From Bacteroidales bacterium (GTDB taxonomy: Bacteria; Bacteroidota; Bacteroidia; Bacteroidales; JAADJA01): a stretch of 64,000 nucleotides of DNA. This document shows, piece by piece, positions 1 through 64,000 of the stretch (the first letter of the stretch is position 1; every line of letters begins with the position of its first letter). The stretch lies in assembly GCA_020052415.1 (NCBI GenBank), contig JAGVPB010000013.1, positions 62,001 through 126,000 of the forward strand, written 5' to 3'. The translations under genes were made by a program, and so were the position numbers. The notes beneath the pieces are model-generated. The model was not told the origin of the DNA. It was given only the letters and a program-made list of their open reading frames with translations, and did no database searches.

Positions 1-10
1 AACTTTATCA

Positions 11-1057
11 TTACTTTACACCAACATCAACCTTCATATTTTCACGGAGTTGCAATAACCCGGTCGTAATCACAGTATCGCCGGGCTGAAGCCCTGCACT
101 GACCTGAACTTCCCTTTCGCCACGAATCCCTGTCGTTATATAAACAATCTTTACCATACCGTTTTCACGCACATAGACTTTTTCACCCCTGATATCGGGA
201 ATAATAGCTTCTGACGGTATGATAAGGGCATCGGTTAATTTCTCAATGACGATCTCAACCTTTGCAAATGACCCCGGGAAAATAAGTTTTTCTTTGTTTT
301 GACACCTTGCCCTGATAGAAAGCGAGCGTGTGGAAGGATCTATCTTTGGATCAACAGCATAAACTATTCCTGTAAAAGTACTGTCATAACTATCTGTTTG
401 AAAAAATACTTCAGTGCCGTTTTTGATTTTGCCAAGATATTTTTCGGGAACAGCAAATTCAATTTTTACCGGGTCAACTTCCATCAGTCTTGCGATAAGC
501 ATGGAAGGCGTAGCAAATCCACCAGGGCTTACATATCTCAATCCGATTTGTCCGCTGAAAGGAGCAAATATTTCTGTTTTTGCTATCTGAGATCCGACCA
601 GTTCAATATCTGCTTGTATTACTCCAAGCTGGTTTTTTGCAATGTCCATTTCTTCCTGGCTGATGGCATCAAGTTCCAGAAGTTTAGTTTTCCTGTAAAC
701 ATCCTCTTTTGAAAGAGATACTTCAAGAAGCAATTTTTTTAATTGAGCCTGCAAATCCACATCATTGATCTTGACCAGCAGATCGCCCCTGTTCACCCAG
801 CCTCCTTCGGTAAAGTTTATTTTAACAACTCTGCCAGATACTTCACTCCTGATCTCAATTTCTTCGTTTGCCAATATGGAACCTGTTGTGTAAATTTTGT
901 TTTCTATTTCTTTTGGCATCACAACAACCCCGTTTACATTTACCGGCTTTTGAACCGCCATTCCACTTGCATTAGTGTTCTTTTCTTTGCAGCTTGTGAA
1001 CGCAACAACAAGTAGGATTATCGGCAGGCTGAATACAAATGGTTTAAACGTTCCCAT
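11..1057 (-). CDS. RND efflux periplasmic adaptor (HlyD/MFP family lipoprotein)
   Basis: This is a membrane-fusion protein that would link an inner-membrane RND pump to an outer-membrane channel. Residues 1-23 form a lipoprotein signal with lipobox AFTSC (Cys23). A biotinyl-lipoyl-like segment follows (about 65-100, with EVSGRVVKINFTEGGWVNRG), then a short helical hairpin (about 105-145) and beta-barrel domains ending in the typical GLQPGDTVITTGL stretch. The 348 aa length is normal for the family. The gene runs off toward position 1 with its stop at 11, so the pump gene expected downstream lies outside the window. The substrate (metal or drug) cannot be told from this protein. The start at 1057 is supported by the lipobox spacing and by a -7 box at 1097-1104. 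Confidence 0.88.
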   Translation of the reverse strand: MGTFKPFVFSLPIILLVVAFTSCKEKNTNASGMAVQKPVNVNGVVVMPKEIENKIYTTGSILANEEIEIRSEVSGRVVKINFTEGGWVNRGDLLVKINDVDLQAQLKKLLLEVSLSKEDVYRKTKLLELDAISQEEMDIAKNQLGVIQADIELVGSQIAKTEIFAPFSGQIGLRYVSPGGFATPSMLIARLMEVDPVKIEFAVPEKYLGKIKNGTEVFFQTDSYDSTFTGIVYAVDPKIDPSTRSLSIRARCQNKEKLIFPGSFAKVEIVIEKLTDALIIPSEAIIPDIRGEKVYVRENGMVKIVYITTGIRGEREVQVSAGLQPGDTVITTGLLQLRENMKVDVGVK

Positions 1058-1096
1058 GATATAATTCCGAAATAGTTTAATAACGGTATGCTATTG

Positions 1097-1104
1097 CAAA
1101 AATA
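1097..1104 (-). promoter_or_regulatory. -7 box for the RND adaptor gene
   Basis: On the minus strand this reads TATTTTTG, a perfect TAnnTTTG Bacteroidota -7 box, about 40 nt before the ATG at 1057. No convincing -33 TTTG was seen at the usual distance. Confidence 0.4.
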
Positions 1105-1205
1105 TATTTATTTACACTTCTGACTCTCGAAAATTTATATCGTAACTACGGGCTAATTTCAATTTCCCGGTATCGCTAGTCCAATGTCATTAAGTTAAGC
1201 AACCT

Positions 1206-1356
1206 GTTATAGTTCTGTATCACCCCTTCGGGGTTTTTATTAAACAATTGTAAATATTTTCTATAATACTATCATCCCTTCGGGATTTTTAAAGCCTGAA
1301 AGGCTGATATTATTATAGATATCAAATTATTAGAAGGAAAATAACCCAGAAAGGGT
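1206..1356. repeat. Cluster of four small stem-loops in a 320-bp gene-free gap
   Basis: The gap between the adaptor and aconitase (1058-1378) holds four short hairpins: ACCCC-TTCG-GGGT (1222-1234) and ATCCC-TTCG-GGAT (1274-1286), both followed by T runs on the plus strand, then AGCC-TGAAA-GGCT (1293-1305) and ACCC-AGAA-AGGGT (about 1344-1356). Both flanking genes are on the minus strand, so the plus-strand T runs do not terminate either of them. This looks like a dispersed intergenic repeat cluster. I see no gene here. Confidence 0.5.
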
Positions 1357-1378
1357 GACATTATTTGACAAATTCTCA

Positions 1379-3664
1379 TTAATTTATTTTTCGACCTGAC
1401 TGCTGATTTTGCAATTTGATCAGATTTAAAGCGCTTCCTGCCTTAAACCATTCAAACTGATTTTCATTATAGGTATGATTTGCAGGGATTTTTTCATTCG
1501 TCCCATCCTTGTGATTCAAAATAACAGTAAATGTCTTTAACGGGGAAAATGACTCCAGTCCAAGTATATCAATAGTGTCATCCTCTCTAACTTTATAATA
1601 ATCTTCCTTGTCGGCAAAAGTCAATGCAAGCATTCCCTGCTTTTTGAGGTTGGTTTCGTGTATTCTTGCGAATGATTTTACAAGAACTACTTTAACGCCC
1701 AAATGCCGGGGTTCCATAGCCGCATGTTCGCGGGATGAACCTTCACCGTAGTTTTCATCGCCGATGACAACCGAACTGTATCCTTTTGCTTTATAAGCCC
1801 TTGCGGTTGCCGGGACCGGTTCATAATTACCCGTAATTGCGTTTTTAACGTTATTGATCTTTTCATTAAAAGAATTGACTGCGCCAATCAACATATTGTC
1901 TGAAATATTATCGAGGTGCCCTCTGAATCTGAGCCAGGGGCCGGCCATTGAAATGTGGTCGGTAGTGCATTTGCCTTTGGCTTTAATCAATAATTTTAAA
2001 CCTTTGATATCTTTCCCATCCCATGCCGGAAATGGACTAAGCAACTGGAGCCGTTCGGAATCCTGTTGGACAACAACCTCTATTATACTCCCGTCCTTTG
2101 AAGGAGCCTCATAACCGTTATCCTCAACGGCAAAACCATTCACAGGCATTTCTATACCCTGAGGTTCATCCAATTTTACTTTTTCACCGCGCTCATTCAC
2201 GAGGTAATCGGTTAAGGGATTAAAGGCCAGGTCACCGGCAATAGCAAAAGCGGTGACGATTTCAGGAGATGCAACAAAGCCATGAGTATTGGGATTACCA
2301 TCATTTCGTTTCGCAAAATTCCGGTTAAAGGAGGTCATGATCGAATTTTTTTCCTGCTTATCGGCATTGTGTCGCGCCCACTGCCCGATGCATGGGCCAC
2401 AGGCATTGGCAAGTACGACTCCGCCGATTTTTTCAAAAATATTCAGGTAACCGTCTCTCTCAACGGTATATCTCACCTGCTCTGAACCTGGAGTTACAGT
2501 AAATCCAGATTTCACTTTCAGGTTTTTATCCAAAGCCTGTTGTGCAACCGAGGCTGCGCGGGTAATATCTTCATAACTGCTGTTGGTGCATGAACCGATC
2601 AATCCCACTTCTAATTTTTGAGGCCAGCCGTTTTCTTTGACTGCTTTGGCAAATTCCGAAACCGGCGTTGCAAGATCAGGCGTAAAGGGTCCGTTGATGT
2701 ATGGTTCCAACTCCGACAGGTTGATCTCAATGACCTGGTCGAAATATTTTTCAGGATGAATATAAACTTCCTGATCGCCATTAAGATGTTGTGCTATTTT
2801 ATCTGCTTCATTTGCCACATCTGATCTTCCTGTTCCTTTCAGGTATTCAGCCATCTTTTTATCATAGCCAAAAATGGAAGTTGTCGCTCCTATTTCAGCT
2901 CCCATATTGCAGATTGTTCCTTTTCCCGTACAGGATAAGCTTTCAGCTCCTTCCCCAAAATATTCGAGGATAGCGCCTGTTCCTCCTTTTACTGTAAGAA
3001 TTCCGGCCACTTTTAATATTACATCCTTTGAGGATGTCCAGCCGCTCAGCTTTCCGGTTAGCTTTACTCCGATGAGTTTCGGGAATTTAAGCTCCCAGGG
3101 CATACCCGCCATTACATCCACAGCATCCGCTCCGCCAACGCCGATGGCAATCATTCCAAGCCCGCCGGCATTTACCGTATGCGAATCGGTTCCGATCATC
3201 ATCCCTCCCGGAAAAGCATAATTTTCAAGGATAACCTGGTGAATAATGCCCGCCCCGGGTTTCCAGAATCCGATGCCATATTTATTCGAAACTGAAGAAA
3301 GAAAATCATAAACTTCCCTGTTTATATTTATCGCTGTTTCGAGGTCCGACTTGGCTCCTGACTTCGCCTGTATCAGGTGGTCGCAATGAACTGTAGAAGG
3401 AACTGCAACCGTATTTCTTCCGGCCTGCATAAACTGAAGCAATGCCATTTGTGCCGTTGCATCCTGCATGGCGACCCGGTCGGGATTGAAATCCACATAC
3501 GATTTTCCCCTTTCGAAACTCACACCGGCATCACCAACCGCAAGATGAGAATACAAAATCTTTTCAGTAAGTGTAAGGGGCCTTCCGGCAACTTTACGGG
3601 CTGCTTCTATCCTTTCAGGAATTATAGCATAAAGCCTTTTTATCATTTCAAGATCGAATGTCAT
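1379..3664 (-). CDS. acnA: Aconitate hydratase (mitochondrial-type)
   Basis: This enzyme converts citrate to isocitrate in the TCA cycle using a 4Fe-4S cluster in the cytoplasm. At 761 aa it matches mitochondrial-type aconitases. Cluster cysteines are visible in [12 protein letters not shown] and in the paired motif [11 protein letters not shown]. The substrate-binding swivel domain is at the C-terminus ([20 protein letters not shown]). The start [12 protein letters not shown] agrees with the family. A perfect -7 box lies about 95 nt upstream. It is a single gene, with no operon partner on the same strand nearby except the adaptor 320 bp downstream. The symbol acnA is used loosely, since many Bacteroidota annotate this mitochondrial-type enzyme simply as aconitate hydratase. 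Confidence 0.96.
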
Positions 3665-3757
3665 TTCTATATTTTGATTTGTGATTATTGAATCAAGCTT
3701 TCAGTGTAAGGTTCAGGAACTATAACTGAAAACAATGAACTGAACTCTTGTGGATGG

Positions 3758-3765
3758 CAAAGATA
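3758..3765 (-). promoter_or_regulatory. -7 box of the aconitase gene
   Basis: The minus strand reads TATCTTTG, a perfect TAnnTTTG match, giving an untranslated leader of roughly 85-90 nt before the ATG at 3664. The leader shows no obvious riboswitch fold. Confidence 0.5.
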
Positions 3766-3861
3766 GAGATTTAACATTTTGAAAATTATACAATAAGCAT
3801 TTTTAAATTTGAATCAATTATTTTCCTAAATTTACTACCTCAAATTTAAACTGAGATTATC

Positions 3862-5211
3862 ATGAAAACAAATAGAATAATTTATCTGCTTGCTGCTTCT
3901 TTTCAATTAGTTTTATTGCATTTGAGTTCGGCTTATGGACAAAAGCCTGTGATGGAACTAACCTTTACCGCTAACTATTATGGACAATATGTTCCGCTGG
4001 ATAGTATTTTAATCGAGAATCTGACACAGGGCGGGGATACCCTGCTTTATTGGCCGGATAGTGTCCTGATATTGGACTATGCGACAGGGGTGAATGAAAA
4101 TCCTTCATCGTCTGTCACTATTTTTGAGGTTGGCCGGAATTACCCGAATCCTTTCTCTGCAAAAACCACATTCAGTATATATTTACCTTTAGAAGATTTT
4201 TTACAGGTAATTGTCTTCAATCCATTGGGGCAAAAGGTAGTTGAATATAAAAATATACTGGAAAGCGGCTATCATTTGTTTACTTTTTTCCCGGGAAACG
4301 AAAATATTTATTTTATGACTGCAACGGTGAGAGGTGCGACTAAATCCTTAAAGATGTTCAGTTTAAGCAGCCGGCTTGCCGATTATTGTTCCCTTTTCTA
4401 TGCAGGAAAAGAGACTGTAACATCCGATTATAAGTCCAACAAAGAAATTACCGATTTCGGATTTTCATTGGGCGATATCCTGCGATTTATCGCTTACGCA
4501 AAAACACCTGTTTTGATCAATGGAAGTGATGTAATTGAAGATGCCCCACTAAGTAATCAAACCTATACTTTTGAAATATTGGAAGGAATTCCCTGCCCCG
4601 GTACACCCACAGTACCCTACGAAGGCCAAACCTACAACACAGTGCAAATAGGCTCCCAGTGCTGGTTTAAGGAAAATCTTAACGTGGGTACGATGATAAA
4701 CGGAAGCGGTAACCAGACAAACAATAGCCAGAAAGAAAAGTATTGTTATGGTGACAATGCGGCAAATTGCGCAACCTACGGAGGGTTATACCAGTGGAAT
4801 GAGATGATGCAGTACAGCACCACGCCCGGTGTTCAAGGAATTTGTCCTTCAGGTTGGCATATACCCACTGATGCAGAATGGTGTACACTAACCCAATTTA
4901 TTGACCCGATGGTAAATTGTAATTCAACAGGATGGAGCGGACAGGTTGTTGGAACTAAAATGAAAAGCACAACAGGCTGGAATTCAGGTGGTAATGGGAC
5001 AAACACATTCGGTTTTACAGCCCTTCCGGGCGGCCGCCGCGACAACAGTGGGGCATTCTACGACATTGGCGGCTACGGTTACTGGTGGTCTTCTACGGAG
5101 GGCTTTACCAGCAGCGCGTGGTTCCGGGTTCTGAGATATAATTCCGCCAATGTAAGCCGTGACTTCGGCGGTAAGGTAGGCGGTCGTAGTGTTCGTTGCC
5201 TTCAGGATTGA
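3862..5211 (+). CDS. FISUMP-domain surface protein with DGR-like variable C-terminus
   Basis: This 449 aa protein begins with a Sec signal peptide (1-26, ending at AYGQ). An internal segment at about 91-140 (NYPNPFSAKTTFSIYLP, then NPLGQKVVEYK) resembles a T9SS-type sorting or beta-sandwich repeat, although that domain is usually C-terminal. From about 250 to the end there is one Fibrobacter succinogenes major paralogous (FISUMP) domain, a C-type-lectin-like fold: YNTVQIGSQCWFKENLNVGT, YQWNEMMQYS, CPSGWHIPTDAEW, and the closing GGRSVRCLQD. The last about 60 codons are rich in NNY codons at variable positions, as in DGR target proteins. Module 4 of the giant FISUMP protein at 52468-57606 is the nearest relative in the window. 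Its ligand and function are unknown. Confidence is high for the domain and lower for the DGR reading. Confidence 0.85.
   Translation: MKTNRIIYLLAASFQLVLLHLSSAYGQKPVMELTFTANYYGQYVPLDSILIENLTQGGDTLLYWPDSVLILDYATGVNENPSSSVTIFEVGRNYPNPFSAKTTFSIYLPLEDFLQVIVFNPLGQKVVEYKNILESGYHLFTFFPGNENIYFMTATVRGATKSLKMFSLSSRLADYCSLFYAGKETVTSDYKSNKEITDFGFSLGDILRFIAYAKTPVLINGSDVIEDAPLSNQTYTFEILEGIPCPGTPTVPYEGQTYNTVQIGSQCWFKENLNVGTMINGSGNQTNNSQKEKYCYGDNAANCATYGGLYQWNEMMQYSTTPGVQGICPSGWHIPTDAEWCTLTQFIDPMVNCNSTGWSGQVVGTKMKSTTGWNSGGNGTNTFGFTALPGGRRDNSGAFYDIGGYGYWWSSTEGFTSSAWFRVLRYNSANVSRDFGGKVGGRSVRCLQD
5026..5208 (+). other. Candidate DGR variable region (VR)
   Basis: This is the 3' end of the FISUMP gene. Constant residues (GFTALPGG, WSST, AW, R.L.YN, SVRC) are interspersed with codons such as GAC, AGT, TAC, GGC, TTC and GGT. 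Those are what adenine-specific mutagenesis of AAC/AAT codons would yield. Compared with module 4 of the paralogue at 53706-54290, the segment just upstream is nearly the same at protein level, while this part differs at most of the NNY positions. No template repeat or reverse transcriptase lies in the window, so this is an inference from codon pattern and position. Confidence 0.45.
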
Positions 5212-5268
5212 AAATCCGATATTTGAAATTTATTATATTTCGCCGGAGACGTAAAATTTTTTTAAAAA

Positions 5269-5379
5269 ATGGAACCTTATGATCAACTGCCTGTTTACAA
5301 AAACTTGCTACGATTTGCTATTAGCAACCTTTTACCCACTGGTTCAAGTCTTCCAACCCTGCCTTGTGTGTTAGCATGA
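5269..5379 (+). pseudogene. Relic of an Avd-like four-helix-bundle gene start
   Basis: An ATG 57 bp after the FISUMP stop opens the reading MEPYDQLPVYKNLLRF. This resembles the start of the Avd-like four-helix-bundle proteins that sit just downstream of DGR target genes in Bacteroidota (typically with an LPVYK or LPIYK motif). The resemblance ends after about 16 residues and the frame stops at codon 37, so the rest of the gene is missing. The match is short and judged from memory of the family, so it could be coincidence. Confidence 0.35.
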
Positions 5380-5592
5380 CCTGGGCCATTCTTAAATTAC
5401 ACATAAAGCAAATCCTATCAAATAAACATACAGAATTTGAAAGCGTAGCTTGAATATCCTTGACTCCTTTGAATTTATAAACAGGCCGGTGTGCGGGATA
5501 ATCCCTCCTTTTGCTCATCTTTGTATCCTTGCCTTTTTACATATAAATAATTCAACCTATGGACTAAACTGCAAACCAAAAGAAAGAAATAA

Positions 5593-5600
5593 TATTTTTG
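5593..5600 (+). promoter_or_regulatory. -7 box deciding the ORF6N gene start
   Basis: TATTTTTG matches TAnnTTTG perfectly. Transcription would start near 5607, which excludes the longer upstream reading from 5450 and supports the ATG at 5621. Confidence 0.5.
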
Positions 5601-5620
5601 CGACTGATAAACAAGAAAAT

Positions 5621-6172
5621 ATGAACGAATCAATAAAAAGAATTGCAATCCCTGATGAAGTGGTAATGAATAAAATATATGTAATCAGAGGTGTAAAAGT
5701 TATGTTGGACAGGGATTTAGCGGAACTTTACGGAGTAGAAACGAAATATTTAAAAAGACAAGTAAAAAGAAACATGGTACGTTTTCCTGAAGACTTCATG
5801 TTCGAGTTAACAGGACAGGAGTTTCAAGATTGGAGGAGCCAATTTGTCACCTCCAACAATGATAAAAAAGGACTTCGTTATGCACCTTATGCTTTTACGG
5901 AAGATGGCGTGGCACAATTATCGACAGTTTTAAATAGTGAAAGGGCAATCAAGGTAAATATACAAATTATTCGGCTGTTCAGTAAAATGCGCAGGATAGC
6001 TCTAACACATAGTGACATTTTGCAAAAGTTAGAAGAGTTAAAAAGAAATGATATTGAACAGGATAAAAAAATAGAACTCATTTTTGAATACCTTAATCAG
6101 TTTGAAAAAGTCAAACATGAAGAACTTAAATTTAAGAACCGGACCCGGATAGGATTTAAACCAGGGCAATAA
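5621..6172 (+). CDS. ORF6N-domain DNA-binding protein (phage antirepressor-like)
   Basis: This 183 aa protein begins with an ORF6N domain (about 10-120): IPDEVVMNKIYVIRGVKVML, DRDLAELYGVETKYLKRQVK, then RFPEDFMFELT and the conserved YAPYAFTEDGVAQLSTVL. A helical coiled region (about 125-165, KLEELKRNDIEQDKKIELIF) follows. ORF6N is known from phage antirepressors and is widespread in Bacteroidota genomes as a cargo gene of accessory regions. The ORF is open upstream to 5450, but the promoter box at 5593-5600 and the family start point to 5621. It sits between the FISUMP/Avd relic and a toxin-antitoxin pair, which fits an accessory block. Its regulatory target is unknown. Confidence 0.85.
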   Translation: MNESIKRIAIPDEVVMNKIYVIRGVKVMLDRDLAELYGVETKYLKRQVKRNMVRFPEDFMFELTGQEFQDWRSQFVTSNNDKKGLRYAPYAFTEDGVAQLSTVLNSERAIKVNIQIIRLFSKMRRIALTHSDILQKLEELKRNDIEQDKKIELIFEYLNQFEKVKHEELKFKNRTRIGFKPGQ

Positions 6173-6317
6173 CACGATACAACGGCTGCTTCTCCGGATT
6201 TATTTACATACCAATCCTATGAAAATCCTGACCATTAAGAAAGGATTAAAAATCTAAGATATATGTTTTCGGATTAACATACGCACTGGCTTTGCCGTAT
6301 ATCCGATTAACCAAAGA

Positions 6318-6665
6318 TCAATAATTAAAATGCTCAAATATCCTTTGCCTGTCCTCAATCTCCTTATCATTCTTATGGTAAAGTTCAACGAAAGTAATTT
6401 GTTGCTCCTGCTTAAAATATGCGTAAACCAACCGTAATCCCGAATTGACACCCCGCCCTTTCAATGCTCTGCAGGCAATCTTTTTCACTTTTATTACGCA
6501 CGTTTCCAATCCCAATCCATCAATACGAAAACTGAATGGTGGTCTTTCATCAGGCAATACTTCCAAAACTTTTTTTACAACATCCAGGTCATCATTAAGC
6601 GTCCTGTATTTTTTTAAAAGGAGCTTTAGATCCTTTTTAAACTCTCCCAGTTCATCAAATGTCAT
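6318..6665 (-). CDS. RelE/ParE-like toxin of a Panacea toxin-antitoxin pair
   Basis: This small basic protein (115 aa) has a RelE-like core: MTFDELGEFKKDLKLLLKKY at the start, a central RIDGLGLETCVIKVKKIACRAL, then GLRLVYAYFKQEQQITFVEL and YHKNDKE, as in mRNA-interferase or gyrase-poison folds of the RelE/ParE superfamily. Its ATG overlaps the antitoxin stop by 4 nt (ATGA), so the two are translationally coupled with the antitoxin first. Family knowledge predicts growth inhibition by mRNA cleavage or gyrase poisoning, but the exact activity cannot be told here. A shorter reading at 6254-6451 is a shadow of this gene. Confidence 0.78.
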   Translation of the reverse strand: MTFDELGEFKKDLKLLLKKYRTLNDDLDVVKKVLEVLPDERPPFSFRIDGLGLETCVIKVKKIACRALKGRGVNSGLRLVYAYFKQEQQITFVELYHKNDKEIEDRQRIFEHFNY

Positions 6666-7483
6666 AGTTCTGCCATTTCTTCCCCATAATTTCTAACAGA
6701 AAAAGGGGGTTCCCGGTAATAAGCCAATTCATAATTAATTTCTTCTCCGTCTTTTGAAGCCCGCCAGGGCATATCATTATGAGAATAATTGCTGATTGCA
6801 GCAGCACTCCAATCGCTCATTTGCTCAACCACTTTATCAATGACTTCTTTTTCACTTGCCTTCAATTCGGTTAAATCTGCTTTTACCAAAGGCAGGTAGC
6901 GGGTTTGGGGATAACCGTGATACTCCGTTTTAACCCTTTTCAGCTGACCTTTATCAATCATCTGATTAATTATTGTATCCAGCCTTTGCGGAACAGGTCC
7001 ATAAGGCAACTTGCGATATTTTGCTCCCGTCAATTGCTCTTCATATAACTCATAATAATTGAAATCGGAAAAATACAGTAGTTTGTAAAGTACCGTTTCA
7101 CCCATATTCGGTTTGCCTGCACACCGTTCAAGAATATATAAAATCACATTTTTAAACTTTTTGACCTGCAAAGCAGGAACTGAAATACGTTCATCAGGCT
7201 TTTTGGTTTTTACCTCTTCCTTTGCTTCTTTTTCCTGTCCACCACGAAAATCTTTCGAAACAAAATCATCCAAAGAAAATCCCAGGGCAAGTGAAAACAT
7301 CTGCAACTCCGGGACTGTTACGCTTCTGTTTCCAAGCTCAATTTGAGCCAGTGACGGTCGGGGTAACCTGACTCTTTTAGCCAAATCTACCTGTGACAGT
7401 CCCTTAATTTTGCGAAGTTCTGCTATTCTATGACCAATTTCTTTTTGCGTCAGTTTTGTGCTCATTTTAATATCGCTTTTCAT
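6662..7483 (-). CDS. XRE + DUF4065 (Panacea/SocA-like) antitoxin
   Basis: This 273 aa protein has an N-terminal XRE helix-turn-helix (about 12-72: GHRIAELRKIKGLSQVDLAK, LPRPSLAQIELGNRSVTVPE). An acidic-basic linker follows, then a DUF4065/Panacea domain (about 105-273: ETVLYKLLYFSDFNYYELY, YRKLPYGPVPQRLDTIINQM, WSAAAISNYSHNDMPW). Panacea is known as a promiscuous antitoxin domain that pairs with many unrelated toxins. The HTH implies autoregulation, and two 18-bp direct repeats lie in front. Met7 (position 7465) is an equally good start, because the -7 box at 7494-7501 leaves only a few nt before Met1. Confidence 0.86.
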   Translation of the reverse strand: MKSDIKMSTKLTQKEIGHRIAELRKIKGLSQVDLAKRVRLPRPSLAQIELGNRSVTVPELQMFSLALGFSLDDFVSKDFRGGQEKEAKEEVKTKKPDERISVPALQVKKFKNVILYILERCAGKPNMGETVLYKLLYFSDFNYYELYEEQLTGAKYRKLPYGPVPQRLDTIINQMIDKGQLKRVKTEYHGYPQTRYLPLVKADLTELKASEKEVIDKVVEQMSDWSAAAISNYSHNDMPWRASKDGEEINYELAYYREPPFSVRNYGEEMAEL

Positions 7484-7493
7484 TCATTAGCGA

Positions 7494-7548
7494 CAAAGAT
7501 AAAAAATTGTTGTGATCAAAAACAAAAAGATGTTGTAATTTCAAACAA
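7494..7548 (-). promoter_or_regulatory. Promoter and candidate operator of the Panacea operon
   Basis: The minus strand has TATCTTTG at 7494-7501 (-7) with a TTTG at 7523-7526 about 21 bp upstream. Overlapping the -33 zone are two direct repeats on the plus strand, TGTTGTGATCAAAAACAA (7508-7525) and TGTTGTAATTTCAAACAA (7531-7548). They match at 14 of 18 positions with a 23-bp period, about two helical turns. This suits binding by the XRE domain of the antitoxin on one face of the DNA. Confidence 0.42.
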
Positions 7549-7643
7549 ATATTTTTTATACTGCGTTGTTTTAGCAAATATCAATATCTAAATTTTACCT
7601 TTATACCATTCAATCCAAAAAAAATGCATTAACAAAAAGTATG

Positions 7644-7651
7644 TATTTTTG
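7644..7651 (+). promoter_or_regulatory. -7 box upstream of the acyl-CoA synthetase gene
   Basis: TATTTTTG is a perfect TAnnTTTG box about 120 nt before the ATG at 7772. No clear -33 element was found. Confidence 0.35.
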
Positions 7652-7771
7652 ACTATTCAAATATGCAACAATATTCCCCGGGTTCTTGAAGGTCATCTTT
7701 TAATGTTCCCAAAAAATAACAAATTATTCAAGTCCTGCAAATATTGAATTACTAATTTATACCGGAATAAA

Positions 7772-9553
7772 ATGAAACAGCACATCGTACACATGCTCAG
7801 AGAACGTGCAAAACAATATGGTGCACGGGAAGTTTACAGATTCAAAAGCGGCAAAGAAACTGATTATAAGTCAATGAGCTGGAATGAACTGGTTTATGAA
7901 ACTGAAAAAGTATCGCTGGCTTTGCTTGCTAAAGGGTACGGATTCAAATCCAACATCGGCATATTCAGTAATAACCGTCCCGAATGGAGCATCACGGATT
8001 ATGGCATTCTGGGTGTGAGAGCCGTCGTTGTTCCATTTTTCGGAACTGCAACCAAAGAACAGGTTAAATATATTGTTGATGAGACTGATATGGAATTGAT
8101 GTTTGCCGGTAACATTGAACAGCTTGAAAAAGCGGTGTGGGTTCTGGATCATTCAACAAGCCTGAAAAATGTGGTTGTCTTTGACCCGGAAGCACAGATT
8201 ACCGATCCTCGCTGTATGCGATGGGATGATTTCATTTCATCCGGAAATAATGAAGATAATCGCACGAAGTTTTTAAAAGTACTGGATGAAGTGCAACCGG
8301 ATGATCTGGCAACCATCCTTTATACTTCAGGAACTACGGGTGAACCCAAAGGTGTCATGCTCGGCCACGACAATTTCATGTTTTGTTTCGGCATCCATGA
8401 CCAGCGCCTTGATGTCACGGACAAGGATGTTTCGATGTGCTTCCTTCCGCTCAGCCATATTTTTGAGCGCACCTGGTCGTATTATATCCTTCACTGCGGT
8501 GCTGTGAATGTATTCCTTGAAAATCCAAGAGAAGTAATTGAGGTGCTGCCGGTTGCGAAACCCACATTGATGTGCACGGTTCCCCGCTTTTTTGAAAAAA
8601 CGCACGAAGGGATTGTTGCCGAATATAACAAATGGCCTTCAGTCAAAAAGAAGATATTTGACTGGTCGCTTGCGGTTGGATATAAATACTCCGGATACCG
8701 CAGAAAATCAGCAACAGTGCCATTTTCACTGCATCTCAAACGAAAAATCGCTGATAAGCTTGTGCTCAGGAAATTAAGAGTTATATTCGGCGGTCATATC
8801 CGGATGATGCCATGTTCAGGTGCTGCCATCAGGCCTGAACTGCTTAATTTTTTTCATGCCACTGGTTTGTTTATTAATTTCGGCTACGGTGCTACAGAGA
8901 CCACTGCAACCGTATCCTGTTACAAATCCGATGTTTATGAACTTGAATCCTGCGGTACTCCAATGCCAGAAATTGAAGTGATGACCGGTGATCAGAGTGA
9001 AATCCTGGTCAAAGGCAATACGGTTTTCAAAGGATATTATAAGAAACCTGATGAAACAGCAAAAGTACTAACAGATGGCTGGTACCATACCGGTGATGAG
9101 GGTCACTTTTCGGAAGCCGGCAACCTTGTAATGACCGACAGAATTAAAGATTTATTCAAAACATCGGTAGGTAAGTATGTTTCCCCTCAGAAAATAGAGC
9201 TATTATTGGCTCAGGATACTTATATCGAACAGGTCATTACTATTGGCGATAACAGAAAATATGTTACAGCGCTGATTGTCCCAGTAATTGCTCAATTGAA
9301 AGAATATGCCGGTACACTGGGACTCACCTTTAACTCGGATGAACACCTTGTGTCATTAAAAGAAATCAGGGACCTCATTGAAAACCGTATCAATCGTTTG
9401 CAAAGCGAGCTATCATCATTCGAGAAGGTTGTTAAATTCACACTTTTGCACGAACCTTTCAGCATAGAAAACAACTCAATGACGAGCACCTTAAAATTCA
9501 GGAGAAGGGTCATTTCCGAAAAGTATAAGGCTGAAATAGAAGCGATGTATTAG
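7772..9553 (+). CDS. Long-chain fatty acid--CoA ligase (AMP-forming)
   Basis: This enzyme activates fatty acids to acyl-CoA through an acyl-adenylate. The 593 aa protein matches the AMP-binding superfamily. The P-loop-like motif is ILYTSGTTGEPKGVMLGH (about 185-202), followed by LPLSHIFERTW, INFGYGATETTATVSCY, the hinge WYHTGDEGHF and the late DRIKDLFKTSVGKYVSP. The motif sequence and length resemble the Bacteroidota long-chain acyl-CoA synthetases often called FadD or FAA1-like. It stands alone, with the toxin-antitoxin pair upstream divergent and a short tandem repeat immediately downstream. Its chain-length preference cannot be read from the sequence. Confidence 0.93.
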   Translation: MKQHIVHMLRERAKQYGAREVYRFKSGKETDYKSMSWNELVYETEKVSLALLAKGYGFKSNIGIFSNNRPEWSITDYGILGVRAVVVPFFGTATKEQVKYIVDETDMELMFAGNIEQLEKAVWVLDHSTSLKNVVVFDPEAQITDPRCMRWDDFISSGNNEDNRTKFLKVLDEVQPDDLATILYTSGTTGEPKGVMLGHDNFMFCFGIHDQRLDVTDKDVSMCFLPLSHIFERTWSYYILHCGAVNVFLENPREVIEVLPVAKPTLMCTVPRFFEKTHEGIVAEYNKWPSVKKKIFDWSLAVGYKYSGYRRKSATVPFSLHLKRKIADKLVLRKLRVIFGGHIRMMPCSGAAIRPELLNFFHATGLFINFGYGATETTATVSCYKSDVYELESCGTPMPEIEVMTGDQSEILVKGNTVFKGYYKKPDETAKVLTDGWYHTGDEGHFSEAGNLVMTDRIKDLFKTSVGKYVSPQKIELLLAQDTYIEQVITIGDNRKYVTALIVPVIAQLKEYAGTLGLTFNSDEHLVSLKEIRDLIENRINRLQSELSSFEKVVKFTLLHEPFSIENNSMTSTLKFRRRVISEKYKAEIEAMY

Positions 9554-9634
9554 TTGCTGGTTACTGGTTGCTGGTGGCTGGTGGCTGGTGGCTGGTGGCT
9601 GGTGGCTGGTGGCTGGTTACGGGTTGCTGGTTAT
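9554..9634. repeat. Short-word tandem repeat (GGTGGCT/GGTTACT/GGTTGCT)
   Basis: Directly after the ligase stop there are about ten copies of a 7-bp word, mostly CTGGTGG and CTGGTTA/G variants. The same words, or their reverse complements, recur at about 26640, 61450-61760 and 63590. No coding capacity is inferred. Confidence 0.7.
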
Positions 9635-9707
9635 GTTGATGACCTCATGATTCAAAATCGCTATGACACCCAACCTGAAACATTAAACCTGAAACCTTGA
9701 ACTATTC

Positions 9708-10577
9708 TCACGCCTTCAGCTTCCACCTCCTGTGCGACCACAGCCAGTTTTCCGGTTTTTTGATTATCGCTTCTTCCAGCTTGCGTGCATAGCGTCGGGT
9801 AATTTCGCCACGTTCGAGTTCAGAAGGATTTTCAGCAATTAAAGATAATTCAAGCGTAAAATAACCCCGCTTAACCCTCTGAATATCCACAAAAAAAACC
9901 GGAATATTATACCTGGTCGCATGCTTTTCAGGTCCATGAAGAAAAGCAGTCTTCCTCCCCAGAAAGTCAACCCAGATCGCATTTTTGGAATTGGATGGAC
10001 TTTGATCGGCTGCCATGATGTAAGCTGTCATTTCATTCCGGAGGCTCTCGAATGTACCGGTTGTTTTATAAATGGACGCAAGTACAGTACCCGTCCGCGA
10101 TCGGTTTTGTCGCATAAAACGATCGGCATAAGGATTGGTCAATGGTTTGTAGAAGGCAATAATCCTAAAATCCCGGATAAACAATCCGGGGGATAAACTC
10201 CCCCATTCCCAGTTTCCATAGTGCGATGGAAGGGTTATTATACTTTTTCCGGCAGCTTTATAGGGATCGATAATTTCAGGATTAAGAACCTTGTGGCGCT
10301 GTTGAATTTGCTTCCGGGTCATGGTAAAACCCTTTATGCCTTCCACAACGACATCGGTAAGATTTTTATAAGACAACCTCACGAGCCGGTTAAGGTCTTT
10401 CTTTTGGAGGTTCGGAAAACACTGCGAAAGATTATCCCTCACCACTTTCTTCCGGTATCCGACGATACCGTAAAGGATCCAAAACATTAAATCGGAAAAA
10501 GGATAAATGAGGAAAAAGGGAATTAAACCCAGCAGCATGATGAAGAAAATTAATACGGAAGCTAAAAATAAATTCAT
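9708..10577 (-). CDS. LpxL/HtrB-like lysophospholipid acyltransferase
   Basis: This is a membrane-bound acyltransferase of the lipid A late-acylation family, 289 aa. It has an N-terminal hydrophobic anchor (1-35) and the catalytic HX4E motif in LPSHYGNWEWGSL (about 118-130). Later blocks are FYKPLTNPYADRFMRQNRSR, ADQSPSNSKNAIWVDFLG and the end RRYARKLEEAIIKKPENWLW with SHRRWK. The predicted reaction is transfer of an acyl chain from ACP to a lipid A precursor at the inner membrane, although related Bacteroidota enzymes may act on other lipids such as ornithine lipids. The gene ends next to the repeat at 9554-9634 and points away from the transglutaminase gene's coding start. Confidence 0.88.
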   Translation of the reverse strand: MNLFLASVLIFFIMLLGLIPFFLIYPFSDLMFWILYGIVGYRKKVVRDNLSQCFPNLQKKDLNRLVRLSYKNLTDVVVEGIKGFTMTRKQIQQRHKVLNPEIIDPYKAAGKSIITLPSHYGNWEWGSLSPGLFIRDFRIIAFYKPLTNPYADRFMRQNRSRTGTVLASIYKTTGTFESLRNEMTAYIMAADQSPSNSKNAIWVDFLGRKTAFLHGPEKHATRYNIPVFFVDIQRVKRGYFTLELSLIAENPSELERGEITRRYARKLEEAIIKKPENWLWSHRRWKLKA

Positions 10578-10637
10578 TTGAAATTATTTAAGGCAAAATT
10601 AACGTGAAATATGATTGCACTTATTTGTTTGCTGAAA

Positions 10638-12257
10638 TCATTGCTCATCCTCCGGCTCCCATTCAGCAAAATGATCTGAAACAATGTATGTTTTTGGATC
10701 GGTTGTCAGGAATTCATTGGAATTGTATGTCCAACCCATGGTTTCCGAACCGCCGCCGCTTTCAGTTGTTATCAGGTATCGGTGCGAAAGGTGGCCGATG
10801 TAATTTGCCTGGTCGCGCGGCCAATCCTGGTCGCCTCCCGAAGGATCAACAGGAACCCAGCCATAATTCGGGAGATAAACTTCGACCCAGCGATGAAAAA
10901 CATCATCCATCGAAGCATAATCGCCCCGAACCACAACCGAACCGACATACCGGGCAGGAAGTCCGGCTGCCCTGCACATCGAAATATATACAAAAGCATA
11001 TTCCGAACAGGAACCGTTTCCCCTCGCCAGCACAGTCGGGGCAGTGTTCCAGCCGCCAACCATTTCGTAAAATAACTTTCCCCGGAGATAATCGAAAATC
11101 TTCCTCGCGATCTGGTAAGGATTGGCCTCCTCTCCTACCGCCTCCTTCACAGCGTTTTGGATTACAGGGTGGCCGAACTGATACTTGTCGTTGTTTTCCA
11201 GATACCGGCTTTTTATTTCTGCCGGGATTTCTTCAAGAGGTCCCACCTGGTCGGGATAAATAAAATATCGAATTTCGCTGATTACCGCATGGGTAGTCAT
11301 CACACATTCCACTTTTGAGCCGGGGGCAATATTTTCAAAATGAAAATGAGCGGTTTCCTGACCCCACTTGTCCTTAATTACATCAGTGTAACCCGGTTGA
11401 AAAGTGGACTCGCCAATAATATCCTGGTTCGGACGGTCTTTCGGAATGGCAATATGAACATCTGCGCTCCGTATGACTCCGGGTCCGAAGTTGGTTACCT
11501 GATGCATGTACGTGATTTTTGCATTATGAGAATTGTAAGTCCTGAATTTCTCTTCATCCCTGATTTTAAGCTGATACAACTTATCCTGCTGATAATCCAC
11601 CGCCCAAAGATTTTGGCCGCCATAAGCCAATCCTGTGGTAAATTCACCCGGTGTATCTGTAATTAAAATTACGAGACCAGTAATTGGATCTACCATATAA
11701 ATTTCATCCTTACCGCGATCGGAAATCCAGAGGTATTTACCGTCAAAAGCAAGTCCTCTCGGATCGGAAGAAGGGGAAGTAAAGGACCTGATGGTAGTGC
11801 CATCCTCAGAACTAAACTGGATGACTTCCGATGCATCACTGTCAACGCACCATAAATATTTTCCATCCCATGCCAGTCCCCGCGGAGTTGAGGTTGGCGC
11901 TTCGATGATTTTCAGGACAGTGCCGTCTTTCGGATCGAGATTGTAAATTTTACCTTTATAATTTTCCGAAAGAGGAATTCCGCCCTTTACATCCGTACAC
12001 CACAGAAATTCTCCATCCCAGGCCAGGCCTTCAGGCCAATATGCCGGTGCAGGAATGGTCCGGAGCACTTTGCCGTTCTGCGGATCAATACAATACAACA
12101 GGTCGGTTTGGTAATCTGCCATCCAGAGGTTATTACCGTCAAAAGTAAGACCCGTGGGGTAATGGCCGGGGCTGTCATAAGACTTCACCACTTCGCCGGT
12201 ATAAGATAAAGCAAGCACAGGAATTAAAAGGGATATAAGCGATAACTGAGTTTTCAT
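10638..12257 (-). CDS. Exported beta-propeller plus transglutaminase-like protein
   Basis: A signal peptide (about 1-19) precedes a repeated beta-propeller (about 25-240). Blades are recognisable by GLTFDGNNLWMADYQTDLLY, GLAWDGEFLWCTD, GLAWDGKYLWCVDSDASE and GLAFDGKYLWISDRGKDEIY. From about 330 on comes a transglutaminase/protease-like core with Cys417 in GNGSCSEYAF, His455 in VFHRWVEVYL and Asp471 in GWVPVDPSGG, a complete Cys-His-Asp triad. Such domains can act as cysteine proteases or peptide-crosslinking or hydrolysing enzymes. The substrate is unknown. It is probably periplasmic. A 219-codon open frame on the opposite strand here is a shadow. Confidence 0.85.
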   Translation of the reverse strand: MKTQLSLISLLIPVLALSYTGEVVKSYDSPGHYPTGLTFDGNNLWMADYQTDLLYCIDPQNGKVLRTIPAPAYWPEGLAWDGEFLWCTDVKGGIPLSENYKGKIYNLDPKDGTVLKIIEAPTSTPRGLAWDGKYLWCVDSDASEVIQFSSEDGTTIRSFTSPSSDPRGLAFDGKYLWISDRGKDEIYMVDPITGLVILITDTPGEFTTGLAYGGQNLWAVDYQQDKLYQLKIRDEEKFRTYNSHNAKITYMHQVTNFGPGVIRSADVHIAIPKDRPNQDIIGESTFQPGYTDVIKDKWGQETAHFHFENIAPGSKVECVMTTHAVISEIRYFIYPDQVGPLEEIPAEIKSRYLENNDKYQFGHPVIQNAVKEAVGEEANPYQIARKIFDYLRGKLFYEMVGGWNTAPTVLARGNGSCSEYAFVYISMCRAAGLPARYVGSVVVRGDYASMDDVFHRWVEVYLPNYGWVPVDPSGGDQDWPRDQANYIGHLSHRYLITTESGGGSETMGWTYNSNEFLTTDPKTYIVSDHFAEWEPEDEQ

Positions 12258-12350
12258 TTTGTAGTTTTTATAATTATTTTTAAACCGTAAAGATATTAAC
12301 TATGTTTGTGGTTTGTGTCTTGAAAATAAAAAATTTAGTCGTAATACTGA

Positions 12351-12436
12351 TTTACCACATTAGACACATAGGACACAATAGAAAAGAATTAAACCTATGT
12401 GAAACTCTCATGTGCTCTATGTGCCTATGTGGTAAA
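12351..12436. repeat. Imperfect palindromic intergenic repeat
   Basis: The ends TTTACCACAT (12351-12360) and ATGTGGTAAA (12427-12436) are perfect inverted repeats. The interior repeats ACACATAGG/CCTATGTG words. It sits between divergent genes (transglutaminase and nucleoside phosphorylase) and looks like a small non-autonomous palindromic element. It may also form an RNA hairpin in the phosphorylase leader. Confidence 0.55.
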
Positions 12437-12456
12437 ACATAAATGAAAAGAATTTT

Positions 12457-13269
12457 ATGATACAACAAATTAAAGAAACTGTAAACTACCTTCACGACAA
12501 GGGAATCATTCAATCCGAAATCGGAATTATCCTCGGAACCGGGCTGGGAAAGCTTGTTGATGAAATTGCAATCGAAAGAAACATCGGATACAGCGAGATT
12601 CCGCACTTCCCTATCTCAACAGTGGAGTTTCATAAAGGAAATCTCATTTACGGCAAAATGGACGGTAAAAATGTGCTTGCCATGCAGGGCAGGTTTCATT
12701 TTTATGAAGGATATACCCTGCAGCAAATTACTTTCCCGGTAAGATTAATGAAAGCGCTGGGAATAAAATACCTGCTGATTTCCAATGCCGGCGGTGCTCT
12801 GAATCTCAGCTTTAAGAAAGGCTCGCTGATGCTGATTGATGACCATATTAACCTGTTGGGAGGCAGTCCGCTCATTGGTATCAATCACAACAACCTGGGA
12901 CCGCGATTTACGGATATGAGTTGTCCTTACTCCGAATTTCTGAATGGGAAATTAGTCAGGATTGCAGAGGAATCAGGAATTATTCTGCATAAAGGAGTTT
13001 ATGTTGCGGTTCATGGCCCCAATCTTGAAACCCGTGCCGAATACCGTTTCTTAAGAAATACCGGAGCCGACGTTGTAGGCATGTCCACCGTTCCGGAAGT
13101 GATCGTGGCTAACCATTCCGGACTACCCTGTGCAGCAGTTTCAGTGATCACAGACGAATGTGATCCTGACCACCTTCAACCGATCAATATCAACGACATT
13201 CTTTCAACCGCAGCAATTGCCGAGAAGGATATCATCAGGCTTTTTTCTGCACTGATCAGAGAACTTTAG
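12457..13269 (+). CDS. Purine-nucleoside phosphorylase, type I
   Basis: This enzyme cleaves inosine or guanosine with phosphate to the base and ribose-1-phosphate in purine salvage. The 270 aa protein has the trimeric PNP signature. The phosphate-binding start is IILGTGLGKLVDEI, then IPHFPISTVEFHKGNL, MQGRFHFYEGYTLQQITFPV, ISNAGGALN, VHGPNLETRAEYRFLRNTGA with DVVGMSTVPE, and SVITDECDPD. The Asn of the STVPEVIVANH/ITDE region typical for 6-oxopurine specificity is not placed with certainty. The start is at the first Met, in agreement with the family. Confidence 0.94.
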   Translation: MIQQIKETVNYLHDKGIIQSEIGIILGTGLGKLVDEIAIERNIGYSEIPHFPISTVEFHKGNLIYGKMDGKNVLAMQGRFHFYEGYTLQQITFPVRLMKALGIKYLLISNAGGALNLSFKKGSLMLIDDHINLLGGSPLIGINHNNLGPRFTDMSCPYSEFLNGKLVRIAEESGIILHKGVYVAVHGPNLETRAEYRFLRNTGADVVGMSTVPEVIVANHSGLPCAAVSVITDECDPDHLQPININDILSTAAIAEKDIIRLFSALIREL

Positions 13270-13366
13270 CTTTTTTAATTTGTTACCCATATTGATCGTA
13301 AATTAATTTCATCGTGTTTACTTTGTTTAACTAAAGAGATTTGAATGCCCTGTCTGCCATTTTCAC

Positions 13367-13374
13367 TATTTTTG
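13367..13374 (+). promoter_or_regulatory. -7 box of the E1 fusion gene
   Basis: TATTTTTG matches TAnnTTTG, with a TTTG at 13340-13343 further upstream (23-bp gap). The leader to the ATG at 13395 would be about 15 nt. Confidence 0.45.
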
Positions 13375-13394
13375 TTCCATAACTCGGTTATTGT

Positions 13395-15806
13395 ATGGCA
13401 AAAGCAAAATCCATAAGTAAAGATTACAGAGATGAAGTTCTGAATGACTACCGGATCGCAAACGAAAGCCGGCAGGTAAGCCTGTTGGGAAGGAAGGAAG
13501 CGCTTACCGGCAAAGCCAAATTCGGTATTTTCGGTGACGGAAAAGAAATTCCACAGTTGGCTATGGCAAAGGTTTTTAAGAAAGGCGACTGGCGGGCAGG
13601 TTATTATCGTGATCAGACTTTCATGTTTGCCGCCGGGCTAATGTCTCTTGAAGAATATTTTGCCCAGCTATACGGCGATACCGATGAGAATTTTAATCCA
13701 CAAACAGCCGGAAGGCTCATGAACAACCACTTTGCTACAAAAACCATTGATAAAAACGGTAACTGGCTCGACCTCACTAAACTCAAAAATTGTTCAGCCG
13801 ATATATCCCCAACTGCAGGGCACATGCTTCGGCTGCTCGGGCTGGCGCTTGCCTCGAAGCTATATCGCAACAACAAAGCCCTTAAAGATATTAAAAAATT
13901 CAGCAACAAAGGCAATGAAGTGGCTTTCGGAACCATTGGCGATGCCTCCACTTCAGAAGGATATTTCTTTGAAGTCCTGAATGCCGCCGGCGTACTCCAG
14001 GTTCCCATGGCAATATCCATCTGGGATGATGGTTATGGAATCTCGGTCCCAAGGGATTATCAAACGGTCAAAGGCAGCATTTCTGAGGCGCTCAGCGGTT
14101 TTAAAAAAGACGGAAAGGTAAACGGATTCTATATTTATAAGGCAAAAGGCTGGGATTATCCGACCCTTTGTAAAATGTATTACGATGGAATCTTAAAATG
14201 CCGGAAGGAACACGTTCCGGTTATCTTCCATATCACCGAACTTACACAGCCACAGGGGCATTCTACATCAGGTTCTCACGAAAGATACAAGCCAGCCGGG
14301 CGACTTGCATGGGAAACCGAATTTGACGGCATCAGGAAAATGCGGGAATGGATTTTAAAAGAAAAAATTACGAATGCAAAAACTCTCGATAACATTGAAG
14401 AGAAAGCATTGACAAGGGCTAAAGAAGCCAGACAAAATGCATGGTTGAATTATAATGGACCTCTTAAACAGAAAAGCAAAGATTTTATCAATATGGTGGA
14501 CATCACAACCTGCAATTGTGCAATGACGGATAAAATAGATGCCATCAAAAAAGAATTGAAGATGGTTGGTGAACCCATTCGGAAGGACATCATTTCCTCA
14601 GGCAGAAAAATCCTGAGGCTGATCTGCGATCAGTGCAGTAATCCGAACAACTCACTTAAAAAAAATGTCACCCGGTGGCTCGATGTCGAGATGAAGGATG
14701 ACTTTGAACGCTACAACACTTACCTGTACAGCGATACACCCAGGTCGGCGATAAAGATCAAAGCAGTAAAACCGGAGATCACTATAGATTCTTCCTGGGT
14801 GGCTGGAAGGGTTGTTCTTCGTGATAATTTTGACTATCTCTTCGGCAAATACCCAATGCTTACCGTTTTCGGCGAAGACGTAGGTAAAATCGGCGGTGTG
14901 AATCAAACCTATGAAGGAATCCAGGAAAAATACGGAGAATTGAGGATAACCGATACCGGGATCAGAGAAGCAAGCATTATCGGACAGGGAATTGGTCTGG
15001 CAATGAGGGGATTCCGGCCGATAGCCGAAATTCAGTATTTCGATTATCTTTTATATGGATTACAGGCGATGTCGGATGACCTGGCAACTTTACAATACCG
15101 TACCAAAGGCGGACAGAAGGCCCCGCTGATCATCAGCACACGGGGGCACAGGCTCGAAGGAATCTGGCATGCAGGTTCGCCGTTAAGCATGGTCATCAAT
15201 TCAATCCGTGGCATTTATATTTGTGTACCAAGGGATATGACCCGTGCGGCCGGTTTCTATAATCTCTTTCTTGAATCGGATGATCCGGCTCTGATCATAG
15301 AACCCCTTAACGGCTACCGGCTGAAAGAAAAATTGCCTGCCAATATTGGTGAATTCAACACACCGGTCGGGATTCCGGAAATTATGGATGAAGGTTCCGA
15401 TATTACTATTGTTACTTATGGCTCTTGTGTGAGGATTGCTCAGGATGCAGTAAAACAGCTCAGGGAGTTTTCTATTTCCTGTGAGTTAATTGATGTACAA
15501 ACCTTACTGCCATTCGATATCGGCCATTCCATCGTCGAATCTTTAAAGAAGACAAATAAGATCGTATTTTTCGACGAAGATGTATCAGGAGGGGCAACAG
15601 CATACATGATGCAAAAAGTATTGGAAGAGCAAAAAGGTTACTATTTTCTGGATGCCGAGCCCCGGACTGTAACCGCTAAAGAGCACCGCGCTGCTTACAG
15701 TACCGATGGCGATTATTTTTCGAACCCCAATGCAGAGGATGTTTTTGACGCTGTCTATAACATCATGCATGAAGCAAATCCTGCGAAATATCCGAAGATA
15801 TTTTGA
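13395..15806 (+). CDS. 2-oxoacid dehydrogenase E1, fused alpha and beta subunits
   Basis: This is the thiamine-diphosphate-dependent E1 component of a 2-oxoacid (pyruvate or branched-chain) dehydrogenase complex. The 803 aa chain joins an alpha part (about 1-400) and a beta part (about 470-803). The alpha part shows the TPP motif GDASTSEGYFFEVLNAAGV followed by WDDGYGISVP. The beta part shows FGEDVGKIGGVNQTYEGIQ, ITDTGIREASIIGQGIGLAM, PIAEIQYFDYLLYG, STRGHRLEGIWHAGSP and VTYGSCVRIAQDAVKQL. A fused E1 is common in Bacteroidota. The substrate cannot be fixed from sequence alone. No E2 or E3 gene is adjacent. Confidence 0.9.
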   Translation: MAKAKSISKDYRDEVLNDYRIANESRQVSLLGRKEALTGKAKFGIFGDGKEIPQLAMAKVFKKGDWRAGYYRDQTFMFAAGLMSLEEYFAQLYGDTDENFNPQTAGRLMNNHFATKTIDKNGNWLDLTKLKNCSADISPTAGHMLRLLGLALASKLYRNNKALKDIKKFSNKGNEVAFGTIGDASTSEGYFFEVLNAAGVLQVPMAISIWDDGYGISVPRDYQTVKGSISEALSGFKKDGKVNGFYIYKAKGWDYPTLCKMYYDGILKCRKEHVPVIFHITELTQPQGHSTSGSHERYKPAGRLAWETEFDGIRKMREWILKEKITNAKTLDNIEEKALTRAKEARQNAWLNYNGPLKQKSKDFINMVDITTCNCAMTDKIDAIKKELKMVGEPIRKDIISSGRKILRLICDQCSNPNNSLKKNVTRWLDVEMKDDFERYNTYLYSDTPRSAIKIKAVKPEITIDSSWVAGRVVLRDNFDYLFGKYPMLTVFGEDVGKIGGVNQTYEGIQEKYGELRITDTGIREASIIGQGIGLAMRGFRPIAEIQYFDYLLYGLQAMSDDLATLQYRTKGGQKAPLIISTRGHRLEGIWHAGSPLSMVINSIRGIYICVPRDMTRAAGFYNLFLESDDPALIIEPLNGYRLKEKLPANIGEFNTPVGIPEIMDEGSDITIVTYGSCVRIAQDAVKQLREFSISCELIDVQTLLPFDIGHSIVESLKKTNKIVFFDEDVSGGATAYMMQKVLEEQKGYYFLDAEPRTVTAKEHRAAYSTDGDYFSNPNAEDVFDAVYNIMHEANPAKYPKIF

Positions 15807-16024
15807 TTTTCAGGATGAATATTGAAACGGTGAGATTACCCTCCTAAAAAGAATTAATTTTAAAATAATCGAGAACGCTGAATAATATTGGAATCAACGA
15901 TTCTAATAAACTATGTATTAACAAGCATAATTTTTTTAATTCTTGAGGATGGTGTTATAATAATTTAGAGTTTTGAAAATAGAAAAGGTCACACATAAAA
16001 TTTATGCAACCTTTGGATCTTTAG
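15807..16024. other. Gap with nothing recognised
   Basis: AT-rich non-coding sequence lies between the E1 gene and the tRNA-Val fragment. I see no ORF, repeat or terminator that stands out. Confidence 0.5.
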
Positions 16025-16062
16025 TGGGAGTTACCGGATTCGAACCAGTGACCCTCTGCTTG
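16025..16062 (-). repeat. tRNA-Val 3'-end duplicate (candidate att site)
   Basis: This 38-bp stretch matches 18204-18241, the 3' part of the intact tRNA-Val gene from the anticodon loop to the end, with a single mismatch (accgg versus actgg). It has the same orientation. Duplication of a tRNA 3' end at the far side of inserted DNA is the hallmark of tRNA-targeted integration. No integrase gene is left in the interval. Confidence 0.75.
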
Positions 16063-16301
16063 AAACACCGCTTGCACATTCAATATAGTCCAATTTCTTC
16101 TATACCTCATTGTACTATTTACATGTAGCAGCGGCCCCGCCAGGTCGGGATTTTCAACATTTACCAATTGCTCCGCTCAATCTCACACACTTTGAGGTTT
16201 TTTTCGTTCGTGCCTTTCTTCTCCAAGTTTCTATAAATAGATTCATGTCAAAACAGAAATATAAATATTATGATAATTTAAATTATTGAAAAATATTTTC
16301 A

Positions 16302-16331
16302 GATATTTTTTGCGTAAAGCACCGAAAAAAG
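16302..16331 (+). repeat. Left copy of 30-bp direct repeat flanking hipBST
   Basis: It starts GATATTTTTTGCGTAAAGCA and differs at one base from the copy at 17971-18000, which has GCGAAAAGCA. The copies are 1,669 bp apart in the same orientation and bracket exactly the toxin-antitoxin operon. Confidence 0.8.
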
Positions 16332-16402
16332 TCATAATCTGTGTTTACAGATTAACTCTGTTTTTATATGCCAGGGCATATCATTTTAATCGTTTTACTT
16401 AA

Positions 16403-16464
16403 ATTATATCTAATAACATATAATTTGCTATTTTTGCATTGGATTATATTTAAAAACATATAAT
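16403..16464 (+). promoter_or_regulatory. hipB promoter with two palindromic operators
   Basis: Two 22-bp sites share the form ATTATAT-N8-ATATAAT, a perfect 7-bp inverted repeat, at 16403-16424 and 16443-16464, 40 bp apart. Between them lies TATTTTTG (16429-16436), a perfect -7 box, about 27 nt before the hipB ATG at 16463. The second site overlaps that ATG. A repressor bound to both sites would cover the promoter. E. coli HipB uses palindromic operators with an N8 spacer too, so the architecture fits autoregulation by the HipB-like protein. Confidence 0.68.
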
Positions 16465-16672
16465 GAAACGACTTGCAGAATTTGTAAAGGAACGCAGAAA
16501 AGAGGTGAATCTGACTCAGAAAGAGTTTGCAGATAGAGCCGGAGTGGCGCTAACCGTAATACGTAAAATTGAACAAGGCAAAACAAACCTAAATATGAAT
16601 AAAGTAAACCTGGTGTTGCGCATGTTCGGACATGAGTTAGTTCCAATAAATAGTAAAGAATTAGCTGAATGA
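16463..16672 (+). CDS. hipB: HipB-like XRE antitoxin/repressor
   Basis: This 69 aa protein is almost only an XRE helix-turn-helix: MKRLAEFVKERRKEVNLTQK, EFADRAGVALTVIRKIEQGK, TNLNMNKVNLVLRMFGHELV. It matches small HipB proteins that bind operator DNA and help neutralise HipA-family kinases. It is the first gene of a three-gene operon, and its stop overlaps the next ATG by 4 nt. The two palindromic sites in front are the likely targets. The assignment rests on the HTH plus context. Confidence 0.85.
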   Translation: MKRLAEFVKERRKEVNLTQKEFADRAGVALTVIRKIEQGKTNLNMNKVNLVLRMFGHELVPINSKELAE

Positions 16673-17001
16673 GAAAAGGCAGGGTATATTATAAAGAACA
16701 TTTTGCAGGCATTATTACAGAAACTAATGATGGGGAATTTGTATTTCAGTATGACCTGAACTTTGTGAATGAGCATCCAAAAGAGTTCATCACATTTACA
16801 ATGCCAGTCACTAAGCACCCATATACTGAAAAGCGACTGTTTCCATTTTTTGATGGTTTGATTCCTGAAGGTTGGTTATTAGAGATCGCGTCTAAAAACT
16901 GGAAAATAAATAAAAATGACCGCATGGGTCTGTTGTTGGCGTGTTGTCAGAACTGCATTGGAGCTGTACGTGTAGTACCAATTCACGAAGAAAATGGATA
17001 A
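16669..17001 (+). CDS. hipS: HipS-like small protein (HipA N-terminal subdomain 1)
   Basis: This 110 aa protein corresponds to the N-terminal subdomain 1 of HipA, encoded separately as in HipBST systems. It starts GRVYYKEHFAGIITETNDGE and FVFQYDLNFVNEHPKEFITF, and ends with MPVTKHPYTEKRLFPFFDGL, IPEGWLLEIASKNWKINKND and RMGLLLACCQNCIGAVRVVP. In the E. coli O127 HipBST system the HipS protein is the antitoxin for the HipT kinase. It overlaps hipB by 4 nt and hipT by 8 nt, so translation is coupled. Confidence 0.84.
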   Translation: MRKGRVYYKEHFAGIITETNDGEFVFQYDLNFVNEHPKEFITFTMPVTKHPYTEKRLFPFFDGLIPEGWLLEIASKNWKINKNDRMGLLLACCQNCIGAVRVVPIHEENG

Positions 17002-17950
17002 TAAGTGTTTATATTGTTATAAATTAATTGATGGTGAAAGTGATTTTCATGAGAAGTGTTGTATGGAATTCTTTGAGACCTCCACACCCCCAAAAATACT
17101 GTATTCGATAGATCAAATGGCGGTACTGGCTAAAGAAGTTGTGGAACGAAGCATAGCTGTTCCTGGTGTTCAGGCCAAATTATCCATGTCTGTGGTGAAG
17201 GATACTCAGGAAAACTCAGACACCCGATTAACGGTGGTAGGTGCACCTGGGGGACAATACATTTTTAAACCACCTTCTGCTAAATTTCGGGAAATGCCGG
17301 AAAATGAACATGTAACCATGCGGATAGCGGAAGCATTTGGAATTAGGGTTGTGCCGTCAAGCCTGATCCGTCTGGCATCCGGAGAATTGTCGTACATCAC
17401 CAAAAGAGTTGATCGCACTGAAAGTGGCCGGAAAATTCACATGCTGGATATGTTTCAGATCACGGAAGCATTTGATAAGTATAAAAGTTCGATGGAGAAG
17501 GTGGGGAAGGCAATACACGCATATTCAAATAATACCTTGCTGGATAAGCTTTTCTTTTTCGAGTTATCTGTGTTTAGTTTTTTAACCGGGAATAATGATA
17601 TGCACCTTAAAAATTTCTCATTGATCGAAGGTTCGTCTGGTTGGGTTTTGGCTCCGGCATACGATTTATTGAATGTGGCTATTATTTTACGGGAAGACAC
17701 CGAAGAACTTGCTCTAATGTTGGATGGCAGGAAGAAAAAATTAAAGAAGGCTCATTTTGAAAAATTGGCAAAAGGGCTCCAATTAACAGATAAACAAACA
17801 CGGGGAGTATTCAATAGAATGATAAATAACAAGCCAACGGCTATCGAATGGATTGATAAATCTTTTCTTTCAGACGAAATGAAAACTGATTATAAGGAAG
17901 TCCTTCAAAACAGATATGCACAACTGACCCTAACAGATATGATAATTTAA
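16994..17950 (+). CDS. hipT: HipT-like serine/threonine kinase toxin
   Basis: This 318 aa kinase belongs to the HipA family and lacks the N-terminal subdomain, which is encoded by the previous gene. Near the N-terminus is a CxxC-containing zinc-finger-like start (CLYCYKLIDGESDFHEKC). Then come the glycine-rich loop ERSIAVPGVQAKLSM, the nucleotide-binding VGAPGGQYIFKPPS, the catalytic-loop motif FLTGNNDMHLKNFSL and the metal-binding APAYDLLNV. The loop has SIA where the studied HipT has an SIS autophosphorylation motif, so one phosphorylation site may be missing. Family members phosphorylate aminoacyl-tRNA synthetases. The target here is unknown. Confidence 0.87.
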   Translation: MDNKCLYCYKLIDGESDFHEKCCMEFFETSTPPKILYSIDQMAVLAKEVVERSIAVPGVQAKLSMSVVKDTQENSDTRLTVVGAPGGQYIFKPPSAKFREMPENEHVTMRIAEAFGIRVVPSSLIRLASGELSYITKRVDRTESGRKIHMLDMFQITEAFDKYKSSMEKVGKAIHAYSNNTLLDKLFFFELSVFSFLTGNNDMHLKNFSLIEGSSGWVLAPAYDLLNVAIILREDTEELALMLDGRKKKLKKAHFEKLAKGLQLTDKQTRGVFNRMINNKPTAIEWIDKSFLSDEMKTDYKEVLQNRYAQLTLTDMII

Positions 17951-17970
17951 ACTGACGTAAAATAATTGCG

Positions 17971-18000
17971 GATATTTTTTGCGAAAAGCACCGAAAAAAG
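17971..18000 (+). repeat. Right copy of 30-bp direct repeat flanking hipBST
   Basis: It matches 16302-16331 at 29 of 30 positions and starts 20 bp after the hipT stop. Confidence 0.8.
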
Positions 18001-18052
18001 GTACATTTGGTAAAATTAATCTCAAATGTCCATTGATCTTTTGTGGATATGG

Positions 18053-18097
18053 GAGAATCCAAATCAGTCGCTGACTGATCTGGATTCTCTCTTTTTT
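18053..18097 (+). terminator. Terminator of the hipBST operon
   Basis: A long hairpin (GAGAATCC..ATCAGTC-GCT-GACTGAT..GGATTCTC) is followed by CTTTTTT. The stem is about 15 bp with one small internal mismatch. It lies about 100 bp after hipT. Confidence 0.75.
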
Positions 18098-18203
18098 GTT
18101 CGCACTAGAAATATTTAAATACCAATTCTTCCATTATGACATTAAACTAATTAATGGCAGCTATTTAAATTTGCTGCCGTATTATAGCATTCATCTCCCT
18201 GGG

Positions 18204-18278
18204 TGGGAGTTACTGGATTCGAACCAGTGACCCTCTGCTTGTAAGGCAGATGCTCTGAACCAGCTGAGCTAAACTCCC
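18204..18278 (-). tRNA. tRNA-Val (anticodon TAC)
   Basis: This is a 75-nt tRNA on the minus strand. The acceptor stem is GGGAGTT/AACTCCC with discriminator A, the D arm contains AGCTCAGCTGGTTCAGAGC, the anticodon arm is TCTGC-CTTACAA-GCAGA (anticodon TAC), and the T arm is ACTGG-TTCGAAT-CCAGT. CCA is not encoded. It lies 25 bp downstream of a truncated tRNA copy and is read from the promoter at 18394-18423. Its 3' end forms the edge of the hipBST islet. Confidence 0.95.
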
Positions 18279-18302
18279 CGTTTAATTTTTCTTATTCAGC
18301 TT

Positions 18303-18358
18303 ACCAGTGACCCTCCCGCTCTAAGCGGGATGCTCTGAATTAGCTGACCTAAACTCCC
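18303..18358 (-). pseudogene. Truncated tRNA-Val-like gene (5' 56 nt)
   Basis: Minus strand GGGAGTTTAGGTCAGCTAAT onward matches tRNA-Val through acceptor, D arm and the first half of the T arm, then stops inside the T loop, so it cannot fold as a full tRNA. The anticodon arm is TCCCG-CTTAGAG-CGGGA. It still pairs, but with a different stem and anticodon TAG. It lies between the promoter and the intact tRNA-Val, so it would be part of the precursor transcript. Confidence 0.7.
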
Positions 18359-18393
18359 AATATAATAAGAACTACCTTGAAATTTTGAGGGTG

Positions 18394-18423
18394 CAAATAT
18401 ATACCAATTCTTGTTTGAAACAA
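18394..18423 (-). promoter_or_regulatory. Promoter of the tRNA-Val unit
   Basis: The minus strand shows TTG (18421-18423), a 19-bp spacer and TATATTTG (18394-18401), a full Bacteroidota promoter. It reads first into the truncated tRNA and then the intact tRNA-Val. Confidence 0.6.
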
Positions 18424-18521
18424 GAAAAAATTAAATTCTCAATAAAAAAATCTTTAATGTTTTGAAATGGAATAACATCGCTTAACACGAAGAACTATTA
18501 AAATAAAAACTGATGTCAAAC

Positions 18522-18968
18522 TTACACCCCATATCCCCTTGCAATCATCACAGCCAAAAAAGGTATTATTACTACAATTAAAATCTCGATACGGATTAAC
18601 ATTAAAAGTCTCTTTACTGATTTTTCGTCAACACCGGGTGCTGTTCCGCTATTTACCTCTTTTCGCCATTTTAAAAATTTAATGGTCGGGAAAACAGACA
18701 GGATCGCCATTATAACAAACAGAGTAAGCTTGGTATGAAACAATGGGTTGCTCAGATAATAAGCAGCTCCCCTTCCATATACGAACCAACGCAGCAATCC
18801 GGTTATCAAAACAAGAACGGCTGCCATCCCATAAATAAAATCTAAAGTGGCAAGCGATTTAATTTGCTTCGGGTTCATTTCCGGTTTCAGGATAAGGTGT
18901 TCAGAAATTAAAGAGCCCATCAAAACCATGATGGCGATGATATGAAGATAAGGAATAAATATTGACAT
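18522..18968 (-). CDS. DUF2214-family integral membrane protein
   Basis: This 148 aa protein has four predicted transmembrane helices: IFIPYLHIIAIMVLMGSLIS; LDFIYGMAAVLVLITGLL; FHTKLTLFVIMAILSVFP; and IRIEILIVVIIPFLAVMIAR. It matches the small DUF2214 membrane family in length and pattern, including the RWFVYGRGAAYYLSNPLFHTK loop. The function is unknown. It is a single gene on the minus strand with no clear operon partner. Confidence 0.75.
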   Translation of the reverse strand: MSIFIPYLHIIAIMVLMGSLISEHLILKPEMNPKQIKSLATLDFIYGMAAVLVLITGLLRWFVYGRGAAYYLSNPLFHTKLTLFVIMAILSVFPTIKFLKWRKEVNSGTAPGVDEKSVKRLLMLIRIEILIVVIIPFLAVMIARGYGV

Positions 18969-19094
18969 AAATTAGAATTTAAACCGATAAACAAACATAG
19001 ATAATTATTGTTTGCAAAGTACTTTTAATTGAATGTGAAGAAATATTGAAATAATGAAAACTAAAGACTAACGACTCAATACAACAGACTAAAA

Positions 19095-19469
19095 ATGAGA
19101 TTTTCAGGGAACATAATATGGCTTGTATTCGGTGGACTGATCATTTCAATTGAATATTTTATCAGCAGCATTCTTTTAATGATAACAATTATCGGGATTC
19201 CGTTCAGCTTTCAAACCCTTAAACTCGCTTCTCTTGCCCTCTGGCCCTTTGGCAGGACAACAGTGGTTAGCACGAAACATACCGGCTGTGTCTTTACAGT
19301 GATGAATATCCTGTGGCTTTTAACGGGAGGAATCTGGATCGCTATTACACATACAATCTTTGGAATTCTCCTGTTCATCACTATAATAGGAATACCCTTC
19401 GGAAAGCAACATATTAAACTTGCTGTAGTTGCACTGTCACCATTTGGCCGGGAAATAGTTACATTTTAA
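19095..19469 (+). CDS. YccF-family inner membrane protein
   Basis: This 124 aa membrane protein is built from two similar YccF units (about 1-55 and 70-120). Each has IIW/ILWL-x-(F/T)GG, a hydrophobic helix and the ITIIGIPF motif followed by LKLA-x-LALWPFG or IKLAVVALSPFG. YccF (DUF307) proteins are inner-membrane proteins of unknown function. The start and length fit the family. Confidence 0.88.
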   Translation: MRFSGNIIWLVFGGLIISIEYFISSILLMITIIGIPFSFQTLKLASLALWPFGRTTVVSTKHTGCVFTVMNILWLLTGGIWIAITHTIFGILLFITIIGIPFGKQHIKLAVVALSPFGREIVTF

Positions 19470-19588
19470 ACCACAAACCCCTTCCTTTTCTAAATCTTCA
19501 GATTTTCAGAAAATCTGTACCTCTTATTGCTTTCCATGGTTTCGCCAGGCTAATAATTGTATCTTTACCCCGAAAAAATAACCACAAA

Positions 19589-24134
<4,546 letters not shown>

Positions 24135-24173
24135 AGATTTTTATTCCTATGAATTCTGCCGGAATATAAAAAC

Positions 24174-24320
24174 ATGACCGTATATGGAGCAGTTGCCTTT
24201 ATTACAGCCGAAGGCAAAAGCGACACCATGTCGGAAACCCGGGGATTTTTTGTAATCAGAGCCACCGGAAGCAGTGCATCCGTTATCAATCAGGATGATT
24301 TCAGACCAAAAGCGTTTTGA
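24174..24320 (+). pseudogene. Possible 3' gene fragment (48 codons)
   Basis: An open frame reading TVYGAVAFITAEGKSDTMSE, TRGFFVIRATGSSASVINQD and DFRPKAF has protein-like composition and ends at a stop just before the peptidase promoter. Upstream in-frame codons are open only to 24153. It may be a remnant of a longer gene or a chance frame. No family was recognised. Confidence 0.22.
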
Positions 24321-24365
24321 TTTCACATTTATTCTCAATGCAACCTTTTTTTCATTCCTATTGTT

Positions 24366-24373
24366 TATGTTTG
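24366..24373 (+). promoter_or_regulatory. -7 box deciding the C10 peptidase start
   Basis: TATGTTTG matches TAnnTTTG. Transcription would begin near 24380, so the ATG at 24397 is used rather than the upstream in-frame ATG at 24274. Confidence 0.5.
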
Positions 24374-24396
24374 CAGTTAATTCTAAATTTCATGTT

Positions 24397-26514
24397 ATGA
24401 TCCTGAAAAAATTACAAGCTCTGATTTTATCCGTTTTGTTTGTCTCAGCTGCCTTTTCTGCCCAGGTAAATGTTGACAAAGCTCAAATTATTGCCCAAAA
24501 TTTCTTCATTGAAAAGGCAATGATTTACAGCAATGGTTTCAATCCTGTTAATTTATCTGTAAGAGATGTCCTGACCAAAAGCAGAGATGCTGTCAATTTC
24601 TATTATGTATTTACCTTTTCGGAAAAGGGATTTGCAATAGTTTCGGCTGAGGACGTGATGCCTCCGGTGCTGGGTTATTCACTCGATGGATTTTACGGCT
24701 ATAACGATCAGCCGGATTCCTACCGGAATTTTATGCAGACTTACAGCGATGCTGTCATTTATATTAAAGAAAATAATATTCAGCAAACGCCGGAGACTGG
24801 TGATCTGTGGGACTATTATCTGGACGGTAATTTCGGATCCCAGGTAAAATCAACAGGCTCAAAATCGGTAGAGCCTCTGATCCCAAGCAAATGGAACCAG
24901 TCCTACCCGTATAATTATTATTGCCCTGCTGATCCTGACGGATCGGGTGGCCATGTTTATGCCGGATGCGTGGCTACTGCAATGGCCCAGGTAATGTACT
25001 ACTGGAGATATCCTTTACAGGGAACCGGTTCACATACTTACTATTACCCACCTTACGGCAGCCTGACAGCAAATTTCGGAGCTACCACCTATCAGTGGGA
25101 AGGGATGCAGAATTCAATTGACCATGATAACGTAGGTCCTATTGCCGAATTGCAATATCATTGCGGCATAGCCGTAGATATGATGTACGGCCCGAATGGT
25201 TCCGGCGCATATAGTGATGATGTGCCCCCGGCATTAATCAACTACTTCAACTATTCCCCGGATTGTTATTTTTCCTCAAAGAACTCACATTCCAATTCGG
25301 AATGGATAAACATGCTGCAGGACAATCTGGACAATTCATGGCCAATGTACTATTCAGGGTACAGCAGTGCAGGAGGACATGCCTTTGTTTGCGATGGTTA
25401 CCAGGATGATTATTTCCATTTTAATTTCGGCTGGAGCGGTTCCTCTGACGGATATTATACCTTACTGACTGTGGGCGGATTTAACAGCGGACAGGGAGCG
25501 GTATTCGATACTTACCCCGAAACCAGTTATCCCTATTATTGCACTGGCGATCACACTTTCACCAACATCAGCGGTTCATTTGAAGATGGCAGCGGTCCGG
25601 TCGAAAACTACAACAACAATGCAAGCTGTTCATGGCTGTTCACTCCGCAAACAGGCGGAGACTCGATCAGCAGCATCACCATTACATTTAAAAAATTTGA
25701 TACTGAATCCAATGACAAAGTCAGGATTTATGATGGAGCGACCATTCAGGATAATCTGTTAGGCGAATTTTCAGGCAGTTCAATTCCGGCGACTTTAACA
25801 ACCACAGGAAATGAAATGCTGGTTGTATTCGAATCCGATGGCTCAGGAACAGCAACAGGCTGGCTTGCTGAATTCGCGGCGCATACGCCTGATTATTGCA
25901 AGGGTGTAGTTGTTCTTGAAGGAGCATCAGGTTCACTTACCGACGGAAGCGGTACATTCAATTACCACAACAGTTCCGTTTGCATGTGGAAGATCATACC
26001 TCCGCAGGCACAATCAGTGACCCTGAATTTTACATCATTCAGCACCGAGAATACAAGCGATAAAGTGAGGATATATGATTTCGAATCTCAGGAATTGCTG
26101 GCAGAATACTCCGGTTCGTACAGTGGTAATATGCCGGAGCCGGTAACCTCCACAAGCGGCAAGATGTTCATCGCATTCTCTACCAACTCCAGCGTTACCA
26201 GCGAAGGCTGGGACGCAAACTATACCTGCGTGTTGACAGATATAAACGATAACCTGAAAGGAACCGGAAATTTCAGGATATATCCTAATCCTGCATCAGA
26301 TAAAATCACTATTGAATTGCCGGAATCTCAGAACAGTACGATAAATATTCAGCTCATGAATATCACAGGAGAAAAAGTTTACCAGACAAGCATTTCAGGT
26401 TCGGAAGAAATAACCGTTGTTGAAATCAGTGTAAGCGATTTACCCGGAGGAATTTATTTTGTACAGTTGATCGGTGCAACGGATACCAAAACACAGAGGA
26501 TCATTATTCAATAA
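24397..26514 (+). CDS. Secreted C10 (streptopain-like) peptidase with CUB domains and T9SS tail
   Basis: This is a secreted cysteine protease of 705 aa. It has a signal peptide (1-22, FVSAAFSA), a Spi-like prodomain (about 23-155, with KGFAIVSAEDVMPPVLGYSL) and a C10 catalytic domain (about 160-370) with Cys191 in VYAGCVATAMAQVMYYWRYP and His328 in SSAGGHAFVCDGYQDDY. Two CUB-like domains follow (about 385-500 and 505-620, each starting YCxG). A C-terminal type IX sorting domain (about 625-705) reads FRIYPNPASDKITIELPES. Family members are zymogens cleaved on secretion. It follows the GH2 gene with about 260 bp between. Confidence 0.9.
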   Translation: MILKKLQALILSVLFVSAAFSAQVNVDKAQIIAQNFFIEKAMIYSNGFNPVNLSVRDVLTKSRDAVNFYYVFTFSEKGFAIVSAEDVMPPVLGYSLDGFYGYNDQPDSYRNFMQTYSDAVIYIKENNIQQTPETGDLWDYYLDGNFGSQVKSTGSKSVEPLIPSKWNQSYPYNYYCPADPDGSGGHVYAGCVATAMAQVMYYWRYPLQGTGSHTYYYPPYGSLTANFGATTYQWEGMQNSIDHDNVGPIAELQYHCGIAVDMMYGPNGSGAYSDDVPPALINYFNYSPDCYFSSKNSHSNSEWINMLQDNLDNSWPMYYSGYSSAGGHAFVCDGYQDDYFHFNFGWSGSSDGYYTLLTVGGFNSGQGAVFDTYPETSYPYYCTGDHTFTNISGSFEDGSGPVENYNNNASCSWLFTPQTGGDSISSITITFKKFDTESNDKVRIYDGATIQDNLLGEFSGSSIPATLTTTGNEMLVVFESDGSGTATGWLAEFAAHTPDYCKGVVVLEGASGSLTDGSGTFNYHNSSVCMWKIIPPQAQSVTLNFTSFSTENTSDKVRIYDFESQELLAEYSGSYSGNMPEPVTSTSGKMFIAFSTNSSVTSEGWDANYTCVLTDINDNLKGTGNFRIYPNPASDKITIELPESQNSTINIQLMNITGEKVYQTSISGSEEITVVEISVSDLPGGIYFVQLIGATDTKTQRIIIQ

Positions 26515-26569
26515 TTAAACCTTATTGCATAAGCCAGACTAAATTGTGAGATATATAGAATAGGAAAGT

Positions 26570-26660
26570 GAACTGTGAACAGTGAGATGTGAACAGTGAA
26601 CCCAGAACTCAAAACTCAGAACATCGGCAATATGCATTAACCAGCAACAAGTACCAAGCA
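26570..26660. repeat. Short-word intergenic repeats (GTGAACAG / CCAGCAAC)
   Basis: The 227-bp gap after the peptidase holds GTGAACTGTGAACAGTGAGA, a TGTGAACAGTGAACC copy, CAGAACTCAAAACTCAGAAC and CAGCAACAAGTACCAAGCAA-type words. They resemble the words at 9554, 30766 and 61688. No gene seen. Confidence 0.6.
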
Positions 26661-26741
26661 ACCAGCATCCGTTAATTTATCCGTTTGACTCCTGCTTGTT
26701 CATCTACATTACACTTATCCCAAACCACATTCACAACCAGG

Positions 26742-27797
26742 TCAGGGTACCTTCGAGCTTTTCCCCAGATTAGGCAGCCAGTAAGTGTTTTTATCCACAT
26801 TATTGGATTCGGATTCAACTGAAAAATCACTGCCAAGATAACCCGACAATCCTGCTTCTGTAGCCCAAACATCTATTTTATCAAAATCATTCACCTGGTT
26901 ATCTGCATTTCCGTCGGAGGCAATCATTCCCCATACACCAGGAGCCAGTTCCTTGCAGCCGGTGGTTCCACCATAAAAATTAGCAGAGCTTGTCGTAAAA
27001 TCAAAATTGTAAACGCCTCCACTGCCAGTAATTGGATTTGCATTCATCACAGCAACGTGATTCCGGTGATAAATAACTGCAAACAATCCCTGTGTTACAC
27101 TCACATTTACCGATGGAGTACTTGATCCGTTAAGATCAACAATAGATCCATCGGGCTTTAAAAAGAGTGCTTTCCGTGCAAACATGGTTGCACCCGTTGC
27201 TGAAGCTCCGTTCGGTGCATCTCTCAGTTCAACAAGAACCCAGTCAACAACATCAGCCGGAAGGGCATCAACCACCTCTGTGCCAGTGTAATACCATGAA
27301 GGGCTGTTATTACCATAATACGGTAAGGCCGGCCCAAACGGCTGATCCAACGGGAGCAATCCCTTTCCTGAAAGTGAGGTTCCCATTGCAGCGCCATCGA
27401 ACGGTCCTTCAAGGAATATTTTCAGATTAAAGGCAAATCCGGGCGGCAGTGATACAACAAAAGAACCTACCATGCCCATGCCCTGATGGGGAATACACCA
27501 GTAGTTGTAAGTACCGGTAACCGCCGGTATATATTCAAATGAAGGAACGGCAGAAGTAATTGGGCTACTCCAGATTGTTGCACCGGGAGGAATATTGGGA
27601 GCAGTGGTAGTAGTTGTATGAGAACCATTGATCCAAACCCAGCGAATGGTATCTCCAAGATGAACATTAGGAAGGCTTGAAGGGGTAAATGAAAAACTTT
27701 GAACATTAACAATCCATTTTGTTGCATTAAGATTCGTCGGAATGTGCATGCAAAACAAAATAACAATCAACGACAATACGGAAATATTTTTTCTCAT
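26742..27797 (-). CDS. Exported cupredoxin fused to a Bacteroidota surface module
   Basis: After a signal peptide (about 1-25) there is a plastocyanin-like copper domain (about 26-118). Likely ligands are the His in GSHTTTT, Cys and His in YNYWCIPHQGMG, and the following Met. Residues about 122-340 form a second module (FNLKIFLEGPFDG, VDWVLVELRDAP, VIYHRNHVAVMN, GVWGMIASDGNADNQVNDFD). Its aspartate-rich tail resembles dockerin or calcium loops. The same module is at the N-terminus of the giant FISUMP protein (52468-57606). Electron transfer or copper handling at the cell surface is a possible role. The second module's function is unknown. Confidence 0.78.
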   Translation of the reverse strand: MRKNISVLSLIVILFCMHIPTNLNATKWIVNVQSFSFTPSSLPNVHLGDTIRWVWINGSHTTTTTAPNIPPGATIWSSPITSAVPSFEYIPAVTGTYNYWCIPHQGMGMVGSFVVSLPPGFAFNLKIFLEGPFDGAAMGTSLSGKGLLPLDQPFGPALPYYGNNSPSWYYTGTEVVDALPADVVDWVLVELRDAPNGASATGATMFARKALFLKPDGSIVDLNGSSTPSVNVSVTQGLFAVIYHRNHVAVMNANPITGSGGVYNFDFTTSSANFYGGTTGCKELAPGVWGMIASDGNADNQVNDFDKIDVWATEAGLSGYLGSDFSVESESNNVDKNTYWLPNLGKSSKVP

Positions 27798-27929
27798 GGT
27801 TAAACATTTTAAAGTTATTTAACCAAATAAACAACACGTATAGCATGATTGTTCAGTCATGTTGGTATCTAAAAATTCAACCGATGACTTAAAGTCATCG
27901 GATGAAAAAAATCGGATAGAAGAGCCGGA

Positions 27930-28850
27930 TTAATTCACCATAAAAATGTTGGCAAATGTCCGCTTTATCCCTTTCTGGTATTTCACACGGGGATATCCCA
28001 TGACGACAATAAGTCCTTCACGGCTTTTAAATTTAATTCCGTATTTTTCCCTTAATTTAAGCGCAGCTTTTCCATACTGGATAAAAGGATGGACCCCGCC
28101 GAGCATACAGGTTCCCAATCCAAGCGATTCGGCAGCAGTCATAGCGTAAGTGGCGGCAATAAGAGGATCGGCAGGATCGCAATATTGCGAACCATAAAAA
28201 TAAATTCCAGCGGGAGCGTCGTAGGTTACCAGGTTGCGGCCTTCCTCTATTTCACTGATGTATTTAAGAACCAGCGGCCTCAAAAATCCACGAAACATTT
28301 CATCGCCGGCTTTTCCCCAGAAAGGCCTCATGATCGTAAGAAACCAGTTCGAGACAAACCATTTTATACTTTTCAGGGATTCACAGTAATCTTTTGCAAA
28401 CCGGTCAAGTTTCTCCCTGCTGTTAAATACAACGATTCCTACGTCGGAAGGCGGAAGTCCCATGGGCGCTGTTTTTGCAGCTTCAATTACCTTGTCAATC
28501 AATTCCTGTTCGACGGCTTTATCCTTAAACTCGCGGATACTGCGTCGGCGCTGAAAAAGAGTTAAAATAGATTCATAACTTGAAGCATTATCTTTGTCAG
28601 GAATGGCAAACAGATCAGCCTCTGAAGTAAATCGTCCTTCAATGATTATGGCGCCATTGGGACATACTGCCATGCAGTGGCCGCAACCTATACATCCGAA
28701 AAAGGGATTGTCAGATTCGGCGACTTTACCATCTTTAATAACCAGACTGAAGTCCTTGCAAACGTCAACACATAGCCCGCATCCTTTGCATTTTTCCCCG
28801 TCTAATATGATCCGGGATGCTTCTTTAGTTCGTGAAGTTGGAATTGCCAT
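27930..28850 (-). CDS. Ferredoxin-nitroreductase fusion protein
   Basis: Two 4Fe-4S motifs lie at the N-terminus (about 16-60: CKGCGLCVDVCKDFSL and CIGCGHCMAVCPNGAI). They are joined to an FMN-binding nitroreductase domain (about 85-290: LFQRRRSIREFKDKAVEQEL, VIEAAKTAPMGLPPSDVGIV, ITYAMTAAESLGLGTCMLGG with GYPRVKYQKGIKR). Such fusions are typical of anaerobes and may couple ferredoxin to reduction of flavins, quinones or nitro compounds. The physiological substrate is unknown. It is a single gene, 306 aa, a usual length for the family. Confidence 0.91.
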   Translation of the reverse strand: MAIPTSRTKEASRIILDGEKCKGCGLCVDVCKDFSLVIKDGKVAESDNPFFGCIGCGHCMAVCPNGAIIIEGRFTSEADLFAIPDKDNASSYESILTLFQRRRSIREFKDKAVEQELIDKVIEAAKTAPMGLPPSDVGIVVFNSREKLDRFAKDYCESLKSIKWFVSNWFLTIMRPFWGKAGDEMFRGFLRPLVLKYISEIEEGRNLVTYDAPAGIYFYGSQYCDPADPLIAATYAMTAAESLGLGTCMLGGVHPFIQYGKAALKLREKYGIKFKSREGLIVVMGYPRVKYQKGIKRTFANIFMVN

Positions 28851-29008
28851 ATTTACCTCCTAAAATTAATCATTGAGTCACAGGAAATATAAAATCTGTT
28901 TACGATTATTATTTTCCTGTGGTTTCTGCTTTTTTTACTTTAATAATACAGGTGGCGAATTTATAAATAAAATGTTTATATCTTTATCCGGTCTTAAAAC
29001 TCAATGTT

Positions 29009-30292
29009 ATGGCGATGAACCGAAGAAATTTTCTTGAAAAAATGGGCCTTGTTGTTGGCGCCACTGGTATTACGGGATTGATAAATCCCCTTAGTGCAAA
29101 TGATTTAAACTCACCGAAGATGCTTACACCTGAGGAAGCGGCATTTATGGATGAAACAGATTTTTGGGGCTGGGTTCAGCAGTCCTTTACCACCAGTCCA
29201 AATGTAATCAACCTCAACAATGGTGGTGTGAGTCCGCAGCCAAAAATTGTACAGGACGCTTTTTTCCGTTTTCACCAGATTTCAAACGAGGCCCCATCGT
29301 ATTATATGTGGCAAATACTCGACCAGGGAAGAACTGCGCTTCATGCTGACATGGCTGAATTTGCCGGTTGTTTACCGGAAGAGATCGCCATTGACCGCAA
29401 TACGACTGAAGCCATCAATGCAGTTATTTTTGGCCTGAACCTGAAGGCCGGAGATGAAGTTGTCCTCGCAAAACAGGACTACCCGAATGTGATGACCTCC
29501 TGGAAGATGCGTGAAAAACGTGACGGCATTGTGCTGAAATGGGTAAACCTCGATCTTCCGTCGGAGGATGAAGACTACCTGGTAAAATCTTATGCCGATG
29601 CTTTTACTGAAAAAACCAGAGTTGTAAATCTGACCCATATCATCAACTGGATAGGACAGATACTGCCGGTTCGCAGGTTAGCTGATATTGCACACCAAAG
29701 AGGCATTGAAGTAGTTGTTGACGGCGCTCATACATTCGCTTTGCTTGATTTTAAGATACCTGACCTCCATTGCGATTATTTCGCTACCAGTCTTCACAAG
29801 TGGTTGTGCGCACCCTTTGGTGCAGGATTGCTTTATGTAAATCAGGAAAAGATTAGTTCACTCTGGTACCCTGACGACGAACCTTTATCGGACAAGATAA
29901 TGAAGTTTGAACGGTTGGGTACAAGATCTTTTCCGACAGAAATGGCCATCGGCAGCGCTCTCGATTTCCACAATGTAATTGGATCGAAACGAAAGCAGGA
30001 AAGGCTTCATTATCTGAAAAATTACTGGATGGAAAAGGTAAAGGATCTGCCGAAGGTGCATATTCATACTTCCTTTGATCCGCGATTCGGTTGTGTCATC
30101 GGCCTGGTTTCCATAGATGGTTTGAAGCCGGGTGATTTCGTTGCCAGGCTTTTCAATGATTTCCGGATACATACTACGGGTATTGAATGGGAAAATATGT
30201 CTGGTGTGCGCGTTACACCCCATGTTTATACATTGACTTCCGACCTGGATAAACTGGTCAGGGCAATTAACCAAATAGCCAAATCAGTCTAA
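29009..30292 (+). CDS. Tat-exported class V aminotransferase-fold PLP enzyme
   Basis: This 427 aa protein starts with a twin-arginine-like signal (NRRNFLEKMGLVVGATGITG), so it is probably exported folded with cofactor. The body is a class V aminotransferase fold (about 60-420): NVINLNNGGVSPQPK, CLPEEIAIDRNTTEAINAVI, VVDGAHTFALLDFKIPDLHC and the PLP lysine in ATSLHKWLCAPFGAGLLYV. It resembles isopenicillin-N-epimerase-like or cysteine-desulfurase-like enzymes, but the substrate is not known. It is 25 bp upstream of the ridA-like gene in the same direction and likely in one operon. The start at 29009 or 29015 is not resolved. Confidence 0.83.
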   Translation: MAMNRRNFLEKMGLVVGATGITGLINPLSANDLNSPKMLTPEEAAFMDETDFWGWVQQSFTTSPNVINLNNGGVSPQPKIVQDAFFRFHQISNEAPSYYMWQILDQGRTALHADMAEFAGCLPEEIAIDRNTTEAINAVIFGLNLKAGDEVVLAKQDYPNVMTSWKMREKRDGIVLKWVNLDLPSEDEDYLVKSYADAFTEKTRVVNLTHIINWIGQILPVRRLADIAHQRGIEVVVDGAHTFALLDFKIPDLHCDYFATSLHKWLCAPFGAGLLYVNQEKISSLWYPDDEPLSDKIMKFERLGTRSFPTEMAIGSALDFHNVIGSKRKQERLHYLKNYWMEKVKDLPKVHIHTSFDPRFGCVIGLVSIDGLKPGDFVARLFNDFRIHTTGIEWENMSGVRVTPHVYTLTSDLDKLVRAINQIAKSV

Positions 30293-30317
30293 ATTTAAGA
30301 ATAAAGCATACATCACC

Positions 30318-30755
30318 ATGAAACAATACCTGTTTTTACTGATAATAATTGTGAGTTCAATATTGATAACCGGACAGGAATTAAAAGTAATATCACCGCC
30401 GGAAGCACCGAAACCCATCGGGCCTTACAGCCATGCATTAATGAAAAACAATATGCTTTTTGTATCGGGTCAGATCGCAATTGATCCACAAACAGGAGCA
30501 GCAGATACATTGACTATTGAAGCCGAGGTTCACAGGGTGATGAGTAATATACATTCAATTCTTGCCGAAGCAGGACTTGATTGGTCAAACATAATGAAAA
30601 CCACGATCTTTACCACCGACCTTAATAATTTCAATATCATTAACACAATTTATTCTTCCTATCTTAAAGAACCGTACCCGGCCCGCGAAACAGTACAGGT
30701 TGCAGCCCTGCCAAAGAAAATGCATGTGGAGATATCGGTGACGGCTATGAAATAA
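30318..30755 (+). CDS. RidA-family enamine/imine deaminase with signal peptide
   Basis: RidA proteins hydrolyse reactive enamines released by PLP enzymes. This 145 aa copy has the family core: PPEAPKPIGPYSHALMKNNM, LFVSGQIAIDPQTGAADTLT and the Arg of YPARETVQVAALPK, which holds the substrate carboxylate. It begins with a Sec signal peptide (1-20, ILITGQ), while most RidA proteins are cytosolic. The preceding gene is a PLP enzyme with a Tat signal, so the two may act together in the periplasm. The function is inferred from family and pairing. Confidence 0.88.
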   Translation: MKQYLFLLIIIVSSILITGQELKVISPPEAPKPIGPYSHALMKNNMLFVSGQIAIDPQTGAADTLTIEAEVHRVMSNIHSILAEAGLDWSNIMKTTIFTTDLNNFNIINTIYSSYLKEPYPARETVQVAALPKKMHVEISVTAMK

Positions 30756-30765
30756 ATCACATACT

Positions 30766-30806
30766 TCAGTGTTCACAGTTCACAGTTCAAAGTTTAAAGT
30801 TCATGG
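30766..30806. repeat. Short-word repeat (TTCACAGTTCACAGTTCAAAG)
   Basis: Tandem variants of GTTCACA/GTTCAAA follow the RidA gene. They are the inverse of the GTGAACAG words at 26570. Confidence 0.6.
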
Positions 30807-30871
30807 TTCCTTGCTTTGAAGATATCCACCAATATCTATCTGTTTCAAGCACAGTTTTTCTATAACTTATT

Positions 30872-30900
30872 TTTGCCATTCTCATTTTTTATTAATTTTG
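30872..30900 (+). promoter_or_regulatory. Promoter of pckA
   Basis: TTTG (30872-30875), a 17-bp spacer and TAATTTTG (30893-30900) fit the Bacteroidota -33/-7 pair. A second -7-like TATTTTTG is at 30868-30875. The leader to the ATG at 30952 would be about 45 nt. Confidence 0.5.
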
Positions 30901-30951
30901 CCGGTGCTAATCCTTATATGGTGCAATTAACAATATCATAAAACAAGAACT

Positions 30952-32589
30952 ATGGCAATCAACATCGAAAAAATTCGTACCGATTTAAAAAGTTATGGAA
31001 TTACTGACCCGAAAGAAATTTTTTATAATCCGGATTTTGAAGTTTTGTATGAGCATGAAATGGATAATAATCTGAATGGCTATGAAAAAGGACAGCTTTC
31101 AGAGTTAGGAGCAGTGAATGTGATGACCGGGATTTTTACCGGCCGTTCACCAAAAGATAAATACATCGTTTTGGATGAAACAACGAAAGATAATGTTTGG
31201 TGGGCGCATCCCTCAAACAGATCGGATAACAAGCCCGTTGACGCAGAGGTTTGGAAGCATTGCTATAATCTTGGAGCCGGTCAGTTGTCGAATAAAAAAT
31301 TGTATGTTGTTGATGGATACGCGGGTACGAACCTCGATACCAGAATTGGTGTAAGGTTTATCATGGAGGTAGCATGGCAGGCTCATTTTGTAAAGAATAT
31401 GTTCATACGGCCTTCTGAAAAGGAACTGGAGACTTTTAAACCCGGATTTATTGTATTGAATGCTGCTAAAACTACAAATCCTGAATGGAAAACAATGAAA
31501 CGGACTGATGGTATGCCATTGAATTCGGAGGTATTTGTGATCTTTAACCTGACCGAAGGCAAAGCCGTTATCGGCGGCAGCTGGTATGGAGGAGAAATGA
31601 AGAAAGGTATTTTTTCAATTATGAATTATTTTTTACCACTGAAGGGAATTGCCTCCATGCATTGTTCTGCTAATGTAGGTAAAGATGGTGATACAGCTAT
31701 TTTCTTCGGATTGTCGGGAACAGGGAAAACCACACTATCAACCGATCCCAAGCGTGCATTGATAGGAGATGATGAGCATGGCTGGGACGATGATGGTATT
31801 TTCAATTTTGAAGGCGGATGCTATGCCAAGTGCATCAACCTCGACAAGGAAAGTGAACCGGATATTTACAAAGCAATCAAAAAAGATGCACTCCTCGAAA
31901 ATGTGACGGTAGATAAAAACGGAAAAATCGATTTTAACGATGCATCTGTCACTCAAAATACCCGGGTTTCTTATCCGATTTATCATATAGATAACATTGT
32001 GAAACCGGTTTCAAAAGGTGGCCATGCAAAAAAAGTAATTTTTCTCACTGCTGATGCTTATGGTGTAATGCCCCCCGTTTCGAAACTGACACCGGATCAG
32101 ACCAAATATCATTTTCTCTCAGGCTTTACAGCTAAGCTGGCCGGGACAGAGCGAGGAATCAACCAACCGCAGCCCACATTTTCAGCTTGCTTTGGCGCCG
32201 CTTTCCTTACACTGCATCCCACAAAATACGGCCAGGAACTGGTCAGGAAAATGGAGGCACATGGGGCAAAGGCATACCTCGTAAATACAGGTTGGAACGG
32301 AACAGGAAAGCGGATTTCAATTAAAGATACCCGCGGAATTATTGATGCAATTCTTGACGGTTCTATTGACAGGGCAGAAACGAAAACCATCCCTGTATTT
32401 AACTTTGAAGTTCCGACATCTCTGCCTGGTGTGGATCCAAAAATTCTTGACCCGCGCGACACTTACAGTGATCCCGCAGAATGGAATAAAAAAGCCAATG
32501 AACTTGCAGCTTTATTTATTAAGAATTTCGTTCAATATACCGACAATGAAGAAGGTAAGCGGCTTGTAGTTGCAGGGCCAGTGCTATAG
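30952..32589 (+). CDS. pckA: Phosphoenolpyruvate carboxykinase (ATP)
   Basis: This enzyme converts oxaloacetate and ATP to PEP, CO2 and ADP. In anaerobic Bacteroidota it often runs in the reverse direction to fix CO2 in fermentation. The 545 aa protein carries [14 protein letters not shown], the P-loop [20 protein letters not shown], the metal-binding [20 protein letters not shown] and [12 protein letters not shown], all in order. Length and start are typical. A strong terminator follows at 32621. It is a monocistronic unit with a well-formed promoter. Confidence 0.97.
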
Positions 32590-32620
32590 ATTTCCCGTTG
32601 AATATATACAATTGATTATA

Positions 32621-32650
32621 AAAGCCTGGGCGACCGGGCTTTATTTTTCG
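32621..32650 (+). terminator. pckA terminator
   Basis: AAAGCCTGG-GCGA-CCGGGCTTT forms a 9-bp stem with a GNRA loop, followed by ATTTTTC. Confidence 0.75.
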
Positions 32651-32663
32651 TTCATAAATGATG

Positions 32664-32671
32664 TATTTTTG
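32664..32671 (+). promoter_or_regulatory. -7 box of the Fic gene
   Basis: TATTTTTG matches TAnnTTTG, about 45 nt before the ATG at 32717 and directly after the pckA terminator. Confidence 0.45.
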
Positions 32672-32716
32672 AAATGTAATAGAATTAGTTTTTGAACAAA
32701 TTTAATTCTTTGGATT

Positions 32717-33496
32717 ATGAGAACAGAATTAGTAAAATCTACCTTCCTGGATAATTACAAAAAAAGACAGCCAATAACCATTTCCAGGCACTTCAATAAA
32801 ATAAAAGAGCAAACATTTAACAATGATACCTTTGGTTATGCTGCATCAATGGCTTCGGTTTATTCATCAATGATTGAAGGGAATTTCATTGACTTTGATA
32901 CTTACCTGAAATATTCCACTACCGGAATGAATACAAAAAGTAAATCATTCAGGGAAATTGATGACCTGATTAGCGCTTACGAATTTGCCCGTAAATCAGA
33001 ATTGAATTTCTCTAATTTTATGAAAGCTCAAGCTACTTTGTCCAATACTATTATTTCTGATGCAAAATATCGTGGGAAAATAAGAGATAGGGAGGTATTC
33101 ATTTTTAGTAGTGGAGTAAAAATTTATACTGGTGCGCCAACATCCATTGTGGTTGAAGAAACGAAAAAATTGTTCAACGATATTTCAATATTGAGGAAAA
33201 GAGAACTGACCACTTCAGAGGTTTTCTATTTTGCATCAATGATTCATTTAGTATTCGTCAAAATACATCCTTTTGCTGATGGCAATGGCAGATCCGCAAG
33301 ATTGCTGGAAAAATGGTTTTTGGTTAAAAAACTGGGTACCAAAGCATGGTTTGTTCCTTCTGAAAAGCTATACCAGACAAGACTAAAGTCCTATTATAAA
33401 AATCTCAATATAGGCAGCAATTACCTGAATCTTAATTATGACGGTTCTTTTCCATTTTTGTTGATGTTACCTATGGCTTTGACAATGAAAAAATAG
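32717..33496 (+). CDS. Fic-domain protein (AMPylase-like)
   Basis: This 259 aa protein has the Fic core motif HPFADGNGRSARLLEKWFL (about 182-200), complete with catalytic His and the Asn-Gly-Arg. An inhibitory-helix motif is near the N-terminus: SVYSSMIEGNFIDFDTYL (about 51-68, S/TxxxEG/N), which in family terms restrains AMP transfer. Its target is unknown. It begins an accessory stretch with a BRO-N protein and two decayed restriction-methylase tails, separate from pckA by a terminator. Regulation by phage or stress is a guess from context only. Confidence 0.88.
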   Translation: MRTELVKSTFLDNYKKRQPITISRHFNKIKEQTFNNDTFGYAASMASVYSSMIEGNFIDFDTYLKYSTTGMNTKSKSFREIDDLISAYEFARKSELNFSNFMKAQATLSNTIISDAKYRGKIRDREVFIFSSGVKIYTGAPTSIVVEETKKLFNDISILRKRELTTSEVFYFASMIHLVFVKIHPFADGNGRSARLLEKWFLVKKLGTKAWFVPSEKLYQTRLKSYYKNLNIGSNYLNLNYDGSFPFLLMLPMALTMKK

Positions 33497-33500
33497 TGTC

Positions 33501-33635
33501 ATGAAACTTACCCTGCGGAAAATAGAGCAAGACCAAAATATCGGTACCAATGCAATGAGAAACGTAATTGACCAGATGGATTATGAGCTTTATGGGTTGA
33601 CGGTAGAAGAAATCGCTATTATTGAAAATAAATAA
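33501..33635 (+). pseudogene. Orphan C-terminal tail of a restriction-methylase (44 codons)
   Basis: The frame ends in DQMDYELYGLTVEEIAIIEN, which matches the common C-terminal ending of type I/IIG N6-adenine methylases and specificity-related proteins (VYELYGLTEEEI-x-IVE). The main body is absent. It begins 5 bp after the Fic stop and ends 8 bp before the BRO gene start, so it may now be a small translated ORF or simply a leftover. Confidence 0.5.
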
Positions 33636-33642
33636 TAAAAAT

Positions 33643-34467
33643 ATGAGCAGTATAAAAATATTTGAGAACAGACAAGTTCGTTCTGTATGGGACGAAACGG
33701 AAGAAAAATGGTATTTTTCTGTGGTGGATGTAGTATTAATATTAACCAATAGCCCCGACCCAAAAGATTACTGGTATCGGATGAAGAAACGGGAAAAACT
33801 ATCTGGTATTGAGTTATCGACAATTTGTCGACAACTGAAATTGGAATCTTCTGATGGAAAAAAATATGAAACGGATTGTGCTGATGTGCAAGGTTTGCTT
33901 CGCATAATCCAATCTATCCCCTCACCCAAAGCAGAACCTTTAAAGCAATGGTTGGCAAAAACAGGCTATGAGCGCATGCAGGAAATTGCCAACCCTGAAC
34001 AAAGCCTTGACAGGGCAAGGGGAAATTGGCAAAAATTAGGTCGTAATGAAAAGTGGATACAACAGAGAATGACAGGGCAGGAAACACGAAATAAACTCAC
34101 CGATTATTGGAAAGATTCTGGCGTAAAAGAAAAAGATGAGTTTGCATTACTTACCAATATTATACATCAGGAGTGGACAGGACTAACTGTAAAAAAACAC
34201 AAAGATTTAAAAGGTTTAAAATCACAAAACCTGAGAGACCACATGAGCGAAGCGGAACTAATTTTTACGGCACTTGCCGAACTGTCCACAAGGCAAATAG
34301 CCGAAACAGTAGAAGCAAAAGGGTTACATCAAAATGCACAGTCAGGTAAAAAAGGCGGTGAAGTAGCTAAAAATGCCCGTATTGAATTAGAAAGTAAATC
34401 AGGAAAAAATGTTGTAACAGGCGAAAATTTTTTACCACCCCAAAAAGAAATTAAAAAACTGAAATGA
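33643..34467 (+). CDS. BRO-N domain protein (phage antirepressor-like)
   Basis: This 274 aa protein has an N-terminal BRO domain (about 1-105): KIFENRQVRSVWDETEEKWY, FSVVDVVLILTNSPDPKDYW and the conserved QLKLESSDGKKYETDCADVQ. A helical middle section (RARGNWQKLGRNEKWIQQRM) and a Lys/Gly-rich end follow. BRO-N is known from phage and viral antirepressors and is a frequent cargo beside restriction systems in Bacteroidota. The ATG at 33643 is chosen because it matches the domain start; 33622 overlaps the preceding tail. The target is unknown. Confidence 0.85.
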   Translation: MSSIKIFENRQVRSVWDETEEKWYFSVVDVVLILTNSPDPKDYWYRMKKREKLSGIELSTICRQLKLESSDGKKYETDCADVQGLLRIIQSIPSPKAEPLKQWLAKTGYERMQEIANPEQSLDRARGNWQKLGRNEKWIQQRMTGQETRNKLTDYWKDSGVKEKDEFALLTNIIHQEWTGLTVKKHKDLKGLKSQNLRDHMSEAELIFTALAELSTRQIAETVEAKGLHQNAQSGKKGGEVAKNARIELESKSGKNVVTGENFLPPQKEIKKLK

Positions 34468-34590
34468 TTAACTACAAAATCCAACAAATCAGTAATTCCC
34501 AAAGCCGACACCTCATTAGAAAAGCAATTGGATGAAATGGTTTATTAACTTTATAAGTTAACGGAGGATAAGTAAAAGATTATTGAATAA
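34468..34590 (+). pseudogene. Second decayed restriction-methylase tail with two stop codons
   Basis: In one frame the DNA reads KADTSLEKQLDEMVY-stop-LYKLTEDK-stop-KIIE-stop. This is the same family ending as at 33501-33635 (DxLVYxLYxLTEEEIxIIE), with two in-frame stops. The pair of tails on either side of the BRO gene suggests that an RM gene was split or duplicated by insertion and then lost. Confidence 0.55.
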
Positions 34591-34630
34591 TCAAATAATT
34601 AAATTTTATATCAAATTGCACCAAATAAAA

Positions 34631-34660
34631 AAAGACCACTCATTTCGTGAACGGTCTTTT
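34631..34660. terminator. Bidirectional terminator hairpin
   Basis: AAAGACC (34631-34637) pairs with GGTCTTT (34653-34659), with T-rich flanks on both strands. It ends the minus-strand tRNA-like relic and may also stop plus-strand readthrough from the BRO gene. Confidence 0.6.
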
Positions 34661-34668
34661 TGTTTTTG

Positions 34669-34737
34669 TCGGGTTGGTCCCGCTTTGAGCAGGACGACCT
34701 TCCCGCCCAGGCGGGACACGCTAACCTGGCTGCGCCA
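34669..34737 (-). pseudogene. tRNA-Pro relic
   Basis: The minus strand keeps the D-arm block TGGCGCAGCCAGGTTAGCGT of tRNA-Pro and the position of the 3' end before a terminator. The anticodon arm is replaced by TCCCGCCTGGGCGGGA and the T arm by a GTCCTGC-TCAAA-GCGGGAC hairpin. The 5' acceptor does not pair. It is the second tRNA relic in the window (see 18303-18358). Confidence 0.55.
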
Positions 34738-34966
34738 TTTCCTCCAAAAATCTCCTTATCCCTCTCTTCTTGATTTTTTTCTCAAACTCCATTGCCTCCG
34801 CTCTTGTATTAAAAGTAAATGTTTTAATTAACCTCCATGGGCCTTTTCCTTTCGTTGATTTGGAATGGTCTGAATTATGTCGTCTTAACCTCTCGTCAAC
34901 ATTTTGTGTTGAACCAACATAATAACGATCAGTAGATTCTGAAAAAATAATATAAGTGGAGTACAT
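34721..34966 (-). CDS. GIY-YIG nuclease-family small protein
   Basis: This 81 aa protein has the GIY-YIG core: STYIIFSESTDRYYVGST (about 3-20), DERLRRHNSDHSKSTKGKGP with the conserved Arg, and EFEKKIKKRG with Glu. Proteins of this UvrC-like small class are common in Bacteroidota and of unclear role. The last codons (EEMAQPG) are encoded inside the tRNA-Pro relic, and its stop is the TAG of the D-loop sequence GGTTAG. The C-terminus may therefore be a product of a recombination event. It lies just downstream of the tRNA-Pro terminator. Confidence 0.82.
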   Translation of the reverse strand: MYSTYIIFSESTDRYYVGSTQNVDERLRRHNSDHSKSTKGKGPWRLIKTFTFNTRAEAMEFEKKIKKRGIRRFLEEMAQPG

Positions 34967-34975
34967 CTTAAAAAA

Positions 34976-35010
34976 TAAAAGGAGATAATTTTAGTTCTAT
35001 CTCCTTTTTT
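34976..35010 (-). terminator. tRNA-Pro terminator
   Basis: The minus strand shows GGAGATA and TATCTCC arms (34981-34987 and 34998-35004) followed by TTTTATTTTT, immediately after the tRNA 3' end. Confidence 0.65.
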
Positions 35011-35011
35011 G

Positions 35012-35086
35012 TCGGGGTGGCGAGATTTGAACTCGCGACCTCTTGACCCCCAGTCAAGCACGCTAACCGGGCTGCGCCACACCCCG
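35012..35086 (-). tRNA. tRNA-Pro (anticodon GGG)
   Basis: This is a 75-nt tRNA. The acceptor is CGGGGTG/CACCCCG with discriminator A, the D arm is GCGCAGCCCGGTTAGCGT, the anticodon arm is CTTGA-CTGGGGG-TCAAG, and the T arm is GCGAG-TTCAAAT-CTCGC. CCA is not encoded. It has its own promoter and terminator. Confidence 0.95.
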
Positions 35087-35097
35087 AAATTGACCGG

Positions 35098-35125
35098 CAA
35101 AGATAAAAACAATATTACAAGACAA
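35098..35125 (-). promoter_or_regulatory. tRNA-Pro promoter
   Basis: On the minus strand TTG (35123-35125), a 17-bp spacer and TATCTTTG (35098-35105) form a good Bacteroidota promoter, 12 bp before the tRNA 5' end. Confidence 0.55.
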
Positions 35126-35288
35126 GAAAATTTTACTTAATTAAGTCAGTTTGTCATAGAATATATAATTTAGCTTCTAATTAAGTATCTGAAAATAAGC
35201 TTATCAATCATTGGCATAATTTTCGACAAGCCCGACGCTGTTCCGTTGCATATAAATTATCAGGAGAATAAATAATACACAAGATAAC

Positions 35289-36245
35289 ATGACTGAAAAT
35301 TCTACAGAAAAAACCCAATGCCTCATTATCGGATCAGGCCCGGCCGGTTATACCGCCGCTATTTATGCCGCACGCGCCGATCTTAAACCCTTGATGTACC
35401 AGGGACTCCAGCCCGGCGGTCAGTTAACCACCACAACAGAGGTTGAAAACTATCCGGGATATCCGGATGGTACAATGGGTCCGCAAATGATGGAGGATTT
35501 TAAAAAACAGGCGGAGCGATTCAACACCGACATCCGCTGGGGACTGATCACTGAAATAGATTTGTCTTCGCGGCCGTTTAAAGCCAAAGCAGATGATGGA
35601 AAAACCATTCTCGCTGAAACAGTCATCATTGCAACAGGGGCAACTGCCAAATGGATGGGATTGCCTTCTGAATCGGAATATAACGGTTATGGAGTTTCAG
35701 CTTGCGCTACCTGCGACGGATATTTTTACAAGGGTAAGGTGGTCGCAGTGGTAGGCGGCGGCGACACTGCCGCTGAAGAAGCCACTTATCTTGCCAAACT
35801 TTGCAGTAAAATATATCTGATCCACCGCAGAGACGAATTGCGTGCTTCAAAAGCAATGCAGCACCGGGTTATGAACACTCCGAATATTGAAACCGTATGG
35901 AATCATGTTCCCAAAGAAATTATCGGCGTCACTGAAGGTTTTGCAAAAAAAGTAACCGGAGTCATTGTTCAAAATGTAAAAACAGGTGAAGAAAAAACAA
36001 TCAGCATTGATGGATTTTTTGTGGCAATCGGCCATAAACCCAACACCGAACTATTCACCGGCCAGCTGGAAATGAATGATGTGGGTTATCTGATCACCAA
36101 ACCCGATTCTACAGCTACAAACATTCCGGGTGTGTTTGCCGCAGGCGATGTTCAGGATCATGTTTTCCGGCAGGCAGTTACGGCAGCCGGAACAGGTTGT
36201 ATGGCTGCCATTGAGGCTGAGCGCTTTCTTGCTTCACAGGAATAG
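35289..36245 (+). CDS. trxB: Thioredoxin-disulfide reductase
   Basis: This flavoenzyme reduces thioredoxin with NADPH. The 318 aa protein has the FAD-binding GSGPAGYTAAIYAARA (about 13-28), GLQPGGQLTTTTEVENYPGY, the redox-active CATCDG motif (about 139-144), the NADPH-binding VVGGGDTAAEEATYLA with HRRDELRAS, and the late FAD block GVFAAGDVQDHVFRQAVTAA. The low-molecular-weight type fits by length. The start MTENSTEKTQC is the family start. A terminator follows at 36271. Confidence 0.96.
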   Translation: MTENSTEKTQCLIIGSGPAGYTAAIYAARADLKPLMYQGLQPGGQLTTTTEVENYPGYPDGTMGPQMMEDFKKQAERFNTDIRWGLITEIDLSSRPFKAKADDGKTILAETVIIATGATAKWMGLPSESEYNGYGVSACATCDGYFYKGKVVAVVGGGDTAAEEATYLAKLCSKIYLIHRRDELRASKAMQHRVMNTPNIETVWNHVPKEIIGVTEGFAKKVTGVIVQNVKTGEEKTISIDGFFVAIGHKPNTELFTGQLEMNDVGYLITKPDSTATNIPGVFAAGDVQDHVFRQAVTAAGTGCMAAIEAERFLASQE

Positions 36246-36270
36246 CTGAATATTATTGAATTAATCGGAT

Positions 36271-36313
36271 AAAAGGTTTTGTAATGGATAAATTTTCATT
36301 CAAAACCTTTTTT
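36271..36313 (+). terminator. trxB terminator
   Basis: AAAAGGTTTTG (36271-36281) pairs with CAAAACCTTTT (36301-36311) and is followed by T residues. The stem is 11 bp with a loop of about 19 nt. Confidence 0.65.
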
Positions 36314-36349
36314 ATTGACAGTATAACTTTTATATTTTTACAACATTAC

Positions 36350-36357
36350 TATCTTTG
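36350..36357 (+). promoter_or_regulatory. -7 box deciding the GGGP synthase start
   Basis: TATCTTTG matches TAnnTTTG. The upstream in-frame ATG at 36355 overlaps the box, so translation must start downstream, at 36382. Confidence 0.55.
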
Positions 36358-36381
36358 CAATTCAATTTTGGAGTTTTGTTT

Positions 36382-37107
36382 ATGGGCCTTTACACTTCCT
36401 TGTCCGAAAATAAAAAGCAATTCGCTGTTCTTGTTGATCCTGACAAGTACAATTCACGACAATTGATTGATCTTGCCGCAATAGCAGGGAAGTCAATGGT
36501 TTCCTATTTTTTTGTGGGCGGAAGTCTTTTATCCGACGACAACCTTGAAAACACAATCAGGGTGATAAAAGATAACTGCAATATCCCTGTTATAATTTTC
36601 CCTGGTGATATCATGCAGATCAACCCCTTTGCCGATGGAATATTATTGTTATCCCTGATCTCAGGCAGAAATCCGGAATTGCTGATTGGAAAGCATGTGG
36701 CCGCTGCTCCTTATCTCAGGAAAAGCAAACTTGAAATTCTGCCGACCGGTTATATGATCATTGAAAGTGGCCGTCCAACAACGGCCTCTTACATGAGCAA
36801 TTCTATTCCCATTCCTAACGACAAAGACGAAATTGCTGTTTCCACTGCCATGGCAGGCGAAATGTTAGGATTAAAACTGATCTACATGGATGGTGGCAGC
36901 GGAGCAATGAATCCGATTCCTGTGAGCATGATCGAAAAGGTAAAAGCAAATATATCTGTTCCTTTGGTCATCGGAGGTGGTATAAGAACTCCGCAGGCTG
37001 CATCCGACAGATTTAAGGCTGGCGCTGATATTATCGTGGTTGGCAATGCAATCGAAGTAAAGTATTCTCTTCTCGAACAGATTGCAGCCGTCGCTTTATC
37101 TTTCTGA
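36382..37107 (+). CDS. Geranylgeranylglyceryl/heptaprenylglyceryl phosphate synthase family protein
   Basis: This 241 aa TIM-barrel protein joins a prenyl diphosphate to glycerol-1-phosphate in its studied relatives. Visible motifs: FAVLVDPDKYNSRQLIDLAA, FFVGGSLLSDD, IPVIIFPGDIMQINPFADGI, LPTGYMIIESGRPTTASYMS, YMDGGSGAMNPIPVSMIEKV and the phosphate-binding PLVIGGGIRTPQAASDRFKA with GADIIVVGNAIE. Such archaeal-type enzymes exist in several Bacteroidota, where the product's role is not settled. The start at 36382 is set by the promoter box. It may be co-transcribed with the peptidase gene 100 bp downstream. Confidence 0.92.
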   Translation: MGLYTSLSENKKQFAVLVDPDKYNSRQLIDLAAIAGKSMVSYFFVGGSLLSDDNLENTIRVIKDNCNIPVIIFPGDIMQINPFADGILLLSLISGRNPELLIGKHVAAAPYLRKSKLEILPTGYMIIESGRPTTASYMSNSIPIPNDKDEIAVSTAMAGEMLGLKLIYMDGGSGAMNPIPVSMIEKVKANISVPLVIGGGIRTPQAASDRFKAGADIIVVGNAIEVKYSLLEQIAAVALSF

Positions 37108-37206
37108 ACCGTAGTCATTCACAGAAAAAATTTAGCATTTTCTTTTATCCGGAATTCAGCTATATTTATTTTCCCTTATTTTGCATTGTTCAAATTCAGA
37201 TGTTTT

Positions 37207-39357
37207 ATGAAAATCACGAATTTATTTTATCCGTTAGTTATCACTGGACTCTTGTTCCATTTTTTCGCAGCATCGCAGGAGAAGATGCTCACCCTTCAGG
37301 ATGCCGTATATATGAACCCTGAAATTTTACCAAAAACGATGCGACAGTTAAAATGGATAAAAGAAAGTGACAACTATTCTTTTGTGAAAAATAATATGTT
37401 GTTAAAATGTTCAGCTGTTTCAGGTGCGACGGATACGCTTGTAACACTTGATGATTTGAATACCGGATTCGCCGATATTGACCTTGATTCGTTAAAAAGG
37501 TTTCCCGACATACAATTCATTGATGAATTCAGGATAAGGTTCTTTGAAAAAAATAAGCTCTTCCTTTATAACATTACATCAGGGAATCTCACTTACATCA
37601 ACTATTATTATGATGGAGCAGGGAACATTGACATCTGCGATAAAAACAACATGATTGCCTACACACTTGAAAATAATCTTTATGTTTCCAATAATAATGA
37701 GCAAATACAGGTGACCAAAGAAGATAATAAAGGAATTGTGTATGGACAAATTGTTCACCGAAACGAATTTGGAATTAACAAAGGAACATTCTGGTCGCCC
37801 GAAGGTAATTTCCTTGCCTTTTACCGTAAGGATGAAACTATGGTAGCCGATTATCCGTTGGTTGACATAGAAGCAAGAGAGGCGGAGGTCAAAAATATCA
37901 AATATCCGATGGCTGGAATGACAAGTGAGCAGGTTACTTTAGGTATATTTGATTTTAAATCACGGACAACACAATTTATAAGAACCGGTGACCCAAGGGA
38001 TCAATACCTGACCAGTGTGACCTGGGATCCGTCGGAAGCATACATTTATATCGGTCTATTAAACCGGGAGCAAAATCATCTTACTTTAAATAAGTACAGT
38101 ATTTCGACAGGCGAATTGGTTTATACACTTTTTGAGGAGCAGGATAAAAATTATGTTGAACCGGAACATCCGATGTATTTTTTAGATAGCCGCCCAAACC
38201 AGTTTATATGGTTTAGCGAACGAGACGAATTTCAGCACCTGTATTTGTACAGTACAAGCGGTCACATGATCCAGCAATTGACCGCCGGAGAGTGGGTTGT
38301 TACCGATTATCTTGCTACAGATGTAAAAGAAAAATTTGTTTATTTTCTTGCGACAAAAGACAGTCCGATACAACAAAATATTTATTCGGTTGAATTAAAA
38401 ACAGGGAAAATTTCAAGGATTAGTAAAGATCACGGGACACATAATGCCGTTATCAGTTATTCCGGGCAATACATCATTGATTCATATTCGAGTCTGGAAA
38501 TTGCAAAGGAATACAAGCTCTATAATTCAAATGGCAATCTTATCAGAATTTTGCAGAAAAATATTGATCCTTTAAGCGACTACAAACTCGGAACGACCAA
38601 TGTCTTTTCAATTTTTTCGGATGACAGTACTGAGCTTTACTGCCGCCTGATAAAACCTGCTGATTTTGACTCATCAAAAAAGTATCCGGTCTTTTTTTAT
38701 GTTTATGGCGGACCGCATTCTCAGTTAGTGAACGATTCCTGGCTTGGGGCTGCGGGAATTTTTCAGAATTATATGGCTCAGCAGGGTTATGTAGTTTTTA
38801 CTATGGATAACCGGGGAACCGCGCACCGCGGCCTTGAGTTTGAACAGGCAGTATTCAGGAAACTGGGCACTGTTGAGGTCGCAGATCAGATGAAGGGAGT
38901 TGATTATTTAAAATCACTTGATTTTGTTGATGCTGACAGGATCGGGCTGGATGGCTGGAGCTATGGCGGATTTTTGTCTCTTTCGCTGATGCTGAAAAAT
39001 CCCGGTGTTTTTAAATCTGCAACAGCAGGCGGACCGGTTATTGACTGGAAATATTATGAAGTGATGTATGGTGAACGGTACATGGATACACCTAAAGAAA
39101 ATCCGGAAGGATATAAAAATGCCTGCCTTCTGAATTATGCGTCACAACTACAGGATAAGCTCCTGATCTTTCATGGAACAGTGGATGAAACTGTTGTGTG
39201 GCAAAACAGCCTTTCATTTATAAAAAAGTGCGTTGATGAAGGGAAACAGGTTGAGTATTTTGTATATCCCGGACACGAGCATAATGTCAGAGGAAAGGAC
39301 AGGATATATTTATACCAAAAGATCAGGGATTTCGCCAATGAAAATCTTAAAAATTAA
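37207..39357 (+). CDS. Dipeptidyl peptidase IV-like S9 peptidase
   Basis: This periplasmic serine peptidase of 716 aa begins with a signal peptide (MKITNLFYPLVITGLLFHFF, then AASQ) when the ATG at 37207 is used. The DPP-IV beta-propeller spans about 40-450 and the alpha/beta-hydrolase domain about 470-716. The latter has the nucleophile Ser in DGWSYGGFLSLSLML, Asp in GTVDETVVWQNSL and His in VYPGHEHNVRGKD. Family members remove Xaa-Pro or Xaa-Ala dipeptides in peptide uptake. The 5' in-frame extension to 37186 begins with TTG and disrupts the signal sequence. Confidence 0.9.
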   Translation: MKITNLFYPLVITGLLFHFFAASQEKMLTLQDAVYMNPEILPKTMRQLKWIKESDNYSFVKNNMLLKCSAVSGATDTLVTLDDLNTGFADIDLDSLKRFPDIQFIDEFRIRFFEKNKLFLYNITSGNLTYINYYYDGAGNIDICDKNNMIAYTLENNLYVSNNNEQIQVTKEDNKGIVYGQIVHRNEFGINKGTFWSPEGNFLAFYRKDETMVADYPLVDIEAREAEVKNIKYPMAGMTSEQVTLGIFDFKSRTTQFIRTGDPRDQYLTSVTWDPSEAYIYIGLLNREQNHLTLNKYSISTGELVYTLFEEQDKNYVEPEHPMYFLDSRPNQFIWFSERDEFQHLYLYSTSGHMIQQLTAGEWVVTDYLATDVKEKFVYFLATKDSPIQQNIYSVELKTGKISRISKDHGTHNAVISYSGQYIIDSYSSLEIAKEYKLYNSNGNLIRILQKNIDPLSDYKLGTTNVFSIFSDDSTELYCRLIKPADFDSSKKYPVFFYVYGGPHSQLVNDSWLGAAGIFQNYMAQQGYVVFTMDNRGTAHRGLEFEQAVFRKLGTVEVADQMKGVDYLKSLDFVDADRIGLDGWSYGGFLSLSLMLKNPGVFKSATAGGPVIDWKYYEVMYGERYMDTPKENPEGYKNACLLNYASQLQDKLLIFHGTVDETVVWQNSLSFIKKCVDEGKQVEYFVYPGHEHNVRGKDRIYLYQKIRDFANENLKN

Positions 39358-39476
39358 TCTAAAGTCTAAAGTCTCAAGTTTAAATTCTCAAGCCTGTAGT
39401 TCCGGGTTCTGAGTTCTAATATCAAATTTCTTATATCTAATATCTAATTACTCATTGTCTCAAGTCTAAATACTCA
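39358..39476. repeat. Short-word intergenic repeats (CTAAAGT / CTAATAT / CTCAAGT)
   Basis: TCTAAAGTCTAAAGTCTCAAG and TATCTAATATCTAATTACTC are followed by CTCATTGTCTCAAGTCTAAA. It lies between convergent genes. No gene seen. Confidence 0.65.
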
Positions 39477-40568
39477 TTGCTCCGCAAGCTTCAGCATCTC
39501 ACTCCCGGCAAGCAGGAAAGCTCCCGTTACATATTCATCCGAATCTTCTTCGGCAACTTTTCCCGGTCCACGGGCAACAAGTTGTCCCCAGCAAACCTTA
39601 CCTTGCTCGTTTACCACATTACATAAACCTTTCCATGCTTTGTGAACTACGGGAATATAAATACCGGGATCGAGTAAGCCATTATTTATTCCCCAGGCCA
39701 TTGCATAGGTAAAGAAAGCTGTTCCGCTTGATTCAGGCATGGGATACTCATCCTGATCTGCAAGATTGCTTCTCCACAAACCGTCACTTCCCTGCCGTTT
39801 TGCAAGTGATGCAGCCATTTCTTTTAACAGTTCAGCATAATGGTTGTAATAAGAATTGCTTTTTGGCAGATGTCTCAGAATTCGCGGAAGGCTGGCTATA
39901 GCCCAACCGTTGCCCCGTGACCACAGCACTTTTTTACCATTTTTACTTTTTTCAATAAAACGGGCTTCATTGTCACGGTAGAAAAGACTCTCCGATTTAT
40001 CGTAAAGCTGTTCTTTAGTTTCCGTGAAAATCCGGTTCATAAAATCAATGTATTTCTTTTCACCGGTGATTTTCCCCAACATGGCGTAAGCCGGTGCTCC
40101 AACATAGAGTGCATCAATATAATCCCAGCCGCTCAAATACGCAGGTTCGGTTCGCAACAGTTGTGAATCCATATATACTCCGGCTTTCCTGATCATAGAA
40201 GAATCATGTTTCACATAAAAGATTTCAAAATAAGTCTGGGCGCAAGTCAGCCTGTTAGCCGGATAAATCAATTCATTGCCAATCCGCCATTCATTTTCCT
40301 CCGCCCAGTTTATAGCCTGGTTCAAAAGATCGGTATCTCCTGTGGCCTGATAAAATGCCATGATTCCGGTAAACCATGTACCTCTTTTCCAGTTCCGGTT
40401 TTCAGACCCTCCAGCATTTTCCTTTTGATGCTGATTAACTCTGTACATGATGGCAGTAATATAATCCTTATCAAATTCCTTAGAGGTATCCTGTGAATGA
40501 ATTAAAGCAGGGTAAATAAACAGGAGCGATAAAACTGCCGGGAAAAAAGGAAAAAATGTTTTCTTCAT
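39474..40568 (-). CDS. GH88/GH105-like unsaturated glucuronyl/rhamnogalacturonyl hydrolase
   Basis: This exported (alpha/alpha)6-barrel hydrolase of 364 aa removes unsaturated uronic acid from oligosaccharides left by polysaccharide lyases. The signal peptide is 1-25 (IHSQ). Motifs include NWKRGTWFTGIMAFYQATGD, RLTCAQTYFEIFY, YIDALYVGAPAYAMLGKITG (the catalytic Asp of this family lies in DALYVGAP), LWSRGNGWAIASLPRILRHL and PESSGTAFFTYAMAWGINNG. It suggests pectin or similar polysaccharide breakdown. No other polysaccharide-utilisation gene is adjacent. Confidence 0.9.
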   Translation of the reverse strand: MKKTFFPFFPAVLSLLFIYPALIHSQDTSKEFDKDYITAIMYRVNQHQKENAGGSENRNWKRGTWFTGIMAFYQATGDTDLLNQAINWAEENEWRIGNELIYPANRLTCAQTYFEIFYVKHDSSMIRKAGVYMDSQLLRTEPAYLSGWDYIDALYVGAPAYAMLGKITGEKKYIDFMNRIFTETKEQLYDKSESLFYRDNEARFIEKSKNGKKVLWSRGNGWAIASLPRILRHLPKSNSYYNHYAELLKEMAASLAKRQGSDGLWRSNLADQDEYPMPESSGTAFFTYAMAWGINNGLLDPGIYIPVVHKAWKGLCNVVNEQGKVCWGQLVARGPGKVAEEDSDEYVTGAFLLAGSEMLKLAEQ

Positions 40569-40653
40569 AACCCATTTTTTATCACAAGATCAGACAAACA
40601 CAAATCCAACCTGATGAATACCGGTACAAGCGAAATGAATGTTATACGTTAAG

Positions 40654-40741
40654 CGGAGAGTGAGGGATTCGAACCCTCGGATCCGCAATGCAGATCAACA
40701 GTTTTCGAGACTGCCCCGTTCGACCGCTCCGGCAACTCTCC
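40654..40741 (-). tRNA. tRNA-Ser (anticodon CGA)
   Basis: This is an 88-nt tRNA with a long variable arm. The acceptor is GGAGAGT/ACTCTCC, the anticodon arm is GCAGT-CTCGAAA-ACTGT, the variable arm TGATCTGCATTGCGGATCC follows, and the T arm is GAGGG-TTCGAAT-CCCTC. The discriminator is G. CCA is not encoded. A -7 box TACTTTTG is at 40780-40787 on the minus strand. Confidence 0.95.
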
Positions 40742-40852
40742 GTAAAACAATGTACGAAAATATTTGTTTTCGTGGTGCACAAAAGTATGGAAACATTTTA
40801 ATGTTTATTATTTTTGAACTCCACATTTTACAGAAAAAATAAACTATCGGAT

Positions 40853-41221
40853 ATGCAAGCTGACAATCCTCAAAAATCCTTTACTGACAGGGCAAAGTGG
40901 CGCTCATGGCTCGAAAAGAATCATTCATCCGCCAAAGGTATATGGGTTATATATTTTAAAAAACATACCGGTAAACCAACCATGACCTATGCTGAGGCTG
41001 TGGAAGAGGCATTATGCTTTGGATGGATTGACAGCCTGACAAAAAAACTCGATGAAGAACGGTATATGCAAAAATTCACACCCAGAAAAAACAATAGCAA
41101 CTGGTCGGAATTAAATAAGAAAAGAGTTGAAAAGCTCATTGCAGAAGGTAAAATGGAAAACGCCGGCTTTGATCAAATTGAGAAAGCCAAAAAAAGTGGT
41201 AAATGGGATGAAATAAAATGA
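40853..41221 (+). CDS. YdeI/OmdA-like small protein, short form
   Basis: This 122 aa protein matches the N-terminal part of YdeI-family (bacteriocin-protection, OmpD-associated-like) proteins: DRAKWRSWLEKNHSSAKGIW, VIYFKKHTGKPTMTYAEAVE, EALCFGWIDSLTKKLDEERY and the late KKRVEKLIAEGKMENAG. Full-length relatives run to about 190 aa, so the C-terminal domain is absent here and the stop comes soon after KWDEIK. The start at 40853 (MQADNPQ) is preferred to the upstream in-frame ATG at 40814. The role in the host is not clear. Confidence 0.72.
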   Translation: MQADNPQKSFTDRAKWRSWLEKNHSSAKGIWVIYFKKHTGKPTMTYAEAVEEALCFGWIDSLTKKLDEERYMQKFTPRKNNSNWSELNKKRVEKLIAEGKMENAGFDQIEKAKKSGKWDEIK

Positions 41222-41233
41222 GTTTTATCTGAA

Positions 41234-42217
41234 CTAATCTTTCTTCTCCGTTTGCTTTTCGTGGGTAATTACTCTCTCTTTAGATGATGAATCAAGAGCT
41301 TTAAGGGCAATTTGTTTAACGCTATCTTCAGATACATTTACTTTTTGAGTAAGCTGTTTAATTAATGTTTCCTGATCTTTAATTTTTTCTTTCAGCGATT
41401 CTATTATCTGATCCTTGAGAACTGATTCACCGTTCTCTTTAGCATTGTTTAATTGTTTCTCAAAATCAAATTGCAATTTAAGATTCTCTGTTGTAAGTTT
41501 TATTGCTTTTGAAACTTCTGATTCCAATAACTTTGGAAATTCCGTGCTTTTCTTTCTTAATTCGGCTAATTCAGCTTCACTATCTTTTAATTTTATTTCA
41601 CGTTCTATTATTTCTTTTTCAAAAGCAGTTTTTTTACCGGCCAGTTCTTTTTCCTGCTGGTTTTTCTTTTCCTCATAAATATCCTGTTCTTTTTTTCTTT
41701 TAAGTTTAAGCTCGTACAAATACTCTTCCTCTTCACGCTTACGCTCTTTATTTCCAAGTTCTTTATTTTCTTTGCTTTCTTTTTCAAAGAGTTTCTTTTC
41801 ACTTTCCCACATTAAGCTGGTAGTTTCAATTTCCTTTTCAAATGCTTCCTTTTTTTCTTTCTGGGCTGCAATTAAAGCTGCCAGTGAGTGAGCATTTGCA
41901 GTGATATTATACATCTCCGCCAGGTTATCTTTTTCAACATGGATTGTTTCCTGGACTTTTTGAAGTTCTTTAAAAGAAGTCACCATTTGGTTTTCCAGTT
42001 TATCTAAAGCCCCGGTAATGCTTGTTTTTAAACCCGCAATGTTTTGTATTATCAATTCAACCGATAGACTACCTACTTCCTGGATTATCTTTTCTGTCTT
42101 TGATTTAGTTTGCTCCTTAACGGGTTCGTCATCCTTTTTCGCGATTTGTTCAATCATTTGATTGTATGCATCGAGAATTTCCTTTTTGGTGCTTGTAACT
42201 GAAACTTGTTTAGCCAT
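41234..42217 (-). CDS. Coiled-coil protein of unknown function
   Basis: The protein has 327 aa. It is mostly alpha-helical and strongly charged, with long heptad-rich coiled-coil segments (about 85-290, for example KEKKEAFEKEIETTSLMWES and ERKREEEEYLYELKLKRKKE). The N-terminal 60 residues are less regular. It has no signal peptide or membrane segment and no family that I recognise. It is downstream of a ribbon-helix-helix gene, a membrane protein gene and an SPFH gene on the same strand, with short gaps, which suggests a shared unit. Confidence 0.7.
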   Translation of the reverse strand: MAKQVSVTSTKKEILDAYNQMIEQIAKKDDEPVKEQTKSKTEKIIQEVGSLSVELIIQNIAGLKTSITGALDKLENQMVTSFKELQKVQETIHVEKDNLAEMYNITANAHSLAALIAAQKEKKEAFEKEIETTSLMWESEKKLFEKESKENKELGNKERKREEEEYLYELKLKRKKEQDIYEEKKNQQEKELAGKKTAFEKEIIEREIKLKDSEAELAELRKKSTEFPKLLESEVSKAIKLTTENLKLQFDFEKQLNNAKENGESVLKDQIIESLKEKIKDQETLIKQLTQKVNVSEDSVKQIALKALDSSSKERVITHEKQTEKKD

Positions 42218-42276
42218 AACTTAATTTTTATTGAAATTGAATATTTGAATTTTGGTTTCAAAATTATGACATTTAA

Positions 42277-42462
42277 TCAACTTTGAATATGTTGATCATC
42301 AGAATTTTTATCCTTGTTCAATCGGTCCGTCTCCCTCAGCGCCTTTTGAATGAGCCACTCCAGTTGGCCGTTCACGCTCCGGAATTCATCCGCGGCCCAT
42401 TTTTCAATAGCTGCCAGCACTTCAGGATCAACCCTCAATACAAATGGTTTCTTTTTTGACAT
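42277..42462 (-). CDS. Arc-like ribbon-helix-helix protein
   Basis: This 61 aa protein has the RHH pattern FVLRVDPEVLAAIEKWAADE followed by FRSVNGQLEWLIQKALRETD. Similar Arc-family proteins lie near SPFH genes in other Bacteroidota. It may regulate this cluster, or may be an antitoxin without a partner. No recognisable toxin is next to it. Confidence 0.72.
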   Translation of the reverse strand: MSKKKPFVLRVDPEVLAAIEKWAADEFRSVNGQLEWLIQKALRETDRLNKDKNSDDQHIQS

Positions 42463-42589
42463 ATTAAATAAGTCACTAAATTTTCTCTTTATAGTTATCT
42501 ATTGTCATCGAACTAAAATCCAATTTCCATTTTATTCAGGTTTGCATAAAAATTTGAGACCAGTCCCCAATTCATTCCATCATTTCTAC

Positions 42590-42648
42590 AATTAAACAAT
42601 TCAGCAATTTAACAATTCAACCATTTAACAATTTAACCATTTAACCTC
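42590..42648. repeat. Short-word repeat (CAATTTAACAATTCAACCATTTAAC)
   Basis: Tandem words of the form CAATTTAAC and CCATTTAAC lie between the ribbon-helix-helix gene and the membrane protein gene. They run to the 3' end of the latter. Confidence 0.6.
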
Positions 42649-43183
42649 CCCCGACCATCATTTTTTTCATCGCTGTATCAATCGCTTCTTTTCGCTGAGT
42701 TCCGAACAGTATCCTTGTACCGTTTTTCAGATAAAGTTGTAATCCTATATTTCCGCTTACATTGTAAGCGAGGCCTGCTTTACGTAACCTCCGAGATCTT
42801 TGCCGGAATCCCCAGCCACCATATTCCCTGATGGGCTTATATTGCCTTACTTCATATCGTTCAATTTCTTCACGGCTGATTTTTCTTTCCTTGAAAATAA
42901 AAGGAAGATAGCGGTAATAAAAACCCGGCTCCCTGATCTCAGTAATCATTTTAGCTTCGAGCATGAGAAGTAATACACCAATAATTCCCAGGTTTAAGGC
43001 AATGGTAATAAGGATCAGATTATTGTCCGACATAGGCTCATCACCCCAGGGCTTTCCAAGTGAAAGCTGCTGATACAATCCAATTCCGAAGATTATATTG
43101 ATTAGAGCCAAAACCGGAAACATGATCAGCCAGGCGATACCTGGTTTAACTTTTTGTTCCTCATGATAAAATTGCTTTTCCAT
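42641..43183 (-). CDS. Membrane protein with two helices and PH-like tail
   Basis: The protein has 180 aa. It has two predicted transmembrane helices (about 17-38, AWLIMFPVLALINIIFGIGL, and 57-76, LILITIALNLGIIGVLLLML). A cytosolic beta-rich part follows (about 85-180: FYYRYLPFIFKERKISREEI, IGLQLYLKNGTRILFGTQRK, EAIDTAMKKM) that resembles a PH-like or bacterial photosystem-type fold. I did not recognise a named family with confidence. It lies 18 bp after the SPFH gene on the same strand and is probably co-transcribed. Confidence 0.68.
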   Translation of the reverse strand: MEKQFYHEEQKVKPGIAWLIMFPVLALINIIFGIGLYQQLSLGKPWGDEPMSDNNLILITIALNLGIIGVLLLMLEAKMITEIREPGFYYRYLPFIFKERKISREEIERYEVRQYKPIREYGGWGFRQRSRRLRKAGLAYNVSGNIGLQLYLKNGTRILFGTQRKEAIDTAMKKMMVGGG

Positions 43184-43201
43184 GTGAATCCCTTTTAATT
43201 C

Positions 43202-44068
43202 TTAATGGTATAATGTACCTGTATTGACAACCGGAGTTGCATCCTTATCCGAGCAAAGAACCACCATCAGGTTGCTGACCATAGAAGCCTTTTTTTCTTC
43301 ATCCAGATCAACGATATTCTTTTTCGACAAACTATCAAGAGCCATTTCTACCATGCTCACAGCGCCTTCAACTATTTTAAACCGTGCAGCAACAACGGCA
43401 GTCGCCTGCTGACGTCTCAACATTGCGTTTGCAATCTCAGAAGCATAAGCCAGGTAATTGATCCTTGCTTCGATTACTTTTATACCGGCAATGGCAAGCC
43501 TTTCAGTTATTTCGCCCTCCAGCATTTTGTTTACGTCTTCAGCTCCGCCACGCAGAGTTATTTTAGCGTCTTCAGCCTCGAGGTTGTCATAAGGATATTC
43601 ACCGGCAAGCTTTCGAACTGCGGCCTCACTCTGAATGGTTACAAAATGTTCGTAATCATTGACCTCAAATGCAGCCTTGAAAGTATTTTCAACTTTCCAA
43701 ACCAGTACCACTCCGATCATTACCGGGTTACCGATCTTGTCATTGACTTTTATCGGCTCGCTGTTAAGATTTCGGGCACGAAGGGAGATTTTCTTCCGTG
43801 TAAAAAATGGGTTAATCCACCAGAATCCATTTTCTTTAATCGTTCCTTTATATGCGCCAAATAGCACCAGAACACTTGATTCGTTAGGATTGACGATAGC
43901 AAAGCCTCCGATACAAAAAACGGCAACAAACAAAATTATAGCTGCCCCTACCTTGATAGGAATTGAAGGAATAAAAATCAATGTAAGAACCGTTGCAATA
44001 ATTAAAACAAACTCAATGAATAGAGCCAAATAGCCCGATTTTGCTTTAAAGTCTTTTTCTGTTTTCAT
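43202..44068 (-). CDS. SPFH/band-7 (stomatin-like) membrane protein
   Basis: This 288 aa protein has two N-terminal hydrophobic stretches (about 14-32 and 36-57). An SPFH domain (about 55-255) follows: IVNPNESSVLVLFGAYKGTI, ENGFWWINPFFTRKKISLRA, RNLNSEPIKVNDKIGNPVMI, EAAVRKLAGEYPYDN and the ending GIKVIEARINYLAYASEIAN. Family members oligomerise into membrane scaffolds. It is the first gene of a minus-strand cluster with a small membrane protein, an RHH protein and a coiled-coil protein. Confidence 0.9.
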   Translation of the reverse strand: MKTEKDFKAKSGYLALFIEFVLIIATVLTLIFIPSIPIKVGAAIILFVAVFCIGGFAIVNPNESSVLVLFGAYKGTIKENGFWWINPFFTRKKISLRARNLNSEPIKVNDKIGNPVMIGVVLVWKVENTFKAAFEVNDYEHFVTIQSEAAVRKLAGEYPYDNLEAEDAKITLRGGAEDVNKMLEGEITERLAIAGIKVIEARINYLAYASEIANAMLRRQQATAVVAARFKIVEGAVSMVEMALDSLSKKNIVDLDEEKKASMVSNLMVVLCSDKDATPVVNTGTLYH

Positions 44069-44087
44069 ATTTTTTTAAATTTAAAAT

Positions 44088-44116
44088 GATATTAAATTGA
44101 TATTACAATGATACAA
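44088..44116. promoter_or_regulatory. Three short TGATATT/TGATAC direct repeats before the SPFH gene
   Basis: TGATATTA at 44088 and 44098 and TGATAC at about 44109 repeat with a 10-11 bp period, one helical turn, just upstream of the SPFH ATG. This could be a binding array for the RHH protein of the same cluster. It is short and AT-rich, so it may be chance. Confidence 0.25.
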
Positions 44117-44181
44117 CAATTAATATAGCAAAGTCAAGTTTTTTTAGAAAATATTTTATAAAAAATTGTAAAATCCAGTAA

Positions 44182-44304
44182 ATCAGCCATAAATCATTTC
44201 ATCTTTCAGACTTAGCTGAACTCGATCAAATTTCTCATGATTTAAAAAGTGGCGCTGACGTGGGTTATACATGGGAAGAAGTAAAAACGAAATCAATAAC
44301 TTAA
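44182..44304 (+). pseudogene. Possible antitoxin C-terminal relic
   Basis: An open frame reads HLSDLAELDQISHDLKSGAD then VGYTWEEVKTKSIT and stop. The ending resembles the GySWEEV end of small addiction-module antitoxins. The start is missing (stop at 44179-44181), and the next 110 bp gives a broken frame that might be toxin debris. The rest of the 471-bp gap (44069-44539) shows a weak -7 (TATCTTTA at 44507-44514) and nothing else. Confidence 0.28.
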
Positions 44305-44539
44305 AGTTAAACGAAAGAAGAAAGGTTGAGACCACACCTGGAAAGTTTTTGTTGAATTTCCAATGCCATTTATAATAACTGCGAAAATTGTTGCCGGGTT
44401 GCAATAGCAAGTAGGTTTTAAACTTTTACAAACAGTTGGATCTAAAATTTTTTGTAGCATCCTTGCTTTTATAGAAAAGTATAAAGATCCGCTGTACCAC
44501 TAAAATTATCTTTAACTTTACTCCTTTAAAAATTGTGAC

Positions 44540-47500
44540 ATGAAAAATATTCAGTCCCTTTATAAATTTTTGTTCATTGTGCTGTTTATCTCCTTATCTT
44601 ACACCCTCCATTCCCAATACTCCCTAGATTTCAACGGCGAAGGCGATTATGTTGCGCTTAACGGGTCGGACCTTACCCCTCCATGGACTTTAGAGGTGAT
44701 GGTCAATAAGAATGAAACCGACAACTATCAGCACCTTCTTACAAGCACGGATGGAAACAGCGGCATTCGTCTCGAACAATGGTTTGGGAATAAAGTCGGA
44801 TTTACACAAGCAGGTGTCATGGACTGGTATTTCAATTATATCTGTCCAATCGGGCAATGGATTCCCCTGGCAATTACCAATAATGGAACGACTTCAAAAC
44901 TCTACATCAACGGCATATTGAATAGTTCAGTGAACGCTTCGATTAATTTCCCGATGAAATGGATCAGCAAGAATACCAATGATGCCTCTCTGAAAGCTAA
45001 AATAGATGAGCTTAGGATTTGGAATATGGTTCTCAGTGATGCCATTATTCTTCAATATGCCGGGCAACCTGTGGAACCTTCTCATCCGAACTACTCAAAC
45101 CTTCAGCACTATTACAAGTTCGATGAGGGAAGTGGAACCACCTGTTACGACTCGAAAGGAACACTGAACGGAACAATTTACGGCGCAGTTTATTATATTG
45201 ATACTGACCATGATGCGGGTATAACCAAGCTTGTTGCTCCTGAAAACTCGCCTGATAACTACTCGTGGTCAGAGCCATTGATAGTTAGGGTAAAGAATTT
45301 CGGATTTGAGAACATTACCGAAGATTTTAATGTCGCCTACTCACTGGATGGAATCCTTCAGGAAACCGTTATCATACCTGCCGCGACAACTCCTCTCCTA
45401 TCAAATCAGACTATTGATGTGGAATTTGCTCCTGTGAACCTGAACACTTCCGGTTCGTACAACTTTAAATTTTTTACTTCCCTTCCGAACGATGAAAACC
45501 TTCAAAACGACACCCTGACAAAAATGCTGGTAAGCGTTTCAACCGTTATCGGCAACATCACATCATTTGCTGTGGACACCTGTACAGCCTTAATCACGTG
45601 TGGAACAGCCAAGGTAAGGGTGATCTTTTACAAGGACGATATGTTCCGAATCTGGCTGGGACCCAATGGAAATTTTTCGAACCCGGCAGGAAATAATATT
45701 GTTGTAAGTTACACTTATCCACTTATTGACATCACCTGGTCGGATGAAGGAAGTTATTATAAAGTTTCGACCGGCGAACTTGTTTTACGGGCTTATAAAA
45801 CTCCCCTGAAGTTTGCCCTTTATCAAAACGATAATCAAACCTTGATCTGGAACGAATATCAGGGACTCGACTGGGGAACCCGGACATTTCAATATCTTGA
45901 AACAGTTGAAAATGAATATTTCTTTGGCGGAGGAATGCAAAACGGATATTTTTCACACAAGGGAAATAAAATAAAAATCTCGAAGGAAACGGAAAACTGG
46001 GATGACGGAGCCGTTCCGAATCCCGTTCCGTTTTACATGAGTACTGCCGGTTTTGGCGCCTTCAGAAATACTTTTTCGCCGGGAGAATATGATTTCACAG
46101 GTAACGAATATTCAGGAACTGCACACCAGGAAAGCCGTTTCGACTGTTTTTATTTCTATGGGCCTTCGCTTAAAGAAATTTTAAACGGATATACCGAACT
46201 CACCGGACGACCATCGCTTATACCCCGCTGGGGGCTTGAGCTTGGCGATGCCGATTGCTACAACCTGAACGGACAGACCACCATGGATGTTATTGAACTG
46301 GTTGCCGATCCCTATCGCGAAAATGACCTTCCCGGCGGCTGGATACTTCCGAATGACGGTTATGGCTGTGGTTATACCGATCTTCCGACTGTTGTAAGTG
46401 AACTTCATGAAAGGGGATTTTGGACAGGATTGTGGACTGAGAATGGCGTCAGCCAGATTGCCTGGGAGGTCGGAACCGCCGGCACAAGGGCATGCAAGCT
46501 CGATGTGGCATGGGTGGGATCGGGTTACCTGAATGCTTTGAATGCCTGCAAGGCAGCTTATGATGGAATTGAAACCAATTGCAACGACCGGGCTTTTATT
46601 TGGTCAGTATGCGGCTGGGCGGGAACACAGAGATATTCCGTGGTCTGGAGTGGAGACCAATCCGGTAGCTATGAATATATCCGTTTCCATATTCCGACAT
46701 TTATCGGATCGGGTTTATCGGGCTTTAATTATGCTTCCAGCGATGTGGACGGGATTTTTGGAGGAAGCGGAACTACTTATGTCCGTGATCTGCAATGGAA
46801 AACCTTTATCCCGGTTACATATTGCATGTCGGGCTGGGCAACCAGCGACAAACATCCCTGGAACTATGGAACAACCATCATGGACATCAACCGGAACTAT
46901 CTGAAACTGAAATTGCGGCTGACTCCTTATCTCTATACTTATTGCAATGAATCCTACGAAACAGGTACACCGGTGGTCAGAGCGATGATCCTGGAATTTC
47001 CTGACGATCCTTTTTACCTCGACAAAACAACTCAGTACCAGTTTATGAGCGGAGAATGGCTCCTGGTCACTCCCGTTTATAAGGCAGCCATGGAACGCGA
47101 CAGCATTTACTTTCCTGCCGGTAAATGGATTGATTACTGGAATGGAACTGTTTATGATGGTTCGCTGATACTGGATAATTATCCTGCCGATCTTACCAAA
47201 TGCCCGGTATTTGTTAAAGCCGGAGCAATCATACCGATGTACCCTGAAATGCTTTATGACAATCAGTTTCCCAAAGATCCGGTTACTTTTGATATTTATC
47301 CGCATGGCTATTCCTCATTTGAATTGTATGAAGATGATGGAATATCGCGTGAGCACAGGAACGGAGCTTTTGCCAAGACTTTGATTGAGTCGGAAGGACC
47401 GGTTTTCGGAAATGGGGGCGACATTATCATTGATGTCGGTGAAAGCGCCGGTAATTATGAAGGCAAACCTGAAATCCGTTCTAATTTGTTCGAAGTACAT

Positions 47501-47953
47501 TTTCATTTCAAACCGGATGGCGCACTGCTTAATGATGTCGGACTAACGGAATATGCTACTCTTGAAGAATTACAACTTGCCTCCGATGGCTGGTTTTATG
47601 ATCCGGCTGACAAGCTTGGTATTGTGCATGTAAAAACCCAACCATTATCAGTAAATACGGCTTTTCAGATAAAATTAACAGTTGCTACTTCGGTTCCTGA
47701 AGGTTCTGGTGGAAAGACAATTAAAATATTTCCAAATCCAACAACCGGTAAAATATTTATTTCAGCAGATGATAGTATTTTACAAATAAGAGTATATGAT
47801 TTCACAGGAAAACCAATACTTGAAAAAGCGACTTATGATGCGGATTATTCAAATGCAGAGGTTGATCTCTCCGGACATTCGGAAGCGACATATTTTGTTG
47901 AAGTCAGGACTAAACAAGGTTCTGTGAGCAGAAAAATCAGTTTGGTAAAGTAA
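44540..47953 (+). CDS. Secreted GH31 glycosidase with LamG domain and T9SS tail
   Basis: The protein has 1,137 aa. Order: signal peptide (1-26, LHSQ), LamG/concanavalin-like domain (about 27-215: YSLDFNGEGDYVALNGSDLT), an Ig-like segment (about 230-330) and a GH31 region (about 340-990) with predicted nucleophile Asp655 in RACKLDVAWVG and acid/base Asp706 in VVWSGDQSGSYEY. A beta-sandwich C-domain comes next, then a type IX sorting tail (IKIFPNPTTGKIFISADDS, about 1060-1137). GH31 enzymes cleave alpha-linked glucans or related sugars. The linkage is not defined. A strong terminator follows. Confidence 0.92.
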   Translation: MKNIQSLYKFLFIVLFISLSYTLHSQYSLDFNGEGDYVALNGSDLTPPWTLEVMVNKNETDNYQHLLTSTDGNSGIRLEQWFGNKVGFTQAGVMDWYFNYICPIGQWIPLAITNNGTTSKLYINGILNSSVNASINFPMKWISKNTNDASLKAKIDELRIWNMVLSDAIILQYAGQPVEPSHPNYSNLQHYYKFDEGSGTTCYDSKGTLNGTIYGAVYYIDTDHDAGITKLVAPENSPDNYSWSEPLIVRVKNFGFENITEDFNVAYSLDGILQETVIIPAATTPLLSNQTIDVEFAPVNLNTSGSYNFKFFTSLPNDENLQNDTLTKMLVSVSTVIGNITSFAVDTCTALITCGTAKVRVIFYKDDMFRIWLGPNGNFSNPAGNNIVVSYTYPLIDITWSDEGSYYKVSTGELVLRAYKTPLKFALYQNDNQTLIWNEYQGLDWGTRTFQYLETVENEYFFGGGMQNGYFSHKGNKIKISKETENWDDGAVPNPVPFYMSTAGFGAFRNTFSPGEYDFTGNEYSGTAHQESRFDCFYFYGPSLKEILNGYTELTGRPSLIPRWGLELGDADCYNLNGQTTMDVIELVADPYRENDLPGGWILPNDGYGCGYTDLPTVVSELHERGFWTGLWTENGVSQIAWEVGTAGTRACKLDVAWVGSGYLNALNACKAAYDGIETNCNDRAFIWSVCGWAGTQRYSVVWSGDQSGSYEYIRFHIPTFIGSGLSGFNYASSDVDGIFGGSGTTYVRDLQWKTFIPVTYCMSGWATSDKHPWNYGTTIMDINRNYLKLKLRLTPYLYTYCNESYETGTPVVRAMILEFPDDPFYLDKTTQYQFMSGEWLLVTPVYKAAMERDSIYFPAGKWIDYWNGTVYDGSLILDNYPADLTKCPVFVKAGAIIPMYPEMLYDNQFPKDPVTFDIYPHGYSSFELYEDDGISREHRNGAFAKTLIESEGPVFGNGGDIIIDVGESAGNYEGKPEIRSNLFEVHFHFKPDGALLNDVGLTEYATLEELQLASDGWFYDPADKLGIVHVKTQPLSVNTAFQIKLTVATSVPEGSGGKTIKIFPNPTTGKIFISADDSILQIRVYDFTGKPILEKATYDADYSNAEVDLSGHSEATYFVEVRTKQGSVSRKISLVK

Positions 47954-47995
47954 CATTTCCCTGTTTCTCACTTATTATTTCATACAAAAAAAATC

Positions 47996-48047
47996 GGGAT
48001 GCCGGTTCGTTGTCTTAAAGATTAGCGGCATCCCTGTTCCTTTTTTA
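47996..48047 (+). terminator. GH31 gene terminator
   Basis: GGGATGCCG (47996-48004) pairs perfectly with CGGCATCCC (48026-48034), followed by TGTTCCTTTTTTAT. Confidence 0.7.
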
Positions 48048-48097
48048 TACCTGCTTTATAAATGCTGGAAATTGCAGGGTATTTTAAATACGAAAAT

Positions 48098-48937
48098 TCA
48101 CGGACAAACAATATCCAGGAGCATTTCGTCCCAGCAATGCCAGTCGGAGTCGCCAAAGTGCACTTCATCGGATAAATGGCCGTTTTTATTAGTCCTGCTC
48201 CATTCTATGGTTAAAAGATTGTCGGCGCTTGCGCCATAGATGTGATAGTAAGCATCAAACGGAATGCTGGTATTGATACCGTAATAAATATAGCCTCCGT
48301 TTTCAGGTGCGCCAGTCTTTACATTCGTATATTTAATATCTGCTTCATTATTCAGGGTATTCCTGTGCCATTCGATCAGGATGATTTCACCGGGGTTATT
48401 GGGATTTTCGTTGAGATGCCATTCTCCTTCAGTATTGGTAAGGTTTGAAATGCCGTGATACCACAGAAAATCAGTGAAGGCATTGGTTTTTGAAATATAC
48501 ATTTCCCATTTAACACCTTCGGTAACCAGTGATGCCTTTAACTGAGCAAGGTGAGCCACTCCTCCCGCCATAAAGTTATACGACCATATCCACTTGCCCT
48601 CTGAAGGATTCCAGACTCCCTCATGATTGAATGACTCATAAAATGAAGCGACAGGGATAGCAAAAGTTAAGGTTAAAACAGCATTCCAAACACCCACGTT
48701 CAGTGCCGCCCAGCCCCAGTTGTTATAAGTCAGGCTGTTTTTATATGCCGTTGTGTCAATGTTACTGAAATCGGTGAAATCCATTGCAAATGTAGATGAA
48801 GGTGGTATTTCCGGTGCAGGATTTGATCCGGCTGTATCCTCATCTTTGGTACAACTTGTAGTACCAATAAATAAAACCATAACAATTAAGGAAAGCGACT
48901 TCATCATTTTTCTGTTGATCAAACTGATTGTTTTCAT
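48098..48937 (-). CDS. Lipoprotein of unknown function
   Basis: The protein has 279 aa with the start at 48937, and the signal ends in lipobox FIGTTSC (Cys29). The mature part is rich in aromatic residues and beta-strand patterns (TFAMDFTDFSNIDTTAYKNS, WNAVLTLTFAIPVASFYESF, KWIWSYNFMAGGVAHLAQLK). I do not recognise the family. Such lipoproteins are common surface proteins in Bacteroidota. The longer frame to 49015 adds residues that spoil the signal sequence. Confidence 0.72.
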   Translation of the reverse strand: MKTISLINRKMMKSLSLIVMVLFIGTTSCTKDEDTAGSNPAPEIPPSSTFAMDFTDFSNIDTTAYKNSLTYNNWGWAALNVGVWNAVLTLTFAIPVASFYESFNHEGVWNPSEGKWIWSYNFMAGGVAHLAQLKASLVTEGVKWEMYISKTNAFTDFLWYHGISNLTNTEGEWHLNENPNNPGEIILIEWHRNTLNNEADIKYTNVKTGAPENGGYIYYGINTSIPFDAYYHIYGASADNLLTIEWSRTNKNGHLSDEVHFGDSDWHCWDEMLLDIVCP

Positions 48938-49055
48938 AAAATTTATTTTTTTGTTTAACATTATGTTACTCTGTTTTGTTGCTCGTTTTAACATTAATTT
49001 TATAGTATTACACACTGCTTGAGTTATACCCTTATTCCTGTTGCGATATATTTAG

Positions 49056-49063
49056 TAAGTTTG
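49056..49063 (+). promoter_or_regulatory. -7 box deciding the YjjG-like gene start
   Basis: TAAGTTTG matches TAnnTTTG. It excludes the upstream reading from 49019 and supports the ATG at 49082. Confidence 0.5.
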
Positions 49064-49081
49064 CTCTTTCATTTCATTTCT

Positions 49082-49774
49082 ATGAAATATAAACATATTT
49101 TTATTGATCTTGATCGCACCTTATACGATTTTGATTTAAGCACCCGCGAAACCTTTCTTGAACTGTTTGATAAATTCGGCTTGTATGAAAGGGGCGTCAC
49201 TCCTTTTGAAAAATTTTATAAATTATACCTGAAAAACAATTTGGCTCTCTGGGATCAGTATAGGAAGGGTGAGGTCAAAAAACGGTTTCTGAATGTCCAC
49301 CGTTTCCATATCACTTTGCTTGCATTCGGGATTGATGACCGTGCTTTTGCCGGAAGGTTTGCCAGCGATTACCTTCACCTCAGCCCGCGTAAAAAAGCTT
49401 TATTTCCTAATGTAATTGAAGTGCTGGAATACCTTCATAAAAAATATACACTTCACATCATCACCAATGGGTTTGATGAGGTTCAGGAGATAAAAATAAA
49501 GTCCAATGAGCTGGAAAAATATTTTACTACGATCACAACCTCTGAAGAGGCGGGAGCCAAAAAGCCTGAGAAGAAAATCTTTCTTTATGCCTTGAAAAAA
49601 GCGGGCGCCCTGCCGGAAGAAAGCCTTATGATTGGCGACGACCTGGTGGTTGATATTGAAGGAGCCAGGCAGGTGGGTATGGATGGTTTATTTTGCAACT
49701 TCGATCATTTACCTGAAAATGCATTGGCAACTTATGAAGTTAAGGGGATGCTGGAGATAAAATTAATACTTTAG
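49082..49774 (+). CDS. YjjG-type HAD pyrimidine 5'-nucleotidase
   Basis: This is a HAD phosphatase that removes phosphate from noncanonical pyrimidine nucleotides in its studied relatives. The 230 aa protein has catalytic motif I IFIDLDRTLYDF, motif II LHIITNGFDEVQ, motif III Lys in GAKKPEKKIFLYALKKAG and motif IV LMIGDDLVVDIEGARQVGMD. The start at 49082 agrees with the -7 box. Confidence 0.9.
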   Translation: MKYKHIFIDLDRTLYDFDLSTRETFLELFDKFGLYERGVTPFEKFYKLYLKNNLALWDQYRKGEVKKRFLNVHRFHITLLAFGIDDRAFAGRFASDYLHLSPRKKALFPNVIEVLEYLHKKYTLHIITNGFDEVQEIKIKSNELEKYFTTITTSEEAGAKKPEKKIFLYALKKAGALPEESLMIGDDLVVDIEGARQVGMDGLFCNFDHLPENALATYEVKGMLEIKLIL

Positions 49775-49886
49775 AAAAAAGAAGCTTTTGTTTTTGAGGT
49801 TACTTATTGCTATGATCTCATAAATAATATATGGAAAGCGGGATAAATCAAATTAACATTTTAGATAATATATATATTCGAATTGT

Positions 49887-50606
49887 ATGAAAACTCCTAA
49901 CGATGTAAAAAGCTGGTACAATACTTATTCAAAGAACCAATTAGTGACCGGAATCAATTTAAGACATTATACTATAATGAATCATTTAATTAATTCAGGA
50001 TTAAGAAAAAATAACTCGGTTCTTGAAATTGGATGTGGTATTGGTACCTTAACTGGATTAATCTATAAATATCTGACAGAAGGTAAACTGGTCGCAACGG
50101 ATATAAGCGATGAGTCTATCAATATTGCCAAAATACGATTACCTCATTCAAAGAATATTGAATTTTTTATTACTGATATGAAAGATTTCAGCTATCCTGC
50201 AAAGTTTGATTTTATTGTCTTACCTGACGTTTTGGAACATATACCTTTGGAACAACACCAGGATCTATTTCGAAATCTCTCTAAACTAATGCACAGCAAA
50301 TCACTACTTCTGATTCATATACCTCACCCAAAAGCTCAGGATTATATCAGGCTTAATTCTCCTGAAAAGCTTCAAATAATAGATCAATCCCTCAGAGCGG
50401 ATGAGTTACTAAAATGTGCTTACTCTAACGATTTAATTTTAGTCAACTATATTTCATATTCTCTTTATAGTAAAGAGGCAGACTACGTTTTTATTTCTTT
50501 TAAAAAAAATGAAGACATCACTCTCAACAAATTATCACAACTGGTTATAATCCGCAGAAAATTTATAGTTCGAACAAAAACGGTTTTATCAAGATTCTTT
50601 AAATAA
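49887..50606 (+). CDS. Class I SAM-dependent methyltransferase
   Basis: This 239 aa protein has motif I VLEIGCGIGTLTGLI (about 46-60), the ATDISDESINIAKIRLP block and the motif DFIVLPDVLEHIPLEQHQDL. The acceptor is unknown. It is more AT-rich than its neighbours. It is followed by a convergent glycosyltransferase gene, so it may belong to a small surface-glycan or lipid-modification pair. Confidence 0.85.
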   Translation: MKTPNDVKSWYNTYSKNQLVTGINLRHYTIMNHLINSGLRKNNSVLEIGCGIGTLTGLIYKYLTEGKLVATDISDESINIAKIRLPHSKNIEFFITDMKDFSYPAKFDFIVLPDVLEHIPLEQHQDLFRNLSKLMHSKSLLLIHIPHPKAQDYIRLNSPEKLQIIDQSLRADELLKCAYSNDLILVNYISYSLYSKEADYVFISFKKNEDITLNKLSQLVIIRRKFIVRTKTVLSRFFK

Positions 50607-50628
50607 TTAACTGGCTTAACGAAGAATA

Positions 50629-51606
50629 TTATTTCAGGATTTTTTTAAAAGCTTCTGACCGTTTCCCCAGAGAATAGGAATTCATTACAAAATTCCTGTT
50701 TTCATAGCAAATTTCTTTACTCAGTGATCTAAGGGATTTTTCCAAATATTCAGGGTTTACTTCATCTCTGATTAAAATTTTATTGACCTTCAGATCCGCC
50801 ATTCCATTAACGGCAGTCACACAAGGATAACAACCCATCAGGATAGCCTCTAGTAAGGTATTTGGCAATCCTTCAGCTATACTAAACTGACAGTAAACTT
50901 TTGTACGATTCATATATTTTTTAATATTTGCCTGGTCCATTTTAATGTGGAATTCCAGATTAGTTGGGATTTCAGGAACATCATTATTGTCCAAATTTAT
51001 CCCAATTACTACAAATTTGTATTCAGGCATTAGATCAGCCATTTTTAAAAACCTGTCCAATCCCTTTCTCAGGTAACCCTGCTTTGTATTTACGATCCCA
51101 ACAGTTAAAAAATCTATATCTCTCTCAATTGAAACCGGATTCCAAAATTCAGAATTGTAACCGGTTGGTATTTCATGTACTTTACTTGTATTTATCTTGC
51201 ACCAGTTAAGAAGTCCCATCTGATTCTGTCCATATTCATTGAAACCCTCAATTAAAGAAAAATGCACTGGAGCGATACGATGACAAAATAAATAACTTAA
51301 TCTACCAATAGTTCGTCGGAACCATTTTTGACTAAAAAGTCCATAAGGTTTTCCGTCAATCGTCAATCCCATTCCATCAAAACCTCCAATAATAAGTATT
51401 GATCTTCCAAAATATATGCGGCTAAAAATTATCGGGATAAAAGCATGGTAGTCATTGAACCAAATGATATAATTATCAAATCTGTTAAATAGAAAAAAAA
51501 GAATTTGCTTCTTCAGCCCCGACCATCCGTATTCCTGACATTTAAACATATCTATATCGGACTGTATAAAAGTGCTCTTTCTGTTATAAACAATAATCGT
51601 TTTCAT
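50629..51606 (-). CDS. GT4-like glycosyltransferase
   Basis: This 325 aa protein has the GT-B C-terminal nucleotide-sugar motif in FSIAEGLPNTLLEAILMGCY with PCVTAVNG (E-x7-E pattern). A preceding Rossmann-like N-domain has ILIIGGFDGMGL and IPTGYNSEFWNPVSIERDID. The donor and acceptor are unknown. It overlaps no neighbour and lies convergent to the methyltransferase. Confidence 0.82.
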   Translation of the reverse strand: MKTIIVYNRKSTFIQSDIDMFKCQEYGWSGLKKQILFFLFNRFDNYIIWFNDYHAFIPIIFSRIYFGRSILIIGGFDGMGLTIDGKPYGLFSQKWFRRTIGRLSYLFCHRIAPVHFSLIEGFNEYGQNQMGLLNWCKINTSKVHEIPTGYNSEFWNPVSIERDIDFLTVGIVNTKQGYLRKGLDRFLKMADLMPEYKFVVIGINLDNNDVPEIPTNLEFHIKMDQANIKKYMNRTKVYCQFSIAEGLPNTLLEAILMGCYPCVTAVNGMADLKVNKILIRDEVNPEYLEKSLRSLSKEICYENRNFVMNSYSLGKRSEAFKKILK

Positions 51607-51670
51607 TAAACAAATTGTATTTTAATCTTTAATCCGTCAATTTCTTTGACTTATAAGGATGTTCGCGAAT

Positions 51671-52264
51671 TCACTCCATGATATTTTCAATATTGATACG
51701 TATTTGATCCAGATCAATCATTGCGTTAATCAGTGATAGATATTCGAATTGGTTGATATTCCTTAAGTTTAATTCTTCTTCCCGAATGACGTTATTGTCG
51801 AGGTATAATTGCCTCTTTGTACCTTTCAGCAAAGGATTTGCAGGTGTTAAACATTGACTGCCATCCCAAAAGGCCACATTCGCTGATGAGGTATCTGTTA
51901 TCATGCCGTTCTTTATAATCAGGACGTCATCGCAATTTCCCTTTTGGTCGAATAATTCATTTATTTTCGTCCGGTTCGCGTATTTGTAACTGTAATCAAT
52001 ATCATCACTCTCTGTTAATTTTAAAGAAGAAATTTTCCGTGGAATATATGGATCGAATTCAATTCCTTCGATCTGTTGGCTATAGAATACCCTGCATTTT
52101 ATTATACCGGAGGGCAGATCAACCGGAATGGAGATCAAATCTTCAAGGTCGGTTTTTCTCGATACACCGAATAATTCACTTCGTGATCTGTTGAATCGTT
52201 CATTGTGATAAAAAATATTCTGCAGCTGGCGGTCAATAATTTTTATACTTTCAAATAATACCAT
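51671..52264 (-). CDS. PabC-like class IV aminotransferase (aminodeoxychorismate lyase)
   Basis: This 197 aa PLP-fold protein has the class IV order: FHNERFNRSRSELFG-type start (YHNERFNRSRSELFG, about 19-33), the Lys in SYKYANRTKINELF (about 92-106) and DVLIIKNGMITDTSSANVAF. It resembles short PabC proteins that convert aminodeoxychorismate to p-aminobenzoate for folate. PabB and PabA lie at 58138-59729. The large FISUMP gene lies between pabC-like and pabB, so the cluster appears interrupted. Confidence 0.8.
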   Translation of the reverse strand: MVLFESIKIIDRQLQNIFYHNERFNRSRSELFGVSRKTDLEDLISIPVDLPSGIIKCRVFYSQQIEGIEFDPYIPRKISSLKLTESDDIDYSYKYANRTKINELFDQKGNCDDVLIIKNGMITDTSSANVAFWDGSQCLTPANPLLKGTKRQLYLDNNVIREEELNLRNINQFEYLSLINAMIDLDQIRINIENIME

Positions 52265-52467
52265 GTTTCCGGTTTACTTATAATAGTTTGTAACTTTGAA
52301 AGAATGCAAACATAAATAAAATAAATGCTTTAAAAATTGCAAAAATATCCAATTGAAAAATCGTTTAACCAACGACTAAAAATACGGCGACTTGCAAATC
52401 GATTGAAGGTAAGAATGATTATTTTTTATCAGGTTACATGTTTTCAATGAATGAATGATTGATTCAT

Positions 52468-55400
52468 TTAATTCTTTATACACCTAACTGATAAACCATG
52501 AGTTTTTTCACCACCATTTTTATAGATTTGTGGATTGCCAACATTCAGGATTCTAAACCAGGCATGATTGGTATTGCTTGGATTTAAACTCGAAGTAAAA
52601 AATACGCTCCTTTCAGGTAAAAATAAAAAACCTGAACCATCCCATGCTCTTTGTCCTGATAATATAGCGTTGAACCCTGATATATTTTCCTGGAAAAGTA
52701 CATTACCGATATAAGTACCTTGCCATCCCTGTAAGAATTGATTATTAACTGAGGGATCTATATTGTGGCTCATTTCAAACCACTCTAAATCGGTAGGAAT
52801 GTGCCAGCCTTCCGGACATATTCCTTGGGTTCCTTGTTGAGTATTATAATCCATTAATTCATTCCATTGGTAAAGCGACCCAAATATTTCACAATTGCTT
52901 GATAGGTTATCATAGCAGTACTTCTCAATAATCCCATTATTGCTTTGATTTTGACTTCCAACAATCATTGTTCCAATGTTTAAGTTCTCTGCCATCCAGC
53001 ATTGGTCATCCACTTGAAAAGTGTTATAGGATTGCCCATCACGGATATCAATTATTGGATCACCACAATCCCACTGAATAATGATGTCATCTTTTACACA
53101 CCTTATTGCAAACGCGCAAAGTTTATTAACACCATTTTTATAAATTTGAGGATTTCCTTCATCCAATCTTCTAAACCAAGAGGCAGTAGTATTATAAGAA
53201 TTTATGGTCGAAGTGTAGAGAAAACTTCTTTCCCCGAGATAAGAATAACCAGACTCAAACCAGTACTGTCCAGATAATAAGGCATTAAATCCCGAAGATC
53301 CACCTTCTAGTAATTGTGTTCCAATATCTATTCCCTGCCAGTTTTGTAAGTTAATGTTATTTACTGATGGATCCAAATAATTACACATATTGAACCATTC
53401 AAGGTCGGAGGGTACGTGCCATTCTTCAGGACAAATACCTTGAGACATCTCTTCATTTGAATAATTCATCAGTTCATTCCATTGATATAAACCGCCATAA
53501 ATTTCACAATTAGACTCAATGTCATCATAGCAATACTTTTCCGATATTTCATTATTACTTTGGTTCTGGCTACCATTGATTTTAGTCCCATAATCAAGAT
53601 TTTCAGCCATCCAACATAGTTGATCTATTTGAACTGTGTTGTATATCTGACTGTCACGAGTATCAATTAATGGGTCACCACAACTCCAGGTGGGAGGTGA
53701 AGATTCTTTGATACACCGAACACTAAAACCGGTGTCTTTATAGTAAGTGTAACGACCTATACTGCTGTTATTATAACTCAATGACCGGCGCCACGCAAGT
53801 TCAGCATTACTCTCTGTAGAAGACCAAAAATAGGCGGCATAACCCAAATTGTCAAAATTATCATTGTGAGTTCGGTAGCCACCCGGAAGGGCAGTGAATC
53901 CGGAAACATTTGTTCCATTACCGCCTGAATTCCAGCCAGTTGTATTTTTCATTTTAAGTCCAACATCTGTTCCACTCCATCCATTTGAAGTATTACAATT
54001 CACTGTAGGGTCAATAAATTGGGTTAGTGTACACCATTCTGAATCTGTAGGTACTTCCCATCCTATTGGACAAATACCCTGTGTTCCTTGTTGTGTATTA
54101 TATTCCATCATTTCGTTCCATTGGTATAAACCACCATAGTTATCACAGTTAGTTGGATTATTGCCATAGCAATATTTTTCAATAACTCCATCGTCTGACA
54201 TATCGTTTAGACCCAATATCACAGTTCCAATGTTCAGATTTTCAGCCATCCAGCATTGCTCACCAATTTGTACGGTATTATAAGCCTGACCATCCCTTGC
54301 ATCAATCAGAGGATCCCCGCAACCCCATACCGGTTGGTTTATGGTTATAAAAGACCAATCCGGACCTTCAGTAAAATTACCATGGTCATCATGAGCAATA
54401 ATCTTCCAAAAATAAGAGGTATAGAAAGTCAGAATGCCTGGATTATAATCAGAATTAGTTTGACCTGAAGATACAATAGGAGGCGGATTTATTGTACCAA
54501 AATAAACGTCATAGGTCAGAGGATCATTTTCCGGATCGGTACATGACCATGATAAAGTTGTATTTATAGGCTGGTTTACTGCGCCATCAGGAGGTTGAGG
54601 AGTGAATGGCGATGAAGGAGGTTGGTTACCATACTCATCCTTTATACATCTTATACCAAATGCCGCCAATTTATTGACTCCATTTTTATATATTTGAGGA
54701 TTACCGGGATCCATTCTTCTAAACCATGAACCTATCGTATTATACGGATTGATTGTTGACGTGTAAAACAAACTCCTTTCACCAAGATAGGAAAATCCGG
54801 TTGCATACCAGTATTCACCTGAAAATAAAGCATTAAAACCTGAGCTCCCTCCCTGTAGTAATTGGGTTCCGATATCCGTTCCCTGCCAGCTTTGCAAATT
54901 AATATTATTAACTGTCGGATCTAAATAATGACTCATGTTGTACCATTCCAAGTCAGAGGCCACATGCCAGCCCTCGGGACAAATACCTTGTGAGCCTTCA
55001 ATTTCGGAATATTCCATGAGTTCGTTCCACTGGTATAGACCACCATAAATATCACAACTTGTTTCAGTATCATTATAACAATATTTTTCAATGATCCCAT
55101 TGTCGCTTTGATTTTGACTCCCGCTGATCATTGTTCCAATGTTCATATTTTCAGCCATCCAGCATTGTTGATCAATTTGTACGGTATTATAAAGCTGCCC
55201 GTCACGGGGATCGTTATATGGATCACCACAATCCCAGGGTGCAGCTAAAGTATCTTTAATGCATCGTAAGGCAAGTCCGTGAGATTTTTCACAACCATTT
55301 CTGTATATCTGTGGATTTCCTGCGTAAAGATTTCTGAACCACGAATGTAGTGAATTATAAGGATTAATCGTTGACGTAAAAAATACACTCCTTTCATTTA

Positions 55401-57606
55401 AATATAAAAATCCAGATCCATCCCATGCCCTTTGTCCTGACAATAATGCCTCAAATCCTGAACTTCCACCCTGAAGTAGCTGAGTTCCAATATCTGTCCC
55501 CTGCCAGCCTTGTAAATTGGGATTATTGACAGTGGGATCCAGGTAATGACTCATATCATACCATTCCAAATCAGAAGGAACATGCCAGCCCACAGGGCAT
55601 ATTCCCTGGGTGCCTTCGATTGTTGTGTATTCCATCAATTCATTCCATTGATATAGAGCACCGTAGGTATCGCAGTTACTTGAGTTATTATCATAGCAAT
55701 ATTTCTCAATGATTTCGTTATCACTTTGATTTTGACTTCCGTTTATCAAATTTCCAATATTCAGATTTTCAGCCATCCAGCATTGCTGATCAATTTGAAC
55801 CGTGTTATATAACTGCCCGTCACGGTTGTCAAGCAATGGGTTACCACATGCCCATCCGGTCTCCGGTAAGGTGGTAAAATGCCAAATCGCACCTTCGGTA
55901 GAATCACCATAAGTATCGTAAGCAACAATTTTCCAGTAATATTGAGTGCTAAAATCCAATAATCCCGGATTATAAGAATTAACTGCCACATTGGTTGCAA
56001 GGAGTGGCGGTATCTCGTTTGTTCCAAAATAAACATTATAAGTCAGATCGTCACCTTCGGGATCCGTACAAACCCATGTTAGATTGATATTTGTTTGTAC
56101 CCCTGTTTCGCCATTAGCCGGGACCGGATCAGATGGCATATTTGGAGGTTGATTGGGAACAAAATTACTTTTCAAACAACGAACTGACCGGCCTGAAGCC
56201 CGTGCATAAGTATTTGAATTGAAATTAAAGGAATCAAAATAAATTCCTCTCGCTCCGGTCGAATTAACGGTTGTAGTCCAGTAATTTCCCCATGAACCAT
56301 CATTCGAAATATTTCCGGAACTTTCACTTCGCCAGCCTGAGGCCGGAAGTTTAAGTAGTGAGTTAAAGGCATCTGCCCTGTTATTCCATCCTGTAGTGGC
56401 ATCCTGCCACTCGGTCAGGGAAGGAATTTTCCATCCATCCGGGCAGGGATTATTAACAATTAAGGGTTCCTGCCAGAGATTGTCGTTTTGCGGGCTGCGC
56501 CAATCATAAGGATCATCATCTACAGTGATAAAATCAGCATGTCCGGGGATATCAGAAAAAGAAAGTGTGTTTGTAGTTGCACTGTTACGGAACTGGTGTC
56601 CATCAATCAATCGTCCCCATTGAAATAAATCGCCAAAACTCAGTGCATCATTATATGCGGTTGCCACCTGGGTTGCTCCTAAATTACGGTCGAGCCAGCA
56701 TTTGTTACTAAATTCAACCGTATTATATTCCAAACCGTTGAATATTACTGTCGAGGTACCACAAATAAATAAGGGTAAAATTGTATCCTTTACGGGATAA
56801 GTGCATTTACCGGAATTTGGTTCCCACTTAACAACTTTGTCGTCATTATCTACCTGTGTATCCATATTGAAATCACCAGCAAAATATCCGGTAAGGTTCT
56901 CCTGAAGGAGCCATACTTCATTTTTATCAAGGTTGTTTATCTGACCACTGGCATCTGCATCGGCAGCGATCATACCCCAAATAGTCGGTGATAGTTGCTT
57001 CTGCGAAAGTGAGCCACCCATAGCCTGTTCGGCGGAAAACGCAAAATCATAAGAGTAAACTCCGCCTGATTCGACAAGTGGTATTGCTGAAATAACTGAA
57101 AGATGATTGCGGTGATGTATCCGGGTATAAAATCCGTTGCTGATTTCTGATTCTACGGTTAGCAAACTAATACCATCAATATCTCTGAGATCACCGTTGC
57201 TCATAAGGAAACCCGCTCTGCGTCCTATCAGTTCGAACTTGATTTGATCACCTACAACATATTGTTTTAATATATCCACAAGTACCCAATCAACAACACT
57301 AAATGAAGGAATAGCAATTACGGATTCAGTTCCATTATAGTTCCAGGGATCAACATTATAGGGTTGATCATTGGGTAAATAACCCAGAACATTGAGAAAT
57401 GGTGTCATCTGACCATTGTAATAAGGTCCTTCAAGATAAACTTTGATATTCAACTGAACATTATAAATCCCTGGTGCCGCGACATTTTGCGAGGAAAGAT
57501 TTGTCGGGGAATTTACTTTGTCTGTAAAAGAATTGTAATTAGTGTCCTGTGAATTTACCAAAAGCGCCGGAAGGCACATGAAAAGAAGTAATGTAATTTG
57601 TTTCAT
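52468..57606 (-). CDS. Giant six-module FISUMP surface protein
   Basis: With the ATG at 57606 the protein has 1,712 aa and a signal peptide (MKQITLLLFMCLPALLVNSQ). An N-terminal module (about 30-265) matches the second domain of the cupredoxin fusion at 26742-27797 and has dockerin-like Asp repeats. Six FISUMP modules follow, roughly at 56790-56170, 55830-55250, 55210-54640, 54290-53706, 53670-53083 and 53055-52468. Two FN3-like linkers (LTWVCTDPEGDDLTYNVYFG and its sibling LSWSCTDPENDPLTYDVYFG) precede modules 2 and 4. Modules 2, 3, 5 and 6 form one subfamily (MSHYLDPTVNN, LLQGGSSGF). Module 4 (WCTLTQFIDPTVNC) is close to the FISUMP protein at 3862. No C-terminal sorting tail is seen. Function unknown. 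Confidence 0.88.
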   Translation of the reverse strand: MKQITLLLFMCLPALLVNSQDTNYNSFTDKVNSPTNLSSQNVAAPGIYNVQLNIKVYLEGPYYNGQMTPFLNVLGYLPNDQPYNVDPWNYNGTESVIAIPSFSVVDWVLVDILKQYVVGDQIKFELIGRRAGFLMSNGDLRDIDGISLLTVESEISNGFYTRIHHRNHLSVISAIPLVESGGVYSYDFAFSAEQAMGGSLSQKQLSPTIWGMIAADADASGQINNLDKNEVWLLQENLTGYFAGDFNMDTQVDNDDKVVKWEPNSGKCTYPVKDTILPLFICGTSTVIFNGLEYNTVEFSNKCWLDRNLGATQVATAYNDALSFGDLFQWGRLIDGHQFRNSATTNTLSFSDIPGHADFITVDDDPYDWRSPQNDNLWQEPLIVNNPCPDGWKIPSLTEWQDATTGWNNRADAFNSLLKLPASGWRSESSGNISNDGSWGNYWTTTVNSTGARGIYFDSFNFNSNTYARASGRSVRCLKSNFVPNQPPNMPSDPVPANGETGVQTNINLTWVCTDPEGDDLTYNVYFGTNEIPPLLATNVAVNSYNPGLLDFSTQYYWKIVAYDTYGDSTEGAIWHFTTLPETGWACGNPLLDNRDGQLYNTVQIDQQCWMAENLNIGNLINGSQNQSDNEIIEKYCYDNNSSNCDTYGALYQWNELMEYTTIEGTQGICPVGWHVPSDLEWYDMSHYLDPTVNNPNLQGWQGTDIGTQLLQGGSSGFEALLSGQRAWDGSGFLYLNERSVFFTSTINPYNSLHSWFRNLYAGNPQIYRNGCEKSHGLALRCIKDTLAAPWDCGDPYNDPRDGQLYNTVQIDQQCWMAENMNIGTMISGSQNQSDNGIIEKYCYNDTETSCDIYGGLYQWNELMEYSEIEGSQGICPEGWHVASDLEWYNMSHYLDPTVNNINLQSWQGTDIGTQLLQGGSSGFNALFSGEYWYATGFSYLGERSLFYTSTINPYNTIGSWFRRMDPGNPQIYKNGVNKLAAFGIRCIKDEYGNQPPSSPFTPQPPDGAVNQPINTTLSWSCTDPENDPLTYDVYFGTINPPPIVSSGQTNSDYNPGILTFYTSYFWKIIAHDDHGNFTEGPDWSFITINQPVWGCGDPLIDARDGQAYNTVQIGEQCWMAENLNIGTVILGLNDMSDDGVIEKYCYGNNPTNCDNYGGLYQWNEMMEYNTQQGTQGICPIGWEVPTDSEWCTLTQFIDPTVNCNTSNGWSGTDVGLKMKNTTGWNSGGNGTNVSGFTALPGGYRTHNDNFDNLGYAAYFWSSTESNAELAWRRSLSYNNSSIGRYTYYKDTGFSVRCIKESSPPTWSCGDPLIDTRDSQIYNTVQIDQLCWMAENLDYGTKINGSQNQSNNEISEKYCYDDIESNCEIYGGLYQWNELMNYSNEEMSQGICPEEWHVPSDLEWFNMCNYLDPSVNNINLQNWQGIDIGTQLLEGGSSGFNALLSGQYWFESGYSYLGERSFLYTSTINSYNTTASWFRRLDEGNPQIYKNGVNKLCAFAIRCVKDDIIIQWDCGDPIIDIRDGQSYNTFQVDDQCWMAENLNIGTMIVGSQNQSNNGIIEKYCYDNLSSNCEIFGSLYQWNELMDYNTQQGTQGICPEGWHIPTDLEWFEMSHNIDPSVNNQFLQGWQGTYIGNVLFQENISGFNAILSGQRAWDGSGFLFLPERSVFFTSSLNPSNTNHAWFRILNVGNPQIYKNGGEKTHGLSVRCIKN

Positions 57607-57741
57607 AATTTCTATGGTATTGATACGCTCAAAGGTATAAATAATCTTTAAATGCAAAAAACATTAAGATGAAATTTATTTTGGAAAGTAAAAAAAATCT
57701 GTAACCCGATTAATTCATAAAATTGCTTTGTAAGAAAGAGT

Positions 57742-57903
57742 GGGATTCCTCTCCGCCGGCTGGCGGATCGGAATGACATGAATGTGAGTCTATTGGAATT
57801 GGGGAAGGGAAAGGTGCGGGCAGCTTTACCGCCCGCACCTTTCCCCTACATTCAACACAACCATTCATGTCATTCCGATGGAGTGTAGCGACAGAGGAAT
57901 CTC
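57742..57903. mobile_element. Palindromic MITE-like element (162 bp)
   Basis: Nested perfect inverted repeats: GATTCCTCT/AGAGGAATC at the ends, ATCGGAATGACATGAATG (57767-57784) with its complement at 57862-57879, and GGGAAAGGTGCGGGC (57807-57821) with its complement at 57831-57845, loop AGCTTTACC. No coding capacity. It has the structure of a small non-autonomous element or a long RNA hairpin. It lies in the 530-bp gap upstream of the FISUMP gene (57607-58137). Confidence 0.75.
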
Positions 57904-57920
57904 ATTTACAATAAAATATA

Positions 57921-57964
57921 CTGCAACTTAGTGAAAATGCGAAGCACTTTTCGCTTAGTTGCAG
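57921..57964. repeat. Second hairpin next to the MITE
   Basis: CTGCAACTTAGTGAAAA and TTTTCGCTTAGTTGCAG form an imperfect stem of about 17 bp. The rest of the gap to 58138 shows no gene. Confidence 0.5.
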
Positions 57965-58137
57965 TTATGCCGATAGGAACAATCATTAGAAATTTGCATA
58001 CCTGTTCCGTAGCGGTATAAACTAACTCAGGGAATTTGTTTTTGAATTATCCAGGGTAAAACTCTGATGATTTAATCCATAAATTCTTCTTTTCCGGTTA
58101 ATTCACAACCTGGGGTTTGCTTTGCGTCTCAGAATGG

Positions 58138-59115
58138 TCAATCAAACGGCAAATAAACCTTATCAATCATTTCCCGGTATTCGGCTATGCATTTGCTGAA
58201 ACAAGTGATACCGCCACCGCTTTTAAAGGCAAGTTCAGTCCCGGTTTTTTCAATGAAACGGATCATGACAGCAGAATCCAGGTTATGCCCGTCGAAAAAT
58301 CCAAATATGCCTGTGTAAAATCCCCGGTCATAGTTCTCGGTTTCTTTGATTATTTCAACGGTCTTGTTCTTGGGAGCGCCCGTCACCGAACCGGCCGGAA
58401 GCAAAGTGACCAGGATACTGCCAATGTTTTCCTTCCAGTCGGGTGGCAGATCACCCGATATTTTTGAGCTTGTCTGCAGTAATTCCTTGTCATGGGTTTT
58501 AATTTTATCAATGTAACGGAAAGTTTCAACCCTTACATTTTTCGATACCATACTCAGGTCGTTCCTGATCAGGTCAACAATGGTATTATGCTCCGCTTTT
58601 TCTTTCGGATCGTTCAATAACCTCATTCGTGCCTCCGTTAATCCTGCGTCAATTGTTCCTTTCATAGGAAATGACGAAATTGTATTGCAGTTAATATTGA
58701 CAAAAATTTCCGGGGAAAATACGACGAACCTGTCCTTGTAAAGTAATTTATACTTTGATTGTCCGGCAGTAAAAATTTCCTGCAGGGTCAGGTTGGTATG
58801 GATTCGGGTTGGAAAGGTCAGGTTGAGTAAATAGGTGTTACCCAATCTGATTTGTTCCTGAATCTTTTTGAAGGCGTTTTGATATTGGATAAAAGAAACA
58901 GGTTGCCTGTCAAATTCAATTTTTCGGGGAAAATGATTTTTATTAAATGTATGATTGCTAAACCTGCCGATTTCAAAAAAAATTAAATCGCTGGCTGCAC
59001 CGGAGGAAGTATATACCTCTGATTCTCTCCTGTCGAAGCTGAATAAAAACAAAAAGGGAATTTGGTTCTTCCCGTATTCATTCATCTGTTTTATAATATC
59101 TTTGACAGCGTTCAT
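58138..59115 (-). CDS. pabB: Aminodeoxychorismate synthase component I (PabB-like)
   Basis: This chorismate-binding enzyme adds ammonia to chorismate to give aminodeoxychorismate for folate synthesis. The 325 aa protein is the short form, containing mainly the chorismate-binding domain: IPTRIHTNLTLQ-like middle (TFPTRIHTNLTLQEIF), SSFPMKGTIDAGLTEARMRL, DLIRNDLSMVSKNVRVETFR, VTLLPAGSVTGAPKNKTVEI and RGFYTGIFGFFDGHN. It is divergent from pabA with a 38-bp gap. Anthranilate synthase is unlikely given the length and the PabC-like neighbour. Confidence 0.88.
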   Translation of the reverse strand: MNAVKDIIKQMNEYGKNQIPFLFLFSFDRRESEVYTSSGAASDLIFFEIGRFSNHTFNKNHFPRKIEFDRQPVSFIQYQNAFKKIQEQIRLGNTYLLNLTFPTRIHTNLTLQEIFTAGQSKYKLLYKDRFVVFSPEIFVNINCNTISSFPMKGTIDAGLTEARMRLLNDPKEKAEHNTIVDLIRNDLSMVSKNVRVETFRYIDKIKTHDKELLQTSSKISGDLPPDWKENIGSILVTLLPAGSVTGAPKNKTVEIIKETENYDRGFYTGIFGFFDGHNLDSAVMIRFIEKTGTELAFKSGGGITCFSKCIAEYREMIDKVYLPFD

Positions 59116-59153
59116 TTTATATAAGAAACGGTAAAATTATTCATTCCGGGCAA

Positions 59154-59729
59154 ATGAAAGTTCTGATCATAGACAATTACGACTCCTTCACCTATAATCT
59201 TGCCCAAATCACAGAGCAGTGCGACATTTTTGATTATAAAATTGTTAAGCCGGACAGACTGGATTTGAAGCAGGCTGATGAATTCCAAAAGGTTTTAATT
59301 TCTCCCGGTCCTGGTCTGCCTCGGGATTATCCGAATCTTTTCCGGTTTCTTGAGTTATATTCTTCAACTAAAAGCATTCTTGGCGTTTGCCTCGGCCATC
59401 AGGCCATTGCTGAGTTTTTCGGTTCAGGATTGGTTAACCTGAATAAAGTTTATCATGGCGTTTCAAAAAAAGTAAAAATTTTAAGCAGAGAGGATTACCT
59501 CTTCAAAAATATACCAGATGGTTTCGAAGGTGGATTGTACCATTCATGGGCGGTATCGGAGGAACAATTCCCGAATGATCTGACCATCACCAGTAAAGCA
59601 CATGATGGAACCATTATGTCAATTTCGCATAAGCGGTTTGATGTTAAGGGAATACAATTTCACCCAGAATCAATAATGACTAAATTTGGAAAACAAATAA
59701 TCCGGAATTGGATTGAACACAGAAACTGA
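59154..59729 (+). CDS. pabA: Aminodeoxychorismate/anthranilate synthase component II (glutamine amidotransferase)
   Basis: This class I glutamine amidotransferase releases ammonia for PabB. The 191 aa protein has IIDNYDSFTYNLAQI, the Cys nucleophile in GVCLGHQAIAEFFG, and the His-Glu pair in KGIQFHPESIMT. It pairs with the divergent pabB gene. PabA-type proteins can also serve anthranilate synthase, and the context favours folate. Confidence 0.92.
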   Translation: MKVLIIDNYDSFTYNLAQITEQCDIFDYKIVKPDRLDLKQADEFQKVLISPGPGLPRDYPNLFRFLELYSSTKSILGVCLGHQAIAEFFGSGLVNLNKVYHGVSKKVKILSREDYLFKNIPDGFEGGLYHSWAVSEEQFPNDLTITSKAHDGTIMSISHKRFDVKGIQFHPESIMTKFGKQIIRNWIEHRN

Positions 59730-59751
59730 GCGGGATAATTTATCTTTCAAA

Positions 59752-60072
59752 TCAGGAAGATTTTTTCAGATATCTTTTCAGGTTCATTTTCATAAACGTC
59801 TTCTTAACGAAGTCAATAAAAAATCCCAGTTCTCCTAATAAAATGGCGTATAACATAAGGATCAGGAAATAGCCGGGCAAAACAGCCAGAATATATACAC
59901 TCGTTTTAATCCAGGCTTCTGTATGTTCACCAATATTGAAAAGATAAAATACCGGTTCTTTTATGAACAAAGTGGTAGTTCCCGAAATGGCAAAAATGAA
60001 GATAATCAGCCAAAGCCTGTAAATACTCTTTATTCCCCATTTTTCGCGCAGATAATTTATTACACGTTTCAT
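59752..60072 (-). CDS. DUF6787-like small membrane protein
   Basis: This 106 aa protein (start 60072) has two transmembrane helices (about 18-38, IYRLWLIIFIFAISGTTTLF, and 62-86, KTSVYILAVLPGYFLILMLY) and a C-terminal GELGFFIDFVKKTFMK that matches the DUF6787 pattern GQFRFFWEFEKRMF. Role unknown. The upstream extension to 60087 adds MIILT and is not preferred. It precedes the lipoprotein gene at 60143 on the same strand. Confidence 0.68.
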   Translation of the reverse strand: MKRVINYLREKWGIKSIYRLWLIIFIFAISGTTTLFIKEPVFYLFNIGEHTEAWIKTSVYILAVLPGYFLILMLYAILLGELGFFIDFVKKTFMKMNLKRYLKKSS

Positions 60073-60142
60073 AGTAAGAATAATCAACGCAAAAATAATG
60101 GGATTGTTTATCCGGCAATTATGATATTCCCTGTAAAGTCAC

Positions 60143-60661
60143 TCAGTCTTTTATAATTACCCCGGCGGCATCAAACATAAAGGTGGTTTCAGGTTCAGTA
60201 ATGGCATCAATTTCTTCCTGTGATTTACCGGCATCTTCTGCATAATGTTTTCGCAACTCTACGGATACATACTCTTTTCGGGCAAATCCTTCAACGGTCG
60301 CAGTCTTTCCTTTTGAATCGAGCGGAATGAAGAATGCATAATCCTTAAAAGTAACTTTAATCACCTGGCCGTTTCCAATATCAAGATCCATCCAGCAGCC
60401 GGATTTTTGACAATTCGAAATAATCTTCGAGGTCATGGTCACCCAAACCGAATCTTTATCTTTCAGCATCTCCATAAGCTGTTCTCCGCTAATTGCATTT
60501 TCACCCGCTATCTTTTCCCCGAAACGACCGGGTTCTTCAGCGCTTGTTTTAGCTTTTTGCTTCTGCCCGACCGGGGAATTACATGAAATAAGTAAGCCGG
60601 AAATCAATAAGATTATCAGAGTCACTGAAAAAACAGGATTGAGTAAAACAAGTCTATGCAT
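60143..60661 (-). CDS. DUF4920 lipoprotein
   Basis: This 172 aa protein has a signal with lipobox GLLISC and a DUF4920 domain (about 55-172): the paired Cys in SNCQKSGCWMDLDIGNGQVI, VTFKDYAFFIPLDSKGKTAT, RKHYAEDAGKSQEEIDAITE and MFDAAGVIIKD. The GCWM motif could bind a metal or haem, but the family's role is unknown to me. It lies in a minus-strand run with the cytochrome c gene. Confidence 0.84.
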   Translation of the reverse strand: MHRLVLLNPVFSVTLIILLISGLLISCNSPVGQKQKAKTSAEEPGRFGEKIAGENAISGEQLMEMLKDKDSVWVTMTSKIISNCQKSGCWMDLDIGNGQVIKVTFKDYAFFIPLDSKGKTATVEGFARKEYVSVELRKHYAEDAGKSQEEIDAITEPETTFMFDAAGVIIKD

Positions 60662-60683
60662 AATATAAGTAATTTAATAAAAA

Positions 60684-60745
60684 AGCCAATGGCCAAAAGC
60701 CAACAGCCAAAAGCCAAGAGCTAAAAGCCAACAGCTAATGGCCTT
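60684..60745. repeat. Short-word repeat (AAAAGCCAACAGCC)
   Basis: AAAGCCAATGGCCAAAAGCC and two further variants follow. A short repeat stretch between the DUF4920 and cytochrome genes. No gene seen. Confidence 0.6.
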
Positions 60746-60750
60746 AATCT

Positions 60751-61242
60751 TTAAAGTTTAATCGGATTTATTTCAATGTCTTCAGCATCTTCCATCTTCA
60801 ATAATTTATCGTCGGTATAACCGTTGAACGTCTTTAAAACGTAATTAATCACAGCAACGGCCTGCTCTTTGGTCTGAACCTGCGGAGTCATCGGAGCCTT
60901 ATAGGTTACACCATTGACCACCATTTCCAGGTTTGAACCATTTAAAGTTTGTGCAATGCCTCTTTTCGGATCTGCCAGCAGGTAATCGGAACCCGCCAAC
61001 GGAGGAAAAGCGCCGGGTACGCCTTTAGCATCAATCTGATGGCAAACAATACATTTTTCCTTATAGATTTTTTCGCCAAGCTGCAACTGAGCTGTCAGGG
61101 CAGCGTTATCACCGGTTTTAACTTCTTCCTTCGGTGTATTTTCATTTGCAGAACTGCTTTCCTTTGTACCACCGCCTCCGCAGGAAGATAATAAAATAGC
61201 CGAACTAACTGTAATCACTGATAAAAATGTAAACCTTTTCAT
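60751..61242 (-). CDS. Cytochrome c class I lipoprotein
   Basis: The 163 aa protein has a lipobox LLSSC and a single haem-binding site, CIVCHQIDAKG (CXXCH), with GAFPPLAGSDYL and a distal Met in TYKAPMTPQVQTK. This is a small electron-transfer protein attached to a membrane. It may serve an oxidase or reductase not in this window. Confidence 0.92.
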   Translation of the reverse strand: MKRFTFLSVITVSSAILLSSCGGGGTKESSSANENTPKEEVKTGDNAALTAQLQLGEKIYKEKCIVCHQIDAKGVPGAFPPLAGSDYLLADPKRGIAQTLNGSNLEMVVNGVTYKAPMTPQVQTKEQAVAVINYVLKTFNGYTDDKLLKMEDAEDIEINPIKL

Positions 61243-61449
61243 TTTATTATATTTTTAATTGAATTAAAATTTGTGCAAAATTAGAGTTATTTTATGATGC
61301 CGGCTTTCCGAATGGAATGTTTTTTTATAATGTCACATCCACATTATGAATTTATTTTATCCGAAAATTAAACCTCCAATCATACTTTTATTAAATTTGT
61401 GAACTGCCTTAAATCGTAAGGTTGAAAAGAACTTGTGAAGTCAATAAAA

Positions 61450-61765
61450 CTGGATACTGGATACTGGTTTCTGGTTTCTGGTTTCTGGTTTCTGGATACT
61501 GGTTTCTGGTTACTGGTTACTGGTTACTGGTTACTGGTTACTGGATACTGGTTACCGGTTACTGGTTGACGGTTGACGGTTGATAAATAAAAAATGAATA
61601 AAATAAGTTACTAAAATATTGAGATATGGCAAGGCTTGAGGCCTTCTGGTATTTGTTAATGGGTTATTGGTAATTGATCACATGCAAACCAGTAACGAGC
61701 GACAAGCGACCAGTAACGAGCGACAAGCGACCAGTAACAAGCGACAAGTAACAAGCAACAATTAA
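61450..61765. repeat. Short-word tandem array in both orientations
   Basis: At 61450-61580 there are about fifteen copies of GGATACT, GGTTTCT and GGTTACT words. At 61688-61765 there is the inverse set (CCAGTAACGAGCGACAAGCG and variants). In the 549-bp gap (61243-61791) only this and a long AT-rich stretch are present. No ORF or RNA seen. Confidence 0.75.
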
Positions 61766-61791
61766 ATCTAACAATAACAAAAATTAATATT

Positions 61792-62139
61792 ATGTCAATT
61801 TACAGAGATGACCTCGACCACATTATTGGAAATACCACAGTTGATGTTTTCATTACAGTAAAAGCCGGTGACGACCAGCACCTTGCCGGATTCCAGCTTC
61901 ACACTCCGGATGGTACTTATCATAAAGGCCCGTTTAAGGATTTTAATATTGGAAAAGGGTCGTACCTTAAAGGTAAAGATTCGAAATTAACAGCCACGAT
62001 CACTGATACCAATCCACACACCAACCATACCTCCATTACGATCAGCCTGGCTAATTCACAAACTGTTAAATCTTATTCGGGATCCTCGGATTTCGACAAC
62101 GGGACCGTGATTTACCTGATCACTATCAAACACATCTAA
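61792..62139 (+). CDS. Small protein of unknown function (115 aa)
   Basis: The protein has no signal peptide or membrane segment and a beta-rich look (GNTTVDVFITVKAGDDQHLA, GFQLHTPDGTYHKGPFKDFN, KLTATITDTNPHTNHTSITI). I do not recognise the family. It ends 2 bp before the next gene, so the two are likely translated together. Confidence 0.6.
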   Translation: MSIYRDDLDHIIGNTTVDVFITVKAGDDQHLAGFQLHTPDGTYHKGPFKDFNIGKGSYLKGKDSKLTATITDTNPHTNHTSITISLANSQTVKSYSGSSDFDNGTVIYLITIKHI

Positions 62140-62141
62140 GC

Positions 62142-63446
62142 ATGGCAAAATTTCAACTCCTGTTAGTCATTTTACTCACAACGCTTTTCGTTTCAGGTCA
62201 GGAAACCACAATAAAAGAAGAACTCATTGAATTGGGAATCCCATCCTACCCCGCAATAACACTGATGGGAATTCTGCCGCAGGAAATAACCCGGCCGAAA
62301 TCACTCAACCAACTGGAAGCTACACTGATCAACTCCTTCGTTCAGGAGGGCAACTTTTCCATTCCGAGGAATTTTGCATTGGAGGTGATGCCTTACTGGC
62401 TGAAATCGCATCCATTCAAAGAATTCAGCTATGAAGGCTTTTCTAAAAACGAATTTGCGCCATTGGAAAACTTCGCACTCTCGCTCGGTACTGTAAATGA
62501 AAGTTTTGGTGACAGTGTTTTTAATACAAAAGTCGGCTTTGGAGCGCGAACACTGATACTTTCGGGGAAAGTGGAAAAAGAAAAACTGGATTCGATTGAT
62601 AAGCTTGTGAAGCAATTCCATTTTCTTTCTTATTCAAATACAACACTAATTGCCGTACTTTTTACTGTGCAGGATGAAAACTTTGAAACATACAATGATT
62701 TTTTCAGCAAAATTGAATTGGAAATGCGAAATAGCATGGCTGGCCAGGAACCGGCAATTGTCGAAGATGAAATATCGAAAGCAAAAGAATTCTTTAAGGA
62801 ATTTATTCCTGAGGATGAATGGAATACTCAGGTGACTGATGCGCGTCCGACAATTACTCTTGCCGGGGATATGCTGACTCAATTGGACAAAAAAATGAAC
62901 GATAAGGAATTTACCGAACTGGCAGCCCGGATTCAGAAGGTTCAGGCACGAAAAACCGGTATTTTCTGGGAGGTTGCAGCGTCCACTTATCTTGATTTTC
63001 CAAACGGAAATATGAATTTTTCTACCATACCAAAATTCGGGATTTGGTCAACTGCTTCATATACTTTATCCGGGTCAGATTTTGGGGCTATGGCAACAAT
63101 AAGATATATCAGGGACTTCGGGACAGAAACAAATACAAGCAATCTGGATTACGGCGGAGGCCTTTTTTATCAAACTCACAAAATAACCTTTGCTGCCGAA
63201 TTTCTTCAGCGTTACCAAACAACTACCATTGAACGTACAACCGACGAAGACGGCTACGAGCTCCATACAACGAAATCGCGTTATGAATACCGGTCAACTT
63301 TAAATGTCAGCTATAGGCTATCACATAGCATTGTGGTTGCATATACCTTTGGAAAAACATTTGGTGTGACTGACAATCGAAGCACAAATATTGTCAACCA
63401 GTTATCACTGAATTTCGGATTGGGAATGGTGCCTTTGAAACTGTAA
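62142..63446 (+). CDS. Probable outer-membrane protein of unknown function (434 aa)
   Basis: A signal peptide (1-20, FVSGQ) is followed by a helical or mixed part to about 270 and a C-terminal beta-barrel-like part of about 160 aa, with strands such as FWEVAASTYLDFPN, SNLDYGGGLFYQTHKITFAA, STLNVSYRLSHSIVVAYTFG and the end LSLNFGLGMVPLKL. It is a possible outer-membrane or surface protein. Family unknown. It is 2 bp downstream of the 115 aa gene. Confidence 0.6.
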   Translation: MAKFQLLLVILLTTLFVSGQETTIKEELIELGIPSYPAITLMGILPQEITRPKSLNQLEATLINSFVQEGNFSIPRNFALEVMPYWLKSHPFKEFSYEGFSKNEFAPLENFALSLGTVNESFGDSVFNTKVGFGARTLILSGKVEKEKLDSIDKLVKQFHFLSYSNTTLIAVLFTVQDENFETYNDFFSKIELEMRNSMAGQEPAIVEDEISKAKEFFKEFIPEDEWNTQVTDARPTITLAGDMLTQLDKKMNDKEFTELAARIQKVQARKTGIFWEVAASTYLDFPNGNMNFSTIPKFGIWSTASYTLSGSDFGAMATIRYIRDFGTETNTSNLDYGGGLFYQTHKITFAAEFLQRYQTTTIERTTDEDGYELHTTKSRYEYRSTLNVSYRLSHSIVVAYTFGKTFGVTDNRSTNIVNQLSLNFGLGMVPLKL

Positions 63447-63455
63447 TGGCAGTAA

Positions 63456-63760
63456 AATGATTTGGGTGAGGAATGAGGGAATGAGGGAATATTGGAATGA
63501 TGGATTGGTGGAATAATGGAATATTGGAATGAGGGAATGAGGGAATGATGGAATGGATGATTGTTCTGAGTTTTGTGTTCTGAGTTCCGTGCTGGTTACT
63601 GGTTGCTGGTTGCCAGTCTGACCCAACCAATTTAACCAATTCCGTCCACGAATTACACGAATTTCACGAATCCTCTGATTCAACCAATTCCGTCCACGAA
63701 TTACACGAATTTCACGAATCCTCTGATTCAACCGATTCAACCGATTCAACCGTTTTAACA
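63456..63760. repeat. Tandem-word repeats before ispG, including a 48-bp unit twice
   Basis: GAATGAGG, ATTGGAATG and ATGATGG words are repeated at 63466-63560. Then AACCAATTCCGTCCACGAAT and the rest of a 48-bp unit occurs twice (63634-63681 and 63682-63729), followed by CCGATTCAA repeats. The opposite-strand frame reading RLNRLNQRIREIRVIRG is a product of the repeat and not a gene. Confidence 0.8.
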
Positions 63761-63774
63761 ATTCCCTTATTCAC

Positions 63775-63782
63775 TATTTTTG
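63775..63782 (+). promoter_or_regulatory. -7 box of ispG
   Basis: TATTTTTG matches TAnnTTTG and ends 8 bp before the ATG at 63791. Transcription would start at or near the ATG, so the mRNA may be almost leaderless. Confidence 0.45.
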
Positions 63783-63790
63783 CAAGGTTA

Positions 63791-64000
63791 ATGAAAAACA
63801 TCGGATTTATATCGCGCATCGTACAGATCGGTGAAGTACCTCTCGGAGGTAAAAACCCGGTTCGCATCCAATCCATGACTTCAACCAATACTCTCGATAC
63901 CGGAGCAACCGTATCTCAGGCAATCAGGATGATTGAAGCCGGCTGTGAATATGTACGGTTGACGGCTCAGGGAATAAAAGAAGCCGGGCACCTTGCCGTG
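63791..64000 (+). CDS. ispG: 4-hydroxy-3-methylbut-2-enyl-diphosphate synthase, N-terminal part
   Basis: This is the first 70 codons of an IspG (GcpE) protein, cut by the window end. The start MKNIGFISRIVQIGEVPLGG is followed by KNPVRIQSMTSTNTLDTGAT, VSQAIRMIEAGCEYVRLTAQ and GIKEAGHLAV, matching the TIM-barrel start of the 4Fe-4S enzyme of the MEP isoprenoid pathway. The Fe-S cysteines lie beyond the window. Confidence 0.94.
   Translation, partial: MKNIGFISRIVQIGEVPLGGKNPVRIQSMTSTNTLDTGATVSQAIRMIEAGCEYVRLTAQGIKEAGHLAV

Follow-up and report, generated by a model that had tools for sequence, protein, structure and literature searches.

Diversity-generating retroelements (DGRs) whose target genes outlive the rest of the element are a kind already known. 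In Table 1 of a study on Treponema denticola (PMC4891356), eight of 17 isolates hold target genes together with no reverse transcriptase (RT) and no template repeat (TR). As far as that study describes them, the variable regions (VRs) of these leftover targets outlast the core of the element and differ from the templates of relatives mostly at adenines; the targets are of FGE-sulfatase type, and the templates come from the same species. Similarly, the Fib_succ_major (FISUMP) domain is an established DGR target domain, with nine proteins in Table 2 of a survey of human microbiomes (PMC4159848).

The gene at 3862-5211 (forward strand) of the window, i.e. of the whole 64,000-nucleotide stretch analysed here, resembles both. 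Like the T. denticola leftovers described in PMC4891356, its VR appears to have outlasted the core and differs from the templates of relatives mostly at adenines, and it shares FISUMP as the target domain with the human microbiome proteins of PMC4159848. In contrast to T. denticola, the comparison uses foreign templates and synonymous codons, a stub of the accessory gene avd remains, and some of the footprints are internal modules. The targets tabulated in PMC4159848, unlike the window gene, are metagenomic and were detected through TR/VR pairs or TR similarity. The avd scar, several template origins and internal footprints are the unusual traits of the present case. Judged from sequence comparison, 3862-5211 is very probably a former DGR target that was orphaned through loss of an adjacent cassette.

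The FISUMP gene and intact DGRs with FISUMP-like targets

The open reading frame at 3862-5211 encodes a protein of 449 amino acids with a C-terminal FISUMP domain (4642-5202 on the forward strand by profile coordinates). Both PF09603 (E=5.1e-37, 128.4 bits vs a curated cut-off of 33.9) and TIGR02145 (E=3.3e-41, 141.9 bits vs a curated cut-off of 41.65) recognize the protein. A search of viral contigs with it found no relative. The genome comprises 4.67 Mb in 94 contigs with a completeness of 97.4% and contains 21 FISUMP matches. Twenty of them cover most of the profile and were analysed, and one partial match (L029) was left out. The DNA alignment of three paralogs to the gene ends at 5033-5037, that is, at the start of the variable stretch. 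A stretch resembling the T9SS type A sorting domain (TIGR04183, 23.4 bits vs a cut-off of 23) is located at 4141-4353 (residues 94-164), internally and N-terminal of the FISUMP domain rather than at the C-terminus; similar stretches are present in L012, L024 and L027 (26.5-32.3 bits).

The AlphaFold2 model of 4603-5208 has a pLDDT of 90.8. The top rows of the VIA-align comparison are CarF (Z 9.0), InvE (8.7), PorK (8.3) and Lcl of L. pneumophila (8.0; 98 aligned, rmsd 2.4). Further down are numerous chains of the C-type-lectin and FGE-like kinds, as well as TaqVP, a DGR variable protein (Z 6.7; 143 aligned, rmsd 3.3). Foldseek with the domain model returned no match at E<=0.001, and a profile search against PDB sequences returned none. 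As a prediction, the model fits a C-type-lectin/FGE-like fold, with which it is compatible without being proof of it.

Among the best 13 of 80 loci from a contig search (L091-L103), nine are DGRs whose VRs are FISUMP-like and whose templates match them; FISUMP-like target ends were judged by sequence and confirmed by PF09603 for genome G016 only. L097, L100 and L101 have no TR/VR pair, and the pair of L098 belongs to a target that is not FISUMP-like. In seven of the nine pairs, which are well registered, 21-32 mismatches fall on template adenines vs 0-2 elsewhere. The pair of L092, cut by the contig end, has 8 vs 2, and that of L095, which is out of register probably owing to an indel, has 27 vs 28. 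One of the nine, L091 (G016:C397, JAJRTT010000493.1), is from the same genus as the window's genome and has the same target domain as the window gene; it is a full DGR with FISUMP target, Avd, template and RT in the complete order VR-Avd-TR-RT. L099 (Bacteroidales bacterium Tobar14m-G11, JAIPBS010000002.1) is like the window in its FISUMP-like target end with a VR of 61 codons (62 in the window) and in its alignable 3' flank and avd start. It keeps a full avd, hairpin, template and RT, whereas the window retains the VR and an avd stub only.

The motif LPIGNLTSQ, which we take to be typical of DGR RTs, was found in four of 20 RT loci examined from a search of 60 genomes and is present in the RT of G016, too. 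LPVYK or LPVYR is located near the start of nine readable Avds, a set that includes L098 with its other kind of target, and of the L103 Avd, whose record contains a frameshift. The Avds of L099 and L091 score above the cut-off of PF22296 (bAvd-type accessory gene). By eye, four of ten DGR cassettes seemingly encode an accessory ORF of ~165 aa between target and avd (L092:322-807, L094:4422-4910 and pieces in L091 and L103). The L094 ORF has a weak likeness to MutS domain I (E=0.0023, short of the cut-off) and the L092 ORF matches no family above cut-off. On two viral contigs from IMG/VR (L202, L203), there is a DGR whose RT is related (52% identity) and whose target end is like a FISUMP VR, together with a matching template. 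A second DGR of the same genus (L080, G003:C47) has a target end that is not FISUMP-like by eye; in its best 60-base TR/VR segment, 20 of 20 mismatches are at template adenines.

Codon footprint and adenine linkage of the variable region

The VR footprint spans 62 codons at 5023-5208 (forward strand). The initial annotation had proposed a DGR variable region in this FISUMP protein starting at 5026; the VR-homologous stretch is confirmed, but begins with LPGG at 5023, three bases earlier. To define template-Asn columns, VRs were aligned to the peptides of seven of the nine templates (L092, whose VR is truncated at the end of its contig, and the out-of-register L095 were excluded), which gave 20 columns with AAC or AAT in at least 70% of the templates. 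The window gene has NNY codons at 19 of these 20 columns, at 22 of the 37 other VR columns and at 54 of 111 positions of the domain upstream of the VR (p=4.9e-5). The VRs of the seven intact cassettes have NNY at 19-20 of the 20.

Since NNY may stem from amino-acid preference, 4-fold degenerate codons, whose third base is free, were tested. At template-Asn columns, a pyrimidine is found in seven of seven such codons of the window gene, so that its apparently AAY-derived codons include synonymous sites. The same holds for six of seven in module 4 of a multi-module FISUMP protein encoded at 52468-57657, an internal second footprint (53704-53889, reverse strand; NNY 19/20) that is matched by the L099 template as well. 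Together, both have 13/14 pyrimidines vs 37/88 upstream (p=3e-4). For large groups of domains, a first 4-fold test was partly circular, as the groups had been picked on all codons, and was repeated with domains classed only by their other codons. By this independent criterion, seven fresh-looking domains of the window's genome (L009-L015) have 38/41 pyrimidines at 4-fold template-Asn codons vs 153/324 upstream (p=5e-9). The remaining thirteen of the 20 own domains show no clear excess (25/40 and 24/42). The third-base C/T pattern of the window VR is the same as that of TR L096 at 18 of 19 Asn columns and as that of module 4 at 10 of 18.

The window VR differs from TR L096 at 43 of 69 adenines vs 24 of 117 other bases (p=1.2e-8), although this and the following comparisons rest on foreign templates and not on the true template of the window gene. 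The contrast is likewise found with L093 (p=2.8e-7), L099 (3.0e-7), L102 (7.8e-7) and L091 (6.9e-4) and is marginal with L103 (29/50 A vs 57/133 non-A, p=0.048); because the templates are interrelated, these tests are not independent. L092, L094 and L095 were left out. The template of L091 fits the window VR less well than the L096 template does, with non-A mismatches at 46/126 vs 24/117. When the VRs of L093, L096 and L102 were substituted for their templates, the contrast became far weaker, yet still nominal (p 0.0016-0.0096). When all nine templates were compared with the complete window by blastn (E<=0.01), five matched from 5023 on (best E=5e-12), and L099 additionally aligned to the VR of module 4 (53889-53813, E=5e-6). 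One 22-base match is located elsewhere, and four templates have no match. With foreign templates aligning and differences concentrated on template adenines, the proposed DGR variable region is supported.

It had been claimed that the last ~60 codons are rich in NNY and vary against module 4, and this is borne out. Window gene and module 4 differ in amino acid at 21 of 23 template-Asn columns, defined here by a manually entered consensus of templates from other genomes. The corresponding counts are 15 of 39 for the remaining VR columns and 38 of 127 for aligned residues upstream. At the Asn columns, codon positions 1, 2 and 3 differ at 18, 14 and 10 of 23, with just two pyrimidine-purine switches at position 3. 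The upstream residues follow the ordinary order with 28, 23 and 64 of 127. As a comparator, module 4 is not neutral, because it bears the same footprint itself.

A reading without any DGR would have FISUMP ends diversify under selection, with the binding-face residues Tyr, Ser, Asp, Asn and Gly happening to have NNY codons. The variable ends of the thirteen domains without clear 4-fold excess fit such a process, and so do some domains of the genus, such as L178 and L189 of G001, which pass a 2-fold criterion and fail the 4-fold one (6/12 each). It would leave the pyrimidine excess of the seven fresh-looking domains at 4-fold codons unexpected, as well as the adenine-linked differences and the adjoining avd stub, and is considered highly improbable.

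Footprints in other FISUMP domains of the genome and the genus

The footprint is kept in seven of the 20 FISUMP domains of the genome, which look as fresh as the VRs of intact cassettes. Three of the seven belong to proteins with multiple FISUMP modules, namely module 4 of the 52468-57657 protein and both modules of a protein on contig C81, and two are internal. The modules L022, L023, L025 and L026 of the 52468-57657 protein have NNY at 12-13 of 20 columns, near background. Outside the Asn columns, the seven fresh VRs agree at 48-76% of bases, vs 57-86% for the seven templates of different genomes. One recent template for all seven is therefore unlikely, and their sequences suggest several template origins. 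How DGR-made variants are gained, lost and domesticated thereby becomes testable.

The FISUMP domains of this genome are joined to differing N-terminal parts. Given these partners and the footprints in internal modules, the domains appear to move, and module shuffling would be the simplest cause of the internal footprints. The same observations fit a variant that overlaps with the reading of an orphaned target, in which the gene never stood beside a live cassette in this lineage and was copied or acquired, together with an avd scrap, from a DGR target elsewhere. It takes sister genomes to separate this from decay in place, and either history ends in an orphan target; we regard the variant as unlikely.

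In the genus, 28 of the best-scoring domains, which are not a random sample, were analysed in the same way. The group passing the 2-fold codon criterion has 50/70 vs 270/495 at 4-fold codons (p=0.005), a weaker signal than in the window's own genome. NNY reaches 85-90% at the template-Asn columns of domains from G004 (L183, L197), G013 (L196), G011 (L185, L199), G014 (L187) and G009 (L186). No clear DGR RT was found in these five genomes, several of whose assemblies are incomplete. Orphan DGR targets may be common in the genus.

These footprints suggest that a DGR target can be recognized after its RT and template are lost, by means of the templates of relatives and the third-base bias at synonymous codons. 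Surveys that search for RTs first overlook such orphans. A tentative and rather doubtful extension is that DGRs of this genus act as hit-and-run diversifiers, which arrive, mutate a FISUMP gene and are lost, while the fixed variants are shuffled into large multi-domain adhesins. If so, dead DGR targets written by several templates would form a dated series in the genome, readable from synonymous codons alone.

The 3' flank and the search for the cassette

From just after the VR into avd, 5212-5336 aligns to L099 with 71.5% identity over 130 columns (blastn against the ten-cassette set, E=2.4e-11); the local score is 72, whereas none of 300 shuffles exceeded 33. For the avd part, there are also matches to L093 and L096. 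The aligned region consists of a homologous 3' flank (5212-5268, forward strand) and a pseudogene stub of avd (PF22296 bAvd-type) with its first ~22 codons (5269-5336, forward strand). The translated stub starts with MEPYDQLPVYK and, after a frameshift due to a 1-nt insertion near 5300, continues with TCYDLLLATFY, both frames being seen by tblastn; the L099 counterpart is LATYDQLPVYKVCYDLLIMTFY. In six-frame translations, a profile HMM built from nine Avds gave the two stub frames 8.2 and 6.7 bits (E 0.9 and 2.6). The stub, which is short, was retained despite these low scores because of the strong DNA alignment and its position. Across 87 loci and the window, the motif Y[DE]xL[PK][VLI][YF] is found only at the stub (including three loci containing it) and in the intact Avd of the same genus. 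Homology to L099 ends near 5336, and the rest of avd, the TR and the RT were not found after the stub.

The 3' flanks of the 19 further FISUMP domains of the genome, which are coding sequence in the case of internal modules and comprise only 544 bases to the contig end for L018, yielded no recognizable avd remnant. The best blastn match there has E=5e-4, and the best matches are located in or near the VR of the next module or are short. The genome contains no second full copy of the window's 3' flank, and tRNA and Rfam scans of that flank gave no match. The Avd profile HMM scored two places elsewhere in the genome better than the stub, L087 (G000:C77:25583-25900, E 1.6e-10) and L086 (C20:5924-6175, E 5.8e-6); both were rejected as probable generic four-helix-bundle (23S IVP-like) proteins, judged by eye.

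In nine of ten intact cassettes, the 100 bases after the VR include a stem with five or more bp, three or more of them GC pairs, whereas no such GC-rich stem is formed after the window VR. For phage BPP-1, a hairpin after the VR is reported to be required for homing (PMC3240598). By analogy, the hairpins could be relevant in FISUMP DGR cassettes, where they may also be terminators. An equally strong stem is found after three of 12 other own FISUMP genes (L009, L014, L027) and is absent in nine, and among the stems listed only that of L099 has a GRNA loop. The missing hairpin is therefore weak evidence.

The initial annotation had noted that no RT lies in the window and that the cassette may be elsewhere or lost. 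The first point is confirmed and extends to the assembled genome: a PF00078 search of the genome gave zero matches, and the RT of the same-genus DGR in G016 found no match at E<=1. The L099 RT was searched against 17 genomes of the genus and is matched in G003 (E=1.6e-150), in G016 (E=1.2e-159) and weakly in G014 (E=4.2e-7; that RT reads QGSPLSP), with none in the window's genome. RT remnants sought in the window gave chance-level matches only. The template was sought across the genome at DNA level with 4940-5211; FISUMP paralogs and short matches were all that this yielded, with 40 of its 43 candidates scored. In a simulation with a genome-sized search space, run locally and with settings that may differ from those of the actual genome search, the seven usable TR/VR pairs find each other at E<=1.3e-47. 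Of the parts of a complete, active DGR, neither an RT nor a near-identical template was found, and of avd a frameshifted stub only. The lack of a near-identical template had been named in advance as a sign against a DGR. None was indeed found in this genome, but a DGR origin is still supported, since the comparison with foreign templates and the avd scar explain the absence.

The 94-contig assembly could lack an RT-template locus, and the DGR contigs of two relatives are as short as 5.6 and 7.6 kb. A VR that is still active and written in trans from such an unassembled locus, with the seven fresh FISUMP domains as remote targets, would have a precedent in T. denticola, where a single RT and template are described as having remote targets (PMC4891356). 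It would agree with a completeness below 100% and with domains that look as fresh as the VRs of intact cassettes. Neither RT nor template was found in the genome, however, the seven VRs are too dissimilar outside the Asn columns for one recent template to be likely, the window VR has no GC-rich 3' stem, and two of the seven lie within internal modules. Writing in trans is thus quite improbable. Between the two fates named for the cassette, loss is favoured over a place elsewhere, because the search of the genome revealed neither template nor RT and the gene is followed by an avd stub that is frameshifted and truncated.

For an orphaned target, the following course is proposed. An RT with its Avd helper would once have made a copy of a template RNA whose variable codons were mostly AAC or AAT. 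Adenines would have been randomly altered in the copy, which then replaced the 3' end of the FISUMP gene, and repeated rewriting may have produced many forms of a putative C-type-lectin-like binding face that possibly served ligand binding. The adjacent cassette would then have decayed: avd gained the 1-nt insertion and was cut off after ~22 codons, and template and RT were deleted, presumably in this order. The last mutated version would thereby have been fixed and now evolve as an ordinary gene, no longer mutated today.

Downstream of the avd stub, an ORF6N-domain protein (E=2.9e-35) is encoded at 5621-6172. ORF6N domains are common in phages and mobile elements.
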